From positions 1 through 40,051 of the IMG/VR virus record IMGVR_UViG_3300022751_000026: DNA of 40,051 bases. One strand, written 5' to 3'. The translations under genes and the position numbers were made by a program. This DNA is from a virus. Shown in pieces: positions 1-40,051 of this stretch (within the stretch, counting starts at the first letter, position 1; every line of letters starts with the position of its first letter). The notes under the pieces were generated by a model. That model was not told the DNA's origin, made no database searches, and saw only the letters and a program-made list of their open reading frames with translations.

Positions 1-204
1 ATTTATCAAATTTGATATTGACATGCTTTCAGTTTCCCAAAATTCTGTTTTATTTGATTGTACTGCGGTAGTAACGCTGTTTTCTGTTGATGTTTCGTAA
101 TAGTTTTGAAGGTTTATTTGAAGTGATTCTGATCTAAACCATATATTAGCTCCAATCGATTGAAACTCGTCTGTTCGCTTATATTTGTATGTTATTTGTG
201 AAAC
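1..204. repeat. Terminal overlap, left copy (circular genome joint)
   Basis: These 204 bases are repeated at the right end (39848-40051) with a single difference: C at 77 against G at 39924. The repeat lies inside one continuous coding sequence, so the simplest reading is the overlap of an assembled circular or circularly permuted genome of about 39,847 bp. A biological direct terminal repeat is less likely because it would interrupt a gene. Confidence 0.9.
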
Positions 205-603
205 AAGTTCTTCATTGATTGCGGTTAATTTAAAAGGCGTAGAATAAAATGTTTCTCCTTCTGCTTGCTCAATTCTTAAGTAAATTAATCCATATCCAAA
301 ATCAACAGTAACGTTTTCAAGTGACCAAATCAATTGAGGATTACCATTTAGTGAATTGGTTAATTTTTCAACCATAAACGAAGCGGTAATATCCGATTCA
401 TAAGTACCGCAAACTGAAACACCGTAAACAGTCCAATCCTCTAAATTTATTCCGTTTGGTGTATTGGTAACTTGTAAATATTTGTTTGGATTGTTTGGTA
501 AAAGTTGAATCCCCGAAAACGTATAGAAAGCGTTTCGAGGCGAGTTCTTGAAAAACATTGCTTCTTCAAGTGTGCGATAAATGTTAATTATAGGATTTAC
601 CAT
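1..603 (-). CDS. Tail protein, N-terminal part (gene crosses the circular joint)
   Basis: The frame opens with ATG at 603 and is still open at base 1. It continues without a stop at the right end of the window (39847 down to 39626), giving a protein of about 274 residues on the circle. It begins MVNPIINIYRTLEEAMFFKN and has a mixed beta-rich character typical of phage tail-tip or fibre-associated proteins, but I do not recognise a named family. It stands between the accessory cluster (686-1925) and a collar-like protein, in the tail module. Codon 176 is AGC (Ser) here and ACC (Thr) in the right-hand copy. The tail role is inferred from position. Confidence 0.75.
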   Translation of the reverse strand, partial: MVNPIINIYRTLEEAMFFKNSPRNAFYTFSGIQLLPNNPNKYLQVTNTPNGINLEDWTVYGVSVCGTYESDITASFMVEKLTNSLNGNPQLIWSLENVTVDFGYGLIYLRIEQAEGETFYSTPFKLTAINEELVSQITYKYKRTDEFQSIGANIWFRSESLQINLQNYYETSTENSVTTAVQSNKTEFWETESMSISNLIN

Positions 604-639
604 ATTTTGCCCTGATTCACATCGTTGCTTTGACAATAG

Positions 640-647
640 CAAATATA
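640..647 (-). promoter_or_regulatory. Candidate -7 promoter element
   Basis: On the minus strand this reads TATATTTG, a perfect match to the Bacteroidota -7 consensus TAnnTTTG, 37 bases upstream of the ATG at 603. No TTG is found at the expected -33 distance, so it may be weak. It follows directly after a terminator-like hairpin. Confidence 0.4.
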
Positions 648-650
648 AAA

Positions 651-678
651 CAAAAAACCTACATTATGAGCGTAGGCT
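651..678 (-). terminator. Rho-independent terminator after the accessory cluster
   Basis: The minus strand forms AGCCTAC / GTAGGTT (7 bp, one G-T pair) with a 9-base loop, followed by TTTTTTG. It lies just after the stop of the last accessory gene (686). Confidence 0.55.
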
Positions 679-685
679 TGATAAA

Positions 686-943
686 TTATTTTGTATTGTT
701 GATTCTGTCTAAATATTTTTGTTTTGGCGACCATAGATTACTTATTGCGGTCGCAGTTTTTAAAACAGCTTCTGCAATATTTATCTTTTTATCATTAATA
801 CTTATAAACGGCTGTGATTGAATTGTTCTTATCTGAACCGCTCCCATAACTGCAATAATATTAGTATGTGCTTTTTTAGGGTTAATAATTCTTTCAGGGA
901 TTCTTTTAGGTTTTTTATTCGGGTGTATTTTATAATAATTCAT
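686..943 (-). CDS. Hypothetical protein, basic N-terminus (85 aa)
   Basis: Family not recognised. The N-terminus is rich in Lys, Arg and Pro (NKKPKRIPERIINPKK, about residues 7-22); a short hydrophobic stretch (NIIAVMGAVQIR) and a neutral helical C-terminus follow. I chose the ATG at 943, which lies in AAAATTATG context 4 bases after the preceding stop; an ATG at 961 would add six residues and overlap that gene by 14 bases. It is the last gene of a six-gene cluster of small proteins and is followed by a terminator. Confidence 0.6.
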   Translation of the reverse strand: MNYYKIHPNKKPKRIPERIINPKKAHTNIIAVMGAVQIRTIQSQPFISINDKKINIAEAVLKTATAISNLWSPKQKYLDRINNTK

Positions 944-947
944 AATT

Positions 948-1109
948 TTAAATATATTCAAAAGAAACTCTTAAGTTAGTTCCTTTTATTGGAAATCCTT
1001 TTTTGCTGTTTGAATGATGATAAACTAAGGTTCTTTTTAGTTTTTTATAATCCCAACAACTCGTGGTAAAATTACTTTCCACCATCGGTTTACATTCACA
1101 TTCTTTCAT
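948..1109 (-). CDS. Hypothetical Cys-containing small protein (53 aa)
   Basis: Starts MKECECKPMV and ends LRVSFEYI. Three cysteines lie in the first 20 or so residues (CEC, then SCW), but there is no complete zinc ribbon. The ATG at 1109 is preferred over 1136 because the upstream 28-residue gene ends at 1117 and leaves a natural 7-base gap. The family is unknown; the position suggests a late-expressed accessory protein. Confidence 0.6.
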   Translation of the reverse strand: MKECECKPMVESNFTTSCWDYKKLKRTLVYHHSNSKKGFPIKGTNLRVSFEYI

Positions 1110-1116
1110 AATACTT

Positions 1117-1203
1117 TTATTTATTATTTTTAACAAATGAGAACATTAAAAAAGCTATAAATAAAAATAATAAAAACAATATTGATTTAATTAATACTTC
1201 CAT
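1117..1203 (-). CDS. Tiny single-pass membrane peptide (28 aa)
   Basis: The sequence is almost entirely one hydrophobic helix (LIKSILFLLFLFIAFLMFSF, residues 4-23) ending in the basic tail VKNNK. The ATG follows the preceding stop by one base and the next gene starts 7 bases downstream, so it fills its slot exactly. This fit and the clear transmembrane composition support translation. The function is unknown; peptides of this type can modulate membranes or lysis, but that is speculation here. Confidence 0.55.
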   Translation of the reverse strand: MEVLIKSILFLLFLFIAFLMFSFVKNNK

Positions 1204-1204
1204 A

Positions 1205-1378
1205 CTACTGTTCTTTAGCTTGTTTTTGTTGTTGTTTTAAACTGGTTTTATTTTTTAACAAATAATTACCTTCTCCAATATATTCCAAATCATGCTGTAT
1301 TCCGTCAATATAAACAGTTTTAATTGGTTCAGAAGGTGTTTGAGATGCGGTTACTATAATTGAAATTTCTTTCTTCAT
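1205..1378 (-). CDS. Hypothetical small protein (57 aa)
   Basis: The start overlaps the stop of the upstream gene (ATGA at 1375-1378), implying translational coupling. The N-terminal half looks like a small beta-rich domain (EISIIVTASQ, then TVYIDGIQHDLEYIGEGNY). The C-terminus is a Gln/Lys-rich tail (LKQQQKQAKEQ). No family recognised. Confidence 0.65.
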   Translation of the reverse strand: MKKEISIIVTASQTPSEPIKTVYIDGIQHDLEYIGEGNYLLKNKTSLKQQQKQAKEQ

Positions 1379-1596
1379 AACTCACTAATTTTAATTATTG
1401 CTATTGCGCAAATTATTAATTTTATAACCAAGCAGACAAATATTATTTTTGGGAAATTGTTGTTTTTTGGCTTCCACGAATCAATATCTTTTTTAGTGAA
1501 ATTTGTGTTTCGGGCAGGTGTTTTCGGCACAAGCGAATCAACATAATCAACTCCTTTTGCACTCATTTCTATTTCTTCGTTTAAGGTTGGTTTCAT
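1375..1596 (-). CDS. Hypothetical C-terminally anchored membrane protein (73 aa)
   Basis: About 48 polar residues are followed by one hydrophobic segment at the C-terminus (IIFVCLVIKLIICAIAIIKI). This gives a tail-anchored layout with the soluble part probably on the cytoplasmic side. It overlaps both neighbours by four bases (ATGA), so it belongs to the accessory operon at 686-1925. Function unknown. Confidence 0.65.
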   Translation of the reverse strand: MKPTLNEEIEMSAKGVDYVDSLVPKTPARNTNFTKKDIDSWKPKNNNFPKIIFVCLVIKLIICAIAIIKISEL

Positions 1597-1925
1597 ATTG
1601 CTATTTTATTTGAGTTATAAATTTCTTGCGCTTTTGAAATAGCATCTTTTATAGCTAAACTTCTAGTGTCAAATTCATTTTCATCAGATTCAATTTCTGG
1701 CTTTTCTATATCTTTAAATCTAATATTATAACCAAAAGAAGTATAAATAAGACAAACTGAAAAAGTATTTATATACAAGCCTTTAGAATCTAAAAAACCT
1801 ATAATATAAGCTAATTTTACTATCTCAGAAAGTTTTTCAAAGACTTGATATTCCCAAGGAGACATTAAATCATTTTTCAACAGATAATTTTCGAAATCCT
1901 TCTTGAATTTTCCTTTAATTTTCAT
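1593..1925 (-). CDS. Hypothetical protein (110 aa), first gene of accessory cluster
   Basis: A soluble protein with a helical N-terminus (FKKDFENYLLKNDLMSPWEY), a mixed middle, and an acidic then helical end (ESDENEFDTRSLAIKDAISKA). Family not recognised. It lies directly after the terminator at 1958-1983, so the cluster is probably expressed from its own promoter or by read-through. It overlaps the next gene by four bases. Confidence 0.7.
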   Translation of the reverse strand: MKIKGKFKKDFENYLLKNDLMSPWEYQVFEKLSEIVKLAYIIGFLDSKGLYINTFSVCLIYTSFGYNIRFKDIEKPEIESDENEFDTRSLAIKDAISKAQEIYNSNKIAI

Positions 1926-1957
1926 AATAATTGTTTTTAGTGGCTATTTAAATTAAA

Positions 1958-1983
1958 AAAGCACCTCGGTTAAAAGGTGCTTT
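1958..1983 (-). terminator. Rho-independent terminator after the large tail gene
   Basis: The minus strand gives AAAGCACCT / AGGTGCTTT, a perfect 9-bp stem with an 8-base loop, followed by TTTT. It sits about 80 bases downstream of the stop of the tail gene at 2063, not directly after it. Confidence 0.8.
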
Positions 1984-1997
1984 AGTTATTATTAGAT

Positions 1998-2015
1998 GCG
2001 TATTACTTCATACGC
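1998..2015 (-). promoter_or_regulatory. Stem-loop in the tail/accessory intergenic spacer
   Basis: A perfect 6-bp stem (GCGTAT / ATACGC) with a 6-base loop lies between the tail gene stop and the terminator. A near-consensus -7 element (TATATTTA on the minus strand, about 2045-2052) precedes it. The spacer could therefore be a processed 3' end or a short noncoding transcript. Confidence 0.4.
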
Positions 2016-2062
2016 TGTTATTATGACCATCATAGTCCACGATGTAAATATAGTAATTATTT

Positions 2063-4675
2063 TTAACTAAGCAAATCTAACCAAGAAATTAATTCCTCAA
2101 TATTTTCTGCGTTGGCTCCATTTACTGAAACTTTGTCCCAAAAAACAGGATTGTACAAACGGAATCGCTCTTTATCAAACAATGAAACCTCATTGTTTTC
2201 TATCGAATAATCCAATCGCATCAATCGAGTTTCATCGTTAACCAATATAATACCACCCTCATTTGAAATAGTCAAATAAGCCTTTTCAAACTTTTCTTCG
2301 CCTGAAATAACTAATTTCTTTTCTGCATTTACATAAGTTACTTTTTGTGGGTAAACTTTTATAACACGCATATTTTTATTAATAGCACGAATATATCCAC
2401 GGTCTTTTTTAATCCGATCCCTTAAAATAATATAGTCATCAAAATCAACATTCGCAAAAGTTAAGTCATTATAAATGTAAGGCGACAAAATCGGGTCAGT
2501 AGGCACGAATGGTTCGTTTTCAACTACAGTTAATCCGGCATACGTTGTACTACATTTACCGTTGTTCTTATAATACGTGCTTCGTAATGGATTTTCTTTC
2601 CAGAATAAATTAGCCGTTGCCAATGTGCTATTCCAATAATTCAAAATATTCCTTTTGATACTATACCTTAAATTACTATACTTGTCAGGCGAAATTAAAT
2701 TACTAATAGCCGTAAATGCTTCGTCTGTTCTATTGGTTAAAGGAATCGTTTCTTTTTTTATCTCATACGTGTACCTGGTTATTTTTAAACCATCATTTAT
2801 TGGATTCAATCCTACGCCACCAACTAACACAAGTTCTGTCTGTAAAACAGATTGTACCGTGTATGTTCCTGCATTTATGTTTGGCTCTTCTATTATTACA
2901 GTCGTTAACGGCTTAATTCCAAGTGTTAAAAAATTAACCTCTCCGTTGCTTCTTAGTGTTAATGTAGGGTCTGAATAAGTGTGCTGAAGCTTTGTGGTTT
3001 CTGTAAACTTCTGATCGTTTTCAGTTGTCAATACATCAACACAAAATATAGTGTCATCATCTTGAGTAGCTGTATTATCGCTTATTTTGGTTGATAATCT
3101 TTGCTGAGCATCTATTAATATTGCATCACGAACCCATTCTACATTTGCTTCTAATTTATTCGTAGCTCGTTTATTGAAAAAAGTCCAAATACTTTCCCCG
3201 TGAATTGTGCTTTCTGAATTAGGCTGAGTTTCCTCTTTTAATGATTGGTATTTACTGTACTTAAATTTGAACTCATTCAACGCATATTTTGGATTGGTAT
3301 TTTTTGCCATGTCCTCAAACTGAACATTGTCAAAAAAACCACACTCAATATCGGTATAGAAATCTTTTTCAATTCCAACAAAAACAGACCCGTCCTCCTG
3401 TATTTCAGTATCTCCTTTATTTTCTCCCCAAATAGATTTTTCAATATCATCCAAACTAACATAAAAAGGCTTTTCTGTTTCGCCTCTCATTAGATTCCCA
3501 TTGAACAAAACGTTATCGTATAATTCCCCTGCAAAATCATAACGTTGTGACAATGCTGGATTTCCTGAAATGCTTCTTAAAACCTGCCTCATTACATCAA
3601 TTAAACGAAATGTGGGGATTATTGAATTATAAGATAATGATTCGGCAGAAGCTATTATTTTAGTCCCTTTGTATATATCGGTAAATACTTCAAATCTTGG
3701 TGTTCCTCCTATAACAACATTTGTTGATTGAACAGTATTAACTTCAAAAAAAATCCATACCGATTCATTACGATAAACTGTGCCTATGTTTAAATCAGAC
3801 AAATCGCCCATGAAAGAATAAAACTGATTTTCAGTATTAAAAGTGGATAACAATGAATATTCCTCAGCATCCAAAAAAGTACTTCCTTTAAAAACTTTTA
3901 GTTTAAAATTCACATAACCGTTACCGTTGTTATCTACATCTGTAGTAAACTTTAAATTCAAAGATTTAACCGATATTTTTACATTTATCAAATTAGAATC
4001 TGCTTGAAACAATTTGAAAGAACTGTCTAAAAACGGCTCTCTTCTTTTGGATTCTGTATCTGTAAAAAAAGTATATGTGTCCTGAATACCGCTCTTGACC
4101 AAATTTTGCACAGGATTTACCTGGTAACGAACCTCTACATCCGAACCACTCGCCAATAAATTCTGTGAATAGTCAACAGTTTGCTCCCATTCAGATATTT
4201 GAATTGTCGGCTTTGTTTGCTGAAGCATATTTGAAGGAGCTAACGGCTCAATGTAATTCCCGTCAATATCAACAGACGAAAACATATCAACTTTTGTTTC
4301 TCTTCTGGACTTGATTAATTGTTGGCTGTTTTTTGATATTGTTCGGCATGACAAATAAGTCAATTCATCCGTTTCAACATCAACAAAATGTAATTCAGAT
4401 TCATAAACATTGGCTAATAAGGTTACTATACCTAAAATTATTTCAGATTCAAAGCCTCTACTATGATAGTAAAAAAGTAATTTATCTAAATAGTGATTTC
4501 TATAGTCTGTGAATTTAAAACGATTCTCTCCGCCGTTCAAAGATTCATCACGACCCATTCTGTTTTCTTTCTGCTCTAAAACAAAATCTACCTCAGAATA
4601 TCCTTCTGGCTCGTCAATCCAATATTTAGTATTTGGTTCGTCAGAAAATATAAAATAAAATTTTTCTCCTGCCAT
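2063..4675 (-). CDS. Large tail protein, distal tail/baseplate type (870 aa)
   Basis: It begins 2 bases after the tape measure stop, the position of distal-tail or tail-tip proteins in siphophages. The N-terminus (MAGEKFYFIFSDEP) and the long beta-rich body with regularly spaced aromatic strands fit a tail-tip/hub protein. I see no enzymatic motif. Proteins of this size and position are common in Bacteroidota siphophages and probably close the tail and carry fibres. The role is inferred from gene order; the exact family is not certain. Confidence 0.75.
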   Translation of the reverse strand: MAGEKFYFIFSDEPNTKYWIDEPEGYSEVDFVLEQKENRMGRDESLNGGENRFKFTDYRNHYLDKLLFYYHSRGFESEIILGIVTLLANVYESELHFVDVETDELTYLSCRTISKNSQQLIKSRRETKVDMFSSVDIDGNYIEPLAPSNMLQQTKPTIQISEWEQTVDYSQNLLASGSDVEVRYQVNPVQNLVKSGIQDTYTFFTDTESKRREPFLDSSFKLFQADSNLINVKISVKSLNLKFTTDVDNNGNGYVNFKLKVFKGSTFLDAEEYSLLSTFNTENQFYSFMGDLSDLNIGTVYRNESVWIFFEVNTVQSTNVVIGGTPRFEVFTDIYKGTKIIASAESLSYNSIIPTFRLIDVMRQVLRSISGNPALSQRYDFAGELYDNVLFNGNLMRGETEKPFYVSLDDIEKSIWGENKGDTEIQEDGSVFVGIEKDFYTDIECGFFDNVQFEDMAKNTNPKYALNEFKFKYSKYQSLKEETQPNSESTIHGESIWTFFNKRATNKLEANVEWVRDAILIDAQQRLSTKISDNTATQDDDTIFCVDVLTTENDQKFTETTKLQHTYSDPTLTLRSNGEVNFLTLGIKPLTTVIIEEPNINAGTYTVQSVLQTELVLVGGVGLNPINDGLKITRYTYEIKKETIPLTNRTDEAFTAISNLISPDKYSNLRYSIKRNILNYWNSTLATANLFWKENPLRSTYYKNNGKCSTTYAGLTVVENEPFVPTDPILSPYIYNDLTFANVDFDDYIILRDRIKKDRGYIRAINKNMRVIKVYPQKVTYVNAEKKLVISGEEKFEKAYLTISNEGGIILVNDETRLMRLDYSIENNEVSLFDKERFRLYNPVFWDKVSVNGANAENIEELISWLDLLS

Positions 4676-4677
4676 GA

Positions 4678-7600
4678 TTATTTGAATTTGTAACCTTTTG
4701 ATGATGCGAAATTTCTGTTTACTTCAGTACTACTTCCTGAGTTCTTAATAAATGTTCTAAAGCCTCTTTTATCCATTAATGTCTGCTCAACAGTAACATT
4801 GCCTAAATACTTATTCATTATATCATCCATAGCATCATAATCAAACCCAGATTGTGCTTGTTGAGAGTTCATAAAAATACCACTAGGTTGTAACATATTG
4901 AATAATTCTTTCTCTTGTTGTAGTTTATCCCATTGGTCAGGAGTGTGTATTTTAGTTCCTGCTGGCGCATTCATTAAAACATTACGCCCTTCTGGTTGTG
5001 CAATACCACCATTAGGAAATACAATTGTTTCTTTGAAGTTATTACCAGGGGCATCGTTAACCATCATCAAACCACCATCATGCACACCGCCTTTAAAATA
5101 CTGTGGTATTTTTTGACTTGAAACCATGGCTATCTGTGTAGCTCCCAGAGCAGCAACTAATGCAACCATAGGTATAGCGGCAGGGAACCCTGGTTTAGCC
5201 CATAATCCTATTATAGCCTGAGCCGTATCAATAGCAATATTAAATATTGCTTGTTGTTTCTTTGCTTTTGCTTCACGATTGGCTATTTCTTTTTTCTTTG
5301 CTTCTAAATCATTTGCAAGTTTTTCCTCGGCTTCTTTGTTTCCGTTAGCGTACTCAAAAGCAACATCGTACTGACTTTGCAAACGCTCTTTTTCTCCATC
5401 AAAATTAGCCTGTGAAGCATTAGAAATAAAATTATACATTTCCTGAGCCGATTCAGCAATTGAAGTAAAAACAACAGCAGCTTTTTTGGCTGTTGTATCA
5501 GCTCCTTCCATAAGTTGCTTAAACATAGTTGTCATTTCCCCGTTAGCGCCTTTTATTTGCTTAAAGAAAGTATTAAAAGTTTCACCGAATCCAGAATTAG
5601 ACATAAATTCATCTCCAAAAGTAGAAAGATAGTCAGAAGTAGCCTGTTTTAATTCTTTTAATCTTTCGATCTCTTTGTCGTAAGCCTCCTCTCTTGCTTT
5701 CCATGCAGTCATAAACAAATCATTCTCAAATTCATCTGAAGTTTCTCTTATTCTTGTTTTTTCATCTTCATGGTCTTTTAAAAACTTCTCAACGTTTTTA
5801 ATTTCCTCAATGTATTCATCATTTTGTTTTTTACGAATAGCCTTTGTTTTGTTGAATCCATCCTGTAATTGTTTTATTGTTGCCATTTCAGCATCAATTT
5901 CTGCTATCCTTATTTTATCTTTATTCCCTTTTGCCAATCGAACTTGTTCGTTATAGTCAAGTTTTATAATCTGCATTTTTAAATCAAGGAACTTATCTAA
6001 AGCCTGATATTGATTTTCATAACTTTCATTTTCTCCGTTTAAAATCGTTTCCTGAACTAAAGCACGTAATTCAAGCTCTTTTTTAGCTGTGTCATATTTT
6101 GCTTTTAAAGCGTCTTCAATGGCTTTTAATTGTGCCTCTGTAAGTTCTGTATTTGTTTCTGTAGCTTTGTTATCATCTCCTAAAAGTTTTATCACAGCAG
6201 ATAATTGACCTTTTCTTCTTGATAAAAGATTATTTATCAATACCATTGCAGCTACATTGTCTTTTAGCTCGTATTTAGCATCAACAATTTGTCTGTTTTT
6301 ATCTAAATTATTCCCGTATTCCTGAGAAGCAATAGCCCTTAATATTAAATTTCTCTGTTCTAATCTTTTGTACTCAGCGGTTTCTTCTTTTGCCTTTTGC
6401 AAAGTATATGCTTTGTCATTTTCTAAATCTTCTTTTTTTAATTCAGCAAGACCTTTGTAGTAAGACATTGTTTGGTTAAAACCAGATTCTTGGAGTGTTT
6501 TTAAGGTTCTATTTCTTGTTTGCTGATCCGATTCTAGTGCATAACTAGCTCCAATTAGTAAGTCTGTACCAAGTCCAATTGCATTTTTCATAAATTTAGA
6601 CAGCTTATTGCCATCTTCATCTAATCCTCTTACGAAATCACGCCATGCATTTGTATATCTTCCTTGTGCAGCCGCCAATGTATCTATGCGATTTACATTT
6701 TCAATACCGTAAGTTATTTCTAATTGTCTGGCGAATTTTGGCAAAACATCTGAAGCCAGTAATTCCCCGTCTTTCATCATTTGACCTAGTTGTTTTTCAG
6801 TAACACCTAAAGCCTTAGCCATAATACCCAATGCTCCAGGCAATGCTTCTCCTAATTGTCCACGTAATTCCTCTGCCTGAATAGTTCCTTTAGACATCAT
6901 TTGATTCAATGCCATAAAAGCTCGCTCCTGTTGTTGGGTGGACAGCCCCATCGTTGCGCCGGCTTTTGTAATGCTTTCGAAAATATTTTCAATTTCATTA
7001 CCGCTAATCTTATCTTTTGCAGAAACATAAAACTGAGTAAATTGTTGAGTTAATTTACCTAAATCTGCACCGTAAGCTTCTGAAACACGAGACAAGAACA
7101 TTTGAGATTGATTAAACAATTCTTGCGTTCCTGTGACTTGTTTTAAAGCCATGTCCATTGATTGTATTTCTTTGGTTGTCTCGAAAATATCCTTTGATAT
7201 CTGAGCAAACATTTGCAAACCTCCTACAATTCCGAAAGCAGAAAGCAAATCTTTTAAACCTCTTACCGCTTGTGTTGGATAATTACCAACATTCCTATTG
7301 AAACGACCAACAGCTCTATCAGCTGCCAGAATACGATTATTAAGTGTGTCAAATTCACGCTGTGCAATTCTTAACTCCCTATCATACTCACGTTGCGTTT
7401 GCGTAGCCAATCTGCCACGTGAAATTAAATCCTGCAACAATCTGGATGCTCTACTTTGTTCTGCGCTTAATCTGGTATATGCCCCTGCTAAAGTAGAATT
7501 AATACGTGCTGCCTCCATGGCATTACGGTTAAGAATCCCTTGATTTACAGATTCTTCGGCAGTCCTTTGTGATGACCTTTGTCGTTGTTGAGTAAGCGTG

Positions 7601-7848
7601 GTATATTGCGCCTGTAATCTTGCCAACTCCCTTGCTTGCGCTTGGATGGTAGCAGTTAATTGTGCGTTTTGAGCCGTGAAATTAGCTAAATCGCTTGGCA
7701 ATGTTATTGCATTTATGTTTCTGCCCGCTGCCAAAGCATCAGCAGAAACCTTCATTATAGTAGTGTCAAGAAGTTTGAACTGATCTATAAGCTTTTGAAG
7801 CTGTTTTTGTTCTTCGTTAAAATCAAATAATTCGTCTTGATTAGCCAT
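4678..7848 (-). CDS. Tail tape measure protein (1056 aa)
   Basis: The length sets the siphovirus tail length (roughly 150 nm by the usual 0.15 nm per residue rule). The N-terminal third is coiled coil, rich in Ala, Gln and Arg (residues about 60-180). A conserved tape-measure domain follows at about 200-390, with the characteristic stretch MSKGTIQAEELRGQLGEALP and ALGVTEKQLGQMMKDGELL. Further charged coiled coils lie at about 560-720. A hydrophobic segment near the C-terminus (IPMVALVAALGATQIAMVSS) may act in DNA ejection. It follows a putative chaperone gene by three bases. Confidence 0.95.
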   Translation of the reverse strand: MANQDELFDFNEEQKQLQKLIDQFKLLDTTIMKVSADALAAGRNINAITLPSDLANFTAQNAQLTATIQAQARELARLQAQYTTLTQQRQRSSQRTAEESVNQGILNRNAMEAARINSTLAGAYTRLSAEQSRASRLLQDLISRGRLATQTQREYDRELRIAQREFDTLNNRILAADRAVGRFNRNVGNYPTQAVRGLKDLLSAFGIVGGLQMFAQISKDIFETTKEIQSMDMALKQVTGTQELFNQSQMFLSRVSEAYGADLGKLTQQFTQFYVSAKDKISGNEIENIFESITKAGATMGLSTQQQERAFMALNQMMSKGTIQAEELRGQLGEALPGALGIMAKALGVTEKQLGQMMKDGELLASDVLPKFARQLEITYGIENVNRIDTLAAAQGRYTNAWRDFVRGLDEDGNKLSKFMKNAIGLGTDLLIGASYALESDQQTRNRTLKTLQESGFNQTMSYYKGLAELKKEDLENDKAYTLQKAKEETAEYKRLEQRNLILRAIASQEYGNNLDKNRQIVDAKYELKDNVAAMVLINNLLSRRKGQLSAVIKLLGDDNKATETNTELTEAQLKAIEDALKAKYDTAKKELELRALVQETILNGENESYENQYQALDKFLDLKMQIIKLDYNEQVRLAKGNKDKIRIAEIDAEMATIKQLQDGFNKTKAIRKKQNDEYIEEIKNVEKFLKDHEDEKTRIRETSDEFENDLFMTAWKAREEAYDKEIERLKELKQATSDYLSTFGDEFMSNSGFGETFNTFFKQIKGANGEMTTMFKQLMEGADTTAKKAAVVFTSIAESAQEMYNFISNASQANFDGEKERLQSQYDVAFEYANGNKEAEEKLANDLEAKKKEIANREAKAKKQQAIFNIAIDTAQAIIGLWAKPGFPAAIPMVALVAALGATQIAMVSSQKIPQYFKGGVHDGGLMMVNDAPGNNFKETIVFPNGGIAQPEGRNVLMNAPAGTKIHTPDQWDKLQQEKELFNMLQPSGIFMNSQQAQSGFDYDAMDDIMNKYLGNVTVEQTLMDKRGFRTFIKNSGSSTEVNRNFASSKGYKFK

Positions 7849-7851
7849 GTA

Positions 7852-8508
7852 TTAATTTTGTTTAGCTTTTTCTTCTACTAATTTGCATATCTCAATCCAT
7901 TCAGAAACTGTTATTTCTTTTGGATTTAAACGGTATGGGTATGACAAAGCTATTGTTGCGATTTGTAATTGTTTTGATAATGATGCGCTTTCTTCTCTAC
8001 CTTCTTTTATTACCTCTTTGCTTATCAATGCAATCTCAGTTGCTATCCCTTCTAATGCGTTTCTAAACTCATTTATAAGGATTGAATCATCATAAAAACT
8101 ATTCAACAAAGGAAAATTCAAACGCCATTTTTTAAGCTCTAAAACGTACTTAATACGCATTTCAGAAGTTTCTTTTGTTACAGGAAAACCGATAATTGTA
8201 TTTAATCCATCAAGCAACAAATGACATGTTTCAAATTTTCTTTTCAAAAAGTCAATACGCCCCCACTTTTGCATTTTATTTGAAAAACTCCTATCATCGA
8301 CAGCTTTAAAATATTGGTCAACCAAATCGTTTTCAACAGCTTTTAAATCTTCTGAATCAAGTTTTGTTTGCCTGCCATCATAATCAATCAAAAACCAGTT
8401 ATTGTCTTTGGTTTGGGTGTATTTATCCCATCTATAAAGCGTCAAATCTTCAATTGATGCGTAGTGATTTGGTAATTCAGATATTTTAGTATTATTTTTC
8501 ATAACCAC
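7852..8508 (-). CDS. Putative tail assembly chaperone (218 aa)
   Basis: The gene directly upstream of the tape measure usually encodes the tail assembly chaperone that coats it during assembly. This soluble, mostly helical protein (N-terminus MVMKNNTKISELPNHYAS, C-terminus EICKLVEEKAKQN) fits that place. No frameshifted longer product (G/GT arrangement) is evident: the frame ends cleanly three bases before the tape measure ATG. The start may instead be the third codon (8502). The name rests on position, not on a recognised motif. Confidence 0.55.
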   Translation of the reverse strand: MVMKNNTKISELPNHYASIEDLTLYRWDKYTQTKDNNWFLIDYDGRQTKLDSEDLKAVENDLVDQYFKAVDDRSFSNKMQKWGRIDFLKRKFETCHLLLDGLNTIIGFPVTKETSEMRIKYVLELKKWRLNFPLLNSFYDDSILINEFRNALEGIATEIALISKEVIKEGREESASLSKQLQIATIALSYPYRLNPKEITVSEWIEICKLVEEKAKQN

Positions 8509-8647
8509 ATTCTTTATTTATACAAAATTGTTTTCCAAAAAAGTAAATCCAATATTTTCTAATCATACTACTTCTACATATAGGACAAAACGAAACATGT
8601 CTTGTTTCATTAATTACTCTAGACATTGGCATTTTTGGTTTGTTCAT
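8492..8647 (-). CDS. Small zinc-finger-like protein (51 aa)
   Basis: Four cysteines in two pairs (CPIC at about 21-24, CINKEC at about 42-47), separated by a hydrophobic stretch (YWIYFFGKQF), suggest a small zinc-binding fold. ATGA overlap with the upstream gene, and about 17 bases of overlap with the next gene's start. Lying within the tail genes it could be an assembly factor, but the function is unknown. Confidence 0.6.
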   Translation of the reverse strand: MNKPKMPMSRVINETRHVSFCPICRSSMIRKYWIYFFGKQFCINKECGYEK

Positions 8648-9078
8648 AATCTTGATTTTAAGTAAGCTTTCAATTCAGGCATAATAATACCTCTTAATTT
8701 TTGCATGCTATCACTATTTAATCCAAATAAATTAGTATATCCTGCAAAAAATAGTGATTTATCACCACTTCCTTTACCTGTACTGTCAATAAATATTTCA
8801 TTGTTTCTTATGTCGGCAAATAAACCTCTAATAAATGCGCCTGTTTCATAGAAATCATACAACCCACTTTTTTTATATCCAGGATTATAAACCCCATCAT
8901 ATTGTCTTAACGCATTGAATAAATCACGGTTATCGCTTCCATAACCATCAATCATTTGCGATTTATTCAATTCAATTATTTCTTTTTTATGCCTATTGAG
9001 TATTTTATTTGTATCGCTTTTTAAATTATCACGAATCAATTCTAATTTTCTAATTTTCTGTTTGACCCTTATTGCCAT
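8644..9078 (-). CDS. Hypothetical tail-module protein (144 aa)
   Basis: Basic N-terminus (MAIRVKQKIRKLELIRDNLK), then a segment with SGLYDFYETGAFIRGLF and FFAGYTNLFGLNSDSMQKL. This fits a small structural or tail-completion protein found between the tail tube and the tape measure in Bacteroidota phages. No catalytic motif seen. The assignment is by position and general similarity only. Confidence 0.65.
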   Translation of the reverse strand: MAIRVKQKIRKLELIRDNLKSDTNKILNRHKKEIIELNKSQMIDGYGSDNRDLFNALRQYDGVYNPGYKKSGLYDFYETGAFIRGLFADIRNNEIFIDSTGKGSGDKSLFFAGYTNLFGLNSDSMQKLRGIIMPELKAYLKSRL

Positions 9079-9190
9079 GTGTCTTAAATTCTACGGATAT
9101 TGTCACGCAAATTAATACTAAATCAAATCCTGTTTTAAAAGGATAAATAGATAATCCAAAATCTTTAAAATAAGCAATATAAGTTTTCAT
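9050..9190 (-). CDS. Small hypothetical protein (46 aa)
   Basis: An ATG at 9190 in AATTATG context opens a frame starting MKTYIAYFKDFGLSIYPFKT with a hydrophobic centre (FDLVLICVTISV). It lies directly downstream of a promoter match (9215-9247) and overlaps the next gene by 29 bases. The start context and promoter support it, but the long overlap leaves doubt. Confidence 0.45.
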   Translation of the reverse strand: MKTYIAYFKDFGLSIYPFKTGFDLVLICVTISVEFKTHGNKGQTEN

Positions 9191-9214
9191 AATTAAATTG
9201 TTTTAAGGTTTATT

Positions 9215-9247
9215 CAAAAGTACAAAAAAAGCCGTTACATAACGCAA
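9215..9247 (-). promoter_or_regulatory. Promoter for the tail assembly genes
   Basis: On the minus strand: TTG, 22-base spacer, TACTTTTG (matches TAnnTTTG). The -33 TTG lies inside the preceding terminator hairpin, so termination and re-initiation are compactly overlapped. Confidence 0.5.
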
Positions 9248-9254
9248 CGGCTTT
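9228..9254 (-). terminator. Rho-independent terminator after the major tail protein
   Basis: AAAGCCGTT / AACGGCTTT on the minus strand (9 bp, 9-base loop) followed by seven T. It lies 20 bases after the stop at 9275 and would let the abundant tail tube message end before the tape measure genes. Confidence 0.85.
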
Positions 9255-9274
9255 TGATATTTAATAATCAGACA

Positions 9275-10177
9275 TTACACTACAACCGCTGTTGCTGTGT
9301 TTGATTTGTAAAGAGTTCCTAATGTAGTTAGGATAATCCCATTTAAAGAAACTGTTACAACATCAGTAGCGACCAAAGCCGGAACTGTAAGAGTGTATTT
9401 CTTAGTTACAGGATCTTGAACAGCAACTGTCGGATTACTTACTACTCCGTTTTTAGTAGCTGTGAAATTTCCGAATAATAATCCATTAACCGAATGAGTT
9501 CCGTCTAAAACAAATGCTTCTACAACTATTGAAGTTCCTGCTGATACCGGATCAATGGTAATTTTAACCTGATTGACTCCTTGTAGTTCATCATAAGTAA
9601 AATCTAAATTTTCATTTGTCACCCACGACATCAAAGAATCAACTTCTAATCTGTTTACGATTTGAAACGTAACTGTTTGACTTGCAGAATCCGTTCCGTT
9701 TGCTCCGGTGTATTTTCCGTTTTGGAACATACCCAAAGAGAATCCTTTGTACTCTCCTGATTTAGTAGAAGTAAGCCATAATGTGTTGTTTACGTCAAAA
9801 AGTACAATATCATAACCTTCATAAGAAGATAGTGATGTTAATGCTTTATGAAAGTTTACGCCATTATCAAAAGTTGCTGCATATTCATACGGCATCTGTC
9901 CGGCTACTTTTTTAATCCCAGAACCATCACGGGTAATTACCGTATCTTCGGCTGTATTATCCACAAAAGTAATTACACCCTGAAGCATAATCAATGTTCC
10001 GTTTGTTTGAAGTTCACGCATGTATTCAAGCGTAATTTCCTCAGCGAATTTAAAACCTCTTGTAAGAAGTCCGATTGCTGTTACTCGATCACGGTCGATA
10101 CGGCATCCGGCTAAACCAGTTCCCAATACTCCGCTCGCTGTACAATCTACTTTGTTAATTTGATCTTCTAAAGCCAT
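9275..10177 (-). CDS. Putative major tail (tube) protein (300 aa)
   Basis: Located after the head-tail connector genes and isolated by a strong terminator, as expected for a highly expressed tail tube protein. The N-terminus (MALEDQINKVDCTASGVLGT) and the beta-rich body (EEITLEYMRELQTNGTLIML, TVTFQIVNRLEV) fit a tube fold. The C-terminal 80 residues (VSAGTSIVVEAFVLDGTHSV onward) look like an added Ig-like or surface domain. The assignment combines position, length and composition; no diagnostic motif. Confidence 0.7.
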   Translation of the reverse strand: MALEDQINKVDCTASGVLGTGLAGCRIDRDRVTAIGLLTRGFKFAEEITLEYMRELQTNGTLIMLQGVITFVDNTAEDTVITRDGSGIKKVAGQMPYEYAATFDNGVNFHKALTSLSSYEGYDIVLFDVNNTLWLTSTKSGEYKGFSLGMFQNGKYTGANGTDSASQTVTFQIVNRLEVDSLMSWVTNENLDFTYDELQGVNQVKITIDPVSAGTSIVVEAFVLDGTHSVNGLLFGNFTATKNGVVSNPTVAVQDPVTKKYTLTVPALVATDVVTVSLNGIILTTLGTLYKSNTATAVVV

Positions 10178-10347
10178 TATATGAATTTATTAAAGATTAA
10201 TGTTTCTTTTAATTTGTCGTCTTTCCCTTTAGTCAGCGTAATTTCGCTACCTAATTTATAAGGTTTGTCAATTACGACTTCCCTTTTAATTTTGAATTTT
10301 TCAGTTTTCGGCTGTTTAACCTCAACTTCTTTTTTATCTTCTGCCAT
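10177..10347 (-). CDS. Small Lys-rich hypothetical protein (56 aa)
   Basis: Start MAEDKKEVEVKQPKTEKF, then one short beta-rich section (KREVVIDKPYKLGSEITLTK). Its stop overlaps the tail tube start (TAATG at 10177), indicating coupling. No family recognised; probably a late structural accessory protein. Confidence 0.7.
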   Translation of the reverse strand: MAEDKKEVEVKQPKTEKFKIKREVVIDKPYKLGSEITLTKGKDDKLKETLIFNKFI

Positions 10348-10352
10348 TTTAT

Positions 10353-10865
10353 TTAAAATTTAATGGTGTTTATACATTGTGCTGTTCCGTCTGCTTTTTC
10401 CTTAAACATGATATTTACGTCTAAAACAATTACATTCCAAAAATCAGTACATTTAAGTAAATCTTCTTCTGTGTAATTGGCTCTTCTATCTTCGGTATGA
10501 TTACCTATTATGGTAGTCACTCCAGATCTATCCAAAGCACGTAAAACATTTTTTAATATAGGATTTAAAGCAGTTATAAATTCAGTATTCCAAACAGTAG
10601 GATTTCGATCAGTTGCATTTTTACAATCCTTCGCAATAATTAAACGGCAATTTCGTGTAGTTTGATGTGCAAATCTGTCAACATCCTGAGAACCTTCAAC
10701 AAGCCAAATAAGTGGGTATTTATTCCCCGAAATAGTCTTTAAAAACAATATTATATCATTTTGATTGCCCCATTCAAAACGTATCGGAAATTCTTTGTCG
10801 TTACTGTCCTTGTAAGGAGGCAACTGTGAGAATATCTCTTTTAGTAATGTTTCGGTAACTATCAT
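10353..10865 (-). CDS. Putative tail terminator/head-tail joining protein (170 aa)
   Basis: It sits between the connector gene and the tail tube, where tail terminator (completion) proteins are usually encoded. The sequence has alternating strand and helix segments (IRFEWGNQNDIILFLKTISG, YPLIWLVEGSQ, WNVIVLDVNIMFKEK) compatible with that alpha/beta fold. It overlaps the upstream gene by four bases. Assignment by position. Confidence 0.5.
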   Translation of the reverse strand: MIVTETLLKEIFSQLPPYKDSNDKEFPIRFEWGNQNDIILFLKTISGNKYPLIWLVEGSQDVDRFAHQTTRNCRLIIAKDCKNATDRNPTVWNTEFITALNPILKNVLRALDRSGVTTIIGNHTEDRRANYTEEDLLKCTDFWNVIVLDVNIMFKEKADGTAQCINTIKF

Positions 10866-11548
10866 AATCCTAATTGATTTTTTGCTTCAAAGAACTTACG
10901 GTTGTCGTTGGGATAAATTTCGTTGTTGTCCTGTAAAAATTGGATTAAAGAAACTTCCTTGTTATTATAATACTGCCAATATCCTACAACTCCATTATAC
11001 GGATAAGGAGGGTAATAGTTACCATAAGAAGATCCTCTGTATGATAACAAACAATCTTGATAACCCTTAACAAAGTCATTCCAAGTATTCACATAACGTT
11101 GAGTAGGATTAACTAAAACAGCTCCTTTTGGATTGCCCTTTGCGTCACCTACGCCCGTCATGTAACTAACTTGTGATTCCAACCAAAAATAATAAACGTA
11201 ATCAGCCAATAACGATTGTTTTGAAGTGCCTAATGAATAAGCCAAACCATTCCATTTTAAAGGAATCTCATTTACCTCATAAGTACAGCCTTTAACTAAA
11301 TCGATCCATTTCTGAGGAACGTAATTAGGTAATAACGGATCAGGTTGGTAAGGCTCCGGAAACAATCCATTAACTAAATAACTATCTAATTCTTGAAATT
11401 GTTCTACTGTTAAGAAATCAAGCAACAATAGACGACACTTTTCATCAATCAACAATTGTAGTTCGGCAAATGATTTACTATCTGCTTCGTTCAAATTTGA
11501 AACCTCTCTTTTAGGTGATTGAAAATATGTGTCGTCTATTATATACAT
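10862..11548 (-). CDS. Putative head-tail connector/adaptor protein (228 aa)
   Basis: The gene lies two downstream of the capsid, the normal place of the connector. The N-terminal half is helical (ADSKSFAELQLLIDEKCRLL), followed by a Tyr/Trp-rich helical region (QSLLADYVYYFWLESQVSYM), a Tyr/Pro/Gly-rich segment and a helical C-terminus. The aromatic helix resembles connector proteins of Bacteroidota phages, but the family name is not certain. Confidence 0.55.
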   Translation of the reverse strand: MYIIDDTYFQSPKREVSNLNEADSKSFAELQLLIDEKCRLLLLDFLTVEQFQELDSYLVNGLFPEPYQPDPLLPNYVPQKWIDLVKGCTYEVNEIPLKWNGLAYSLGTSKQSLLADYVYYFWLESQVSYMTGVGDAKGNPKGAVLVNPTQRYVNTWNDFVKGYQDCLLSYRGSSYGNYYPPYPYNGVVGYWQYYNNKEVSLIQFLQDNNEIYPNDNRKFFEAKNQLGL

Positions 11549-11557
11549 GATAAATTA

Positions 11558-11851
11558 TTATTGTGCTAATTGTCCATCAACAACTTTAGGCGCATTGTAG
11601 GTTTTTACATTTTTTTCCCATCCTTTTTCAATAACACCTTTTTCTTCCATAATAAAGGCAGTAGTCGGGTGAACCGTGTCTTTCTGTCCTTTTTTATAAT
11701 ACTTGGTATCCTTTGAGATAGTAACCTCTACTTTGTCCATGTGATGATTTCCTTTGTACCCTGACTGAACCGCTTTTGTATTAGCGTTTTTTTCTTCTTT
11801 CTGCTCGTCACTCAAGATACTTTTAGTAGTCATTGCTTTTTCGTCTGCCAT
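11558..11851 (-). CDS. Small hypothetical head protein (97 aa)
   Basis: A highly charged N-terminus (EKAMTTKSILSDEQKEEKNANTK begins at residue 4), followed by a short basic beta segment (KVEVTISKDTKYYKKGQKD) and THP-type residues near VHPTTAFIMEEKG. It is encoded directly after the capsid gene. It could be a head decoration or joining protein; no recognised motif. Confidence 0.6.
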   Translation of the reverse strand: MADEKAMTTKSILSDEQKEEKNANTKAVQSGYKGNHHMDKVEVTISKDTKYYKKGQKDTVHPTTAFIMEEKGVIEKGWEKNVKTYNAPKVVDGQLAQ

Positions 11852-11876
11852 GATATTATTGTTTTAAAATTATTAA

Positions 11877-13133
11877 TTAAGCGGCTTCGATAGCTGTTTT
11901 AACGGCTGCGAATGTTCCTTCTACAAATGCAACTTTTGCATTTTCATAACCCCATAAGTGATATCTGCTTTCTCCAATAATAGTGTACATGTTGCTTTCA
12001 AAATCAGATACAATATTAGCAGCTGTTGCATTCCCAACAATACCCTGACCGATACGAACTGTAAAAGATTTGTAAGTATCTCTGTGTATTTGTTTCCAGT
12101 CTCCAACAATAAAACTTCCTGCAGCAATAACTCCATAGGGATCTTCAATAATAGCCATTCCCTCAACTCTTGTTCCATCAGGCAATACGAAAGGAGGCAA
12201 TACATAATTATTATTTAAATCCTTTGTCGCTCCCATAGCGTAAAGATCCGCAGAAGGCACAACTGCTGCATTAGGAATAAACATCCCTTTTGAAGCTATT
12301 TTAATAGCGTAAGCTGCAGCACGAATTACATCGTAATTACTTGGCGCCTCAGTAGATGCCGCTAAAGAACCCGCAACAAAAGAAGGTGCGTAAGCGGATG
12401 CAAATGTAAATACATCAGCCTGAACCGCAATATCATGTTGATAAACCAATTCATTACGAATAATTGACATAATATTTGGAATATCATCCAATGCTTCCTC
12501 TGAAATTTTCGTACGACCAGCCATTTTTTTAGCTGTAGAATAACGTAATACAAATGATACAGAAATCAAAGGTTTTAATGCGCCTTCTGCAGTAATTGCC
12601 ATTGTTCCTTCTGTTGGAATTTTATCCATGTAAGGCAAAGAAGCTTTATTTGTATTTCCATTAGATAAATAAGGCAAAATGTATTGTCTTGCTCTTGGAT
12701 CTGACATGTAATCAGTTACTTGCTGATATACAAAGTTTACAGGCGTTGCGGTGCTATTCGTGATAGCAGTAGTAGCCATGTTAGTAGCCGCTTTAATTTC
12801 AAGCTCTAATTCCCATGCTTTTTCTCCAGGATTGTTTTTTGCGTGTTCTTTTACTTTTGGCAAAAATTCCTTCAACCCGTTTTCAATAACATCAAATAAA
12901 TTTTCTCCTGTTGCAGAAAAAGTATGAGTGTTCTCTTTAATAATTCTCAAATCTTCTTTAAGCTCTTTTACCTGATCAGATAAAGTATCATCCGACTTAT
13001 TGTTTTCTACAAACAAATCAATTTTACTTTCTAAAGATTTGAATTCTTCTTTTGTTGCTGCTTTTTGAAGCTCGTCTTTAAATCCTTGTATTTGATTTTT
13101 AACCTCTTCAGCCGCTTTTTGTACTTCGTCCAT
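11877..13133 (-). CDS. Major capsid protein, HK97 fold (418 aa)
   Basis: The first 70 or so residues are a charged coiled coil (EEVKNQIQGFKDELQKAA), the usual scaffolding delta domain removed by the prohead protease. The remainder has HK97-type features: ARQYILPYLSNGNTNKASLP, then GRTKISEEALDDIPNIMSII (E-loop/spine-helix region), RNELVYQHDIAVQADVF, and a C-terminal strand with ESRYHLWGYENAKVAFVEGT. The size is normal for the family, and protease and portal genes lie directly upstream. Confidence 0.95.
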   Translation of the reverse strand: MDEVQKAAEEVKNQIQGFKDELQKAATKEEFKSLESKIDLFVENNKSDDTLSDQVKELKEDLRIIKENTHTFSATGENLFDVIENGLKEFLPKVKEHAKNNPGEKAWELELEIKAATNMATTAITNSTATPVNFVYQQVTDYMSDPRARQYILPYLSNGNTNKASLPYMDKIPTEGTMAITAEGALKPLISVSFVLRYSTAKKMAGRTKISEEALDDIPNIMSIIRNELVYQHDIAVQADVFTFASAYAPSFVAGSLAASTEAPSNYDVIRAAAYAIKIASKGMFIPNAAVVPSADLYAMGATKDLNNNYVLPPFVLPDGTRVEGMAIIEDPYGVIAAGSFIVGDWKQIHRDTYKSFTVRIGQGIVGNATAANIVSDFESNMYTIIGESRYHLWGYENAKVAFVEGTFAAVKTAIEAA

Positions 13134-13136
13134 TTT

Positions 13137-13904
13137 TTAAGATTTTAATAGTGAATAAAAATTTTGTAGTTGAGTGTTCACTGACGGCTCGTTTTTATTT
13201 GAAGTGGATGATCCGGCTTCTTTATTTTGTAATTTAATCATCAAATCCTTAACGCTAACCATTTGCGTATATACCTTTAAGCTACCAGAAACGGAATCAG
13301 TAATAACCTTATCAAAATCCATTTCATGCTCTTGCAATAATAAATCGTATTTAGTTTCGCTTAATGACTTTTTCCATAATCCAGGAATATGAACATCTTT
13401 ATGACTATCTAATATATTACTTGGCGAAATAGCACATTTAACTTTGATTGTGTTTTCGTCTATTTCTTCAATAGAAAGCACAGGAGTTAAAAAGTTTGAT
13501 CCTTTTACTACTGCTGAACCCTCTATATTTTTAGCTTCTAAAACCGCCCAAAAATACTCTCCTAAATCATTTTGATTTAATATTTCTTTCGAGTATTTAT
13601 CGTAATTCTCTTTGTTTTGAGAATAATCAGAATCAGAATTATCGTAACACCAAAGAAGTTTTACGTATCTCATTCCGACTGAATGATTAAGAACATACCC
13701 AGATTTATATTGATTAAACATAAACTCATTACGGTCTTTCTTTATAACAGCCTCATAAATCAAAACCTCTAATTTATCAATTCCGTTTGCAACTGCTTTT
13801 TGAACTGAATCTAATAACACAGTTGAAAGATCAGACTTTTGAATTTCTGATTTCTTTTTATGCATCGCCAGTTCTTTGTCGGCTAAGATTTCTTCTAATG
13901 TCAT
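13137..13904 (-). CDS. Prohead serine protease, HK97-type (255 aa)
   Basis: Placed between portal and capsid, where the maturation protease is expected. Its central part has SNILDSHKDVHIPGLWKKSL and then LLLQEHEMDFDKVI. The DSH.DV and QEH..DFD pattern matches the conserved region holding the catalytic His in caudoviral prohead proteases. An extended N-terminus of about 120 residues is common in Bacteroidota versions. It would remove the capsid delta domain before DNA packaging. I do not assign the catalytic serine with certainty. Confidence 0.8.
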   Translation of the reverse strand: MTLEEILADKELAMHKKKSEIQKSDLSTVLLDSVQKAVANGIDKLEVLIYEAVIKKDRNEFMFNQYKSGYVLNHSVGMRYVKLLWCYDNSDSDYSQNKENYDKYSKEILNQNDLGEYFWAVLEAKNIEGSAVVKGSNFLTPVLSIEEIDENTIKVKCAISPSNILDSHKDVHIPGLWKKSLSETKYDLLLQEHEMDFDKVITDSVSGSLKVYTQMVSVKDLMIKLQNKEAGSSTSNKNEPSVNTQLQNFYSLLKS

Positions 13905-14026
13905 TTTGTAACTGTTTTATCAATTTCTTTTAGACGCTTTTCCAATACTTTTTTAATCATTGGATCAGTTGTATGTTTAATTTGCTGTGTTACTTCTTGT
14001 TTGAGTTGCTCGTTCTGCTCTTTCAT
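13901..14026 (-). CDS. Small helical protein overlapping portal end (41 aa)
   Basis: Start MKEQNEQLKQEVTQQIKH; wholly charged and helical, likely one coiled coil. It begins inside the 3' end of the portal gene (50-base overlap) and ends in an ATGA overlap with the protease ATG. Both couplings suggest it is translated. It could be a scaffold-like or translational-coupling peptide; function unknown. Confidence 0.55.
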   Translation of the reverse strand: MKEQNEQLKQEVTQQIKHTTDPMIKKVLEKRLKEIDKTVTK

Positions 14027-15227
14027 AATCTAATTTTGTAAAGTTAGTATCCAACATTTCATTTATCTCGTTCAATTCAATTCCTGCACGCATTAAATTT
14101 AACAATGTTTCAGATTGAGTTTGTAATGTTTCTGCTCTTTCTTTAGCGAAAACCTGCATAAAAGGCAAATGTTCCCAATCAATAATTATTTCTTTTCCTT
14201 CTAAATCATAACCAAAGAACGAAGCGAACCCTTCAAAGAATAACTTTCCTTTTGGAGCTAAGCAATAACTTATAAATGCTCCACGTGCTTTTTCTTGATT
14301 CTCATAAGTTCCAGAAGATAAAGCTTCTAAAACGTCTTTTGGAATATTATAAATCGAACCTATTAAAAACATTTGTGCTAATTGAATTTCATCTAATTTT
14401 AATGATGCTAAATTATCAACAAACCTTTTGATATCAATCATTGATTTAACGGCGTGAACAGATTTGCGACCATTCATTTTAGTTTCAATATCTTGCTTTT
14501 CAGTTTCACCCATTGGCAATTGAGTAACGTTGTTTGGATCAGCTTGCCCTGCAACCATAAACTTTCCGCTATAACGAATGTTTATATTTAAAGCATCCAT
14601 CGCAGCTTCTGAGTTAGATATAATCTTAAATAAAGCATCGATACGGCTTGCACCTCTGAACCAATTCCCCGCTCCGTTTGTCAAATCAGGAGTGTGAATA
14701 ATTTTTCCCCATTGGAATTTAGCTCCAGAACCATCAGCATATTTATAATCAATCATAAAATCCTTAATAGTCTTTTGCAACCCTTTAGATAATATGATTT
14801 TATCCTGATATTTACGCATTTCAGTTGGAAAATCCATTTTGTTGTTTTCCAGAATATACATTAAATTATCTTCGCTTACTAATTTAGAATCACAATAAGC
14901 ATAAGTGTTTCCTACCATATTCCAAAACATCATGTCCCAAAGAAATTGTGATTCTTTTTGAAATGGATTTGGTTTTTTAATCATATCTAAGAACGGATCA
15001 TTATCAACTTCTTTGCCGTCTTTATAAACGTAAACTTTACCCAAAGAGAATAAATCACATTGCAAAGCGAATACTTTTAATACAGCCGGATTTGAGAAAA
15101 TAGCTTCTAACTTTTTAACATCGTCAGAATAGTCATTGTATTGCGCTTTACCGTCTAATTGCCTGTTGATATAAGTAATTACATCATCAAGAAACCCCAA
15201 ACCTAATACATTTCTAATCCAACTCAT
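13977..15227 (-). CDS. Portal protein (416 aa)
   Basis: HK97-type portal features: N-terminal amphipathic region, then LKVFALQCDLFSLGKVYVYK, DPFLDMIKKPNPFQKESQFL (conserved LL..PN.....F pattern), WDMMFWNMVGNTYAYCD, and a long C-terminal helix with FAKERAETLQTQSETLLNLM and RAGIELNEINEML. It forms the dodecameric DNA entry ring and binds the terminase. The order terminase, portal, protease, capsid is canonical. It starts 16 bases downstream of a terminator hairpin. Confidence 0.95.
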   Translation of the reverse strand: MSWIRNVLGLGFLDDVITYINRQLDGKAQYNDYSDDVKKLEAIFSNPAVLKVFALQCDLFSLGKVYVYKDGKEVDNDPFLDMIKKPNPFQKESQFLWDMMFWNMVGNTYAYCDSKLVSEDNLMYILENNKMDFPTEMRKYQDKIILSKGLQKTIKDFMIDYKYADGSGAKFQWGKIIHTPDLTNGAGNWFRGASRIDALFKIISNSEAAMDALNINIRYSGKFMVAGQADPNNVTQLPMGETEKQDIETKMNGRKSVHAVKSMIDIKRFVDNLASLKLDEIQLAQMFLIGSIYNIPKDVLEALSSGTYENQEKARGAFISYCLAPKGKLFFEGFASFFGYDLEGKEIIIDWEHLPFMQVFAKERAETLQTQSETLLNLMRAGIELNEINEMLDTNFTKLDYERAERATQTRSNTAN

Positions 15228-15242
15228 TAAAATAAAAGTAAA

Positions 15243-15276
15243 AAAGCACTATCCGTACTTAAACAGATAGTGCTTT
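15243..15276 (-). terminator. Strong terminator hairpin just upstream of the portal gene
   Basis: The minus strand forms a 13-bp stem (AAAGCACTATCTG / CGGATAGTGCTTT, one G-T pair), 8-base loop, followed by TTTTT. It is downstream of the candidate promoter at 15327-15334 and a small hairpin (TTGAT / ATCAA, 15296-15310). It may thus end the terminase message, attenuate portal transcription, or end a short RNA of about 75 nt. Confidence 0.85.
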
Positions 15277-15326
15277 GATTAGTATTTTCTTCTCTTTGAT
15301 ATCGCATCAATGATTTTTATTTAAAG

Positions 15327-15334
15327 CAAATATA
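15327..15334 (-). promoter_or_regulatory. Candidate -7 promoter element between terminase and portal
   Basis: Reads TATATTTG on the minus strand, 10 bases beyond the terminase stop. There is no clear TTG at the -33 distance. The predicted transcript would pass through a small hairpin and a strong terminator before the portal ATG. Confidence 0.45.
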
Positions 15335-15344
15335 ATGATTTATT

Positions 15345-16718
15345 TTAAACTTTACGTATTATGCCCTCTTTTTGCAAATGAAGGGCAATATATCTGGTCG
15401 GATCCATTAAGTGGTTGTCAGTGTCTTCTGCTTCGTCCTGAACGACTCCGTACTTATCCACTTGTCGGCTATAATTTTCTTGTTCATACGCTATATTTTC
15501 AGAACAGTCTGTATAAAACACTTCTAAATTGTCCAGTAAATCAATACCATCTAAAATAGATCCTGCTGTTTTAATAGCTGCAATTGCCCGCTCCCATCCT
15601 GCATTACGCAATGCAAGTATTTTAAGAGGTCTGTTGTTGTCACAAACAACATCATAATCCTGAGATATTCCAAGCTTTGTAAACAACCAAGTGACAAATC
15701 CTTCGTCTTTACCTTGCGTGTTTTGACGTTCCAAAGGCGTTAATTTATCTTGCCATTTATTTTCAGAATCATAATTAAGCTCATGTAAATATAATTTACC
15801 ATCATAGTATTTTGCTTCTAATATTCCGAATGCGTCCACTTTCCCCCAATCGACCCCGATATAAGTACGGACGTTTAATTTTAAGTATTCAGAATAATTA
15901 ATAGGCTTCCAATGAAATATTCTATTTGGTCGTTCTGCTTTTATGCCTAGTCCGTAAATATCCCACTTAGTTATATTTGCACTTCTTTGTTCAGTATTTA
16001 ACAAACAACGATAAAGCTCTTTTAATTGATCATCTGGTATTGATAATTCATTTTTATCGAAATCATACTCAACAACTTTATGTTCATCAATCAATTTATC
16101 TTCAACCGCCTTTGCTCTTTTTAGTGGCTGATATGAAAGTATTTTTATTCTTTGTTCCGGGGGGCAAAAAGGGTTGTCTTGAAAAGTTGAGTGAATAACT
16201 ATTGCATTTTCTTGTTTTGCAATATCATCAATCCAATGTGATTTTTTAGGATTCCAATCAATAAAAATTAAGTCACTCCTTTGGTCAATCTGATCAAAAG
16301 TATCTTTTGATATTTTATAAGGTTCGTTTAGCCAAGAAACGTTTTGAGTAAGTCCGTGTACTTTTTCTTCATCATCTGCTCCGTGTATTTCAAATGTAGT
16401 GTTTTGTTCAGGATATGCGTAATAAGACTCCGTTTTATTTCTGTTCTTATAAACCATTCTTCCAGATAGAGAAAGCACTTTTTGAAAATCCTTCCAAATA
16501 GTATCTTTTGCGTCTTTTTTAGTATCACGCCAAGCAGTAACACGAAAATCTTTATTATTCTCACAAATACGATGAAGCAATTCAATAAGCGAGTATGTTT
16601 TACTACTCCTTGAACTGCCTGTATTTATGATGTATTTATATTTTCTTGTACCGTCTGCGTTTTTTGCTTTTAACGCCTGGTAATTTTTATAGAATACTGG
16701 TGTTATTCCGTAGTTCAT
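15345..16718 (-). CDS. terL: Terminase large subunit (457 aa)
   Basis: ATP-driven DNA packaging motor and nuclease. ATPase part: Walker A-like GSSRSSKT (residues 34-41), VTAWRDTKKD (59-68), and Walker B with catalytic Glu in NVSWLNEP (126-133). Nuclease part: GVDWG (D290), VVCDN (D360) and the C-terminal acidic cluster DNHLMDPTRY (434-443), forming the RNase H-like metal site. The length is normal. Its ATG overlaps the stop of the small subunit. Headful packaging is plausible but the sequence does not prove it. Confidence 0.96.
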   Translation of the reverse strand: MNYGITPVFYKNYQALKAKNADGTRKYKYIINTGSSRSSKTYSLIELLHRICENNKDFRVTAWRDTKKDAKDTIWKDFQKVLSLSGRMVYKNRNKTESYYAYPEQNTTFEIHGADDEEKVHGLTQNVSWLNEPYKISKDTFDQIDQRSDLIFIDWNPKKSHWIDDIAKQENAIVIHSTFQDNPFCPPEQRIKILSYQPLKRAKAVEDKLIDEHKVVEYDFDKNELSIPDDQLKELYRCLLNTEQRSANITKWDIYGLGIKAERPNRIFHWKPINYSEYLKLNVRTYIGVDWGKVDAFGILEAKYYDGKLYLHELNYDSENKWQDKLTPLERQNTQGKDEGFVTWLFTKLGISQDYDVVCDNNRPLKILALRNAGWERAIAAIKTAGSILDGIDLLDNLEVFYTDCSENIAYEQENYSRQVDKYGVVQDEAEDTDNHLMDPTRYIALHLQKEGIIRKV

Positions 16719-17179
16719 TATAGTGTAAAATCATCTAATTTAGTTCCATCTGGAAGCGTAAGAGTTAAATTAGTATTAGATTGTATTTGCTCACCACCTG
16801 AAGTAATATCTGATCGATCTGCGAGTCCGTTTAAACGTTGTGTTATTGATGGATTAAATACTCCCAACATGCCACCTAATATTTGGTTTTCCCGAATTGA
16901 TGTTTTTATACGCGAACAGATACCAATATATTCTTTGTATAATTCATCTTGATTTGTAAAATATTGTTCAATAGAACCTATCTCAACATCCCAACAATAA
17001 CGTTTAAATCCCTCAAAAGTAAGAGGTAATTTTAAAGGGTCTGTTTTTCGTTCTCCTTCTTTTCCAACATATTGAACTTTTAGCCATTCAGATTCCTTTT
17101 CTTTTAGGTCAATAACGTATTCTTTGAATAATATCCAAAGTGATTCAGGCGATTCTATATTTCTTGGTCTTCCTGCCAT
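16718..17179 (-). CDS. terS: Terminase small subunit (153 aa)
   Basis: Begins MAGRPRNIESPESLWILFKE, the basic and helical start usual for DNA-recognising small terminases. A helical region follows (FEGFKRYCWDVEIGSIEQYF) with the IRENQILGGMLGVFNPSITQ motif that recurs in this family. It binds the packaging site and regulates TerL, with which it overlaps. It is the first late gene, behind a promoter only 8 bases upstream, so its mRNA would be leaderless or nearly so. Confidence 0.88.
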   Translation of the reverse strand: MAGRPRNIESPESLWILFKEYVIDLKEKESEWLKVQYVGKEGERKTDPLKLPLTFEGFKRYCWDVEIGSIEQYFTNQDELYKEYIGICSRIKTSIRENQILGGMLGVFNPSITQRLNGLADRSDITSGGEQIQSNTNLTLTLPDGTKLDDFTL

Positions 17180-17186
17180 AATACCT

Positions 17187-17217
17187 CAAAATTACACATT
17201 TCCAACATAAAAAGCAA
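17187..17217 (-). promoter_or_regulatory. Late promoter upstream of terminase
   Basis: Minus strand: TTG, 20-base spacer, TAATTTTG (matches TAnnTTTG). The TTG is the end of the T-run of the preceding terminator. Transcription would start within a few bases of the terS ATG at 17179. Confidence 0.65.
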
Positions 17218-17248
17218 AAAACCATCACAAAGTTAATTGTATGGTTTT
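17218..17248 (-). terminator. Terminator closing the early/replication block
   Basis: AAAACCAT / ATGGTTTT on the minus strand (8 bp, 15-base loop) followed by TTTTTTG. It begins 5 bases after the stop at 17253 and separates early from late genes. Confidence 0.75.
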
Positions 17249-17252
17249 AATA

Positions 17253-17378
17253 CTATAAAGCTATGTCAATTATTTTAAACCCAAACACGTAGTAATATTT
17301 TCTTTTTATTCCTTTTACAGTAAAATAAACAATTGCGAATGGTGTTAATAAAAACCTGTAATCTATTATTCTTTTCAT
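17253..17378 (-). CDS. Small hydrophobic hypothetical protein (41 aa)
   Basis: Starts MKRIIDYRFLLTPFAIVYFT and ends YYYVFGFKIIDIAL; rich in Tyr, Phe and Ile, possibly membrane-associated. ATGA overlap with the upstream 27-residue gene. It is the last gene before the terminator. No family recognised. Confidence 0.5.
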   Translation of the reverse strand: MKRIIDYRFLLTPFAIVYFTVKGIKRKYYYVFGFKIIDIAL

Positions 17379-17458
17379 AATCCAAAATATATTAAAATTA
17401 ATATTGCTATTGATGCCGATGCTATTAGTGATTTTGTTGATTTGTCTATGCGTACCAT
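17375..17458 (-). CDS. Tiny single-pass membrane peptide (27 aa)
   Basis: A short basic start (MVRIDKSTKS) followed by one hydrophobic helix (LIASASIAILILIYFGL). It overlaps the preceding gene by 13 bases and the next by four (ATGA). The coupling and clear membrane profile support a real gene; role unknown. Confidence 0.5.
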   Translation of the reverse strand: MVRIDKSTKSLIASASIAILILIYFGL

Positions 17459-17619
17459 TTGCCTACTTTTTTATATTCTTCAACAATCTCATTGAATCCT
17501 AATTTTATCAAGCAACGGCATAATATTGCATCAGCTTCATAATGGGAATATTCATAATCTTCTATTTTTTGTAATTCTTTTAGTCTTTCTGTTGCTTGTT
17601 GTACTTCTTCTGGTGTCAT
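17446..17619 (-). CDS. Small helical hypothetical protein (57 aa)
   Basis: Starts MTPEEVQQATERLKELQKIE, a clear amphipathic helix, followed by EADAILCRCLIKLGFNEIVE and a basic end. It has the look of a small soluble helical-bundle protein. The start is in AATATG context. Family not recognised. Confidence 0.65.
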   Translation of the reverse strand: MTPEEVQQATERLKELQKIEDYEYSHYEADAILCRCLIKLGFNEIVEEYKKVGKWYA

Positions 17620-17651
17620 ATTGGTTTGTTTTTAATTATACTTGTGTTTGG

Positions 17652-17819
17652 TTAATAGGCATCAAAGAAAAAATTTATCATATCATCAATATCAATTCCT
17701 AATTCACCTCCTGAGTTGTAAACATTATTCCATCTTAATGTTTCCTTGTTCATGCACCAACTTTGCTCATCAATCCATCTTAAAATATCTATTAGTTCTT
17801 CAAATGTAAATTGTTACAT
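17652..17819 (-). pseudogene. Small ORF with TAA at codon 2 (ATG-TAA start)
   Basis: The only ATG in a normal position (17819) is followed at once by TAA. The same frame then stays open for 53 codons with clear coding character (QFTFEELIDILRW, WCMNKETLRWNNVYNS, IDIDDMINFFFDAY). If TAA were AAA, the gene would begin MKQFTFEE, the commonest start style in this genome. The next in-frame ATG is 20 codons further on. It is either inactivated by a nonsense change, started at a non-ATG codon, or regulated by the start-stop pair. A second case is at 27281-27412. Confidence 0.55.
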
Positions 17820-17830
17820 TACCTATCCTT

Positions 17831-18154
17831 TTAATTCGTTAATGATTTTAAATATTTTATATATTCTTCTCTACCTTTGTATGTAGAATAATGACCAACA
17901 TAATAAGTATAATTTTGAACTGTTTTATACTCAGACCATATTAAATCCTTTCTGCACATTCTACCTAAGTAAGAGAACGTCATTGTTTCAATTACTTTTT
18001 TATGTCGTCTGGCATGGGAATACTTTTTAATAGTTTCTTTGTCAAATATTACATCAGTTAATACGGTGCCATGTACATAACTATTGAAATCATTTTCGCT
18101 TTTTATAAGAAATTCTAAAACTTTAAATTCCTTTTCTGTTAAGTTTTTTTTCAT
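17831..18154 (-). CDS. Putative winged-helix-like protein (107 aa)
   Basis: The start at 18154 is fixed by an ATGA overlap with the upstream gene. The N-terminus (LTEKEFKVLEFLIKSE) resembles the first helices of a winged helix, and a basic stretch (YSHARRHKKVIETMTFSYLG) could be a recognition helix, followed by a Tyr-rich wing-like end. It could be a DNA-binding regulator, but the match is only in outline. Confidence 0.55.
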   Translation of the reverse strand: MKKNLTEKEFKVLEFLIKSENDFNSYVHGTVLTDVIFDKETIKKYSHARRHKKVIETMTFSYLGRMCRKDLIWSEYKTVQNYTYYVGHYSTYKGREEYIKYLKSLTN

Positions 18155-18321
18155 TTTATAAAAGCTACAATAACAGTAATAAATACAATTAATAGAAAAT
18201 GTTCGCATATGAATATTGAAGCATTAAAACCTCTTATTGGGTTATAAGGATATTTATAGTATTCTTTAAAATATATAATAAAACCTATTACAGGAATCCA
18301 ATGAGTTATTTTTTTCTCCAT
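18151..18321 (-). CDS. Small membrane protein, two hydrophobic segments (56 aa)
   Basis: Hydrophobic segments at about residues 8-18 (WIPVIGFIIYF) and 40-55 (HFLLIVFITVIVAFI), separated by a Tyr-rich loop (YYKYPYNPIRGF). The stop overlaps the next ATG (ATGA). Not recognised; probably an inner-membrane protein. Confidence 0.6.
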   Translation of the reverse strand: MEKKITHWIPVIGFIIYFKEYYKYPYNPIRGFNASIFICEHFLLIVFITVIVAFIK

Positions 18322-18357
18322 AACATTTTTTTTACTTGGTTAAATTGTTGTTGCTTT

Positions 18358-18546
18358 TTACTTTAATGTGAAGAATTTAGGGTCACACCCTTCAATAACT
18401 TCTTTTCCGTCTTGTTCCCATTGAGTACCTTTTACTAAAGCCCAAATCATTGAGGACATAACATTCTTTTTATCTGCTCTGGGATAATACGCATCACCTA
18501 CTATTTGGGCAATTAATTCTTTTTTACGTTGTGATGTTTTAGGCAT
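18358..18546 (-). CDS. Small hypothetical protein (62 aa)
   Basis: The start MPKTSQRKKELIAQIVGDAY at 18546 is preferred, since the upstream gene ends at 18551 and an earlier ATG would lie deep within it. The rest (MSSMIWALVKGTQWEQDGK) contains one helix. Family unknown; basic N-terminus. Confidence 0.6.
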   Translation of the reverse strand: MPKTSQRKKELIAQIVGDAYYPRADKKNVMSSMIWALVKGTQWEQDGKEVIEGCDPKFFTLK

Positions 18547-18550
18547 AATT

Positions 18551-18868
18551 TTAATTTTTGAATTCCAAATCATCAATGAATAACAGAACATCATTATCGT
18601 AATATCCAACTGCTTCAAATTCATTTCCTAATTCTGTTATGGTATAAACGAAATGTGTTTTTTCGTGAACAGAAATTTCTTCTAATTCTAAACCCTGTTC
18701 CCATTCATTTGAATTAAAAAACAATTCTGCCATTTCTTTTATTTGTCCATCTGAAAAACTCCCTTGTTCTTCTAATTGTCTATGAGTTCCTGAACAAGGC
18801 ATTGCTTTTTCAATTAAGAATAATTTTTCATTTTCTGGTAGTGCGTTAAATACTTGCTTAAATTCCAT
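18551..18868 (-). CDS. Acidic hypothetical protein (105 aa)
   Basis: Starts MEFKQVFNALPENEKLFLIE in typical AAATTATG context. It is very acidic through the middle (NSNEWEQGLELEEISVHE) and ends with DNDVLLFIDDLEFKN. Strongly acidic small phage proteins may mimic DNA or bind host proteins, but nothing here proves that. Family not recognised. Confidence 0.65.
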   Translation of the reverse strand: MEFKQVFNALPENEKLFLIEKAMPCSGTHRQLEEQGSFSDGQIKEMAELFFNSNEWEQGLELEEISVHEKTHFVYTITELGNEFEAVGYYDNDVLLFIDDLEFKN

Positions 18869-18893
18869 AATTTCTATTTTGTTTTGTTAGTGG

Positions 18894-19400
18894 TTAAATC
18901 CCTATTTGTTTTTCGGCTGTTGGCGTTAGTTCTAAATTGTATTTTACTAAATCTTCTATAGTAAGTAATCTCCATAAATCAGGATATAATAACATTCTTG
19001 ATTTATTAGGAAACTTAATAAACGACCTATGCGTGCTGTGTTCTGCTTCTTTAAACTTAAATCCCTCAAACAATACCCTGTCTTTTGCTTCTTGGTATTC
19101 TTGGCAATCCCTTCTTGCAGATAATTGACTTGTGTAACGATCTTTTGTCTTTCCCTCTGTGTTATTGGCAATATAAACATCTTGCCAGTTTTTCCAATCT
19201 TTAGGCTCTTCCAAAACCACCCAAACGCCTTCAACTAATTTGCAGGTAACGAACATCCATAATTCAAGTTTTTGTGAAAGGAAATTGGCATAACGAATAC
19301 ATTTTTGATATCTGTTATTCCCTTGTATTCCTATACTTTGAACCTCCATGCCTTGTGATGGAATATTTAAAACAAATTCGGTCATTGACATTAATTTCAT
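18894..19400 (-). CDS. Hypothetical protein (168 aa)
   Basis: A soluble alpha/beta protein. Notable stretches are YQKCIRYANFLSQKLELWMF, VTCKLVEGVWVVLEEPKDW and FKFKEAEHSTHRSFIKFPN. The start at 19400 has AATTATG context; a second Met lies at codon 4. No family recognised. It sits in a run of small early genes 3 bases after a membrane gene. Confidence 0.65.
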   Translation of the reverse strand: MKLMSMTEFVLNIPSQGMEVQSIGIQGNNRYQKCIRYANFLSQKLELWMFVTCKLVEGVWVVLEEPKDWKNWQDVYIANNTEGKTKDRYTSQLSARRDCQEYQEAKDRVLFEGFKFKEAEHSTHRSFIKFPNKSRMLLYPDLWRLLTIEDLVKYNLELTPTAEKQIGI

Positions 19401-19402
19401 AA

Positions 19403-19609
19403 TTATTTTTGTTTTGACTGGTTAATTAATACATCGTGTTTTATCCAGGCGAACATTCCAGTTTTATAAGCTATGATTAAAATCGCTATAACAATCATTA
19501 TAAAAATAAAGTAAGGATTGTCTAAAGGAACATCCGGAGCATTACCGTTGCAATGTGGATTTCTTGGTGGGCATGGAACCCCTGGTGGTTTTTTGAATAG
19601 TAGCATCAT
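19403..19609 (-). CDS. Pro/Cys-rich single-pass membrane protein (68 aa)
   Basis: The N-terminal part is rich in Pro and Cys (KKPPGVPCPPRNPHCNGNAP), followed by a membrane helix (FIFIMIVIAILIIAYKTGMF) and a short basic tail. It overlaps the upstream gene by four bases (ATGA). The start may be the second Met. Function unknown; the Cys-Pro segment could face the periplasm. Confidence 0.7.
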   Translation of the reverse strand: MMLLFKKPPGVPCPPRNPHCNGNAPDVPLDNPYFIFIMIVIAILIIAYKTGMFAWIKHDVLINQSKQK

Positions 19610-19911
19610 GATGTGATTTCTTTAAAGTCAGATTCCGTAATATTAAAAGAATGATATCCTGATTCTGTATATCCTACTTGACATTTAACAACACAATAAA
19701 CATAAGGATGATTATGCTCAGTTATTGAAGATCTTCTAAATTCAATTATACTGCCTTTTTTATATTTTTGGCAATGAATTACATCTTTTGATAATCTGCC
19801 TATTTTTCTGGTAGATTTTCTAAAATCTCTTAATTCTTGCCTATCAAAATATTCGTCAACTTCTTTGAAAGAATCAGGATATTTTCTTTGCAACCATTTT
19901 ATGTCGTCCAT
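19606..19911 (-). CDS. Basic hypothetical protein (101 aa)
   Basis: The N-terminal half is helical and basic (WLQRKYPDSFKEVDEYFDRQ, then RDFRKSTRKIGRLSKD), and the C-terminal half is beta-rich (IIEFRRSSITEHNHPYVYCV). It could bind nucleic acid, but no known motif is seen. It is coupled by ATGA to the next gene. Confidence 0.65.
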   Translation of the reverse strand: MDDIKWLQRKYPDSFKEVDEYFDRQELRDFRKSTRKIGRLSKDVIHCQKYKKGSIIEFRRSSITEHNHPYVYCVVKCQVGYTESGYHSFNITESDFKEITS

Positions 19912-19913
19912 AA

Positions 19914-20015
19914 CTAAGATAAATCTGCACCGCTATATCCTAAAGCGATAGTTAATAAAATTGCTACTGTGAATATTGTTATTCCTACGATATTATTTTT
20001 GATAAATGTTTTCAT
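19914..20015 (-). CDS. Tiny membrane peptide (33 aa)
   Basis: Start MKTFIKNN, then one hydrophobic helix (IVGITIFTVAILLTIALGYS) and the end GADLS. AATTATG start context; it lies 2 bases after the preceding stop and 2 bases before the next gene. Function unknown. Confidence 0.5.
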   Translation of the reverse strand: MKTFIKNNIVGITIFTVAILLTIALGYSGADLS

Positions 20016-20017
20016 AA

Positions 20018-20167
20018 TTAAAATGATTTAAGCTCATTAGGAGCAATTGATTTTCCACTGTTGATAAAGTAACATATCCTATCGAACAGACACGGTTTGA
20101 TCTCAATAAAAGCGCCACGATTCATTTTGTTTAATTGTGCTAATTGTTGTTTTGTAAAGTTTTTCAT
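20018..20167 (-). CDS. Small hypothetical protein (49 aa)
   Basis: Start MKNFTKQQLAQLNKMNRGAF, a helical N-terminus, then a Cys-containing segment (KPCLFDRICYFINSGKSIAP). It lies just downstream of a terminator-like hairpin (20185-20214). No family recognised. Confidence 0.6.
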   Translation of the reverse strand: MKNFTKQQLAQLNKMNRGAFIEIKPCLFDRICYFINSGKSIAPNELKSF

Positions 20168-20184
20168 GATATTTGGTTTTTAAA

Positions 20185-20214
20185 AAAGGTAGCTACTATT
20201 ATTCACTACCCTTT
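20185..20214 (-). terminator. Terminator-like hairpin downstream of the HTH gene
   Basis: On the minus strand AAAGG/CCTTT and TAG/CTA form a stem with one bulged base and a loop of about 13 bases, followed by TTTTTT. It could end the transcript of the LuxR-type gene at 20276. Confidence 0.5.
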
Positions 20215-20275
20215 CAATTTATAATTAATTCCTAATTCGGGAAAAGCCTTTTTAAATCGTGCTCAGGATTGTTTT

Positions 20276-20497
20276 TTAAATAATGTTTTTTCTTTTAACG
20301 ATTAAAGCAAGTTGGAATAACGTATTTGCTTTATGTTCTAATTTTAATCCTTTGATACGCTTTTCAATAATTGAAATTGAATTTGGAGTAATGCCCATTT
20401 TAACAAAGTGCTGTCTGATTTCTTTTTGCTCTAATCCCGCAGCAAGTGATTGTAAAATTAATAAATCAAGTTCCGGATTTTGTTCTTTCGTATTCAT
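20276..20497 (-). CDS. LuxR-type helix-turn-helix protein (73 aa)
   Basis: With the ATG at 20497 the protein is one HTH domain: DLLILQSLAAGLEQKEIRQH (first helices), HFVKMGITPNSISIIEKRIK (turn and recognition helix), then AN/TLFQLALIVKRKNI. This is the GerE/LuxR pattern of small stand-alone regulators common in Flavobacteriia. It probably regulates early phage or host genes. After its stop, two other frames carry coding-like sequence to 20206, reachable by -1 shifts at runs of A. Confidence 0.75.
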   Translation of the reverse strand: MNTKEQNPELDLLILQSLAAGLEQKEIRQHFVKMGITPNSISIIEKRIKGLKLEHKANTLFQLALIVKRKNII

Positions 20498-20526
20498 AAT
20501 ATATTTTTTTGGTTTAAAATTATATT

Positions 20527-20534
20527 CAAAGATA
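20527..20534 (-). promoter_or_regulatory. Candidate -7 element for the HTH gene
   Basis: The minus strand reads TATCTTTG (TAnnTTTG), 30 bases upstream of the ATG at 20497. No clear -33 TTG. It lies in the spacer between two coding regions, where a promoter is plausible. Confidence 0.4.
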
Positions 20535-20580
20535 CGGATAACATTTCGAATAAAAAAGGATTTCCGCAAACTTTAACATT

Positions 20581-20709
20581 TTATTTCCCCCTTTCAGCAT
20601 AAACCGTTTTGATATCGCTGTAGGTTATCGCTGTTATCGACTTGGATTGCATTATTTGTTTTTTGGTTTCGGGTGGTATATTGCGCCACCATAATAGTAT
20701 GTGGCGCAT
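20581..20709 (-). CDS. Small hypothetical protein after methyltransferase (42 aa)
   Basis: The ATG overlaps the methyltransferase stop (TAATG at 20707-20711). The product starts MRHILLWWRNIPPETKKQIM and ends DIKTVYAERGK, with good coding character. Its first codons contain a GC-rich perfect inverted repeat (20683-20707). Function unknown; the coupling suggests co-expression with the methyltransferase. Confidence 0.6.
   Translation of the reverse strand: MRHILLWWRNIPPETKKQIMQSKSITAITYSDIKTVYAERGK
20683..20707. repeat. GC-rich inverted repeat at the methyltransferase/small gene junction
   Basis: GCGCCAC and GTGGCGC form a perfect 7-bp stem around an 11-base loop. It lies just after the methyltransferase stop and covers the first codons of the next gene. 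There is no T-run, so it is not a terminator. It could regulate translation, protect the message end, or be a protein-binding site. Confidence 0.6.
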
Positions 20710-21350
20710 TAGAACATCTGTAATTGGTTTTCTACTGAGTTTTTAACTATACCTAACATAGTTTGGTAAATAGTGTTTCCTGCTTCGTAATCAACTAAAT
20801 TACGACCAATCTTATCTTTTCTTTGCTCGCCTTTATAGATTGATAAATCTATTTTATGAAACTTTTCTAGCTCTTTCACTTCGTCTTTTACTCCTGATAT
20901 TTTAAAACGCCTTTCTTTTAAGTCTGTCGGTAAATTAAAATTAGTCCAGTATAAGTGACGACCTCTTTTTTTTGCTTGTATCAATGGCTCGTAATATGGA
21001 ATTACATTTTCAACAACCCATTTGCCTTTGAAATAATGTTGAAGAAAAAGTATTTCTTCGTAAAGTTTTAAATCAGGATAAACCGCTTCTGTTGTAGTGT
21101 CGTAATTAGAGCTGTTCCAATACCTGGCGCGTGAATGAGTTGGGCACGGAGGACTTGACCATATAAAATCAAATTCTTTATAGTGATTTAATAAATATTG
21201 GTGTGCATCTGAAATAATCACTTTGTCATTTGGGAAACGTTCTTGGTACATCCTTGCTAATTCCGGATCTAATTCAACTGCAGTAACTTCGCAATCAGTC
21301 CATAATAATCTGTTTCCTCCAAGGCATGCGTATAAATTTAGTACTTTCAT
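20709..21350 (-). CDS. DNA (cytosine-5-)-methyltransferase (213 aa)
   Basis: It transfers a methyl group from S-adenosylmethionine to C5 of cytosine in DNA. Visible motifs: I, LNLYACLGGNRL (residues 4-15, SAM binding); IV, SSPPCPTHS (65-73) with catalytic Cys69; VI, VVENV (113-117, Glu114); and a Gly-Arg-His segment at 130-132 like motif VIII. At 213 residues it is short for the family, with a small target-recognition region. No restriction enzyme gene is nearby, so its likely role is protecting phage DNA from host restriction. Confidence 0.88.
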   Translation of the reverse strand: MKVLNLYACLGGNRLLWTDCEVTAVELDPELARMYQERFPNDKVIISDAHQYLLNHYKEFDFIWSSPPCPTHSRARYWNSSNYDTTTEAVYPDLKLYEEILFLQHYFKGKWVVENVIPYYEPLIQAKKRGRHLYWTNFNLPTDLKERRFKISGVKDEVKELEKFHKIDLSIYKGEQRKDKIGRNLVDYEAGNTIYQTMLGIVKNSVENQLQMF

Positions 21351-21399
21351 ATTTTCTATTTTTTATCTACAAACATTCCGTTAATAGTTAATTGGTAGG

Positions 21400-21657
21400 T
21401 TATCTGTCAGGGCGTAAAAAGGACATTATACAATATCTATTCATTAATCCGAAGTGTTCTGCATCATTCAAGATATAAGTTACAATTCGACTTGTAGAGA
21501 ATCCGGTATATTCTTTTTTATCATTGTCGTATTCTTCTAAAATTAATTGATCCCCTATTTCAAAATTTCTATCATTCAATCTTAGTTCCCAATCTTTTTC
21601 TCCAGACACAACTTTTTGGTAGTATTCAATATGTGTTTTTAATTTATGAGCTTTCAT
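21400..21657 (-). CDS. DUF3850/ASCH-like protein, copy 1 (85 aa)
   Basis: Conserved pattern: HKLKTHIEYYQKVVSGEKDW, ELRLNDRNFEIGDQLILEEY, then YTGFSTSRIVTYIL and an aromatic end. This matches small DUF3850 proteins, which have an ASCH/PUA-like fold thought to bind RNA or modified bases. A paralogue lies at 28021-28272. It stands upstream of the methyltransferase, so a link to modified DNA is conceivable but unproven. Confidence 0.8.
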   Translation of the reverse strand: MKAHKLKTHIEYYQKVVSGEKDWELRLNDRNFEIGDQLILEEYDNDKKEYTGFSTSRIVTYILNDAEHFGLMNRYCIMSFLRPDR

Positions 21658-21693
21658 AATCTATTTTTTTAATGTTATTTAAAATAAGGTTGG

Positions 21694-21885
21694 TTAGTTG
21701 AATGGCTTTATGTTTACGATAACTTTTTCACATTTCCATCCGTATTTTTTACACTGTGTCCAAGTCATGTTTGATTCACTTAAAAAATTGCTGATACATT
21801 GTTTCTTTTGAAATGCTAAAGTATATGTTAATACCTGTTCTTTTTTATTTACGATAACATACATCGTGTTTGTTTCTTCTTTCAT
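21694..21885 (-). CDS. Hypothetical Cys/Trp-containing protein (63 aa)
   Basis: Starts MKEETNTMYVIVNKKEQVLT in GAAATTATG context. The second half has MTWTQCKKYGWKCEKVIVNI. The cysteines do not form a full zinc motif. Not recognised. Confidence 0.6.
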   Translation of the reverse strand: MKEETNTMYVIVNKKEQVLTYTLAFQKKQCISNFLSESNMTWTQCKKYGWKCEKVIVNIKPFN

Positions 21886-21892
21886 AATTTCT

Positions 21893-22003
21893 CTATTTAT
21901 TTTTAGTTTTCAAATAAGGCTCAATTTTTGGGTAGGGGAAGGATTCGAATAAACCGGTATCGAGCCATTTAATGGTAACGGTATCTTATGTTATCCCAGA
22001 CAA
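21893..22003 (-). pseudogene. Coding-like stretch without usable start (TAA near start)
   Basis: After an in-frame TAA (21986-21988) there are 30 codons of coding-like sequence (DTVTIKWLDTGLFESFPYPK, then IEPYLKTKNK) ending at TAG. There is no ATG; the only upstream candidate is a TTG at 22003, six codons before the TAA. If ACA-TAA were ATG-AAA the gene would begin MKDTVTIKW. It may be a decayed gene or one with an unusual start; compare 17652-17819 and 27281-27412. Confidence 0.35.
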
Positions 22004-22004
22004 T

Positions 22005-22328
22005 CTAAAAGGTCGGTTGTTCTTTGAGTAAAATGTTTTGAAATTCATTTGTGGACCGGATTACATAATATTTAAAACCAAGTTTCTCTACTAATTTTTG
22101 AAATTCAATTTGTGCTTTTGATTGGTTGTTATAACCGACTTTAAACTCAATGAATAATAATTTACCGAAAAATAAAACAATAGTATCTGACGCTCCTATT
22201 TTAATTGTAACGTCTTTTCTTTTCGCTGCTAATTCATTTATAATTGGGATTATAGTTCCAGTTCCGAATCTTTCGTATTGATTCCTAACAATTGCAATGC
22301 ATTCAAGTTGTAGGGTGTGTTCTGTCAT
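22005..22328 (-). CDS. VRR-NUC domain nuclease (107 aa)
   Basis: Stand-alone VRR-NUC nuclease of the PD-(D/E)XK superfamily. Visible: a Glu in the first helix (TEHTLQLECIAIVRNQ), GASD (45-48) with the first metal-binding Asp, FIEFKVG (59-65) with Glu61 and Lys63, then QSKAQIEFQKLVEKLG (helix with conserved Gln) and YYVIRS. Such enzymes are thought to act on Holliday-junction or flap structures in phage replication and recombination. The gene follows the primase-helicase by two bases. Confidence 0.88.
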   Translation of the reverse strand: MTEHTLQLECIAIVRNQYERFGTGTIIPIINELAAKRKDVTIKIGASDTIVLFFGKLLFIEFKVGYNNQSKAQIEFQKLVEKLGFKYYVIRSTNEFQNILLKEQPTF

Positions 22329-22330
22329 AA

Positions 22331-24679
22331 TTAAAAAGGAATATCGTTATCGTTTTCTCTTGGTTGTGTTGGGTCCTCAAAATCTATCCATCTTGTTGTG
22401 TTGGTTCTGCCTGATATGTATTTAAGGTTATAGTATTTAGCGTAAGATTCAAGCCATTGTGTGAACTTTCTTTGAGATAGAAACTTCTTAAAATCTTGGT
22501 ACTCATTACAGAATTTTGTAAAATACTCAGTTTTATCAATTCTAAAATTATGCGGTAAATTTTCACGGTCTGAACTCCATTCGTAAAACTCGTAAGAAGT
22601 TTCTTTAATGAATTTTCTAACTTCAAGATTGTTGAAATTATGTTTTACTAATCCATTTTTTAGATAATATTGTTCGCAATTAATCATAAAATTATCAAAA
22701 CGTAACCATTCTTTTTGGTCCCAATCAGAATAAAGCATATGCCCAAATTCATCTAATGGTGTGTGTTTGTGTGAAAAGTAACTTGACATTTCGACTTCAA
22801 ACTTTCTACGCTCAAATGACCCTCCAATGCCTCCAACAGTATAATTTGTTGTAATCAAAATTTTTGGCGACTTTTCCACCGGAATAGTGATTGCATCCTG
22901 TCCTTTGTATTCGAGTGTAATTCCTTCCGTTATAAGAGAAAACAGATTCTCAAAGTTGAAGTTCTTTTTAACATCATCGAAAACCAAAATTTGAGTATCA
23001 GTACTAACAGTTTGATAAGGAAATGTTTTTGTTGGCTCAAACATTTTTCCGTCAATTCTTGAAACCTTTTTCATATTCTTTAATCCATTCCAAAAAATAC
23101 CTTTTCCGCTTCCTCCGTTTGGATTTTCTGATATTGTTTCGTCATTGAAAATAATTGCCTTATTATTTGCGCTAGTTTTGAATGAGTGAAGCAAATATCC
23201 AATAACCGACTTTAGAGAATTATACTTTTGCACATCTTTACCAGACGCAAGCCATAAGTAGGTCCTGAACTCTGATTCGTGATGATCAAATGTTTCGTAA
23301 TTTCTGTCAATTATTTGCCTTCTCCACACATAACCATCAAGATCCAAATAATCAATTTTTTCTATTTTATCAGCAGTAACTTTTACAACACAATTTTTGA
23401 AATACAAATAGCATTCAGTTGATGTATCTTCTTTTATTTCTACTTCTGTAGTGTCTAACATTGAAAGAAAATCAGGTTTAAAATAACCGCTGTTTGAAGC
23501 CATATAATCGTAAGGTCCATACCCAATGTTAGATCGTTCTAATATGTTCTTTAAAACATAATCTTTGATTCTTTTTTCGTTAGTTTCTTCAAGTAAGTTC
23601 TGATCCTTTTTTATAAATGTAAAAGTATTACTTTGCTCTGAAGGATAGTACTTGAAAAAATTGTTTTGCTCTAACCAAAATTTAAACTTATGAGTTGAAA
23701 GAACAACTTTTCCTTTATCATTATAAAACCAAAATTCGTCAATATCTAAAGTTTCTTTTATTCTTGAAATATCAACATCTTTATAAACCTTTTCAATATC
23801 CTTTACCGATTTACCAGAACGGACCATCTTTTCAATCTTTTCTTTTTGGGAAGTATCTTCAAATGCTTTTCCGGCAGAAGGTCTTTTATAAGCAGAACGG
23901 ACCAACGATTCAATTTCTTTTTGCTTACCTCCTTCATCATATTTCATACATTCAGAAAGCGCATCATTATAATCGATAGAGAAGTCATTAAAAGCGGACG
24001 CAAGTTTATGAAGGTTGTTGTTCTTTGATCCTTTATTCATTCCGTATTTTTTGGTCCACCAAACCAATAATTTTTCTACAATCTGATTTGATGAAGTCAT
24101 TCTAACGATAGGTTCATAAGTTCCTATTTCTTCAATATCAGGTTCTTCTAATTCGGTCCATTTAGAACTTTCAGGATTAATATAAATATCAGGGTCGTAA
24201 CTCTCAAAACAGGTCCTACTTACATCGCTTCCTGAATCGTCCCAATTAGGATGATTAAAATATTTTTTTAATGATTGAAAATATCCTTTATGATTTTCTG
24301 TTATGCCAGGAATTTTAACCAATATTTTTACACCTAATGCTGAAGGAGAAATCCAAACTGAATAAATGTATTCGTCACTTAAAATGGAGTTCTTAAATTC
24401 AATTGCTTCGTCTTTGGTTTTGAATTTATCAAAGTCTAAAATAATTAATCCAGAATGTTCAATCAATCCGGTTATTGATCTACTTTTGAATTTGCCATTA
24501 AAACAAACTACAGGTAGCTTTGATTTGTTCTTTGCGTAATCTTCTGGATTCATTAAACGTAATTGTTCAACAAAATCTTTTGATTTACCTTCTTGAATTC
24601 TTTTTAAAGCGTATGAAACGTCCTTATTGAAAGGATTGTTAACATCGGTTATTTTTTTAAAAATTGATATTATTGGCAT
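22331..24679 (-). CDS. VirE-N primase / SF3 helicase fusion protein (782 aa)
   Basis: Two-part replication protein. Residues about 20-170 form a VirE-N/BT4734-type prim-pol-like domain: LIILDFD (78-84) with the acidic pair Asp82/Asp84, and SPSALGVKILVKI (111-123). The C-terminal part is an SF3/D5-like helicase: Walker A NPNGGSGKG (519-527), Walker B-like ILVFDDV, then a sensor-like KILITTNY. It would lay primers and unwind phage DNA. It lies behind its own promoter and kissing-loop leader (24705-24827), and no phage DNA polymerase is seen, so host polymerase is presumably recruited. Confidence 0.9.
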   Translation of the reverse strand: MPIISIFKKITDVNNPFNKDVSYALKRIQEGKSKDFVEQLRLMNPEDYAKNKSKLPVVCFNGKFKSRSITGLIEHSGLIILDFDKFKTKDEAIEFKNSILSDEYIYSVWISPSALGVKILVKIPGITENHKGYFQSLKKYFNHPNWDDSGSDVSRTCFESYDPDIYINPESSKWTELEEPDIEEIGTYEPIVRMTSSNQIVEKLLVWWTKKYGMNKGSKNNNLHKLASAFNDFSIDYNDALSECMKYDEGGKQKEIESLVRSAYKRPSAGKAFEDTSQKEKIEKMVRSGKSVKDIEKVYKDVDISRIKETLDIDEFWFYNDKGKVVLSTHKFKFWLEQNNFFKYYPSEQSNTFTFIKKDQNLLEETNEKRIKDYVLKNILERSNIGYGPYDYMASNSGYFKPDFLSMLDTTEVEIKEDTSTECYLYFKNCVVKVTADKIEKIDYLDLDGYVWRRQIIDRNYETFDHHESEFRTYLWLASGKDVQKYNSLKSVIGYLLHSFKTSANNKAIIFNDETISENPNGGSGKGIFWNGLKNMKKVSRIDGKMFEPTKTFPYQTVSTDTQILVFDDVKKNFNFENLFSLITEGITLEYKGQDAITIPVEKSPKILITTNYTVGGIGGSFERRKFEVEMSSYFSHKHTPLDEFGHMLYSDWDQKEWLRFDNFMINCEQYYLKNGLVKHNFNNLEVRKFIKETSYEFYEWSSDRENLPHNFRIDKTEYFTKFCNEYQDFKKFLSQRKFTQWLESYAKYYNLKYISGRTNTTRWIDFEDPTQPRENDNDIPF

Positions 24680-24704
24680 AGTAAAAATGGTTTAAAAACA
24701 AAAA

Positions 24705-24792
24705 CTCCCATAATTCAAAACGCTTCTCACTTCGTTTTTCCTTATAGGAGCTGTGTAATTTCTTTAGTTGGTATAATGTGAGAAGCCAACCA
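24705..24792 (-). promoter_or_regulatory. Structured leader RNA with terminator and loop-loop pairing (primase-helicase)
   Basis: On the minus-strand transcript hairpin 1 has stem TGGTTGG/CCAACTA (24786-24792 with 24765-24771) and a 14-base loop containing CTTCTCAC. Hairpin 2 has 9 bp, a 3x3 internal loop, then 6 bp (24733-24750 with 24705-24722), and a 10-base loop containing GTGAGAAG, followed by TTTTTGTTTTT. The two loops are perfectly complementary over 8 bases. Hairpin 2 is a terminator 25 bases before the ATG. The leader at 26712-26794 has the same layout with different loop sequences. Confidence 0.7.
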
Positions 24793-24797
24793 CAAGA

Positions 24798-24827
24798 CAA
24801 ATATAGTTATTATTTATTAATACACAA
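24798..24827 (-). promoter_or_regulatory. Promoter of the primase-helicase operon
   Basis: Minus strand: TTG, exactly 19 bases, TATATTTG. This is identical in form to the promoters at 30081-30110 and 33696-33725. Predicted transcription start is near 24792, the first base of leader hairpin 1. Confidence 0.8.
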
Positions 24828-24842
24828 CAGTTTTATGTAAAA

Positions 24843-24997
24843 AAAGATGTGTCACTCTGTTAACCCTAATAAAATAAAGGGTTAACGAGGAAAAGTGACG
24901 TATCTTTATATTTTTTACCTTTTGCAAAAACTTTTTTATTTAGTGGTTTCGTTTTTTATATAGTAAGTATAAAGTACTTTTTTGGTCGATGTGTCAC
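24843..24997. repeat. Nested inverted repeats with repeated 10-mer (candidate origin/operator)
   Basis: Within the 384-base gene-free region 24680-25063. AAAGAT (24843-24848) pairs with ATCTTT (24902-24907), GTCAC (24851-24855) with GTGAC (24895-24899), and GTTAACCC (24859-24866) with GGGTTAAC (24879-24886), around a 12-base loop. The 10-mer GATGTGTCAC occurs at 24846-24855 and exactly again at 24988-24997, with an inverted near-copy at 24895-24904. An AT-rich tract (24905-24960) and the palindrome AAAGTACTTT (24971-24980) lie between. It stands just upstream of the primase-helicase promoter, so a replication origin or operator is plausible. Confidence 0.55.
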
Positions 24998-25024
24998 GGT
25001 TTTTTGTAAGTAAATACAAATAAA

Positions 25025-25055
25025 AAAACCTTAACTGTTTATAAGTTAAGGTTTT
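25025..25055 (-). terminator. Terminator after the SF2 helicase
   Basis: AAAACCTTAAC / GTTAAGGTTTT (11 bp, 9-base loop) with a T-run on the minus strand, 9 bases after the helicase stop. Confidence 0.9.
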
Positions 25056-25063
25056 AAGATAAA

Positions 25064-26698
25064 TCACGAGAAAATGGCTTTTAATTTACTTTCTATCTTT
25101 TCCTGAAGATATGAATAGGTCCGAGGAACACCATTTCGAATCATATTGACGTATCCGTAATTTTTTTTAAGGTATTCTTGAATGCGTTTTTTTAAATATC
25201 CGGTTCTTATGCGTTCTAAATATGTTTCTTTCGTAACTCGATATAGTTTCCATAGATCGATATATTTTTCAATTAATATTCGATAATAGTCTTTTTTATC
25301 GTTGCTGGTTCTAACGACAAACTCAGCAATTTTTTTTCCATTTGGCAAAGGTATTGTTTGCAAAGCGACTGTTTTTTTATCTACAACATCGAGTTCTTGA
25401 TCTTCATCACTACGTGGTTCACGGATGGATAACTGGACCGTATTAAAGTGTCCGCAATCAGGGCATTCATCTTTATTAGAACCAAGCCAATTGTAACCGC
25501 ATTTTTCGCATTGTACAAGCGTTTCTTTTTTCTGTTTAGCCTTGACTACTCCATTATAAAAAATATCTTCCCAGTCTAATTGATCGGACCATTTACCTAA
25601 ACGTTTTACATTTCCTCCTAAATCAATTACAATGAAATTATCTTTAAAAATTAAGTCGCTCGGTCTTGCGCCTCTACCTATAATTTGATGCCACAATGAT
25701 AATGATTTAGTTGGACGGTTTACAATTATACATTCCACTTCTTTAACATCGAATCCGGTAGTAAAAGTTCCGGTACTCACAAGTATTGCACCTTCCGTTT
25801 CTTTGAACCATTGGACCGTTGTTTTACGTTCTGAAACTTCATTATTTACAGAATCATAAGATTGTATTTTATGTCCTGCCTTAGTAAAGGTTTGGACCAA
25901 AGAAGTATTTTGTTTTGTTGAAGCTGTAAAAATCATTGTCTTTTTACCGATTGCTTTTTCTACATATTCATCTAAAACATTTTTATCGTGCTTTATACTT
26001 TCTTCTGCAATTTCGTTTTCGTCAAAATCATCATCACCTTTTGCTTTTAATTCTGAATAGTAATCGTAATCAAAAATAATTTCATCGACTAAAGAACCTT
26101 CATCAATCAGGACCCGAATAGGAATTCCAACAATAACAGTATCGTAAGTTTCTGACATGGTTACCGGTGCGCTCCATTTTATAGCATGGTCCTTATAACA
26201 ACAAACTTCACGTGTTTTAAATCTCTTATTACAATGTTCGCATTCATAATAAGTAATTCGCTTATTCAAAGAAGGAGTTGCTGTAAATCCGGTCCTGAAT
26301 GCGTTATCGAATAAATGAAACGTTTTTACATGAACTTGTTCATGTGCTTCGTCGACAATAAATAAACCAATATCAAGTTTAATTTTTCGTGAATGGATTG
26401 TTTGCGTCATTCCAACAAATACATTATTACTAAAGTCCGGTTTTGATTTAGCAGTAATTTTGTCGTTTAGTATTCCGAGTTTAGCGAGTGTTTCAGAAGT
26501 TTGGCTTACCAATTCGTCACGATGAACCGAAACAAGCACCTTGCGTCCAGGATTACGATTAAGCCATTCTTTAATAAAAAAAGACATGATTACCGTTTTA
26601 CCTGATCCGGTAGCAGATTGACATAAAACCGATTTATGTGCTTTTTCGGCTTCAAATATGGAGTTAACCATATCTGATTGATAGTATCTTAATTGCAT
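25064..26698 (-). CDS. SF2 DEAD/DEAH-box helicase with zinc ribbons (544 aa)
   Basis: ATP-dependent nucleic acid helicase. Motif I is ATGSGKT (29-35), motif II is VDEAHE (115-120), motif III-like is GFTATPS (137-143), and motif VI is HQIIGRGARPSD in the second RecA domain. A Cys cluster (CEHC at about 153-156, CC at 166-167) and a second one near 390-415 (CEKCGYNW, CPDC) suggest two zinc ribbons. It resembles phage RecQ/UvsW-like DNA remodelling helicases. It is preceded by its own promoter and a structured leader, and followed by a terminator, so it is a single-gene unit. Confidence 0.9.
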   Translation of the reverse strand: MQLRYYQSDMVNSIFEAEKAHKSVLCQSATGSGKTVIMSFFIKEWLNRNPGRKVLVSVHRDELVSQTSETLAKLGILNDKITAKSKPDFSNNVFVGMTQTIHSRKIKLDIGLFIVDEAHEQVHVKTFHLFDNAFRTGFTATPSLNKRITYYECEHCNKRFKTREVCCYKDHAIKWSAPVTMSETYDTVIVGIPIRVLIDEGSLVDEIIFDYDYYSELKAKGDDDFDENEIAEESIKHDKNVLDEYVEKAIGKKTMIFTASTKQNTSLVQTFTKAGHKIQSYDSVNNEVSERKTTVQWFKETEGAILVSTGTFTTGFDVKEVECIIVNRPTKSLSLWHQIIGRGARPSDLIFKDNFIVIDLGGNVKRLGKWSDQLDWEDIFYNGVVKAKQKKETLVQCEKCGYNWLGSNKDECPDCGHFNTVQLSIREPRSDEDQELDVVDKKTVALQTIPLPNGKKIAEFVVRTSNDKKDYYRILIEKYIDLWKLYRVTKETYLERIRTGYLKKRIQEYLKKNYGYVNMIRNGVPRTYSYLQEKIESKLKAIFS

Positions 26699-26711
26699 AT
26701 TTTAAAAAGTA

Positions 26712-26794
26712 AAAGGGTCTTACAAGCCACTACACTTATAAAACCCTTTCGATTAGACGTTGTCTAAATATCTTCTCGCAAGTAGTGGTTTGCG
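26712..26794 (-). promoter_or_regulatory. Structured leader RNA with terminator and loop-loop pairing (helicase)
   Basis: On the transcript hairpin 1 is CGCAA/TTGCG (26790-26794 with 26777-26781) with the loop ACCACTAC. A middle hairpin is TAGAC/GTCTA (26754-26766, 3-base loop). Hairpin 3 is a continuous 15-bp stem with two G-T pairs (26735-26749 with 26712-26726), loop TGTAGTGG, followed by TACTTTTT. CCACTAC in loop 1 is the exact complement of GTAGTGG in loop 3 (7 bases). Hairpin 3 ends 13 bases before the helicase ATG and looks like an attenuator. Confidence 0.7.
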
Positions 26795-26801
26795 ATTTTA
26801 T

Positions 26802-26809
26802 CAAATATA
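26802..26809 (-). promoter_or_regulatory. Promoter -7 element of the helicase unit
   Basis: Minus strand TATATTTG, about 8 bases before the base of leader hairpin 1, the same arrangement as at 24798. No clear -33 TTG, so it may be weaker or need an activator. Confidence 0.55.
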
Positions 26810-26829
26810 CTTCTTTTTATTTAAAAAAG

Positions 26830-27276
26830 CTAATTTTTAGCGGGTTTTATTGGTAGATTATTACCAGTCAATGAGTAATAAAGGTTTTGTAGCTCATGTA
26901 CATATTGAACTGAATTACAAACGTAATTACCTCGGCAAAGCGTATTTACTACTAAATTACCGTTGTTTTGTATTGTTCCTATTCCGTCAAAATAAGTCCC
27001 GTCTTTATGATAGTTTTCGTAATCTAAACCTTCAGTATGCAGAAAGTATTTAAAACCATTTATATACATTTGGTTTGGTATTTTTTCAAAACCAAAATTT
27101 AAAAGCCATTCATCGTTTAGTGTTATTGGTTCATAATTGCCATTTGGGACAAATGAACCAAATTCGTCACGGCAATCGTAATGTTTTTCTCCATTTATTA
27201 AATGTACAATAGCTAAATCGTGTGTGTTTTTAAAATATAGGTAGTTGCCTATTTGTAATCCTTGTGTATTTTTCAT
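26830..27276 (-). CDS. Hypothetical protein of a Bacteroidota phage family (148 aa)
   Basis: Starts MKNTQGLQIGNYLYFKNTHD and ends with VQYVHELQNLYYSLTGNNLP. The YVH.LQN.Y..LTG ending is a recurrent signature I associate with small proteins in Bacteroidota phages and mobile elements; their function is not known. It appears soluble and beta-rich, with several aromatic residues. It is the last gene before the helicase leader. Confidence 0.75.
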   Translation of the reverse strand: MKNTQGLQIGNYLYFKNTHDLAIVHLINGEKHYDCRDEFGSFVPNGNYEPITLNDEWLLNFGFEKIPNQMYINGFKYFLHTEGLDYENYHKDGTYFDGIGTIQNNGNLVVNTLCRGNYVCNSVQYVHELQNLYYSLTGNNLPIKPAKN

Positions 27277-27280
27277 AATC

Positions 27281-27412
27281 CTAATTTTTATGCCTATTGG
27301 CGTTAGTGGGTTTTGTTGATGGTCTTTGGCACTTAGGACAATGACCTTTTTTCTCTAATTCTGATTTATATCCTGTCCAAATACAGAATTTACAATGTAT
27401 TTTAGTTTACAT
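27281..27412 (-). pseudogene. Zinc-ribbon ORF with TAA at codon 2 (ATG-TAA start)
   Basis: The ATG at 27412 is followed directly by TAA. The frame then stays open for 41 codons encoding a convincing zinc ribbon (IHCKFCIWTGYKSELEKKGH, then CPKC). If TAA were AAA the protein would begin MKTKIHCKFC. No other standard start precedes the first Cys pair. It fills the gap between two genes exactly (5 bases on each side), as a working gene would. This is the second ORF of its kind here (see 17652-17819). Confidence 0.55.
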
Positions 27413-27416
27413 GTTG

Positions 27417-27653
27417 TTAATTACATAGCCTATTTAAAATACTATCTTTTCTAATTTCATAAATACTATCTATTTGTTTACGTGTTTTATCTTTGTTTTC
27501 TAAAACCGTGTTTATAAATAAAAGCTTACCAATATCAATAGACAAATCTAATTTTTGTCTTTTCACATCATCTTTTTTGTTTTGATTATAAAAGAATGTG
27601 GAAATCAATAATAAAGCCACTATAAAGCAAAGTAAAATTTCTATCTTTTTCAT
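27417..27653 (-). CDS. N-terminally anchored membrane protein (78 aa)
   Basis: A hydrophobic N-terminal segment (EILLCFIVALLLISTFFYN, residues 4-22) acts as anchor or signal, followed by a charged helical domain (DLSIDIGKLLFINTVLENKD, RKQIDSIYEIRKDSI). Probably a periplasm-facing helical protein. Family unknown. Confidence 0.65.
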   Translation of the reverse strand: MKKIEILLCFIVALLLISTFFYNQNKKDDVKRQKLDLSIDIGKLLFINTVLENKDKTRKQIDSIYEIRKDSILNRLCN

Positions 27654-27659
27654 CCCAAT

Positions 27660-27989
27660 TTATTTTAAAGTTTCTTTGTTTGTTGTGGTGCTAAACTTTA
27701 CTTTGTTCCCGTGAAGATATAAATTGCCTTTATTTTCACATTTTCCTCTGCCTGATTTTGACTTATAAGCAGAGCAAACAGATTTACGACAATCGTCTTT
27801 TTGTACACAATCGTATAATTGGCACCATACGTAATCAGAAGTTCCATTATCTGGTATTGCTTCTATAACTGTTATTTCAGATAAACCCTCTAATTTTGCA
27901 TCGTGTAAAAAGTTTTCTATACCCATGCAACTTATAGAATCTTCATTCTCAAAATAGAGTTTATCGACTTCTTTTTTAGCTGTTTTCAT
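27660..27989 (-). CDS. Cysteine-rich hypothetical protein (109 aa)
   Basis: Seven cysteines: one near residue 21 and six in the second half (WCQLYDCVQKDDCRKSVCSA, then KCEN). The spacing suggests metal binding or an iron-sulfur-like cluster, but does not match a motif I can name. N-terminus MKTAKKEVDKLYFENEDSIS. It resembles proteins annotated as hypothetical in other flavobacterial phages. Confidence 0.65.
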   Translation of the reverse strand: MKTAKKEVDKLYFENEDSISCMGIENFLHDAKLEGLSEITVIEAIPDNGTSDYVWCQLYDCVQKDDCRKSVCSAYKSKSGRGKCENKGNLYLHGNKVKFSTTTNKETLK

Positions 27990-28020
27990 AATTTTAATTT
28001 AAGTTAGTTTTTGTGTTGGG

Positions 28021-28272
28021 TTAGACAAGAGATAGAATGCAATACCCTTCTTTTAATCCGAATTGTGGTGCATTGTCCAAAACGTATGATATTGTTTTAT
28101 AAAAAATACGTCCAGTATAAGTTTGGCTTTCTTTGTCATAATCTTGCAACATTAAGTAGTCTCCCGCTTTAAAATCACGGTCATTTTTTCGCAACTCAAA
28201 GTTTTTACTTCCTGAAACTACTTCATTGAAATATTCAGTTTCTGTTTTTAGTTCGTGCGTTTTTTGGTTCAT
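28021..28272 (-). CDS. DUF3850/ASCH-like protein, copy 2 (83 aa)
   Basis: HELKTETEYFNEVVSGSKNF, ELRKNDRDFKAGDYLMLQDY, YTGRIFYKTISYVLDNAPQF, GLKEGYCILSLV. It shares the whole pattern with the protein at 21400-21657 (HxLKT, SGxK, EL.LNDR/ELRKNDR, GD.L.L..YD, YTG, YIL/YVL, FGL..-YCI). This copy is closer to the canonical family. The two are paralogues in one genome. The ASCH fold is linked to RNA or modified-nucleotide binding. Confidence 0.85.
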   Translation of the reverse strand: MNQKTHELKTETEYFNEVVSGSKNFELRKNDRDFKAGDYLMLQDYDKESQTYTGRIFYKTISYVLDNAPQFGLKEGYCILSLV

Positions 28273-28309
28273 TTCCGTTTAGGTTTTAATTAATTGTTTG
28301 TTGGAGTTC

Positions 28310-28504
28310 TTAAAATGGCGCTTCTATATCTGTTCTCGGAATAGGAATCCAGCAAATGATACCGTACAAATCCCAATCAATCCCATTCCAAAATGCTGTT
28401 GAGTAATCTCTTTCCTCATATCCTGTTTTTACTAAATAAGTCCCTTCTTTTTCAGGATTATACATTGATCTTGTATATCCGCATTTCTCTATATGTTTGC
28501 TCAT
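28310..28504 (-). CDS. Small DUF551-like protein (64 aa)
   Basis: Contains EGTYLVKTGYEERDYSTAFW, NGIDWDLYGIICWIPIPRTD. The pattern 'G.YLV.T....FWNG..W......W.PIP' resembles small DUF551-type phage proteins of unknown function. Start MSKHIEKCG. Family match from memory of the pattern only. Confidence 0.6.
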   Translation of the reverse strand: MSKHIEKCGYTRSMYNPEKEGTYLVKTGYEERDYSTAFWNGIDWDLYGIICWIPIPRTDIEAPF

Positions 28505-28509
28505 CCTTT

Positions 28510-28620
28510 CTAATTTAAGTTAACAATAAATCTTTGGTAAATGTAAACCGGTTTTGGTTCAATTAGGTTTTTTAATAATTGGCGGTTTAGGGTTTGGAAT
28601 AGTTGTTTTGTGGTTTTCAT
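28510..28620 (-). CDS. Small basic hypothetical protein (36 aa)
   Basis: Start MKTTKQLFQTLNRQLLKNLI, end YIYQRFIVNLN. Basic helical peptide. ATGA overlap with the upstream gene and 5 bases to the next one, so it fills its slot. Function unknown. Confidence 0.5.
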   Translation of the reverse strand: MKTTKQLFQTLNRQLLKNLIEPKPVYIYQRFIVNLN

Positions 28621-28988
28621 GTTAGTATTTCGAATTTACGTTCTGGTTTTATTTCTCTTACTACATCAAATTTTCTTAAATTCATTTTTACAGTATGACC
28701 GTATTTGTTTTTAAACGTAACAAATTGATGCCATTCACATGAATAAATAGTGCACACCAATGTACAGAAATGATTTAAAACTTTGTAAGTATTCCCTTTA
28801 GTTGTAGAATTATTTGTTTCTTTGGCTAATATCATATTGGAAAGTAATTCTTTCGGTTTGTTTTCCAACATTCTTTTTCTATCAGCAACTAAGTCAGATT
28901 GTATTTTAAGTTTTTCTTTTGTGCTTAAAATCATATACCAATTAGGTTTTAAGTCTTGTATAGTTTTGTGGTTATATTTTGTTCTCAT
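28617..28988 (-). CDS. Hypothetical basic protein (123 aa)
   Basis: Basic helical N-terminal half (LSTKEKLKIQSDLVADRKRM), then a beta-rich half with two Cys (FCTLVCTIYSCEWHQFVTFK) and the basic end REIKPERKFEILT. It may bind nucleic acid. Start in GGATTATG context. Family not recognised. Confidence 0.6.
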   Translation of the reverse strand: MRTKYNHKTIQDLKPNWYMILSTKEKLKIQSDLVADRKRMLENKPKELLSNMILAKETNNSTTKGNTYKVLNHFCTLVCTIYSCEWHQFVTFKNKYGHTVKMNLRKFDVVREIKPERKFEILT

Positions 28989-29024
28989 AATCCTTTATTT
29001 TTAGTTATTTAATTTCTGTTGGTT

Positions 29025-29228
29025 TTACTCGCCAAGCCATATCAAAAGACGTTTTTTAATTTTTAAAAGTCGCATTGTGTTTTTCCTTGAATTTTCACAC
29101 ACATTAAAAAAATCTGTTATGTGAGTTCTATTTAAAAAATCTTCTTCATGCTTCATTCTTTCGTCACATTCCTCAATCATTTCAATAATTGCTAATTTTC
29201 GTTGATGATATTTTTTCTGTTCTTGCAT
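29025..29228 (-). CDS. Basic helical hypothetical protein (67 aa)
   Basis: Wholly helical and charged (KKYHQRKLAIIEMIEECDER, then NSRKNTMRLLKIKKRLLIWL). It probably forms a coiled coil, perhaps with a partner. No family recognised. Confidence 0.6.
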   Translation of the reverse strand: MQEQKKYHQRKLAIIEMIEECDERMKHEEDFLNRTHITDFFNVCENSRKNTMRLLKIKKRLLIWLGE

Positions 29229-29247
29229 TTGTTTTGGTTTTTAATTG

Positions 29248-29529
29248 TTAATCTCCGTTATATGCTCCAATTCCGTAATCGTGTCTTGCTCCTGAATTAT
29301 CGAAAACCTCTATTTTAGTAACTATCGACTTATAACTCAATTCATTAAAGTAAAACGTTTCATATCCAAGTCCAACGCTTTTAACCAATCTATTTGCTTT
29401 CATAACGTAAGCCATTGTGTTTGATTTAAACAAGCTCCATGCCTCTATCAAAGCCTCAGAAAAAGTTACGTTTTGCATTTTGTAGATTGCGTGGGCTGAA
29501 CGGAATAGGATAGATTTATTTAGTTTCAT
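29248..29529 (-). CDS. Hypothetical protein (93 aa)
   Basis: The start at 29529 (MKLNKSILFRSAHAIYKMQN) is preferred because the upstream 45-residue gene runs to 29516. The segment VTFSEALIEAWSLFKSNTMA is a helical motif seen in small Bacteroidota phage proteins, followed by a beta-rich end (YKSIVTKIEVFDNSGARHDY). Function unknown. Confidence 0.65.
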   Translation of the reverse strand: MKLNKSILFRSAHAIYKMQNVTFSEALIEAWSLFKSNTMAYVMKANRLVKSVGLGYETFYFNELSYKSIVTKIEVFDNSGARHDYGIGAYNGD

Positions 29530-29653
29530 TTTTAGATTCTTTTTTAAGTTCTTTTGTGTTTTGTAATTCAATGAATTGGTCAATTTTGTCAAGTGCATTT
29601 TTATGAACTTTTCGGGTTACCTGAATCATTGATGGTCTTCTATGTCTTCCCAT
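29516..29653 (-). CDS. Small basic hypothetical protein (45 aa)
   Basis: Starts MGRHRRPSMIQVTRKVHKNA, very basic, then a helix (LDKIDQFIELQNTKELKKES). It could bind nucleic acid. TAATG overlap with the upstream gene and 14 bases of overlap with the next. Family not recognised. Confidence 0.55.
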   Translation of the reverse strand: MGRHRRPSMIQVTRKVHKNALDKIDQFIELQNTKELKKESKNETK

Positions 29654-29871
29654 TATTTTTTATTTAGTATTAATTGGTCAATCCTCCCTTTTGCTCCATT
29701 TATCCCAGCGTAAACACCTATACAAATATCATTTTTAACAATGTCAAAAACATTTAGGTTTCTTCTGTAAATTAAGTGCCTTTTATATTCAACAGGAATT
29801 GAATCTGTATTTATATATTTAGATCCTTCTTTTAAATTTTCTTTGTAAAAGGAATTTAGATAGGTTGCCAT
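29653..29871 (-). CDS. Hypothetical protein (72 aa)
   Basis: Starts MATYLNSFYKENLKEGSKYI; the second half (VFDIVKNDICIGVYAGINGA) is a small beta-rich unit. It lies 2 bases after the preceding stop. No family recognised. Confidence 0.6.
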   Translation of the reverse strand: MATYLNSFYKENLKEGSKYINTDSIPVEYKRHLIYRRNLNVFDIVKNDICIGVYAGINGAKGRIDQLILNKK

Positions 29872-29873
29872 AA

Positions 29874-30050
29874 TTAGTAATTATCGCAATTTAAAATTAA
29901 CCAATCTTCAAAATCTTGTTTCATTTGTTCAAAGTCAAAATCTAAACTAATAAGTTGTTTTTCTCTTGGCAAATAAAAATCATTACAATCATCAGATATT
30001 AATAATTCTTCTACAAATTTTTCTTTAGTAATTGTGTTTAAGTCTAACAT
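29874..30050 (-). CDS. Acidic small protein, first of the second early operon (58 aa)
   Basis: Starts MLDLNTITKEKFVEELLISD; very acidic (DFDFEQMKQDFEDW). It is directly downstream of a near-perfect promoter (30081-30110) with a 25-base leader, so it should be strongly expressed early. Function unknown; acidic early proteins are sometimes inhibitors of host factors. Confidence 0.65.
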   Translation of the reverse strand: MLDLNTITKEKFVEELLISDDCNDFYLPREKQLISLDFDFEQMKQDFEDWLILNCDNY

Positions 30051-30080
30051 GATTTTTTGTTTTAGTGATTATTTCTTTGA

Positions 30081-30110
30081 CAAATATACGACATGTTTTT
30101 AGATAAACAA
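30081..30110 (-). promoter_or_regulatory. Promoter of the second early operon
   Basis: Minus strand: TTG, exactly 19 bases, TATATTTG. Follows the terminator at 30162-30188. Predicted start near 30075, 25 bases before the ATG at 30050. Confidence 0.8.
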
Positions 30111-30161
30111 ATTATTTTATAATTATTTTCAAATTATTCTATTTTCCGCATATCACTAAAA

Positions 30162-30188
30162 AAAGCCGAAGTGTTTAGTTTCGGCTTT
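30162..30188 (-). terminator. Terminator of the first early operon
   Basis: AAAGCCGAA / TTCGGCTTT (9 bp, 9-base loop) followed by TTTT on the minus strand, 6 bases after the stop at 30194. Confidence 0.9.
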
Positions 30189-30193
30189 GGATT

Positions 30194-30406
30194 TTACATT
30201 GTGTTTAATTTGCTTGGTAATGTAATGTGATCGATTCTACCTTCAAAATACAACACTCTATGAATTATGTCTTCTTGATGAGAATCATAGAAGTTCTTAT
30301 TTGAATAAACAAATCTATAAGGCTGTATTTTTTCTTTATAAACAGTTCTTCTAACCACTTCTTTATCAATACCGCAATCTCTTGCAATCTGTTCAAATGT
30401 CTTCAT
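30194..30406 (-). CDS. Helix-turn-helix-like protein (70 aa)
   Basis: The start MKTFEQIARDCGIDKEVVRR is a clear HTH (EQIARDCGIDKEVVRRTVYK), followed by a basic Tyr-rich segment (YRFVYSNKNFYDSHQEDIIH). This is like the MerR/excisionase-type small DNA binders of Bacteroidota phages. Last gene before the terminator. Probably a regulator; target unknown. Confidence 0.65.
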   Translation of the reverse strand: MKTFEQIARDCGIDKEVVRRTVYKEKIQPYRFVYSNKNFYDSHQEDIIHRVLYFEGRIDHITLPSKLNTM

Positions 30407-30455
30407 CTGCCTCTACTATTTCAGGATCGATTACTTCGATGTTGTTTGTTTCCAT
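30393..30455 (-). CDS. Tiny acidic peptide (20 aa)
   Basis: METNNIEVIDPEIVEADEDI, highly acidic. Its 3' end overlaps the start of the HTH gene by 14 bases, so its translation could be coupled to that gene. Very short; may be only a coupling leader. Confidence 0.35.
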   Translation of the reverse strand: METNNIEVIDPEIVEADEDI

Positions 30456-30456
30456 G

Positions 30457-30648
30457 TTAGTCTTCTGAATTAAATATTACTGTACATACAAATCCACAAA
30501 TTGATAAAAAACCACCTACTAAGCAAACACTGAATCTTGATGATTTATCCCATGTTGAAATATCAAAGCTTATGTTGTAAAAGCATGAGAATAAATAAGC
30601 AACAGCAAAAGGAATTACTATTGATAAAATGTATTTTGTGTATTTCAT
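30457..30648 (-). CDS. Small membrane protein, two helices (63 aa)
   Basis: Two hydrophobic segments: YILSIVIPFAVAYLFSCFY and VCLVGGFLSICGFVCTVIF, joined by a polar loop (DISTWDKSSRF). The N-terminus is basic. The stop and start overlap neighbours (ATGA at 30645-30648). Function unknown. Confidence 0.65.
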   Translation of the reverse strand: MKYTKYILSIVIPFAVAYLFSCFYNISFDISTWDKSSRFSVCLVGGFLSICGFVCTVIFNSED

Positions 30649-30986
30649 AATATAAGTTTGTTAAATTCTACCCAGTCTTTGTGTTTCCAATCTTCAATTT
30701 TTTTATTCCAAAGCCTTGATTTTTTGTTTTTACGCAACACGATTAAAACATCTTGATTCGAATATGATTTGCAAACTGATTTTCTTTTCTTAATTACTTT
30801 ATCAGGATCAAATGTTTCAATTGCTTTTACGATATCTTCTTTTAAATAAGGCTGACCAATAAACCCGTTTAAATTCCACTTCATTTTATCAATTGGCTGT
30901 ATTTCGTTTTTTACGATTTGCCAACGAATAGAAGTCACGCTTATGTTATTTAAGCGTGACGCTTCTGATATTGTTGTGACTAACAT
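30645..30986 (-). CDS. Helix-turn-helix-like DNA-binding protein (113 aa)
   Basis: An N-terminal HTH-like unit (ISEASRLNNISVTSIRWQIV), then PYLKEDIVKAIETFDPDKVI and a basic tail (KKRKSVCKSYSNQ, KNKKSRLWNKK). It may be a regulator or a DNA-binding accessory of the exonuclease, whose stop overlaps its start. Family not certain. Confidence 0.55.
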   Translation of the reverse strand: MLVTTISEASRLNNISVTSIRWQIVKNEIQPIDKMKWNLNGFIGQPYLKEDIVKAIETFDPDKVIKKRKSVCKSYSNQDVLIVLRKNKKSRLWNKKIEDWKHKDWVEFNKLIL

Positions 30987-31690
30987 TAGAATTTAATTAG
31001 TTTTTCTTTTTCTTTTATATCTCCCAATAACTTATCAGCTTTTTCAAGTGCTATTTTTCGCCATTCTCTGATTGTTTTTAAGTCAGATACAGTTTCTATT
31101 TTAGGCTTAATTTCTTGACCCTTTACACCGTATTGTTTTACTTCTACTTTACGTTTTTGACCTAAATCGATAACCGTATCTAAAGTAAATAACTCAATGA
31201 ATGGTTTTGGCGATTCAGGTCTAAACGACATGAAATAATGCTTTTCCAATTTAGGATTTACCGTGAAGTAATGTAAGCATTGATCTAATTTATCTTTTGG
31301 AGTTTCTTGTTTTAATAAAATAGCGTAATGAGCTTTTCTGCCTAAACATTTTAATTCACAGCTTATCTTTTCATCTTCTGTTAATCCATCAGGCGAAATA
31401 CCTAAAAGTTCGTTTTCTTCAGATTGCAACCATCCTGTTTCTTTAAATTCTAATCCTGTGTATAGGTTTAAATATTCTCGCGCATAATGTTCTAAATCAG
31501 ACCCTCTTTCCATTGCGTCGCTTTCGTAATTATCTGTAGGTTCAAATTCCTCACAGCGTTGTGATAAAATATCAATTAGCAATGTATCTGAGTTTACAAA
31601 TAATCCTCCTGCTAATGTACCTCCAATTTTGCCCCATTTTAATTGAAGCCACTCAATAGACCCTTGTTGAATATGTTTGTAGTTAATCAT
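30986..31690 (-). CDS. YqaJ/lambda Exo-type recombination exonuclease (234 aa)
   Basis: 5'-3' dsDNA exonuclease that makes single-strand tails for annealing. Family motifs: QGSIEWLQLKWGKIGGT (N-terminal), MERGSDLEHYAREYLN (60-75), GISPDGL (97-103) with catalytic Asp101, and CELKCL (111-116) with Glu112 and Lys114. These are the PD-(D/E)XK core of YqaJ viral recombinases. Length is normal. It follows a putative ssDNA-binding gene, forming a Red-like pair. Confidence 0.93.
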   Translation of the reverse strand: MINYKHIQQGSIEWLQLKWGKIGGTLAGGLFVNSDTLLIDILSQRCEEFEPTDNYESDAMERGSDLEHYAREYLNLYTGLEFKETGWLQSEENELLGISPDGLTEDEKISCELKCLGRKAHYAILLKQETPKDKLDQCLHYFTVNPKLEKHYFMSFRPESPKPFIELFTLDTVIDLGQKRKVEVKQYGVKGQEIKPKIETVSDLKTIREWRKIALEKADKLLGDIKEKEKLIKF

Positions 31691-32226
31691 TATTTTAAAG
31701 TGGTTTTAAGTTGTTCTTTTAATGCTAAAACAGTCGGGATGTTTTTCTCAGTGGGCGTAATTTTATTTAGCCAGGTTTCTGTAAGGTCAGCAATAGTTTT
31801 GCAGGCATTCAACAATCCAATTGCATTTTTATCCGAAATTGTAGGTATTGGAGAAATTGGCAGTATTCTAAAACCTCCCGTAACTTCTGCGCCAAACTTT
31901 ACAGTTCCGTCGAAAATTAATTCAATACTTAAGCCGACCCAGTTTTTAATGTTCCTGGCATCTTCTAAATCCAAGTTTTTAACTGTTTTAGCAACCTGAA
32001 TCAATCTTTTTTTATTAATTGTGTTTAGCATTGCAGGTTTTAAATCTTCATCAAATTTAATAAAATAACCACCTGTGTTTTTTCCTGCCACACTTTCCGA
32101 AGCGTTGTAATAGGCATCCTGTATTTTAAGTATGCATTTGCCTTTTTTATGCACTATTTCTAAAACATCTGCTCCACTTAAGTGTGTAGCTTTTCTGTGC
32201 TTTAAACAATCAATATCTCTTTCCAT
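31690..32226 (-). CDS. Putative ssDNA-binding/recombination partner protein (178 aa)
   Basis: Contains GYFIKFDEDLKPAMLNTINK, KRLIQVAKTVK, WVGLSIELIFDGTVKFGAEV, TGGFRILPISP. The K/GKxIxL..D..VK.FG pattern recurs in an OB-fold-like family encoded beside YqaJ exonucleases in Bacteroidota phages. It likely binds ssDNA and helps annealing. The ATG/stop overlap with the exonuclease supports joint function. No RecT or Erf homologue is otherwise seen. Confidence 0.6.
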   Translation of the reverse strand: MERDIDCLKHRKATHLSGADVLEIVHKKGKCILKIQDAYYNASESVAGKNTGGYFIKFDEDLKPAMLNTINKKRLIQVAKTVKNLDLEDARNIKNWVGLSIELIFDGTVKFGAEVTGGFRILPISPIPTISDKNAIGLLNACKTIADLTETWLNKITPTEKNIPTVLALKEQLKTTLK

Positions 32227-32243
32227 AATCTTATTTTTTGTTT

Positions 32244-32462
32244 TTAATAATCGTAATTTGTTGGTTTTCTAAATCGGTTGATGTCGCTTATTCGGAAGAC
32301 TTTCGCTTGTGTTCGTATTTCTTTAGCGTAGTGCGTTGTTATCTGTACTGTGTCGATTACTGCAACTTTAGATACCGAAATAGCTTTTAAAGACTTTCTG
32401 TACACTCGCTTTGATTTCGTCCTTAATCGGTTGCCGTAGTGGGTGAATATTTCTGGGTTCAT
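32244..32462 (-). CDS. Basic hypothetical protein (72 aa)
   Basis: Very basic (NRLRTKSKRVYRKSLKAISV, YAKEIRTQAKVFRISDINRF). Could bind nucleic acid. Overlaps the upstream gene by four bases. Family not recognised. Confidence 0.6.
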   Translation of the reverse strand: MNPEIFTHYGNRLRTKSKRVYRKSLKAISVSKVAVIDTVQITTHYAKEIRTQAKVFRISDINRFRKPTNYDY

Positions 32463-32692
32463 ATGTTCGGTTTTAAAATAGATATAACTTTCTCTATATC
32501 TGTAATTTTTTTTACTTCGAAATCAAATAAAGTATTATTATATCCGTTATCATCAAAATCAAATTCTAAACTTACGCAATTAGAATGGCACCATGTTAAT
32601 ACCCTGTTTTGTGAAATATCCAAGTACCATCCGTATTTATTATTGTCGTTTATGAATTTAAAACCCAAACTTTCTATTTCTTCTACTTCCAT
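32459..32692 (-). CDS. Acidic hypothetical protein (77 aa)
   Basis: Acidic, beta-rich: FKFINDNNKYGWYLDISQNR, VSLEFDFDDNGYNNTLFDFE. Start MEVEEIESLG. Overlaps the next gene by four bases. Family unknown. Confidence 0.6.
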   Translation of the reverse strand: MEVEEIESLGFKFINDNNKYGWYLDISQNRVLTWCHSNCVSLEFDFDDNGYNNTLFDFEVKKITDIEKVISILKPNI

Positions 32693-32698
32693 AACTTT

Positions 32699-32923
32699 TT
32701 AATTAAGTTGATTTATATTATTTTCCACCGCTTTTATAATCGCATTCACATTCGGCATCTTTACCGAGTTCGATTTTACAACAAAGTCGTTGAATTGGTT
32801 CTTTAATACATCTTCAATAGTTTGCACTTGGATGAAGTTGTGTGTAGTTCCGGAATATTGGTTTTCTAATCTATACTGATTGAAGTCTCTTTGGCTTGGT
32901 GTTATAACGGCTATTGTTTTCAT
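32699..32923 (-). CDS. Hypothetical protein (74 aa)
   Basis: Starts MKTIAVITPSQRDFNQYRLE; the N-terminal strand followed by a turn and helix resembles a small Rossmann-like or receiver-like unit. VQTIEDVLKNQFNDFVVKSN follows. It is coupled to the gene upstream (ATGA). Function unknown. Confidence 0.65.
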   Translation of the reverse strand: MKTIAVITPSQRDFNQYRLENQYSGTTHNFIQVQTIEDVLKNQFNDFVVKSNSVKMPNVNAIIKAVENNINQLN

Positions 32924-33156
32924 GGTTTATTTTTTTTATTTGAGTATCTTAATGCAATTCCTAAGTCTTTTAAACATGCTAAGTAACCATCCTCAAAACC
33001 AAATCTTCTATTAGTCATACTTAATTCTGGATTAGTGTATTGATGCTCTCCGAAATATTCATCCATAAATTTTGAAGCTCTTTTACTAACAAATGTTTTA
33101 TCTGATTTTGGAGTTCTTATAATATAAAATCCAAATCCTAATTTTATTCGTTTCAT
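32920..33156 (-). CDS. Basic hypothetical protein (78 aa)
   Basis: Starts MKRIKLGFGFYIIRTPKSDK, ends IALRYSNKKNKP, and is basic throughout. Contains RRFGFEDGYLACLKDLGIAL. Possibly nucleic acid-binding. Not recognised. Confidence 0.6.
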   Translation of the reverse strand: MKRIKLGFGFYIIRTPKSDKTFVSKRASKFMDEYFGEHQYTNPELSMTNRRFGFEDGYLACLKDLGIALRYSNKKNKP

Positions 33157-33163
33157 AGTTTTT

Positions 33164-33313
33164 TTAATTATTTTTTCCGTCTAAAAACCCTTTATCATAA
33201 CATATTTCACATTCCTTTTCTTCTTTTTCAAGCATAAGCTCAGCGTATTTTTTTACTTGTGCTAATTCTTTTGAATCTCCACAAAAAGCTATAATTTCTT
33301 GTACTGCTGTCAT
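33164..33313 (-). CDS. Small hypothetical protein (49 aa)
   Basis: The start at 33313 (MTAVQEIIAFCGDSKELAQV) is preferred; the upstream gene ends at 33318. Charged helices with the end CEICYDKGFLDGKNN. The Cys pair (CEIC) is single, so no full zinc site. Function unknown. Confidence 0.55.
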   Translation of the reverse strand: MTAVQEIIAFCGDSKELAQVKKYAELMLEKEEKECEICYDKGFLDGKNN

Positions 33314-33317
33314 AATA

Positions 33318-33473
33318 TCACTTTGTTTTTTGGTTGTTAATAAATCCGACAATTGCTGAGTAAGCAACTGCTCTTAATTGTTCTTTGTCTTGGTTGGTTA
33401 AATACTTTCTTTCAATACTAATAGTTAGAATGTCTTTAATTTCTCCTCGATCTTTAATTTTAGGTCTTGCCAT
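33318..33473 (-). CDS. Putative ribbon-helix-helix protein (51 aa)
   Basis: The start at 33473 (MARPKIKDRGEIKDILTISI) follows the upstream stop by 2 bases. The pattern of a basic start, a short strand (DILTISI) and two helices (TNQDKEQLRAVAYSAIVGFI) resembles small ribbon-helix-helix regulators. As one of the first early genes it would be a likely regulator, but the match is loose. Confidence 0.45.
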   Translation of the reverse strand: MARPKIKDRGEIKDILTISIERKYLTNQDKEQLRAVAYSAIVGFINNQKTK

Positions 33474-33475
33474 TA

Positions 33476-33667
33476 TTATATATTTATTAGTTTTAATACA
33501 AATTCCCAAGTACAATTTTTAGATGTTTCATAGATTAAATTGTATCTATTCATATCAGAATTATATTTTCTAATCTCAAAACAACTGCTTTTGTTCATTG
33601 TAACTTTATAAAGTCCTCCGAAAAATTCAACTTCTGATATTTTACCTGTTTCAAAATTAGCTCTCAT
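33476..33667 (-). CDS. First gene of the early operon, hypothetical (63 aa)
   Basis: Starts MRANFETGKISEVEFFGGLY; beta-rich followed by a helix (WEFVLKLINI). It lies about 20 bases after the predicted start of the main early promoter. Family unknown. Confidence 0.65.
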   Translation of the reverse strand: MRANFETGKISEVEFFGGLYKVTMNKSSCFEIRKYNSDMNRYNLIYETSKNCTWEFVLKLINI

Positions 33668-33695
33668 AATATTTTTATTAGTGGTTGTCTGAGAG

Positions 33696-33725
33696 CAAAT
33701 ATAATACTATTTTTTAATTACACAA
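33696..33725 (-). promoter_or_regulatory. Main early promoter
   Basis: Minus strand: TTG, exactly 19 bases, TATATTTG. It follows the late terminator (33802-33829) and precedes the first early gene by a short leader. The gene-free interval 33668-33962 holds only this promoter and that terminator as far as I can see. Confidence 0.85.
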
Positions 33726-33801
33726 TAATTTAATTAAAATAAAATTACTTTAAAACTAAAATTTAACATTTGAATCCGTTTCATTGACGTGTAGAATACA
33801 A

Positions 33802-33829
33802 AAAACCGCTCCAATTAAGAAGCGGTTTT
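33802..33829 (-). terminator. Terminator at the end of the late/lysis block
   Basis: AAAACCGCT / AGCGGTTTT (9 bp, 10-base loop) followed by T on the minus strand. It lies 134 bases after the stop of the last lysis gene (33963) and separates late from early transcription. Confidence 0.85.
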
Positions 33830-33962
33830 GATAATGTGCAGTTAACCAGACTGCTAAAACCAAAAAACAAATTGTAATTATGAAAGAATAAAAATGCTTG
33901 ATAAACTAAAAATAACGAGGTCGGATCCAAATATGATAAATTTATCTCTGTAAAGATAACAA

Positions 33963-34532
33963 TTATTTCGTTACGGCAACACCTAAAATAAAACCAACGC
34001 CAAATTTAAACAATGTAGTATCGTAAAATTTCTTTTTCTGAACTACTTCAATGTGCTGTACCTGATATGAAGAAATGTATTTATTAGAATGCGAAATATC
34101 GATTGTATTTGTTTCCTTGCATAAAAACCATTTTCTTTTAGTTCCGGTTACAATTAGTAAAGAATCTTCAATTTGCATGTTGTACAGTTTTAAGCCGTTT
34201 TGATTCGTTTGGTACGTTAGACTATATTCTTTTTCTTTTATCGCTCCTGAACGCTTAAAAAAGCACGGGATCGTATCTTTATATCGTACTTCAATTGTAT
34301 CAATTTTAATCCGGTCAACATATCGTGTTACGGTTTTTATCTCCGTGAACTTCTTAACGATTGTATCCGGTATTTTAGCTTCCTGAACAGCTTCTTTTTT
34401 TGAAGTAACCTTTTTGTACGTTTGAGTGTCTTTGTTGCTAATACGGTCATTATTGCACCGGCTAAATAAAGCTGAAATAAGAACTAATATTATTCCTATC
34501 CAATACCAATTTTCTTTTATAAATTCTTTCAT
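33963..34532 (-). CDS. Putative spanin-like membrane protein (189 aa)
   Basis: N-terminal membrane helix (WYWIGIILVLISALFSRC, residues 9-26), a long charged periplasmic region (YKKVTSKKEAVQEAKIPDTI, then KIDTIEVRYKDTI), and a C-terminal hydrophobic segment (FKFGVGFILGVAV). Two membrane ends with a long linker and a position after holin and lysozyme suggest a unimolecular spanin-type role in outer membrane disruption. This is inferred from topology and position, not from a known family. Confidence 0.55.
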   Translation of the reverse strand: MKEFIKENWYWIGIILVLISALFSRCNNDRISNKDTQTYKKVTSKKEAVQEAKIPDTIVKKFTEIKTVTRYVDRIKIDTIEVRYKDTIPCFFKRSGAIKEKEYSLTYQTNQNGLKLYNMQIEDSLLIVTGTKRKWFLCKETNTIDISHSNKYISSYQVQHIEVVQKKKFYDTTLFKFGVGFILGVAVTK

Positions 34533-34663
34533 TTGTGATATTTTGATTCATTTATTAATTCTTTCTTTGGATAAAAAACACCACATACATGACTAATAAT
34601 ATCAGGTAATCCGATTACATTTACGCCTATTTGGAAATAAATTATTGTGATTAATTTTTTCAT
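34529..34663 (-). CDS. Small hypothetical lysis-module protein (44 aa)
   Basis: Start MKKLITIIYFQIGVNVIGLP, ends with a basic tail (YPKKELINESKYHK). The N-terminus is hydrophobic. ATGA overlaps at both ends tie it to the tiny upstream ORF and the downstream spanin-like gene. Function unknown. Confidence 0.5.
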   Translation of the reverse strand: MKKLITIIYFQIGVNVIGLPDIISHVCGVFYPKKELINESKYHK

Positions 34664-34728
34664 CCTTCAATTGTTCTTCCGTTAATAAATCCAAATACTG
34701 TGTCTGATATTACTATTTCGTTTTTCAT
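34660..34728 (-). CDS. Tiny ORF after the lysozyme (22 aa)
   Basis: Starts MKNEIVISDTVFGFINGR. ATGA overlap with the following gene and 4 bases after the lysozyme stop. Too short for a confident call; may mainly serve to carry ribosomes downstream. Confidence 0.35.
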   Translation of the reverse strand: MKNEIVISDTVFGFINGRTIEG

Positions 34729-34732
34729 AATG

Positions 34733-35167
34733 TTATAATTGAAAATATTGTTTTACTTCTGATTTTCTTCGCCCAATCAATTCTTTATTTTTAGTCCACA
34801 TCATAAATGCATCCTGGATTTTACCATTATCCGGATTAGAATTTACTAAACGTAATACCGTACTGTTTTTAAATCCGTTAATACCAATGTTGTAAGCCAA
34901 AGAAACTAATGCATTAAATTGGTTTTGGTTCACTTTTGATTTTACTAATTTTTCAACTTCATGAGCAAATTTATCAGCTGTTATTTTTCCAAGTTCGTTC
35001 GCTTCAGATAAAGTTAATGTTCGATCTTTCATTGTAACTTTCCTGCCATCTAAATAATAGGTATTTCCCATAGCAATAGTAGGAACACCCTGAGTGTCTA
35101 AATATGGTTTTAAACGCAATCCCTCACGTTCATGTAGTGCTTTATGTCCGTTTTGATCTAGTTTCAT
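34733..35167 (-). CDS. Endolysin, GH24 T4-type lysozyme (144 aa)
   Basis: Cleaves the MurNAc-GlcNAc bond of peptidoglycan. The catalytic triad spacing matches T4 lysozyme (Glu11, Asp20, Thr26): here Glu15, Asp24 and Thr30 in EGLRLKPYLDTQGVPTI. Further family features are SKVNQNQFNALVSLAYNIGI, NGFKNSTVLRLVN and GRRKSEVKQYF. The usual GIGH after Thr is AMGN, so His is replaced by Asn. No signal peptide; it is probably released by the holin encoded just upstream (four-base overlap). Confidence 0.92.
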   Translation of the reverse strand: MKLDQNGHKALHEREGLRLKPYLDTQGVPTIAMGNTYYLDGRKVTMKDRTLTLSEANELGKITADKFAHEVEKLVKSKVNQNQFNALVSLAYNIGINGFKNSTVLRLVNSNPDNGKIQDAFMMWTKNKELIGRRKSEVKQYFQL

Positions 35168-35520
35168 TTCTTCCCTTTTAAATTTAATATAAAATCAAAA
35201 AAAGCCTCAGTACACGCAGTTAAAAAAACATCTACATTCAGCTTGTAAATTAAAAACTCCCCTATTTTGTCAGACAGTATAGCAATCATAGCAATTACTA
35301 TAGATACATTATCCGGTTCAAAATATGATCTAACCCAGTCAGAACAAATGTAAGCGCCTCCCACACCGATTACCATGGATAAAAACACATTTAAGGCTGT
35401 TACTTTAGTTTTATTGCTTTTCATCTCTATAGCTATTTTTAAGCCAACCGCCAAAAATGCAGGAAATAAAATCTTGATAAAGAACTGATAAACATCATTT
35501 GTTATTAGTTTTTCCGGCAT
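35164..35520 (-). CDS. Putative holin (118 aa)
   Basis: Three hydrophobic segments: FFIKILFPAFLAVGLKIAI (about 13-31), ALNVFLSMVIGVGGAYIC (42-59) and VSIVIAMIAILSDKIGEFLI (72-91), with a basic C-terminus (LNLKGKK). Size, topology and position directly upstream of the lysozyme fit a holin that permeabilises the inner membrane at lysis. The name is by topology and context. Confidence 0.7.
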   Translation of the reverse strand: MPEKLITNDVYQFFIKILFPAFLAVGLKIAIEMKSNKTKVTALNVFLSMVIGVGGAYICSDWVRSYFEPDNVSIVIAMIAILSDKIGEFLIYKLNVDVFLTACTEAFFDFILNLKGKK

Positions 35521-35821
35521 TGTGTTTGCGTGTTATAAACCAAACAATTGGTAAGATTAGCATTAAAATTATTTCGTTAAGACTTATTTTTGTGTTATCA
35601 AAAAATATCTCATCTAACAAATTGCTGAAAGATAAACAAATTAACAAAAAAGAAATTACATTTTTATCTGATAATTTATAATTTAACACACATAGAATAA
35701 ATATAAACAGTGCGTTACCAATGTAAAAAACAGGAATTTGAAATTCTTCTTTTATATCGTTCCAAAACAAATAGGTTCCTATACCTACAATTAAAGCGAA
35801 TAATTGTAACGACTTAACCAC
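35495..35821 (-). CDS. Membrane protein, lysis module (108 aa)
   Basis: Multiple hydrophobic segments (LQLFALIVGIGTYLF, YIGNALFIFILCVLNY, NVISFLLICLSFSNLL, IILMLILPIVWFI). The start is uncertain: a GTG at 35821 overlaps the upstream stop by eight bases and gives 108 residues; ATGs at 35863 or 35971 would overlap the preceding gene much further. It overlaps the holin start by 26 bases. It may be a second holin or an antiholin; not recognised. Confidence 0.55.
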   Translation of the reverse strand: MVKSLQLFALIVGIGTYLFWNDIKEEFQIPVFYIGNALFIFILCVLNYKLSDKNVISFLLICLSFSNLLDEIFFDNTKISLNEIILMLILPIVWFITRKHNAGKTNNK

Positions 35822-36233
35822 GGTCTTTCGGTCTGTCTCCTGCAATTGGTTCTGATAAATCATCTGCAGATATTTGAACTTTATCATCTGCAATATCGGT
35901 TTTTCGGTCAATAATATTTCCAATATATGATTTTGCCTTGCTGAACACTTTTTGAGCAATATACGAACCAAACCAACCCATCAATATAAAACTACATCTT
36001 ATGAAATCTATTATTTTTGGATATTTTGCGCCAACTTCCCCAAATATTAAAAACCAAATAACTACAGTTAAGACGGAAACCGAAACCCCGAACCAGTCTT
36101 TTTTTAAATAGTCCTGAATATTGAACTCTATATTTGCTTTTTGAGCATATTCAATCAAATCCTTAGCTTTAAAAAGACAATGTACTAAAACTCCTAAAAA
36201 ACCACAACCGAATAATATTAAATTGTTTTCCAT
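35814..36233 (-). CDS. Membrane protein, lysis module (139 aa)
   Basis: Three hydrophobic segments: LILFGCGFLGVLVHCLF, WFGVSVSVLTVVIWFLIFG and IDFIRCSFILMGWFGSYIA, then a charged C-terminus (ADDKVQISADDLSEPIAGDR). It lies between the tail fibre genes and the holin. Proteins with this topology in Bacteroidota phages are often annotated as holins or hypothetical. It is a candidate holin or antiholin. Confidence 0.6.
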   Translation of the reverse strand: MENNLILFGCGFLGVLVHCLFKAKDLIEYAQKANIEFNIQDYLKKDWFGVSVSVLTVVIWFLIFGEVGAKYPKIIDFIRCSFILMGWFGSYIAQKVFSKAKSYIGNIIDRKTDIADDKVQISADDLSEPIAGDRPKDRG

Positions 36234-36251
36234 TTTTTTATATTTATTTAA

Positions 36252-37043
36252 TTAAAAAGGATATGATCTTCCGCTTCCATAGTTATAAAGAGTCGTTACT
36301 TCTCCAGAGTTTAATGTTTTGTTTTTCCAAATCCCCAATTCATCAATATACCCCTGATGCCTAAGATTTGGATTTAGCAAATCCCATGCATTTAACCCTA
36401 TTCGAGTAATTGAATTACCGTTTACCATTCCCGCATAAGTTCCAGAGCTTGCATTAGTTAAAGACATATTTACTCCATTAACATAAATCTTATCATTTAA
36501 CGCAATTTTACTTCCGTCGCTAGTATATACAATATGAGTCCATGTATTAATAGATATTGACGAGGATGGTGTTCTTACTGTTTGAAATACAGTGTTACCA
36601 CCTCCGCTAAATTTAGTAAAACTTATTTGTCCAGTTGGCGTAAGACTCATTTGCCATTCTGTATTTGTACTATCTCCTCTTTTATTTATAAGAAAGTTAC
36701 TTACAGAAGAAAATGCTGTAACATAAACCCATAGCGAAAAAGAAAAAGGCAAGTCAATCCCTACACCACTCGTAAATGAGAAAATATCTGAATCGGCTAA
36801 ATCTATTCTTGCAGTAAAATTATTAAAAACAGCACAGTTTCCAATTTTACCACCTGTGTATGTTATAAAAACAGGAGTCCCATTAATGCCACCAAAGGAA
36901 GCGTTTGAATTTGAATCAAATTTATAATAAGCTGACAAACCAGTATTCAATTGAATATTTGCAAATAAATATGGATTTACTAAGTTCATTTTTTTGTACT
37001 GTTTAAAAGAATTGTGAATAGGGTTTATTATGCGCTCTCCCAT
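36252..37043 (-). CDS. LamG/concanavalin A-like lectin-domain tail protein (263 aa)
   Basis: A LamG-like beta-sandwich spans about residues 30-250: NTGLSAYYKFDSNSNASFGG, GGKIGNCAVFNNFTARIDLA, LPFSFSLWVYVTAFSSVSNF, SINTWTHIVYTSDGSKIALN, DKIYVNGVNMSLTNASSGTY, RHQGYIDELGIWKNKTLNSG. The 'W.H.V.T.DG....YVNG' and 'G.IDE..I' patterns are typical. It likely binds surface glycans of the host during adsorption. It overlaps the upstream gene by 16 bases. Confidence 0.9.
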   Translation of the reverse strand: MGERIINPIHNSFKQYKKMNLVNPYLFANIQLNTGLSAYYKFDSNSNASFGGINGTPVFITYTGGKIGNCAVFNNFTARIDLADSDIFSFTSGVGIDLPFSFSLWVYVTAFSSVSNFLINKRGDSTNTEWQMSLTPTGQISFTKFSGGGNTVFQTVRTPSSSISINTWTHIVYTSDGSKIALNDKIYVNGVNMSLTNASSGTYAGMVNGNSITRIGLNAWDLLNPNLRHQGYIDELGIWKNKTLNSGEVTTLYNYGSGRSYPF

Positions 37044-37585
37044 CCTGAATCAATGTTTGGTTCTTGATTAGCCATTACTTGAGCCACTAACACATTTCTA
37101 TTATCTATATTTTTAGATAACTTCATGTTTAATTCAGATATTTTATTAGCCCATAATTGCTCATTCGGGGTCAATGCGAATCCGCTATTAAGTTTTAATA
37201 AAGCGTTCAGCATGTAAACAGTTTCTTCTTTATGAATGGTATCAAGCCAAACCATGTCATTAGCTTGTCTTTGTGCATTTTCTATAGAATAAATAATTTC
37301 TTCATTGCTTCTCTTTTCCAAAGAGTAAGTAATTGTATAAGCTTTTAAACCGGGATAAAGAGGATGCTCTTCGAATAATTCGTAAAAATTAACATCGGGT
37401 ACGTTTGTAACAATCAGATATATCCTAGGGTCGTAGGAAGGTTCTGTAAATGGAACGTATTCAATCAGCCATTCGTAATCTGGATCAATATCCTGAGGTT
37501 CAAAAGGCAACATGTCCGATTTAGGATAAGTCCCGAAATATACTGTGCTTTTTGTGCTTTTCTTAATTAATACACCTGGTACCAT
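37028..37585 (-). CDS. Hypothetical tail-associated protein (185 aa)
   Basis: Starts MVPGVLIKKSTKSTVYFGTY; an N-terminal beta-rich part with many Pro/Tyr (PFEPQDIDPDYEWLIEYVPF) precedes a helical C-terminus (DNRNVLVAQVMANQEPNIDS) with YMLNALLKLNSGFALTPNEQ. It could be a tail fibre assembly or connector protein between two fibre-type genes. No family recognised. Confidence 0.65.
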   Translation of the reverse strand: MVPGVLIKKSTKSTVYFGTYPKSDMLPFEPQDIDPDYEWLIEYVPFTEPSYDPRIYLIVTNVPDVNFYELFEEHPLYPGLKAYTITYSLEKRSNEEIIYSIENAQRQANDMVWLDTIHKEETVYMLNALLKLNSGFALTPNEQLWANKISELNMKLSKNIDNRNVLVAQVMANQEPNIDSGWESA

Positions 37586-37607
37586 ATTTTAGTTATTTTA
37601 GTTGTTA

Positions 37608-39053
37608 TTATTGTTTTGTTCCTATTAAAGTAACTTTTAGCCCTTTTGCTAAAATACCACTACCTACAGAAGTTGTTATTATTGTGATTATAGAATCATC
37701 AGAAAGATTGTTATTTGATATTACATAAGGAACTGCTCCTACGCTTGTTGTTGATCCTGGATCTATACTTGGAAGAGTACTAAATATTGTAGTTCCATTT
37801 TTTTTAACATCTACAATTACTTTTGTAACTGAGGGTGCTGAATTAACACATAGTTTAATTTCTGTCAATGTCAATCCGTAAGGCATCCTGAACGTTAATA
37901 ATATACCTGTTGTTAAATCTGATACTTCATCACTACAAGCAAACATTAATTCTTTGGTAGTCGCAAAAGGTATTAAATCATTTATTTGTTTTTGAATTTT
38001 TCCAAAGGCAACTAATACGCTGTCTGCAGAAACTATTGCTCCGTTTATCAACGTTAATCCGCTTAGTAGAGTAGATAAAACTCTGGTAGTTGTAAAATAT
38101 AAATTCAAACTTCCTTCCGGCAATGCGTCAGTTGTTGATGCGCCAGAACCACCGCCCTCAACCCATCCTTCTTCTGAATCCCAAATATATTCTTTTGCAT
38201 CAGAACCGGATCCTGCATCCACAATTGCATAATCTCCATCTTGTGCTGTTGGGAATGCTATTTCTAAAGCAGATAAAGACGTGAATTTACCTTTAAAGTA
38301 GTCGTTATAATCTGAAATATTTAGCTTTCCTGACAACCCAGAATTTACGGCATCTACAGTTGGGAATTTAGAACCAGTACCGTCCACAGTTAGAGAGTCT
38401 TGCTTATTTCCGGTATCCTCTTTTAACAATAATTCAGCATCTATATCGGCACCTATATTCGAAATTGAATCAGCTAAATCTTGTGATGTTCCGGCATATC
38501 CACCCTTGTCTGTTTTAGTAGAATCAGAAGGAGCAGGAGGCAAATCTACCAAAACAATTTCTGTTCCTGTTGGGTCTACTTGAAAAAATTTATCCGCCAC
38601 CAACGCATTTGGAGCGTCTTGTAATTGGGTGAATTTATTGTAGTTGTAAAACGTAACTGGTTTTAATCTCATTTGAGCTTCATCAACAACTATTGTTTGT
38701 CCGTTTTTTCCAAAGTATGTAAACGTATCTAAAAGTTGATCGAATCTTGTAACTCCGCCTCCACCACCAGATGCGTCAATCCAATCAAAATAACCAACAC
38801 TTATAAGCATTGTAAATAATTGAGTTACTGTTGTTGGATTTAATGTTGTGACTCCATCAACAATAGTAACATCGGCAGGATAAATTATTTGCTCTTTAAT
38901 TAAATTAGCTCCGTTAGCTGTTTTAAAATGAGATTCATTACCTTTTACCACAGTAAGATCATTTCGAGTGTTTAGTATCTCGTTTGAATAATCCCCGTTC
39001 AGCACAAAGCTAAAATAATCGCCTGTTTTTTTGGTAATTAGTAAAGTTGCCAT
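37608..39053 (-). CDS. Tail fibre-like protein (481 aa)
   Basis: Starts MATLLITKKTGDYFSFVLNG. A linker region has fibre-type repeats (FDQLLDTFTYFGKNGQTIVV, FTQLQDAPNALVADKFFQVD) and NKQDSLTVDGTGSKFPTVDA, all typical of trimeric fibre or receptor-binding proteins. Low-complexity Gly/Ser sections (ASGGGGGVTR, GSGAST) act as hinges. The C-terminal beta domain (LMFACSDEVSDLTTGILLTF) may be the binding head. Function by composition and position. Confidence 0.75.
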   Translation of the reverse strand: MATLLITKKTGDYFSFVLNGDYSNEILNTRNDLTVVKGNESHFKTANGANLIKEQIIYPADVTIVDGVTTLNPTTVTQLFTMLISVGYFDWIDASGGGGGVTRFDQLLDTFTYFGKNGQTIVVDEAQMRLKPVTFYNYNKFTQLQDAPNALVADKFFQVDPTGTEIVLVDLPPAPSDSTKTDKGGYAGTSQDLADSISNIGADIDAELLLKEDTGNKQDSLTVDGTGSKFPTVDAVNSGLSGKLNISDYNDYFKGKFTSLSALEIAFPTAQDGDYAIVDAGSGSDAKEYIWDSEEGWVEGGGSGASTTDALPEGSLNLYFTTTRVLSTLLSGLTLINGAIVSADSVLVAFGKIQKQINDLIPFATTKELMFACSDEVSDLTTGILLTFRMPYGLTLTEIKLCVNSAPSVTKVIVDVKKNGTTIFSTLPSIDPGSTTSVGAVPYVISNNNLSDDSIITIITTSVGSGILAKGLKVTLIGTKQ

Positions 39054-39057
39054 TTAA

Positions 39058-39618
39058 TTATAGTTTTTGAATAAATAAACTTACTATGTAAGGTTGCATA
39101 TTTTTATCTGTTCCGCTTTCGCCAACCGTTGATGTGTTTTGGCTTGTAAAAGCGTTAATAGAACCAGAAGGGAACGTTCTTCCTCCAACCGATGTACCGC
39201 CACCGTAAAGGTTATACAAAGATTCAGAACCTTGTTGATGACTATGAGAAACCACAACCGCATCTTTTGAGCCTCCTGTTGCGCCTAACGTTGGATAAGT
39301 TGAGTTGTATTGTATAGAAACACGACCACCACGATTACGTGTTCCGTTTTGACCGTTACAAATCGCCCATCCTAAACGCTCGTTTTTACCTAATCCAGAA
39401 GCGTCAAAATTAGCTGTTAAATATGCATTTGAAACATCAATTTCTTTTACATCTCCGGTTTGTGCTGTTCCGTCTGCAAGTACCGAAAGAACATTACGTA
39501 TTTTTAAGGCTGTGTTTGGAACTCCAGTTGCAATAGTTTCTATCTGTGCCTGTATTTCAGAACGAGACTGCGCTTGAAGTAAAAAAGGAACTAATAAAAG
39601 TAAAAATAATTTTTTCAT
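39058..39618 (-). CDS. Phage tail-collar-like protein with Sec signal peptide (186 aa)
   Basis: The C-terminal 110 residues resemble phage tail collar proteins: GWAICNGQNGTRNRGGRVSI, then VVVSHSHQQGSESLYNLYGG, and the end NMQPYIVSLFIQKL ('W..CNG....-R.GR', 'HSH', 'QPY'). The N-terminus (MKKLFLLLLVPFLLQAQ) is a clear Sec signal peptide with a typical Bacteroidota cleavage after AQ. A signal peptide is unusual for a virion component made in the cytoplasm. It may be a protein displayed at the tail tip, or one exported. Confidence 0.8.
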   Translation of the reverse strand: MKKLFLLLLVPFLLQAQSRSEIQAQIETIATGVPNTALKIRNVLSVLADGTAQTGDVKEIDVSNAYLTANFDASGLGKNERLGWAICNGQNGTRNRGGRVSIQYNSTYPTLGATGGSKDAVVVSHSHQQGSESLYNLYGGGTSVGGRTFPSGSINAFTSQNTSTVGESGTDKNMQPYIVSLFIQKL

Positions 39619-39625
39619 TGTGTTT

Positions 39626-40051
39626 TTAATTAAATATTGAAAAATCGTCTTCTATAAAATCATTGTTATCGAAATCCCCACTTGATATTGTAGGAGGTGT
39701 ATAAACATCATTTGGATTTACGGTCAAATGTAATTCCATGTAACCAAAATTTTCTTGTGATGTTGGTTTTGGTATTTCCGGAGCTTCGAAAAAATAAGTT
39801 CTTGCTCCGTTCAAATAAACATAAGGCAATTTCATAACCTGTACAATATTTATCAAATTTGATATTGACATGCTTTCAGTTTCCCAAAATTCTGTTTTAT
39901 TTGATTGTACTGCGGTAGTAACGGTGTTTTCTGTTGATGTTTCGTAATAGTTTTGAAGGTTTATTTGAAGTGATTCTGATCTAAACCATATATTAGCTCC
40001 AATCGATTGAAACTCGTCTGTTCGCTTATATTTGTATGTTATTTGTGAAAC
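39626..40051 (-). CDS. Tail protein, C-terminal part (gene crosses the circular joint)
   Basis: The same gene as at 1-603. From 39847 the frame continues to a stop at 39626-39628, with the end NNDFIEDDFSIFN. Bases 39848-40051 repeat the left end and carry the ACC (Thr) allele at codon 176 in place of AGC. The stretch MKLPYVYLNGARTYFFEAPE precedes a loop-rich end. An internal ATG at 39871 is not considered the start, because the long open frame upstream is conserved. Confidence 0.75.
   Translation of the reverse strand, partial: VSQITYKYKRTDEFQSIGANIWFRSESLQINLQNYYETSTENTVTTAVQSNKTEFWETESMSISNLINIVQVMKLPYVYLNGARTYFFEAPEIPKPTSQENFGYMELHLTVNPNDVYTPPTISSGDFDNNDFIEDDFSIFN
39848..40051. repeat. 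Terminal overlap, right copy (circular genome joint)
   Basis: Identical to bases 1-204 except G at 39924 for C at 77. It marks the closing overlap of the circle. Confidence 0.9.

Follow-up and report, generated by a model that had tools for sequence, protein, structure and literature searches.

Why would two replication genes of one phage each be preceded by a leader RNA in which the loop of a promoter-proximal hairpin is complementary to the loop of a terminator-like hairpin? The window analyzed here, that is, the whole 40,051-bp IMG/VR virus record, carries most of its genes on the minus strand and, judging by its genes, promoters and relatives (Flavobacterium, Cellulophaga and Polaribacter phages), belongs to a Bacteroidota phage; a DNA similarity search against a phage collection returned no match to it. 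On the minus strand, the primase-helicase gene comes after an SF2 helicase gene that ends in an ordinary terminator-like hairpin (25055-25025), and therefore the primase probably begins a transcription unit of its own.

Two leaders with one layout

The initial annotation had read the primase leader as a promoter, a hairpin at the predicted 5' end, a terminator hairpin with a T-run and the ATG, in this order, and all these elements are present on the minus strand (Table 1), with the ATG at 24679. The complementarity claimed for the two loops is real as well, although it spans 9 nt rather than 8, GCTTCTCAC in the loop of hairpin 1 facing GTGAGAAGC in the loop of hairpin 2, with the ninth pair taking the G that closes the stem of hairpin 1. 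Within the window, GCTTCTCAC has two matches (0.12 expected), which are the two kissing segments, K1 and K2. The primase leader RNA folds better than its own shuffles (z -2.48), its minimum-energy fold consists of hairpin 1 and the terminator, and the sequence contains the predicted signature of an intrinsic terminator, a stable hairpin followed directly by a U-tract.

Table 1. Coordinates of the two leaders and their genes in the window
Feature	Position	Strand	Remarks
Primase-helicase gene, 782 aa	22331..24679	-	downstream of primase leader; PHROG 28855, 18375
Primase leader, terminator U-tract UUUUUGUUUUU	24694..24704	-	DNA T-run TTTTTGTTTTT; 14 nt before ATG
Primase leader, hairpin 2, terminator-like	24703..24752	-	lower stem CUCCUAUAA/UUAUGGGAG, interior loop, upper stem AAAACG/CGUUUU
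Primase leader, kissing segment K2, GUGAGAAGC	24722..24730	-	apical loop of hairpin 2; covaries with K1
Primase leader, A-rich linker AAGAAAUUACAC	24753..24764	-	hairpin 1 to terminator hairpin
Primase leader, hairpin 1	24765..24792	-	predicted 5' end; U/GGUUGG-CUUCUCACAUUAUA-CCAACU/A, 14-nt loop
Primase leader, kissing segment K1, GCUUCUCAC	24778..24786	-	hairpin-1 loop; covaries with K2
Primase leader, promoter -7 element TATATTTG	24798..24805	-	fits Bacteroidota consensus TAnnTTTG; TTG 19 nt upstream
SF2 helicase gene, 544 aa	25064..26698	-	downstream of helicase leader
Helicase leader, terminator hairpin	26711..26750	-	K2 = GUAGUGG (26733-26727)
Helicase leader, hairpin 1	26776..26795	-	UCGCAA-ACCACUAC-UUGCGA; K1 = CCACUAC (26788-26782)
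Helicase leader, promoter TATATTTG	26802..26809	-

The helicase leader (26809-26700) repeats the layout of the primase leader with its own loop pair, CCACUAC/GUAGUGG, and the loops of the two leaders share no sequence, as noted initially (the longest match by eye is at most 3-4 nt). At 30088 and 33703 on the minus strand, the window has two further TATATTTG promoters, each followed by a short A-rich leader with no such hairpins, and thus the kissing leader is not general to the promoters of this phage.

Loop complementarity exceeds chance expectation

A detector that combines a hairpin, a terminator hairpin and complementary loops was run on the whole window and gave scores of 36 for the helicase leader and 32 for the primase leader, whereas 20 shuffled versions of the full window with dinucleotides preserved reached 28 at most; by this full-layout detector, only these two leaders stand out in the window. 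A set of relatives was then assembled from IMG/VR primase and helicase homologs, DNA-pattern contigs, genome contigs and isolate genomes (255 sequences, 2.8 Mb). The only anchors were a TAnnTTTG promoter, a hairpin bearing a T-run and an ATG beyond it, and 513 unique leaders were obtained. Among the 126 leaders with a terminator score of at least 10, which include close relatives and hence are not fully independent, 64 had a 5' part complementary to the terminator loop zone over 7 nt or more, versus 3.6 expected with shuffled 5' parts and 4.5 (maximum 10.2) when loops were swapped between leaders, a 14-fold excess over the swap control. At a looser score cut, 55 distinct complementary words were counted. 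Scanning IMG/VR for the pattern TATATTTG-N-AAAAACATTATA mostly returned chance matches within genes, and also new leaders, identified by loop match, on three contigs (L131, L148, L149).

The loops change in step

Because loops and linkers vary, subsets of leaders were aligned rather than all leaders together. The primase-leader orthologs that align well (n=4: the window, L005, L188 and L148) have the loops CUUCUCAC, CUCUUCAC, CUUCUCAC and CUCAUCAC, respectively, each with its matching complement. In this set, the kissing helix is 100% paired and two of its eight pairs are changed on both sides (0/500 shuffles); one pair of hairpin 1 is also doubly changed, and the last pair of the hairpin-1 stem covaries from GC to CG in L005. 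The same behavior can be followed at a single loop position, which is G-C, U-A or A-U in CGUCCAC (L062), CUUCCAC (L011) and CAUCCAC (L199), with the surroundings kept. In seven leaders of subtype A, all 49 of 49 cells of the kissing helix are paired, with double changes in four of seven pairs, and the covariation of the whole structure is 0.596 versus 0.183 in shuffles (0/500). The aligned sets were selected for complementarity, which inflates the percentages of paired positions, whereas the swap controls and a model blind to the loop pairing are free of this bias.

That covariance model included both hairpins and omitted the kissing pairs. In a search of phage sequences, it recovered leaders beyond its training set, contrary to the absence of any other fitting leader that the initial annotation had named as evidence against its reading, and loops complementary over 6-7 nt are present in all five new matches that could be judged (L192, L191, L207:7825, L190:14 on the minus strand, and L201:7020). 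Both stems and the loop-loop helix thus covary, and the matched loop pairs across leaders are the result of compensatory evolution, with chance excluded. The initial annotation had reasoned in this direction from two leaders with equal layout and independently matched loops; the argument now extends to dozens of leaders with formal pair counts. Seven-base matches are frequent in AT-rich DNA, and each shuffled window contains about 10 weak matches, but accidental complementarity in AT-rich intergenic DNA is scarcely credible as an explanation given the 14-fold excess over the swap control, the covariation and the recovery of leaders by the pairing-blind model. The in-step changes on both sides point, at the level of sequence, to the kissing leaders being a real, undescribed RNA switch.

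Anatomy of the leader class

The relatives repeat the layout with about 50 different, matching loop pairs and at a fixed position between promoter and ATG. The -7 element lies directly upstream of nearly every related leader, and hairpin 1 starts approximately 5-20 nt from it, which puts this hairpin at the 5' end or close to it. One subtype has 8-nt loops in both hairpins, each made of one unpaired A and seven paired bases, with the stems closing directly, as in the mumin example, GUAG-A-GUCGUCG-CUAC and AAAG-A-CGACGAC-CUUU. The complement is restricted to the loops and abuts the stems without overlapping the terminator stem, which has an upper and a lower part, often with an interior loop between them. 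The linkers are A-rich, often AAAAACAUUAUA, and mostly 11-26 nt long; nearly all linkers of at least 27 nt hold a small hairpin of their own, which restores the effective length, so that effective linker length is constrained.

Not every leader has a full hairpin 1. In L007:3884, L111:506 and L178:10272, a 5' segment matches the terminator loop although hairpin 1 has a 3-bp stem or none at all, which suggests a pseudoknot between the 5' segment and the loop in these cases; the core of the element may be the loop pairing rather than hairpin 1.

Behind hairpin 2, the directly adjacent tail is 73% T, and the distance from the U-tract region to the ATG is mostly 10-25 nt. The kissing complex might act post-transcriptionally, by capping or stabilizing the 5' end of the mRNA or by setting translation, with the T-rich stretch being an AU-rich start region; a hairpin 1 located at the predicted 5' end would suit such a role, as would the near constant short distance of the ATG (mostly 10-25 nt) behind hairpin 2. 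However, the start regions of the leader genes are rich in T (52%), as terminators need, in contrast to the A-rich starts of the other genes on these contigs (46% A, 32% T); this difference favors a terminator over a plain start region, and we regard post-transcriptional action as unlikely.

A putative self-kissing attenuator

Our preferred reading, which we consider probable, is that the leaders attenuate transcription in cis, with read-through set by loop-loop pairing. The polymerase would make hairpin 1 first, at the extreme 5' end, then the linker and then the terminator hairpin. The loop of hairpin 1 would capture the emerging terminator loop in a kissing helix of 7-9 bp before the 3' arm of the terminator is complete, and whether this pairing forms, or is stabilized, would set what share of polymerases runs on past the U-tract to the gene, which begins 10-25 nt further on. 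Three parts of this model are inferred: formation of the pairing in cis, termination at the hairpin with its U-tract, and an effect of pairing on termination.

The closest precedent for the kissing leaders is the layout of the guanidine-IV riboswitch (mepA), in which the loop of a 5' hairpin kisses a loop on the terminator side and hinders completion of the terminator, giving read-through, while the linker becomes shorter as the terminator zips up, which disfavors kissing (PMC11611296). The likeness, established here by sequence and covariation, lies in a 5' hairpin loop that matches the loop of a terminator hairpin across a flexible linker. In contrast to guanidine-IV, whose response to guanidine depends on conserved nucleotides around the kissing loop, the loop sequences here differ in nearly every leader (the 55 words above), and guanidine-IV precedes an exporter gene in bacteria such as Clostridium, whereas the present leaders precede phage replication and endonuclease genes. 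No meaningful match for the kissing leaders was found in Rfam at gathering or relaxed thresholds, a result that, the relaxed E-value included, counts against guanidine-IV only if Rfam 15 holds that family.

By analogy with the guanidine-IV kissing loop, we would guess, with a slight lean, that pairing promotes read-through rather than termination. According to a rough length estimate, most linkers just suffice for full kissing together with a full terminator, and the window primase linker seems too short for both; with linkers this close to the limit, geometry does not fix the sign of the effect. The kissing helix and the complete terminator may coexist, so that pairing need not alter termination. 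A variant within the same attenuator frame, with the opposite sign, is that the kissing complex aids termination: hairpin 1 would stack on the terminator, help it to fold and keep expression low or delayed, with expression arising by leakage or through a phage factor that opens the complex. The complement spares the terminator stem, which leaves kissing compatible with the terminator, the linkers are just long enough for this in most leaders, and leaders also precede genes that are plausibly kept low, such as endonucleases. However, a longer GC-rich stem would achieve the same more simply, and the separate 5' hairpin, kept in many genomes, would be left unexplained; we judge this variant somewhat unlikely.

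The structure is kept and the letters of the loops are free, which fits a factor or condition that senses shape better than a reader of sequence. In the attenuator model, shape could be sensed by a Rop-like RNA-binding protein or through polymerase speed. Leaders within one genome differ in their loops (the window, L093, L148, L193 and L040), which would stop them from pairing with each other and argues against a common trans-acting RNA. A possible exception is seen in L185: the hairpin-1 loops of the leaders at 9700-9813 and 14638-14735, GTGAGACG and GTCTCAG, are mutually complementary over 6 nt, through either cross-talk or chance. In the window, the cross-regulation between the two leaders that the initial annotation had raised found no counterpart in the sequence, with no loop sequence common to both.

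Relation to antisense and phage leader systems

Replication genes are controlled by transcription attenuation in the plasmid antisense attenuators of pT181 and pIP501, and ColE1 RNAI/RNAII and R1 CopA/CopT are kissing copy-control pairs. These plasmid systems resemble the present leaders in loop-loop recognition over about 7 nt, in hairpins with interior loops and in the proposed control of replication genes by transcription attenuation, but their partner is a separate RNA from the opposite strand, whereas here both loops lie in one transcript. Among phages, put of HK022 is an early leader RNA whose promoter-near hairpins modify termination; it is similar in being a phage leader with hairpins near the promoter, and differs in acting on the polymerase and on distant terminators, whereas hairpin 2 of the present leaders is terminator-like itself and has hairpin 1 as its predicted pairing partner. 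A pT181-type antiterminator, pairing with the 5' arm of the terminator, was considered and ruled out, since the minimum-energy fold consists of hairpin 1 and the terminator and the complement is confined to the loops, clear of the terminator stem; the leader is therefore not a classical antiterminator switch.

Action in trans would take one of two forms: the terminated leader of about 100 nt could accumulate as a small RNA that pairs, through its loops, with nascent leaders on further transcripts of the same gene, as copy-number feedback like that of CopA or RNAI, or a separate antisense RNA could be the partner. Antisense control usually starts with kissing loops, and interior loops, present here, are a design feature of sensing hairpins (PMC4878617). 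However, with both partners in one RNA, cis pairing should win, the loops of the two window leaders are mismatched, K1 of the primase leader finds no partner in the window besides its own K2, and no strong promoter was found on the opposite strand over the primase leader: on the plus strand near it, neither TATATTTG nor TAAATTTG was found, and weak TAnnTTTG matches at 24481 and 24515 occur at chance frequency. We therefore hold action in trans to be distinctly unlikely.

Distribution and downstream genes

The leaders recur in Bacteroidota phages, including three isolated Flavobacterium phages. Phage mumin6-3 carries two, one before the NUMOD4 endonuclease gp033 and one before gp036 with the helicase gp037; snusmum9-1 carries three, at the helicase gp032, the endonuclease gp039 and gp042 with the helicase gp043; and in elemo a leader lies upstream of gp17, the replication initiation gene and the primase. 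Among the genes downstream of 44 leaders, SF2 helicases (13) and BT4734-type primases (6) partly reflect the queries; NUMOD4/HNH, NUMOD3, GIY-YIG and YopX-like genes also occur, and a methylase-like ORF and several unknown ORFs are preceded by a kissing leader as well. Given this range of genes, the initial proposal of a paired system for the two replication genes is too narrow and finds no support.

No leader was present in the searched stretches of the Manatee Spring podovirus MW202828, Cellulophaga phi46:1 and phi17:1, Polaribacter Leef_1, Maribacter Panino and Flavobacterium lotta8-1. In 395 Bacteroidota genomes, the covariance model with strict filters gave two weak matches, neither of which is a kissing leader according to the detector; absence from host chromosomes is only suggested. 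We tentatively propose that self-kissing attenuators form a widespread RNA class of Bacteroidota phages with conserved shape, of which several non-interfering copies could be controlled jointly during infection by one shape-reading factor or by polymerase speed.

The timing of gene expression in Bacteroidota phages is poorly known, and this leader class is common and, in the literature searched, undescribed. It offers a simple rule, loop swapping, and occurs in isolated Flavobacterium phages that can be grown. If the leaders are attenuators, they add to RNA regulation a cis kissing-loop type without a conserved ligand pocket, and the approximately 50 natural, mutually different kissing pairs are a useful set for RNA engineering.

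Other elements near primase genes

Among the primase homologs surveyed, the distinct leaders directly upstream are of two kinds, the complementary-loop type and a second type (L013-L031, L043 and L053; for example, L014:3903-4000 on the plus strand). The second type has no Rfam match and consists of an AGGGG..CCCCU hairpin that contains a conserved GUUGUCGGAGGCAUCCAC or GUCGGUUAGCUGCCAC part, and a U-tract; its inner loop pairs with the stretch immediately past the U-tract and shows compensatory changes (UUACUCGUU/AACGAGUAA, UUCUUGCU/AGCAAGAA and UUCACUGUU/AACAGUGAA). A sub-threshold Rfam match to abiF RNA (32.3 bits, threshold 37) was observed at L054:1520-1555. Upstream of the primase promoter in the window, a direct repeat of GATGTGTCAC occupies 24846-24855 and 24988-24997, and a 9-bp GTTAACCCT hairpin lies within 24846-24997; these elements are possible origin iterons or an operator, and GTGTCA repeats upstream of the primase are also found in L009, L062 and L063.
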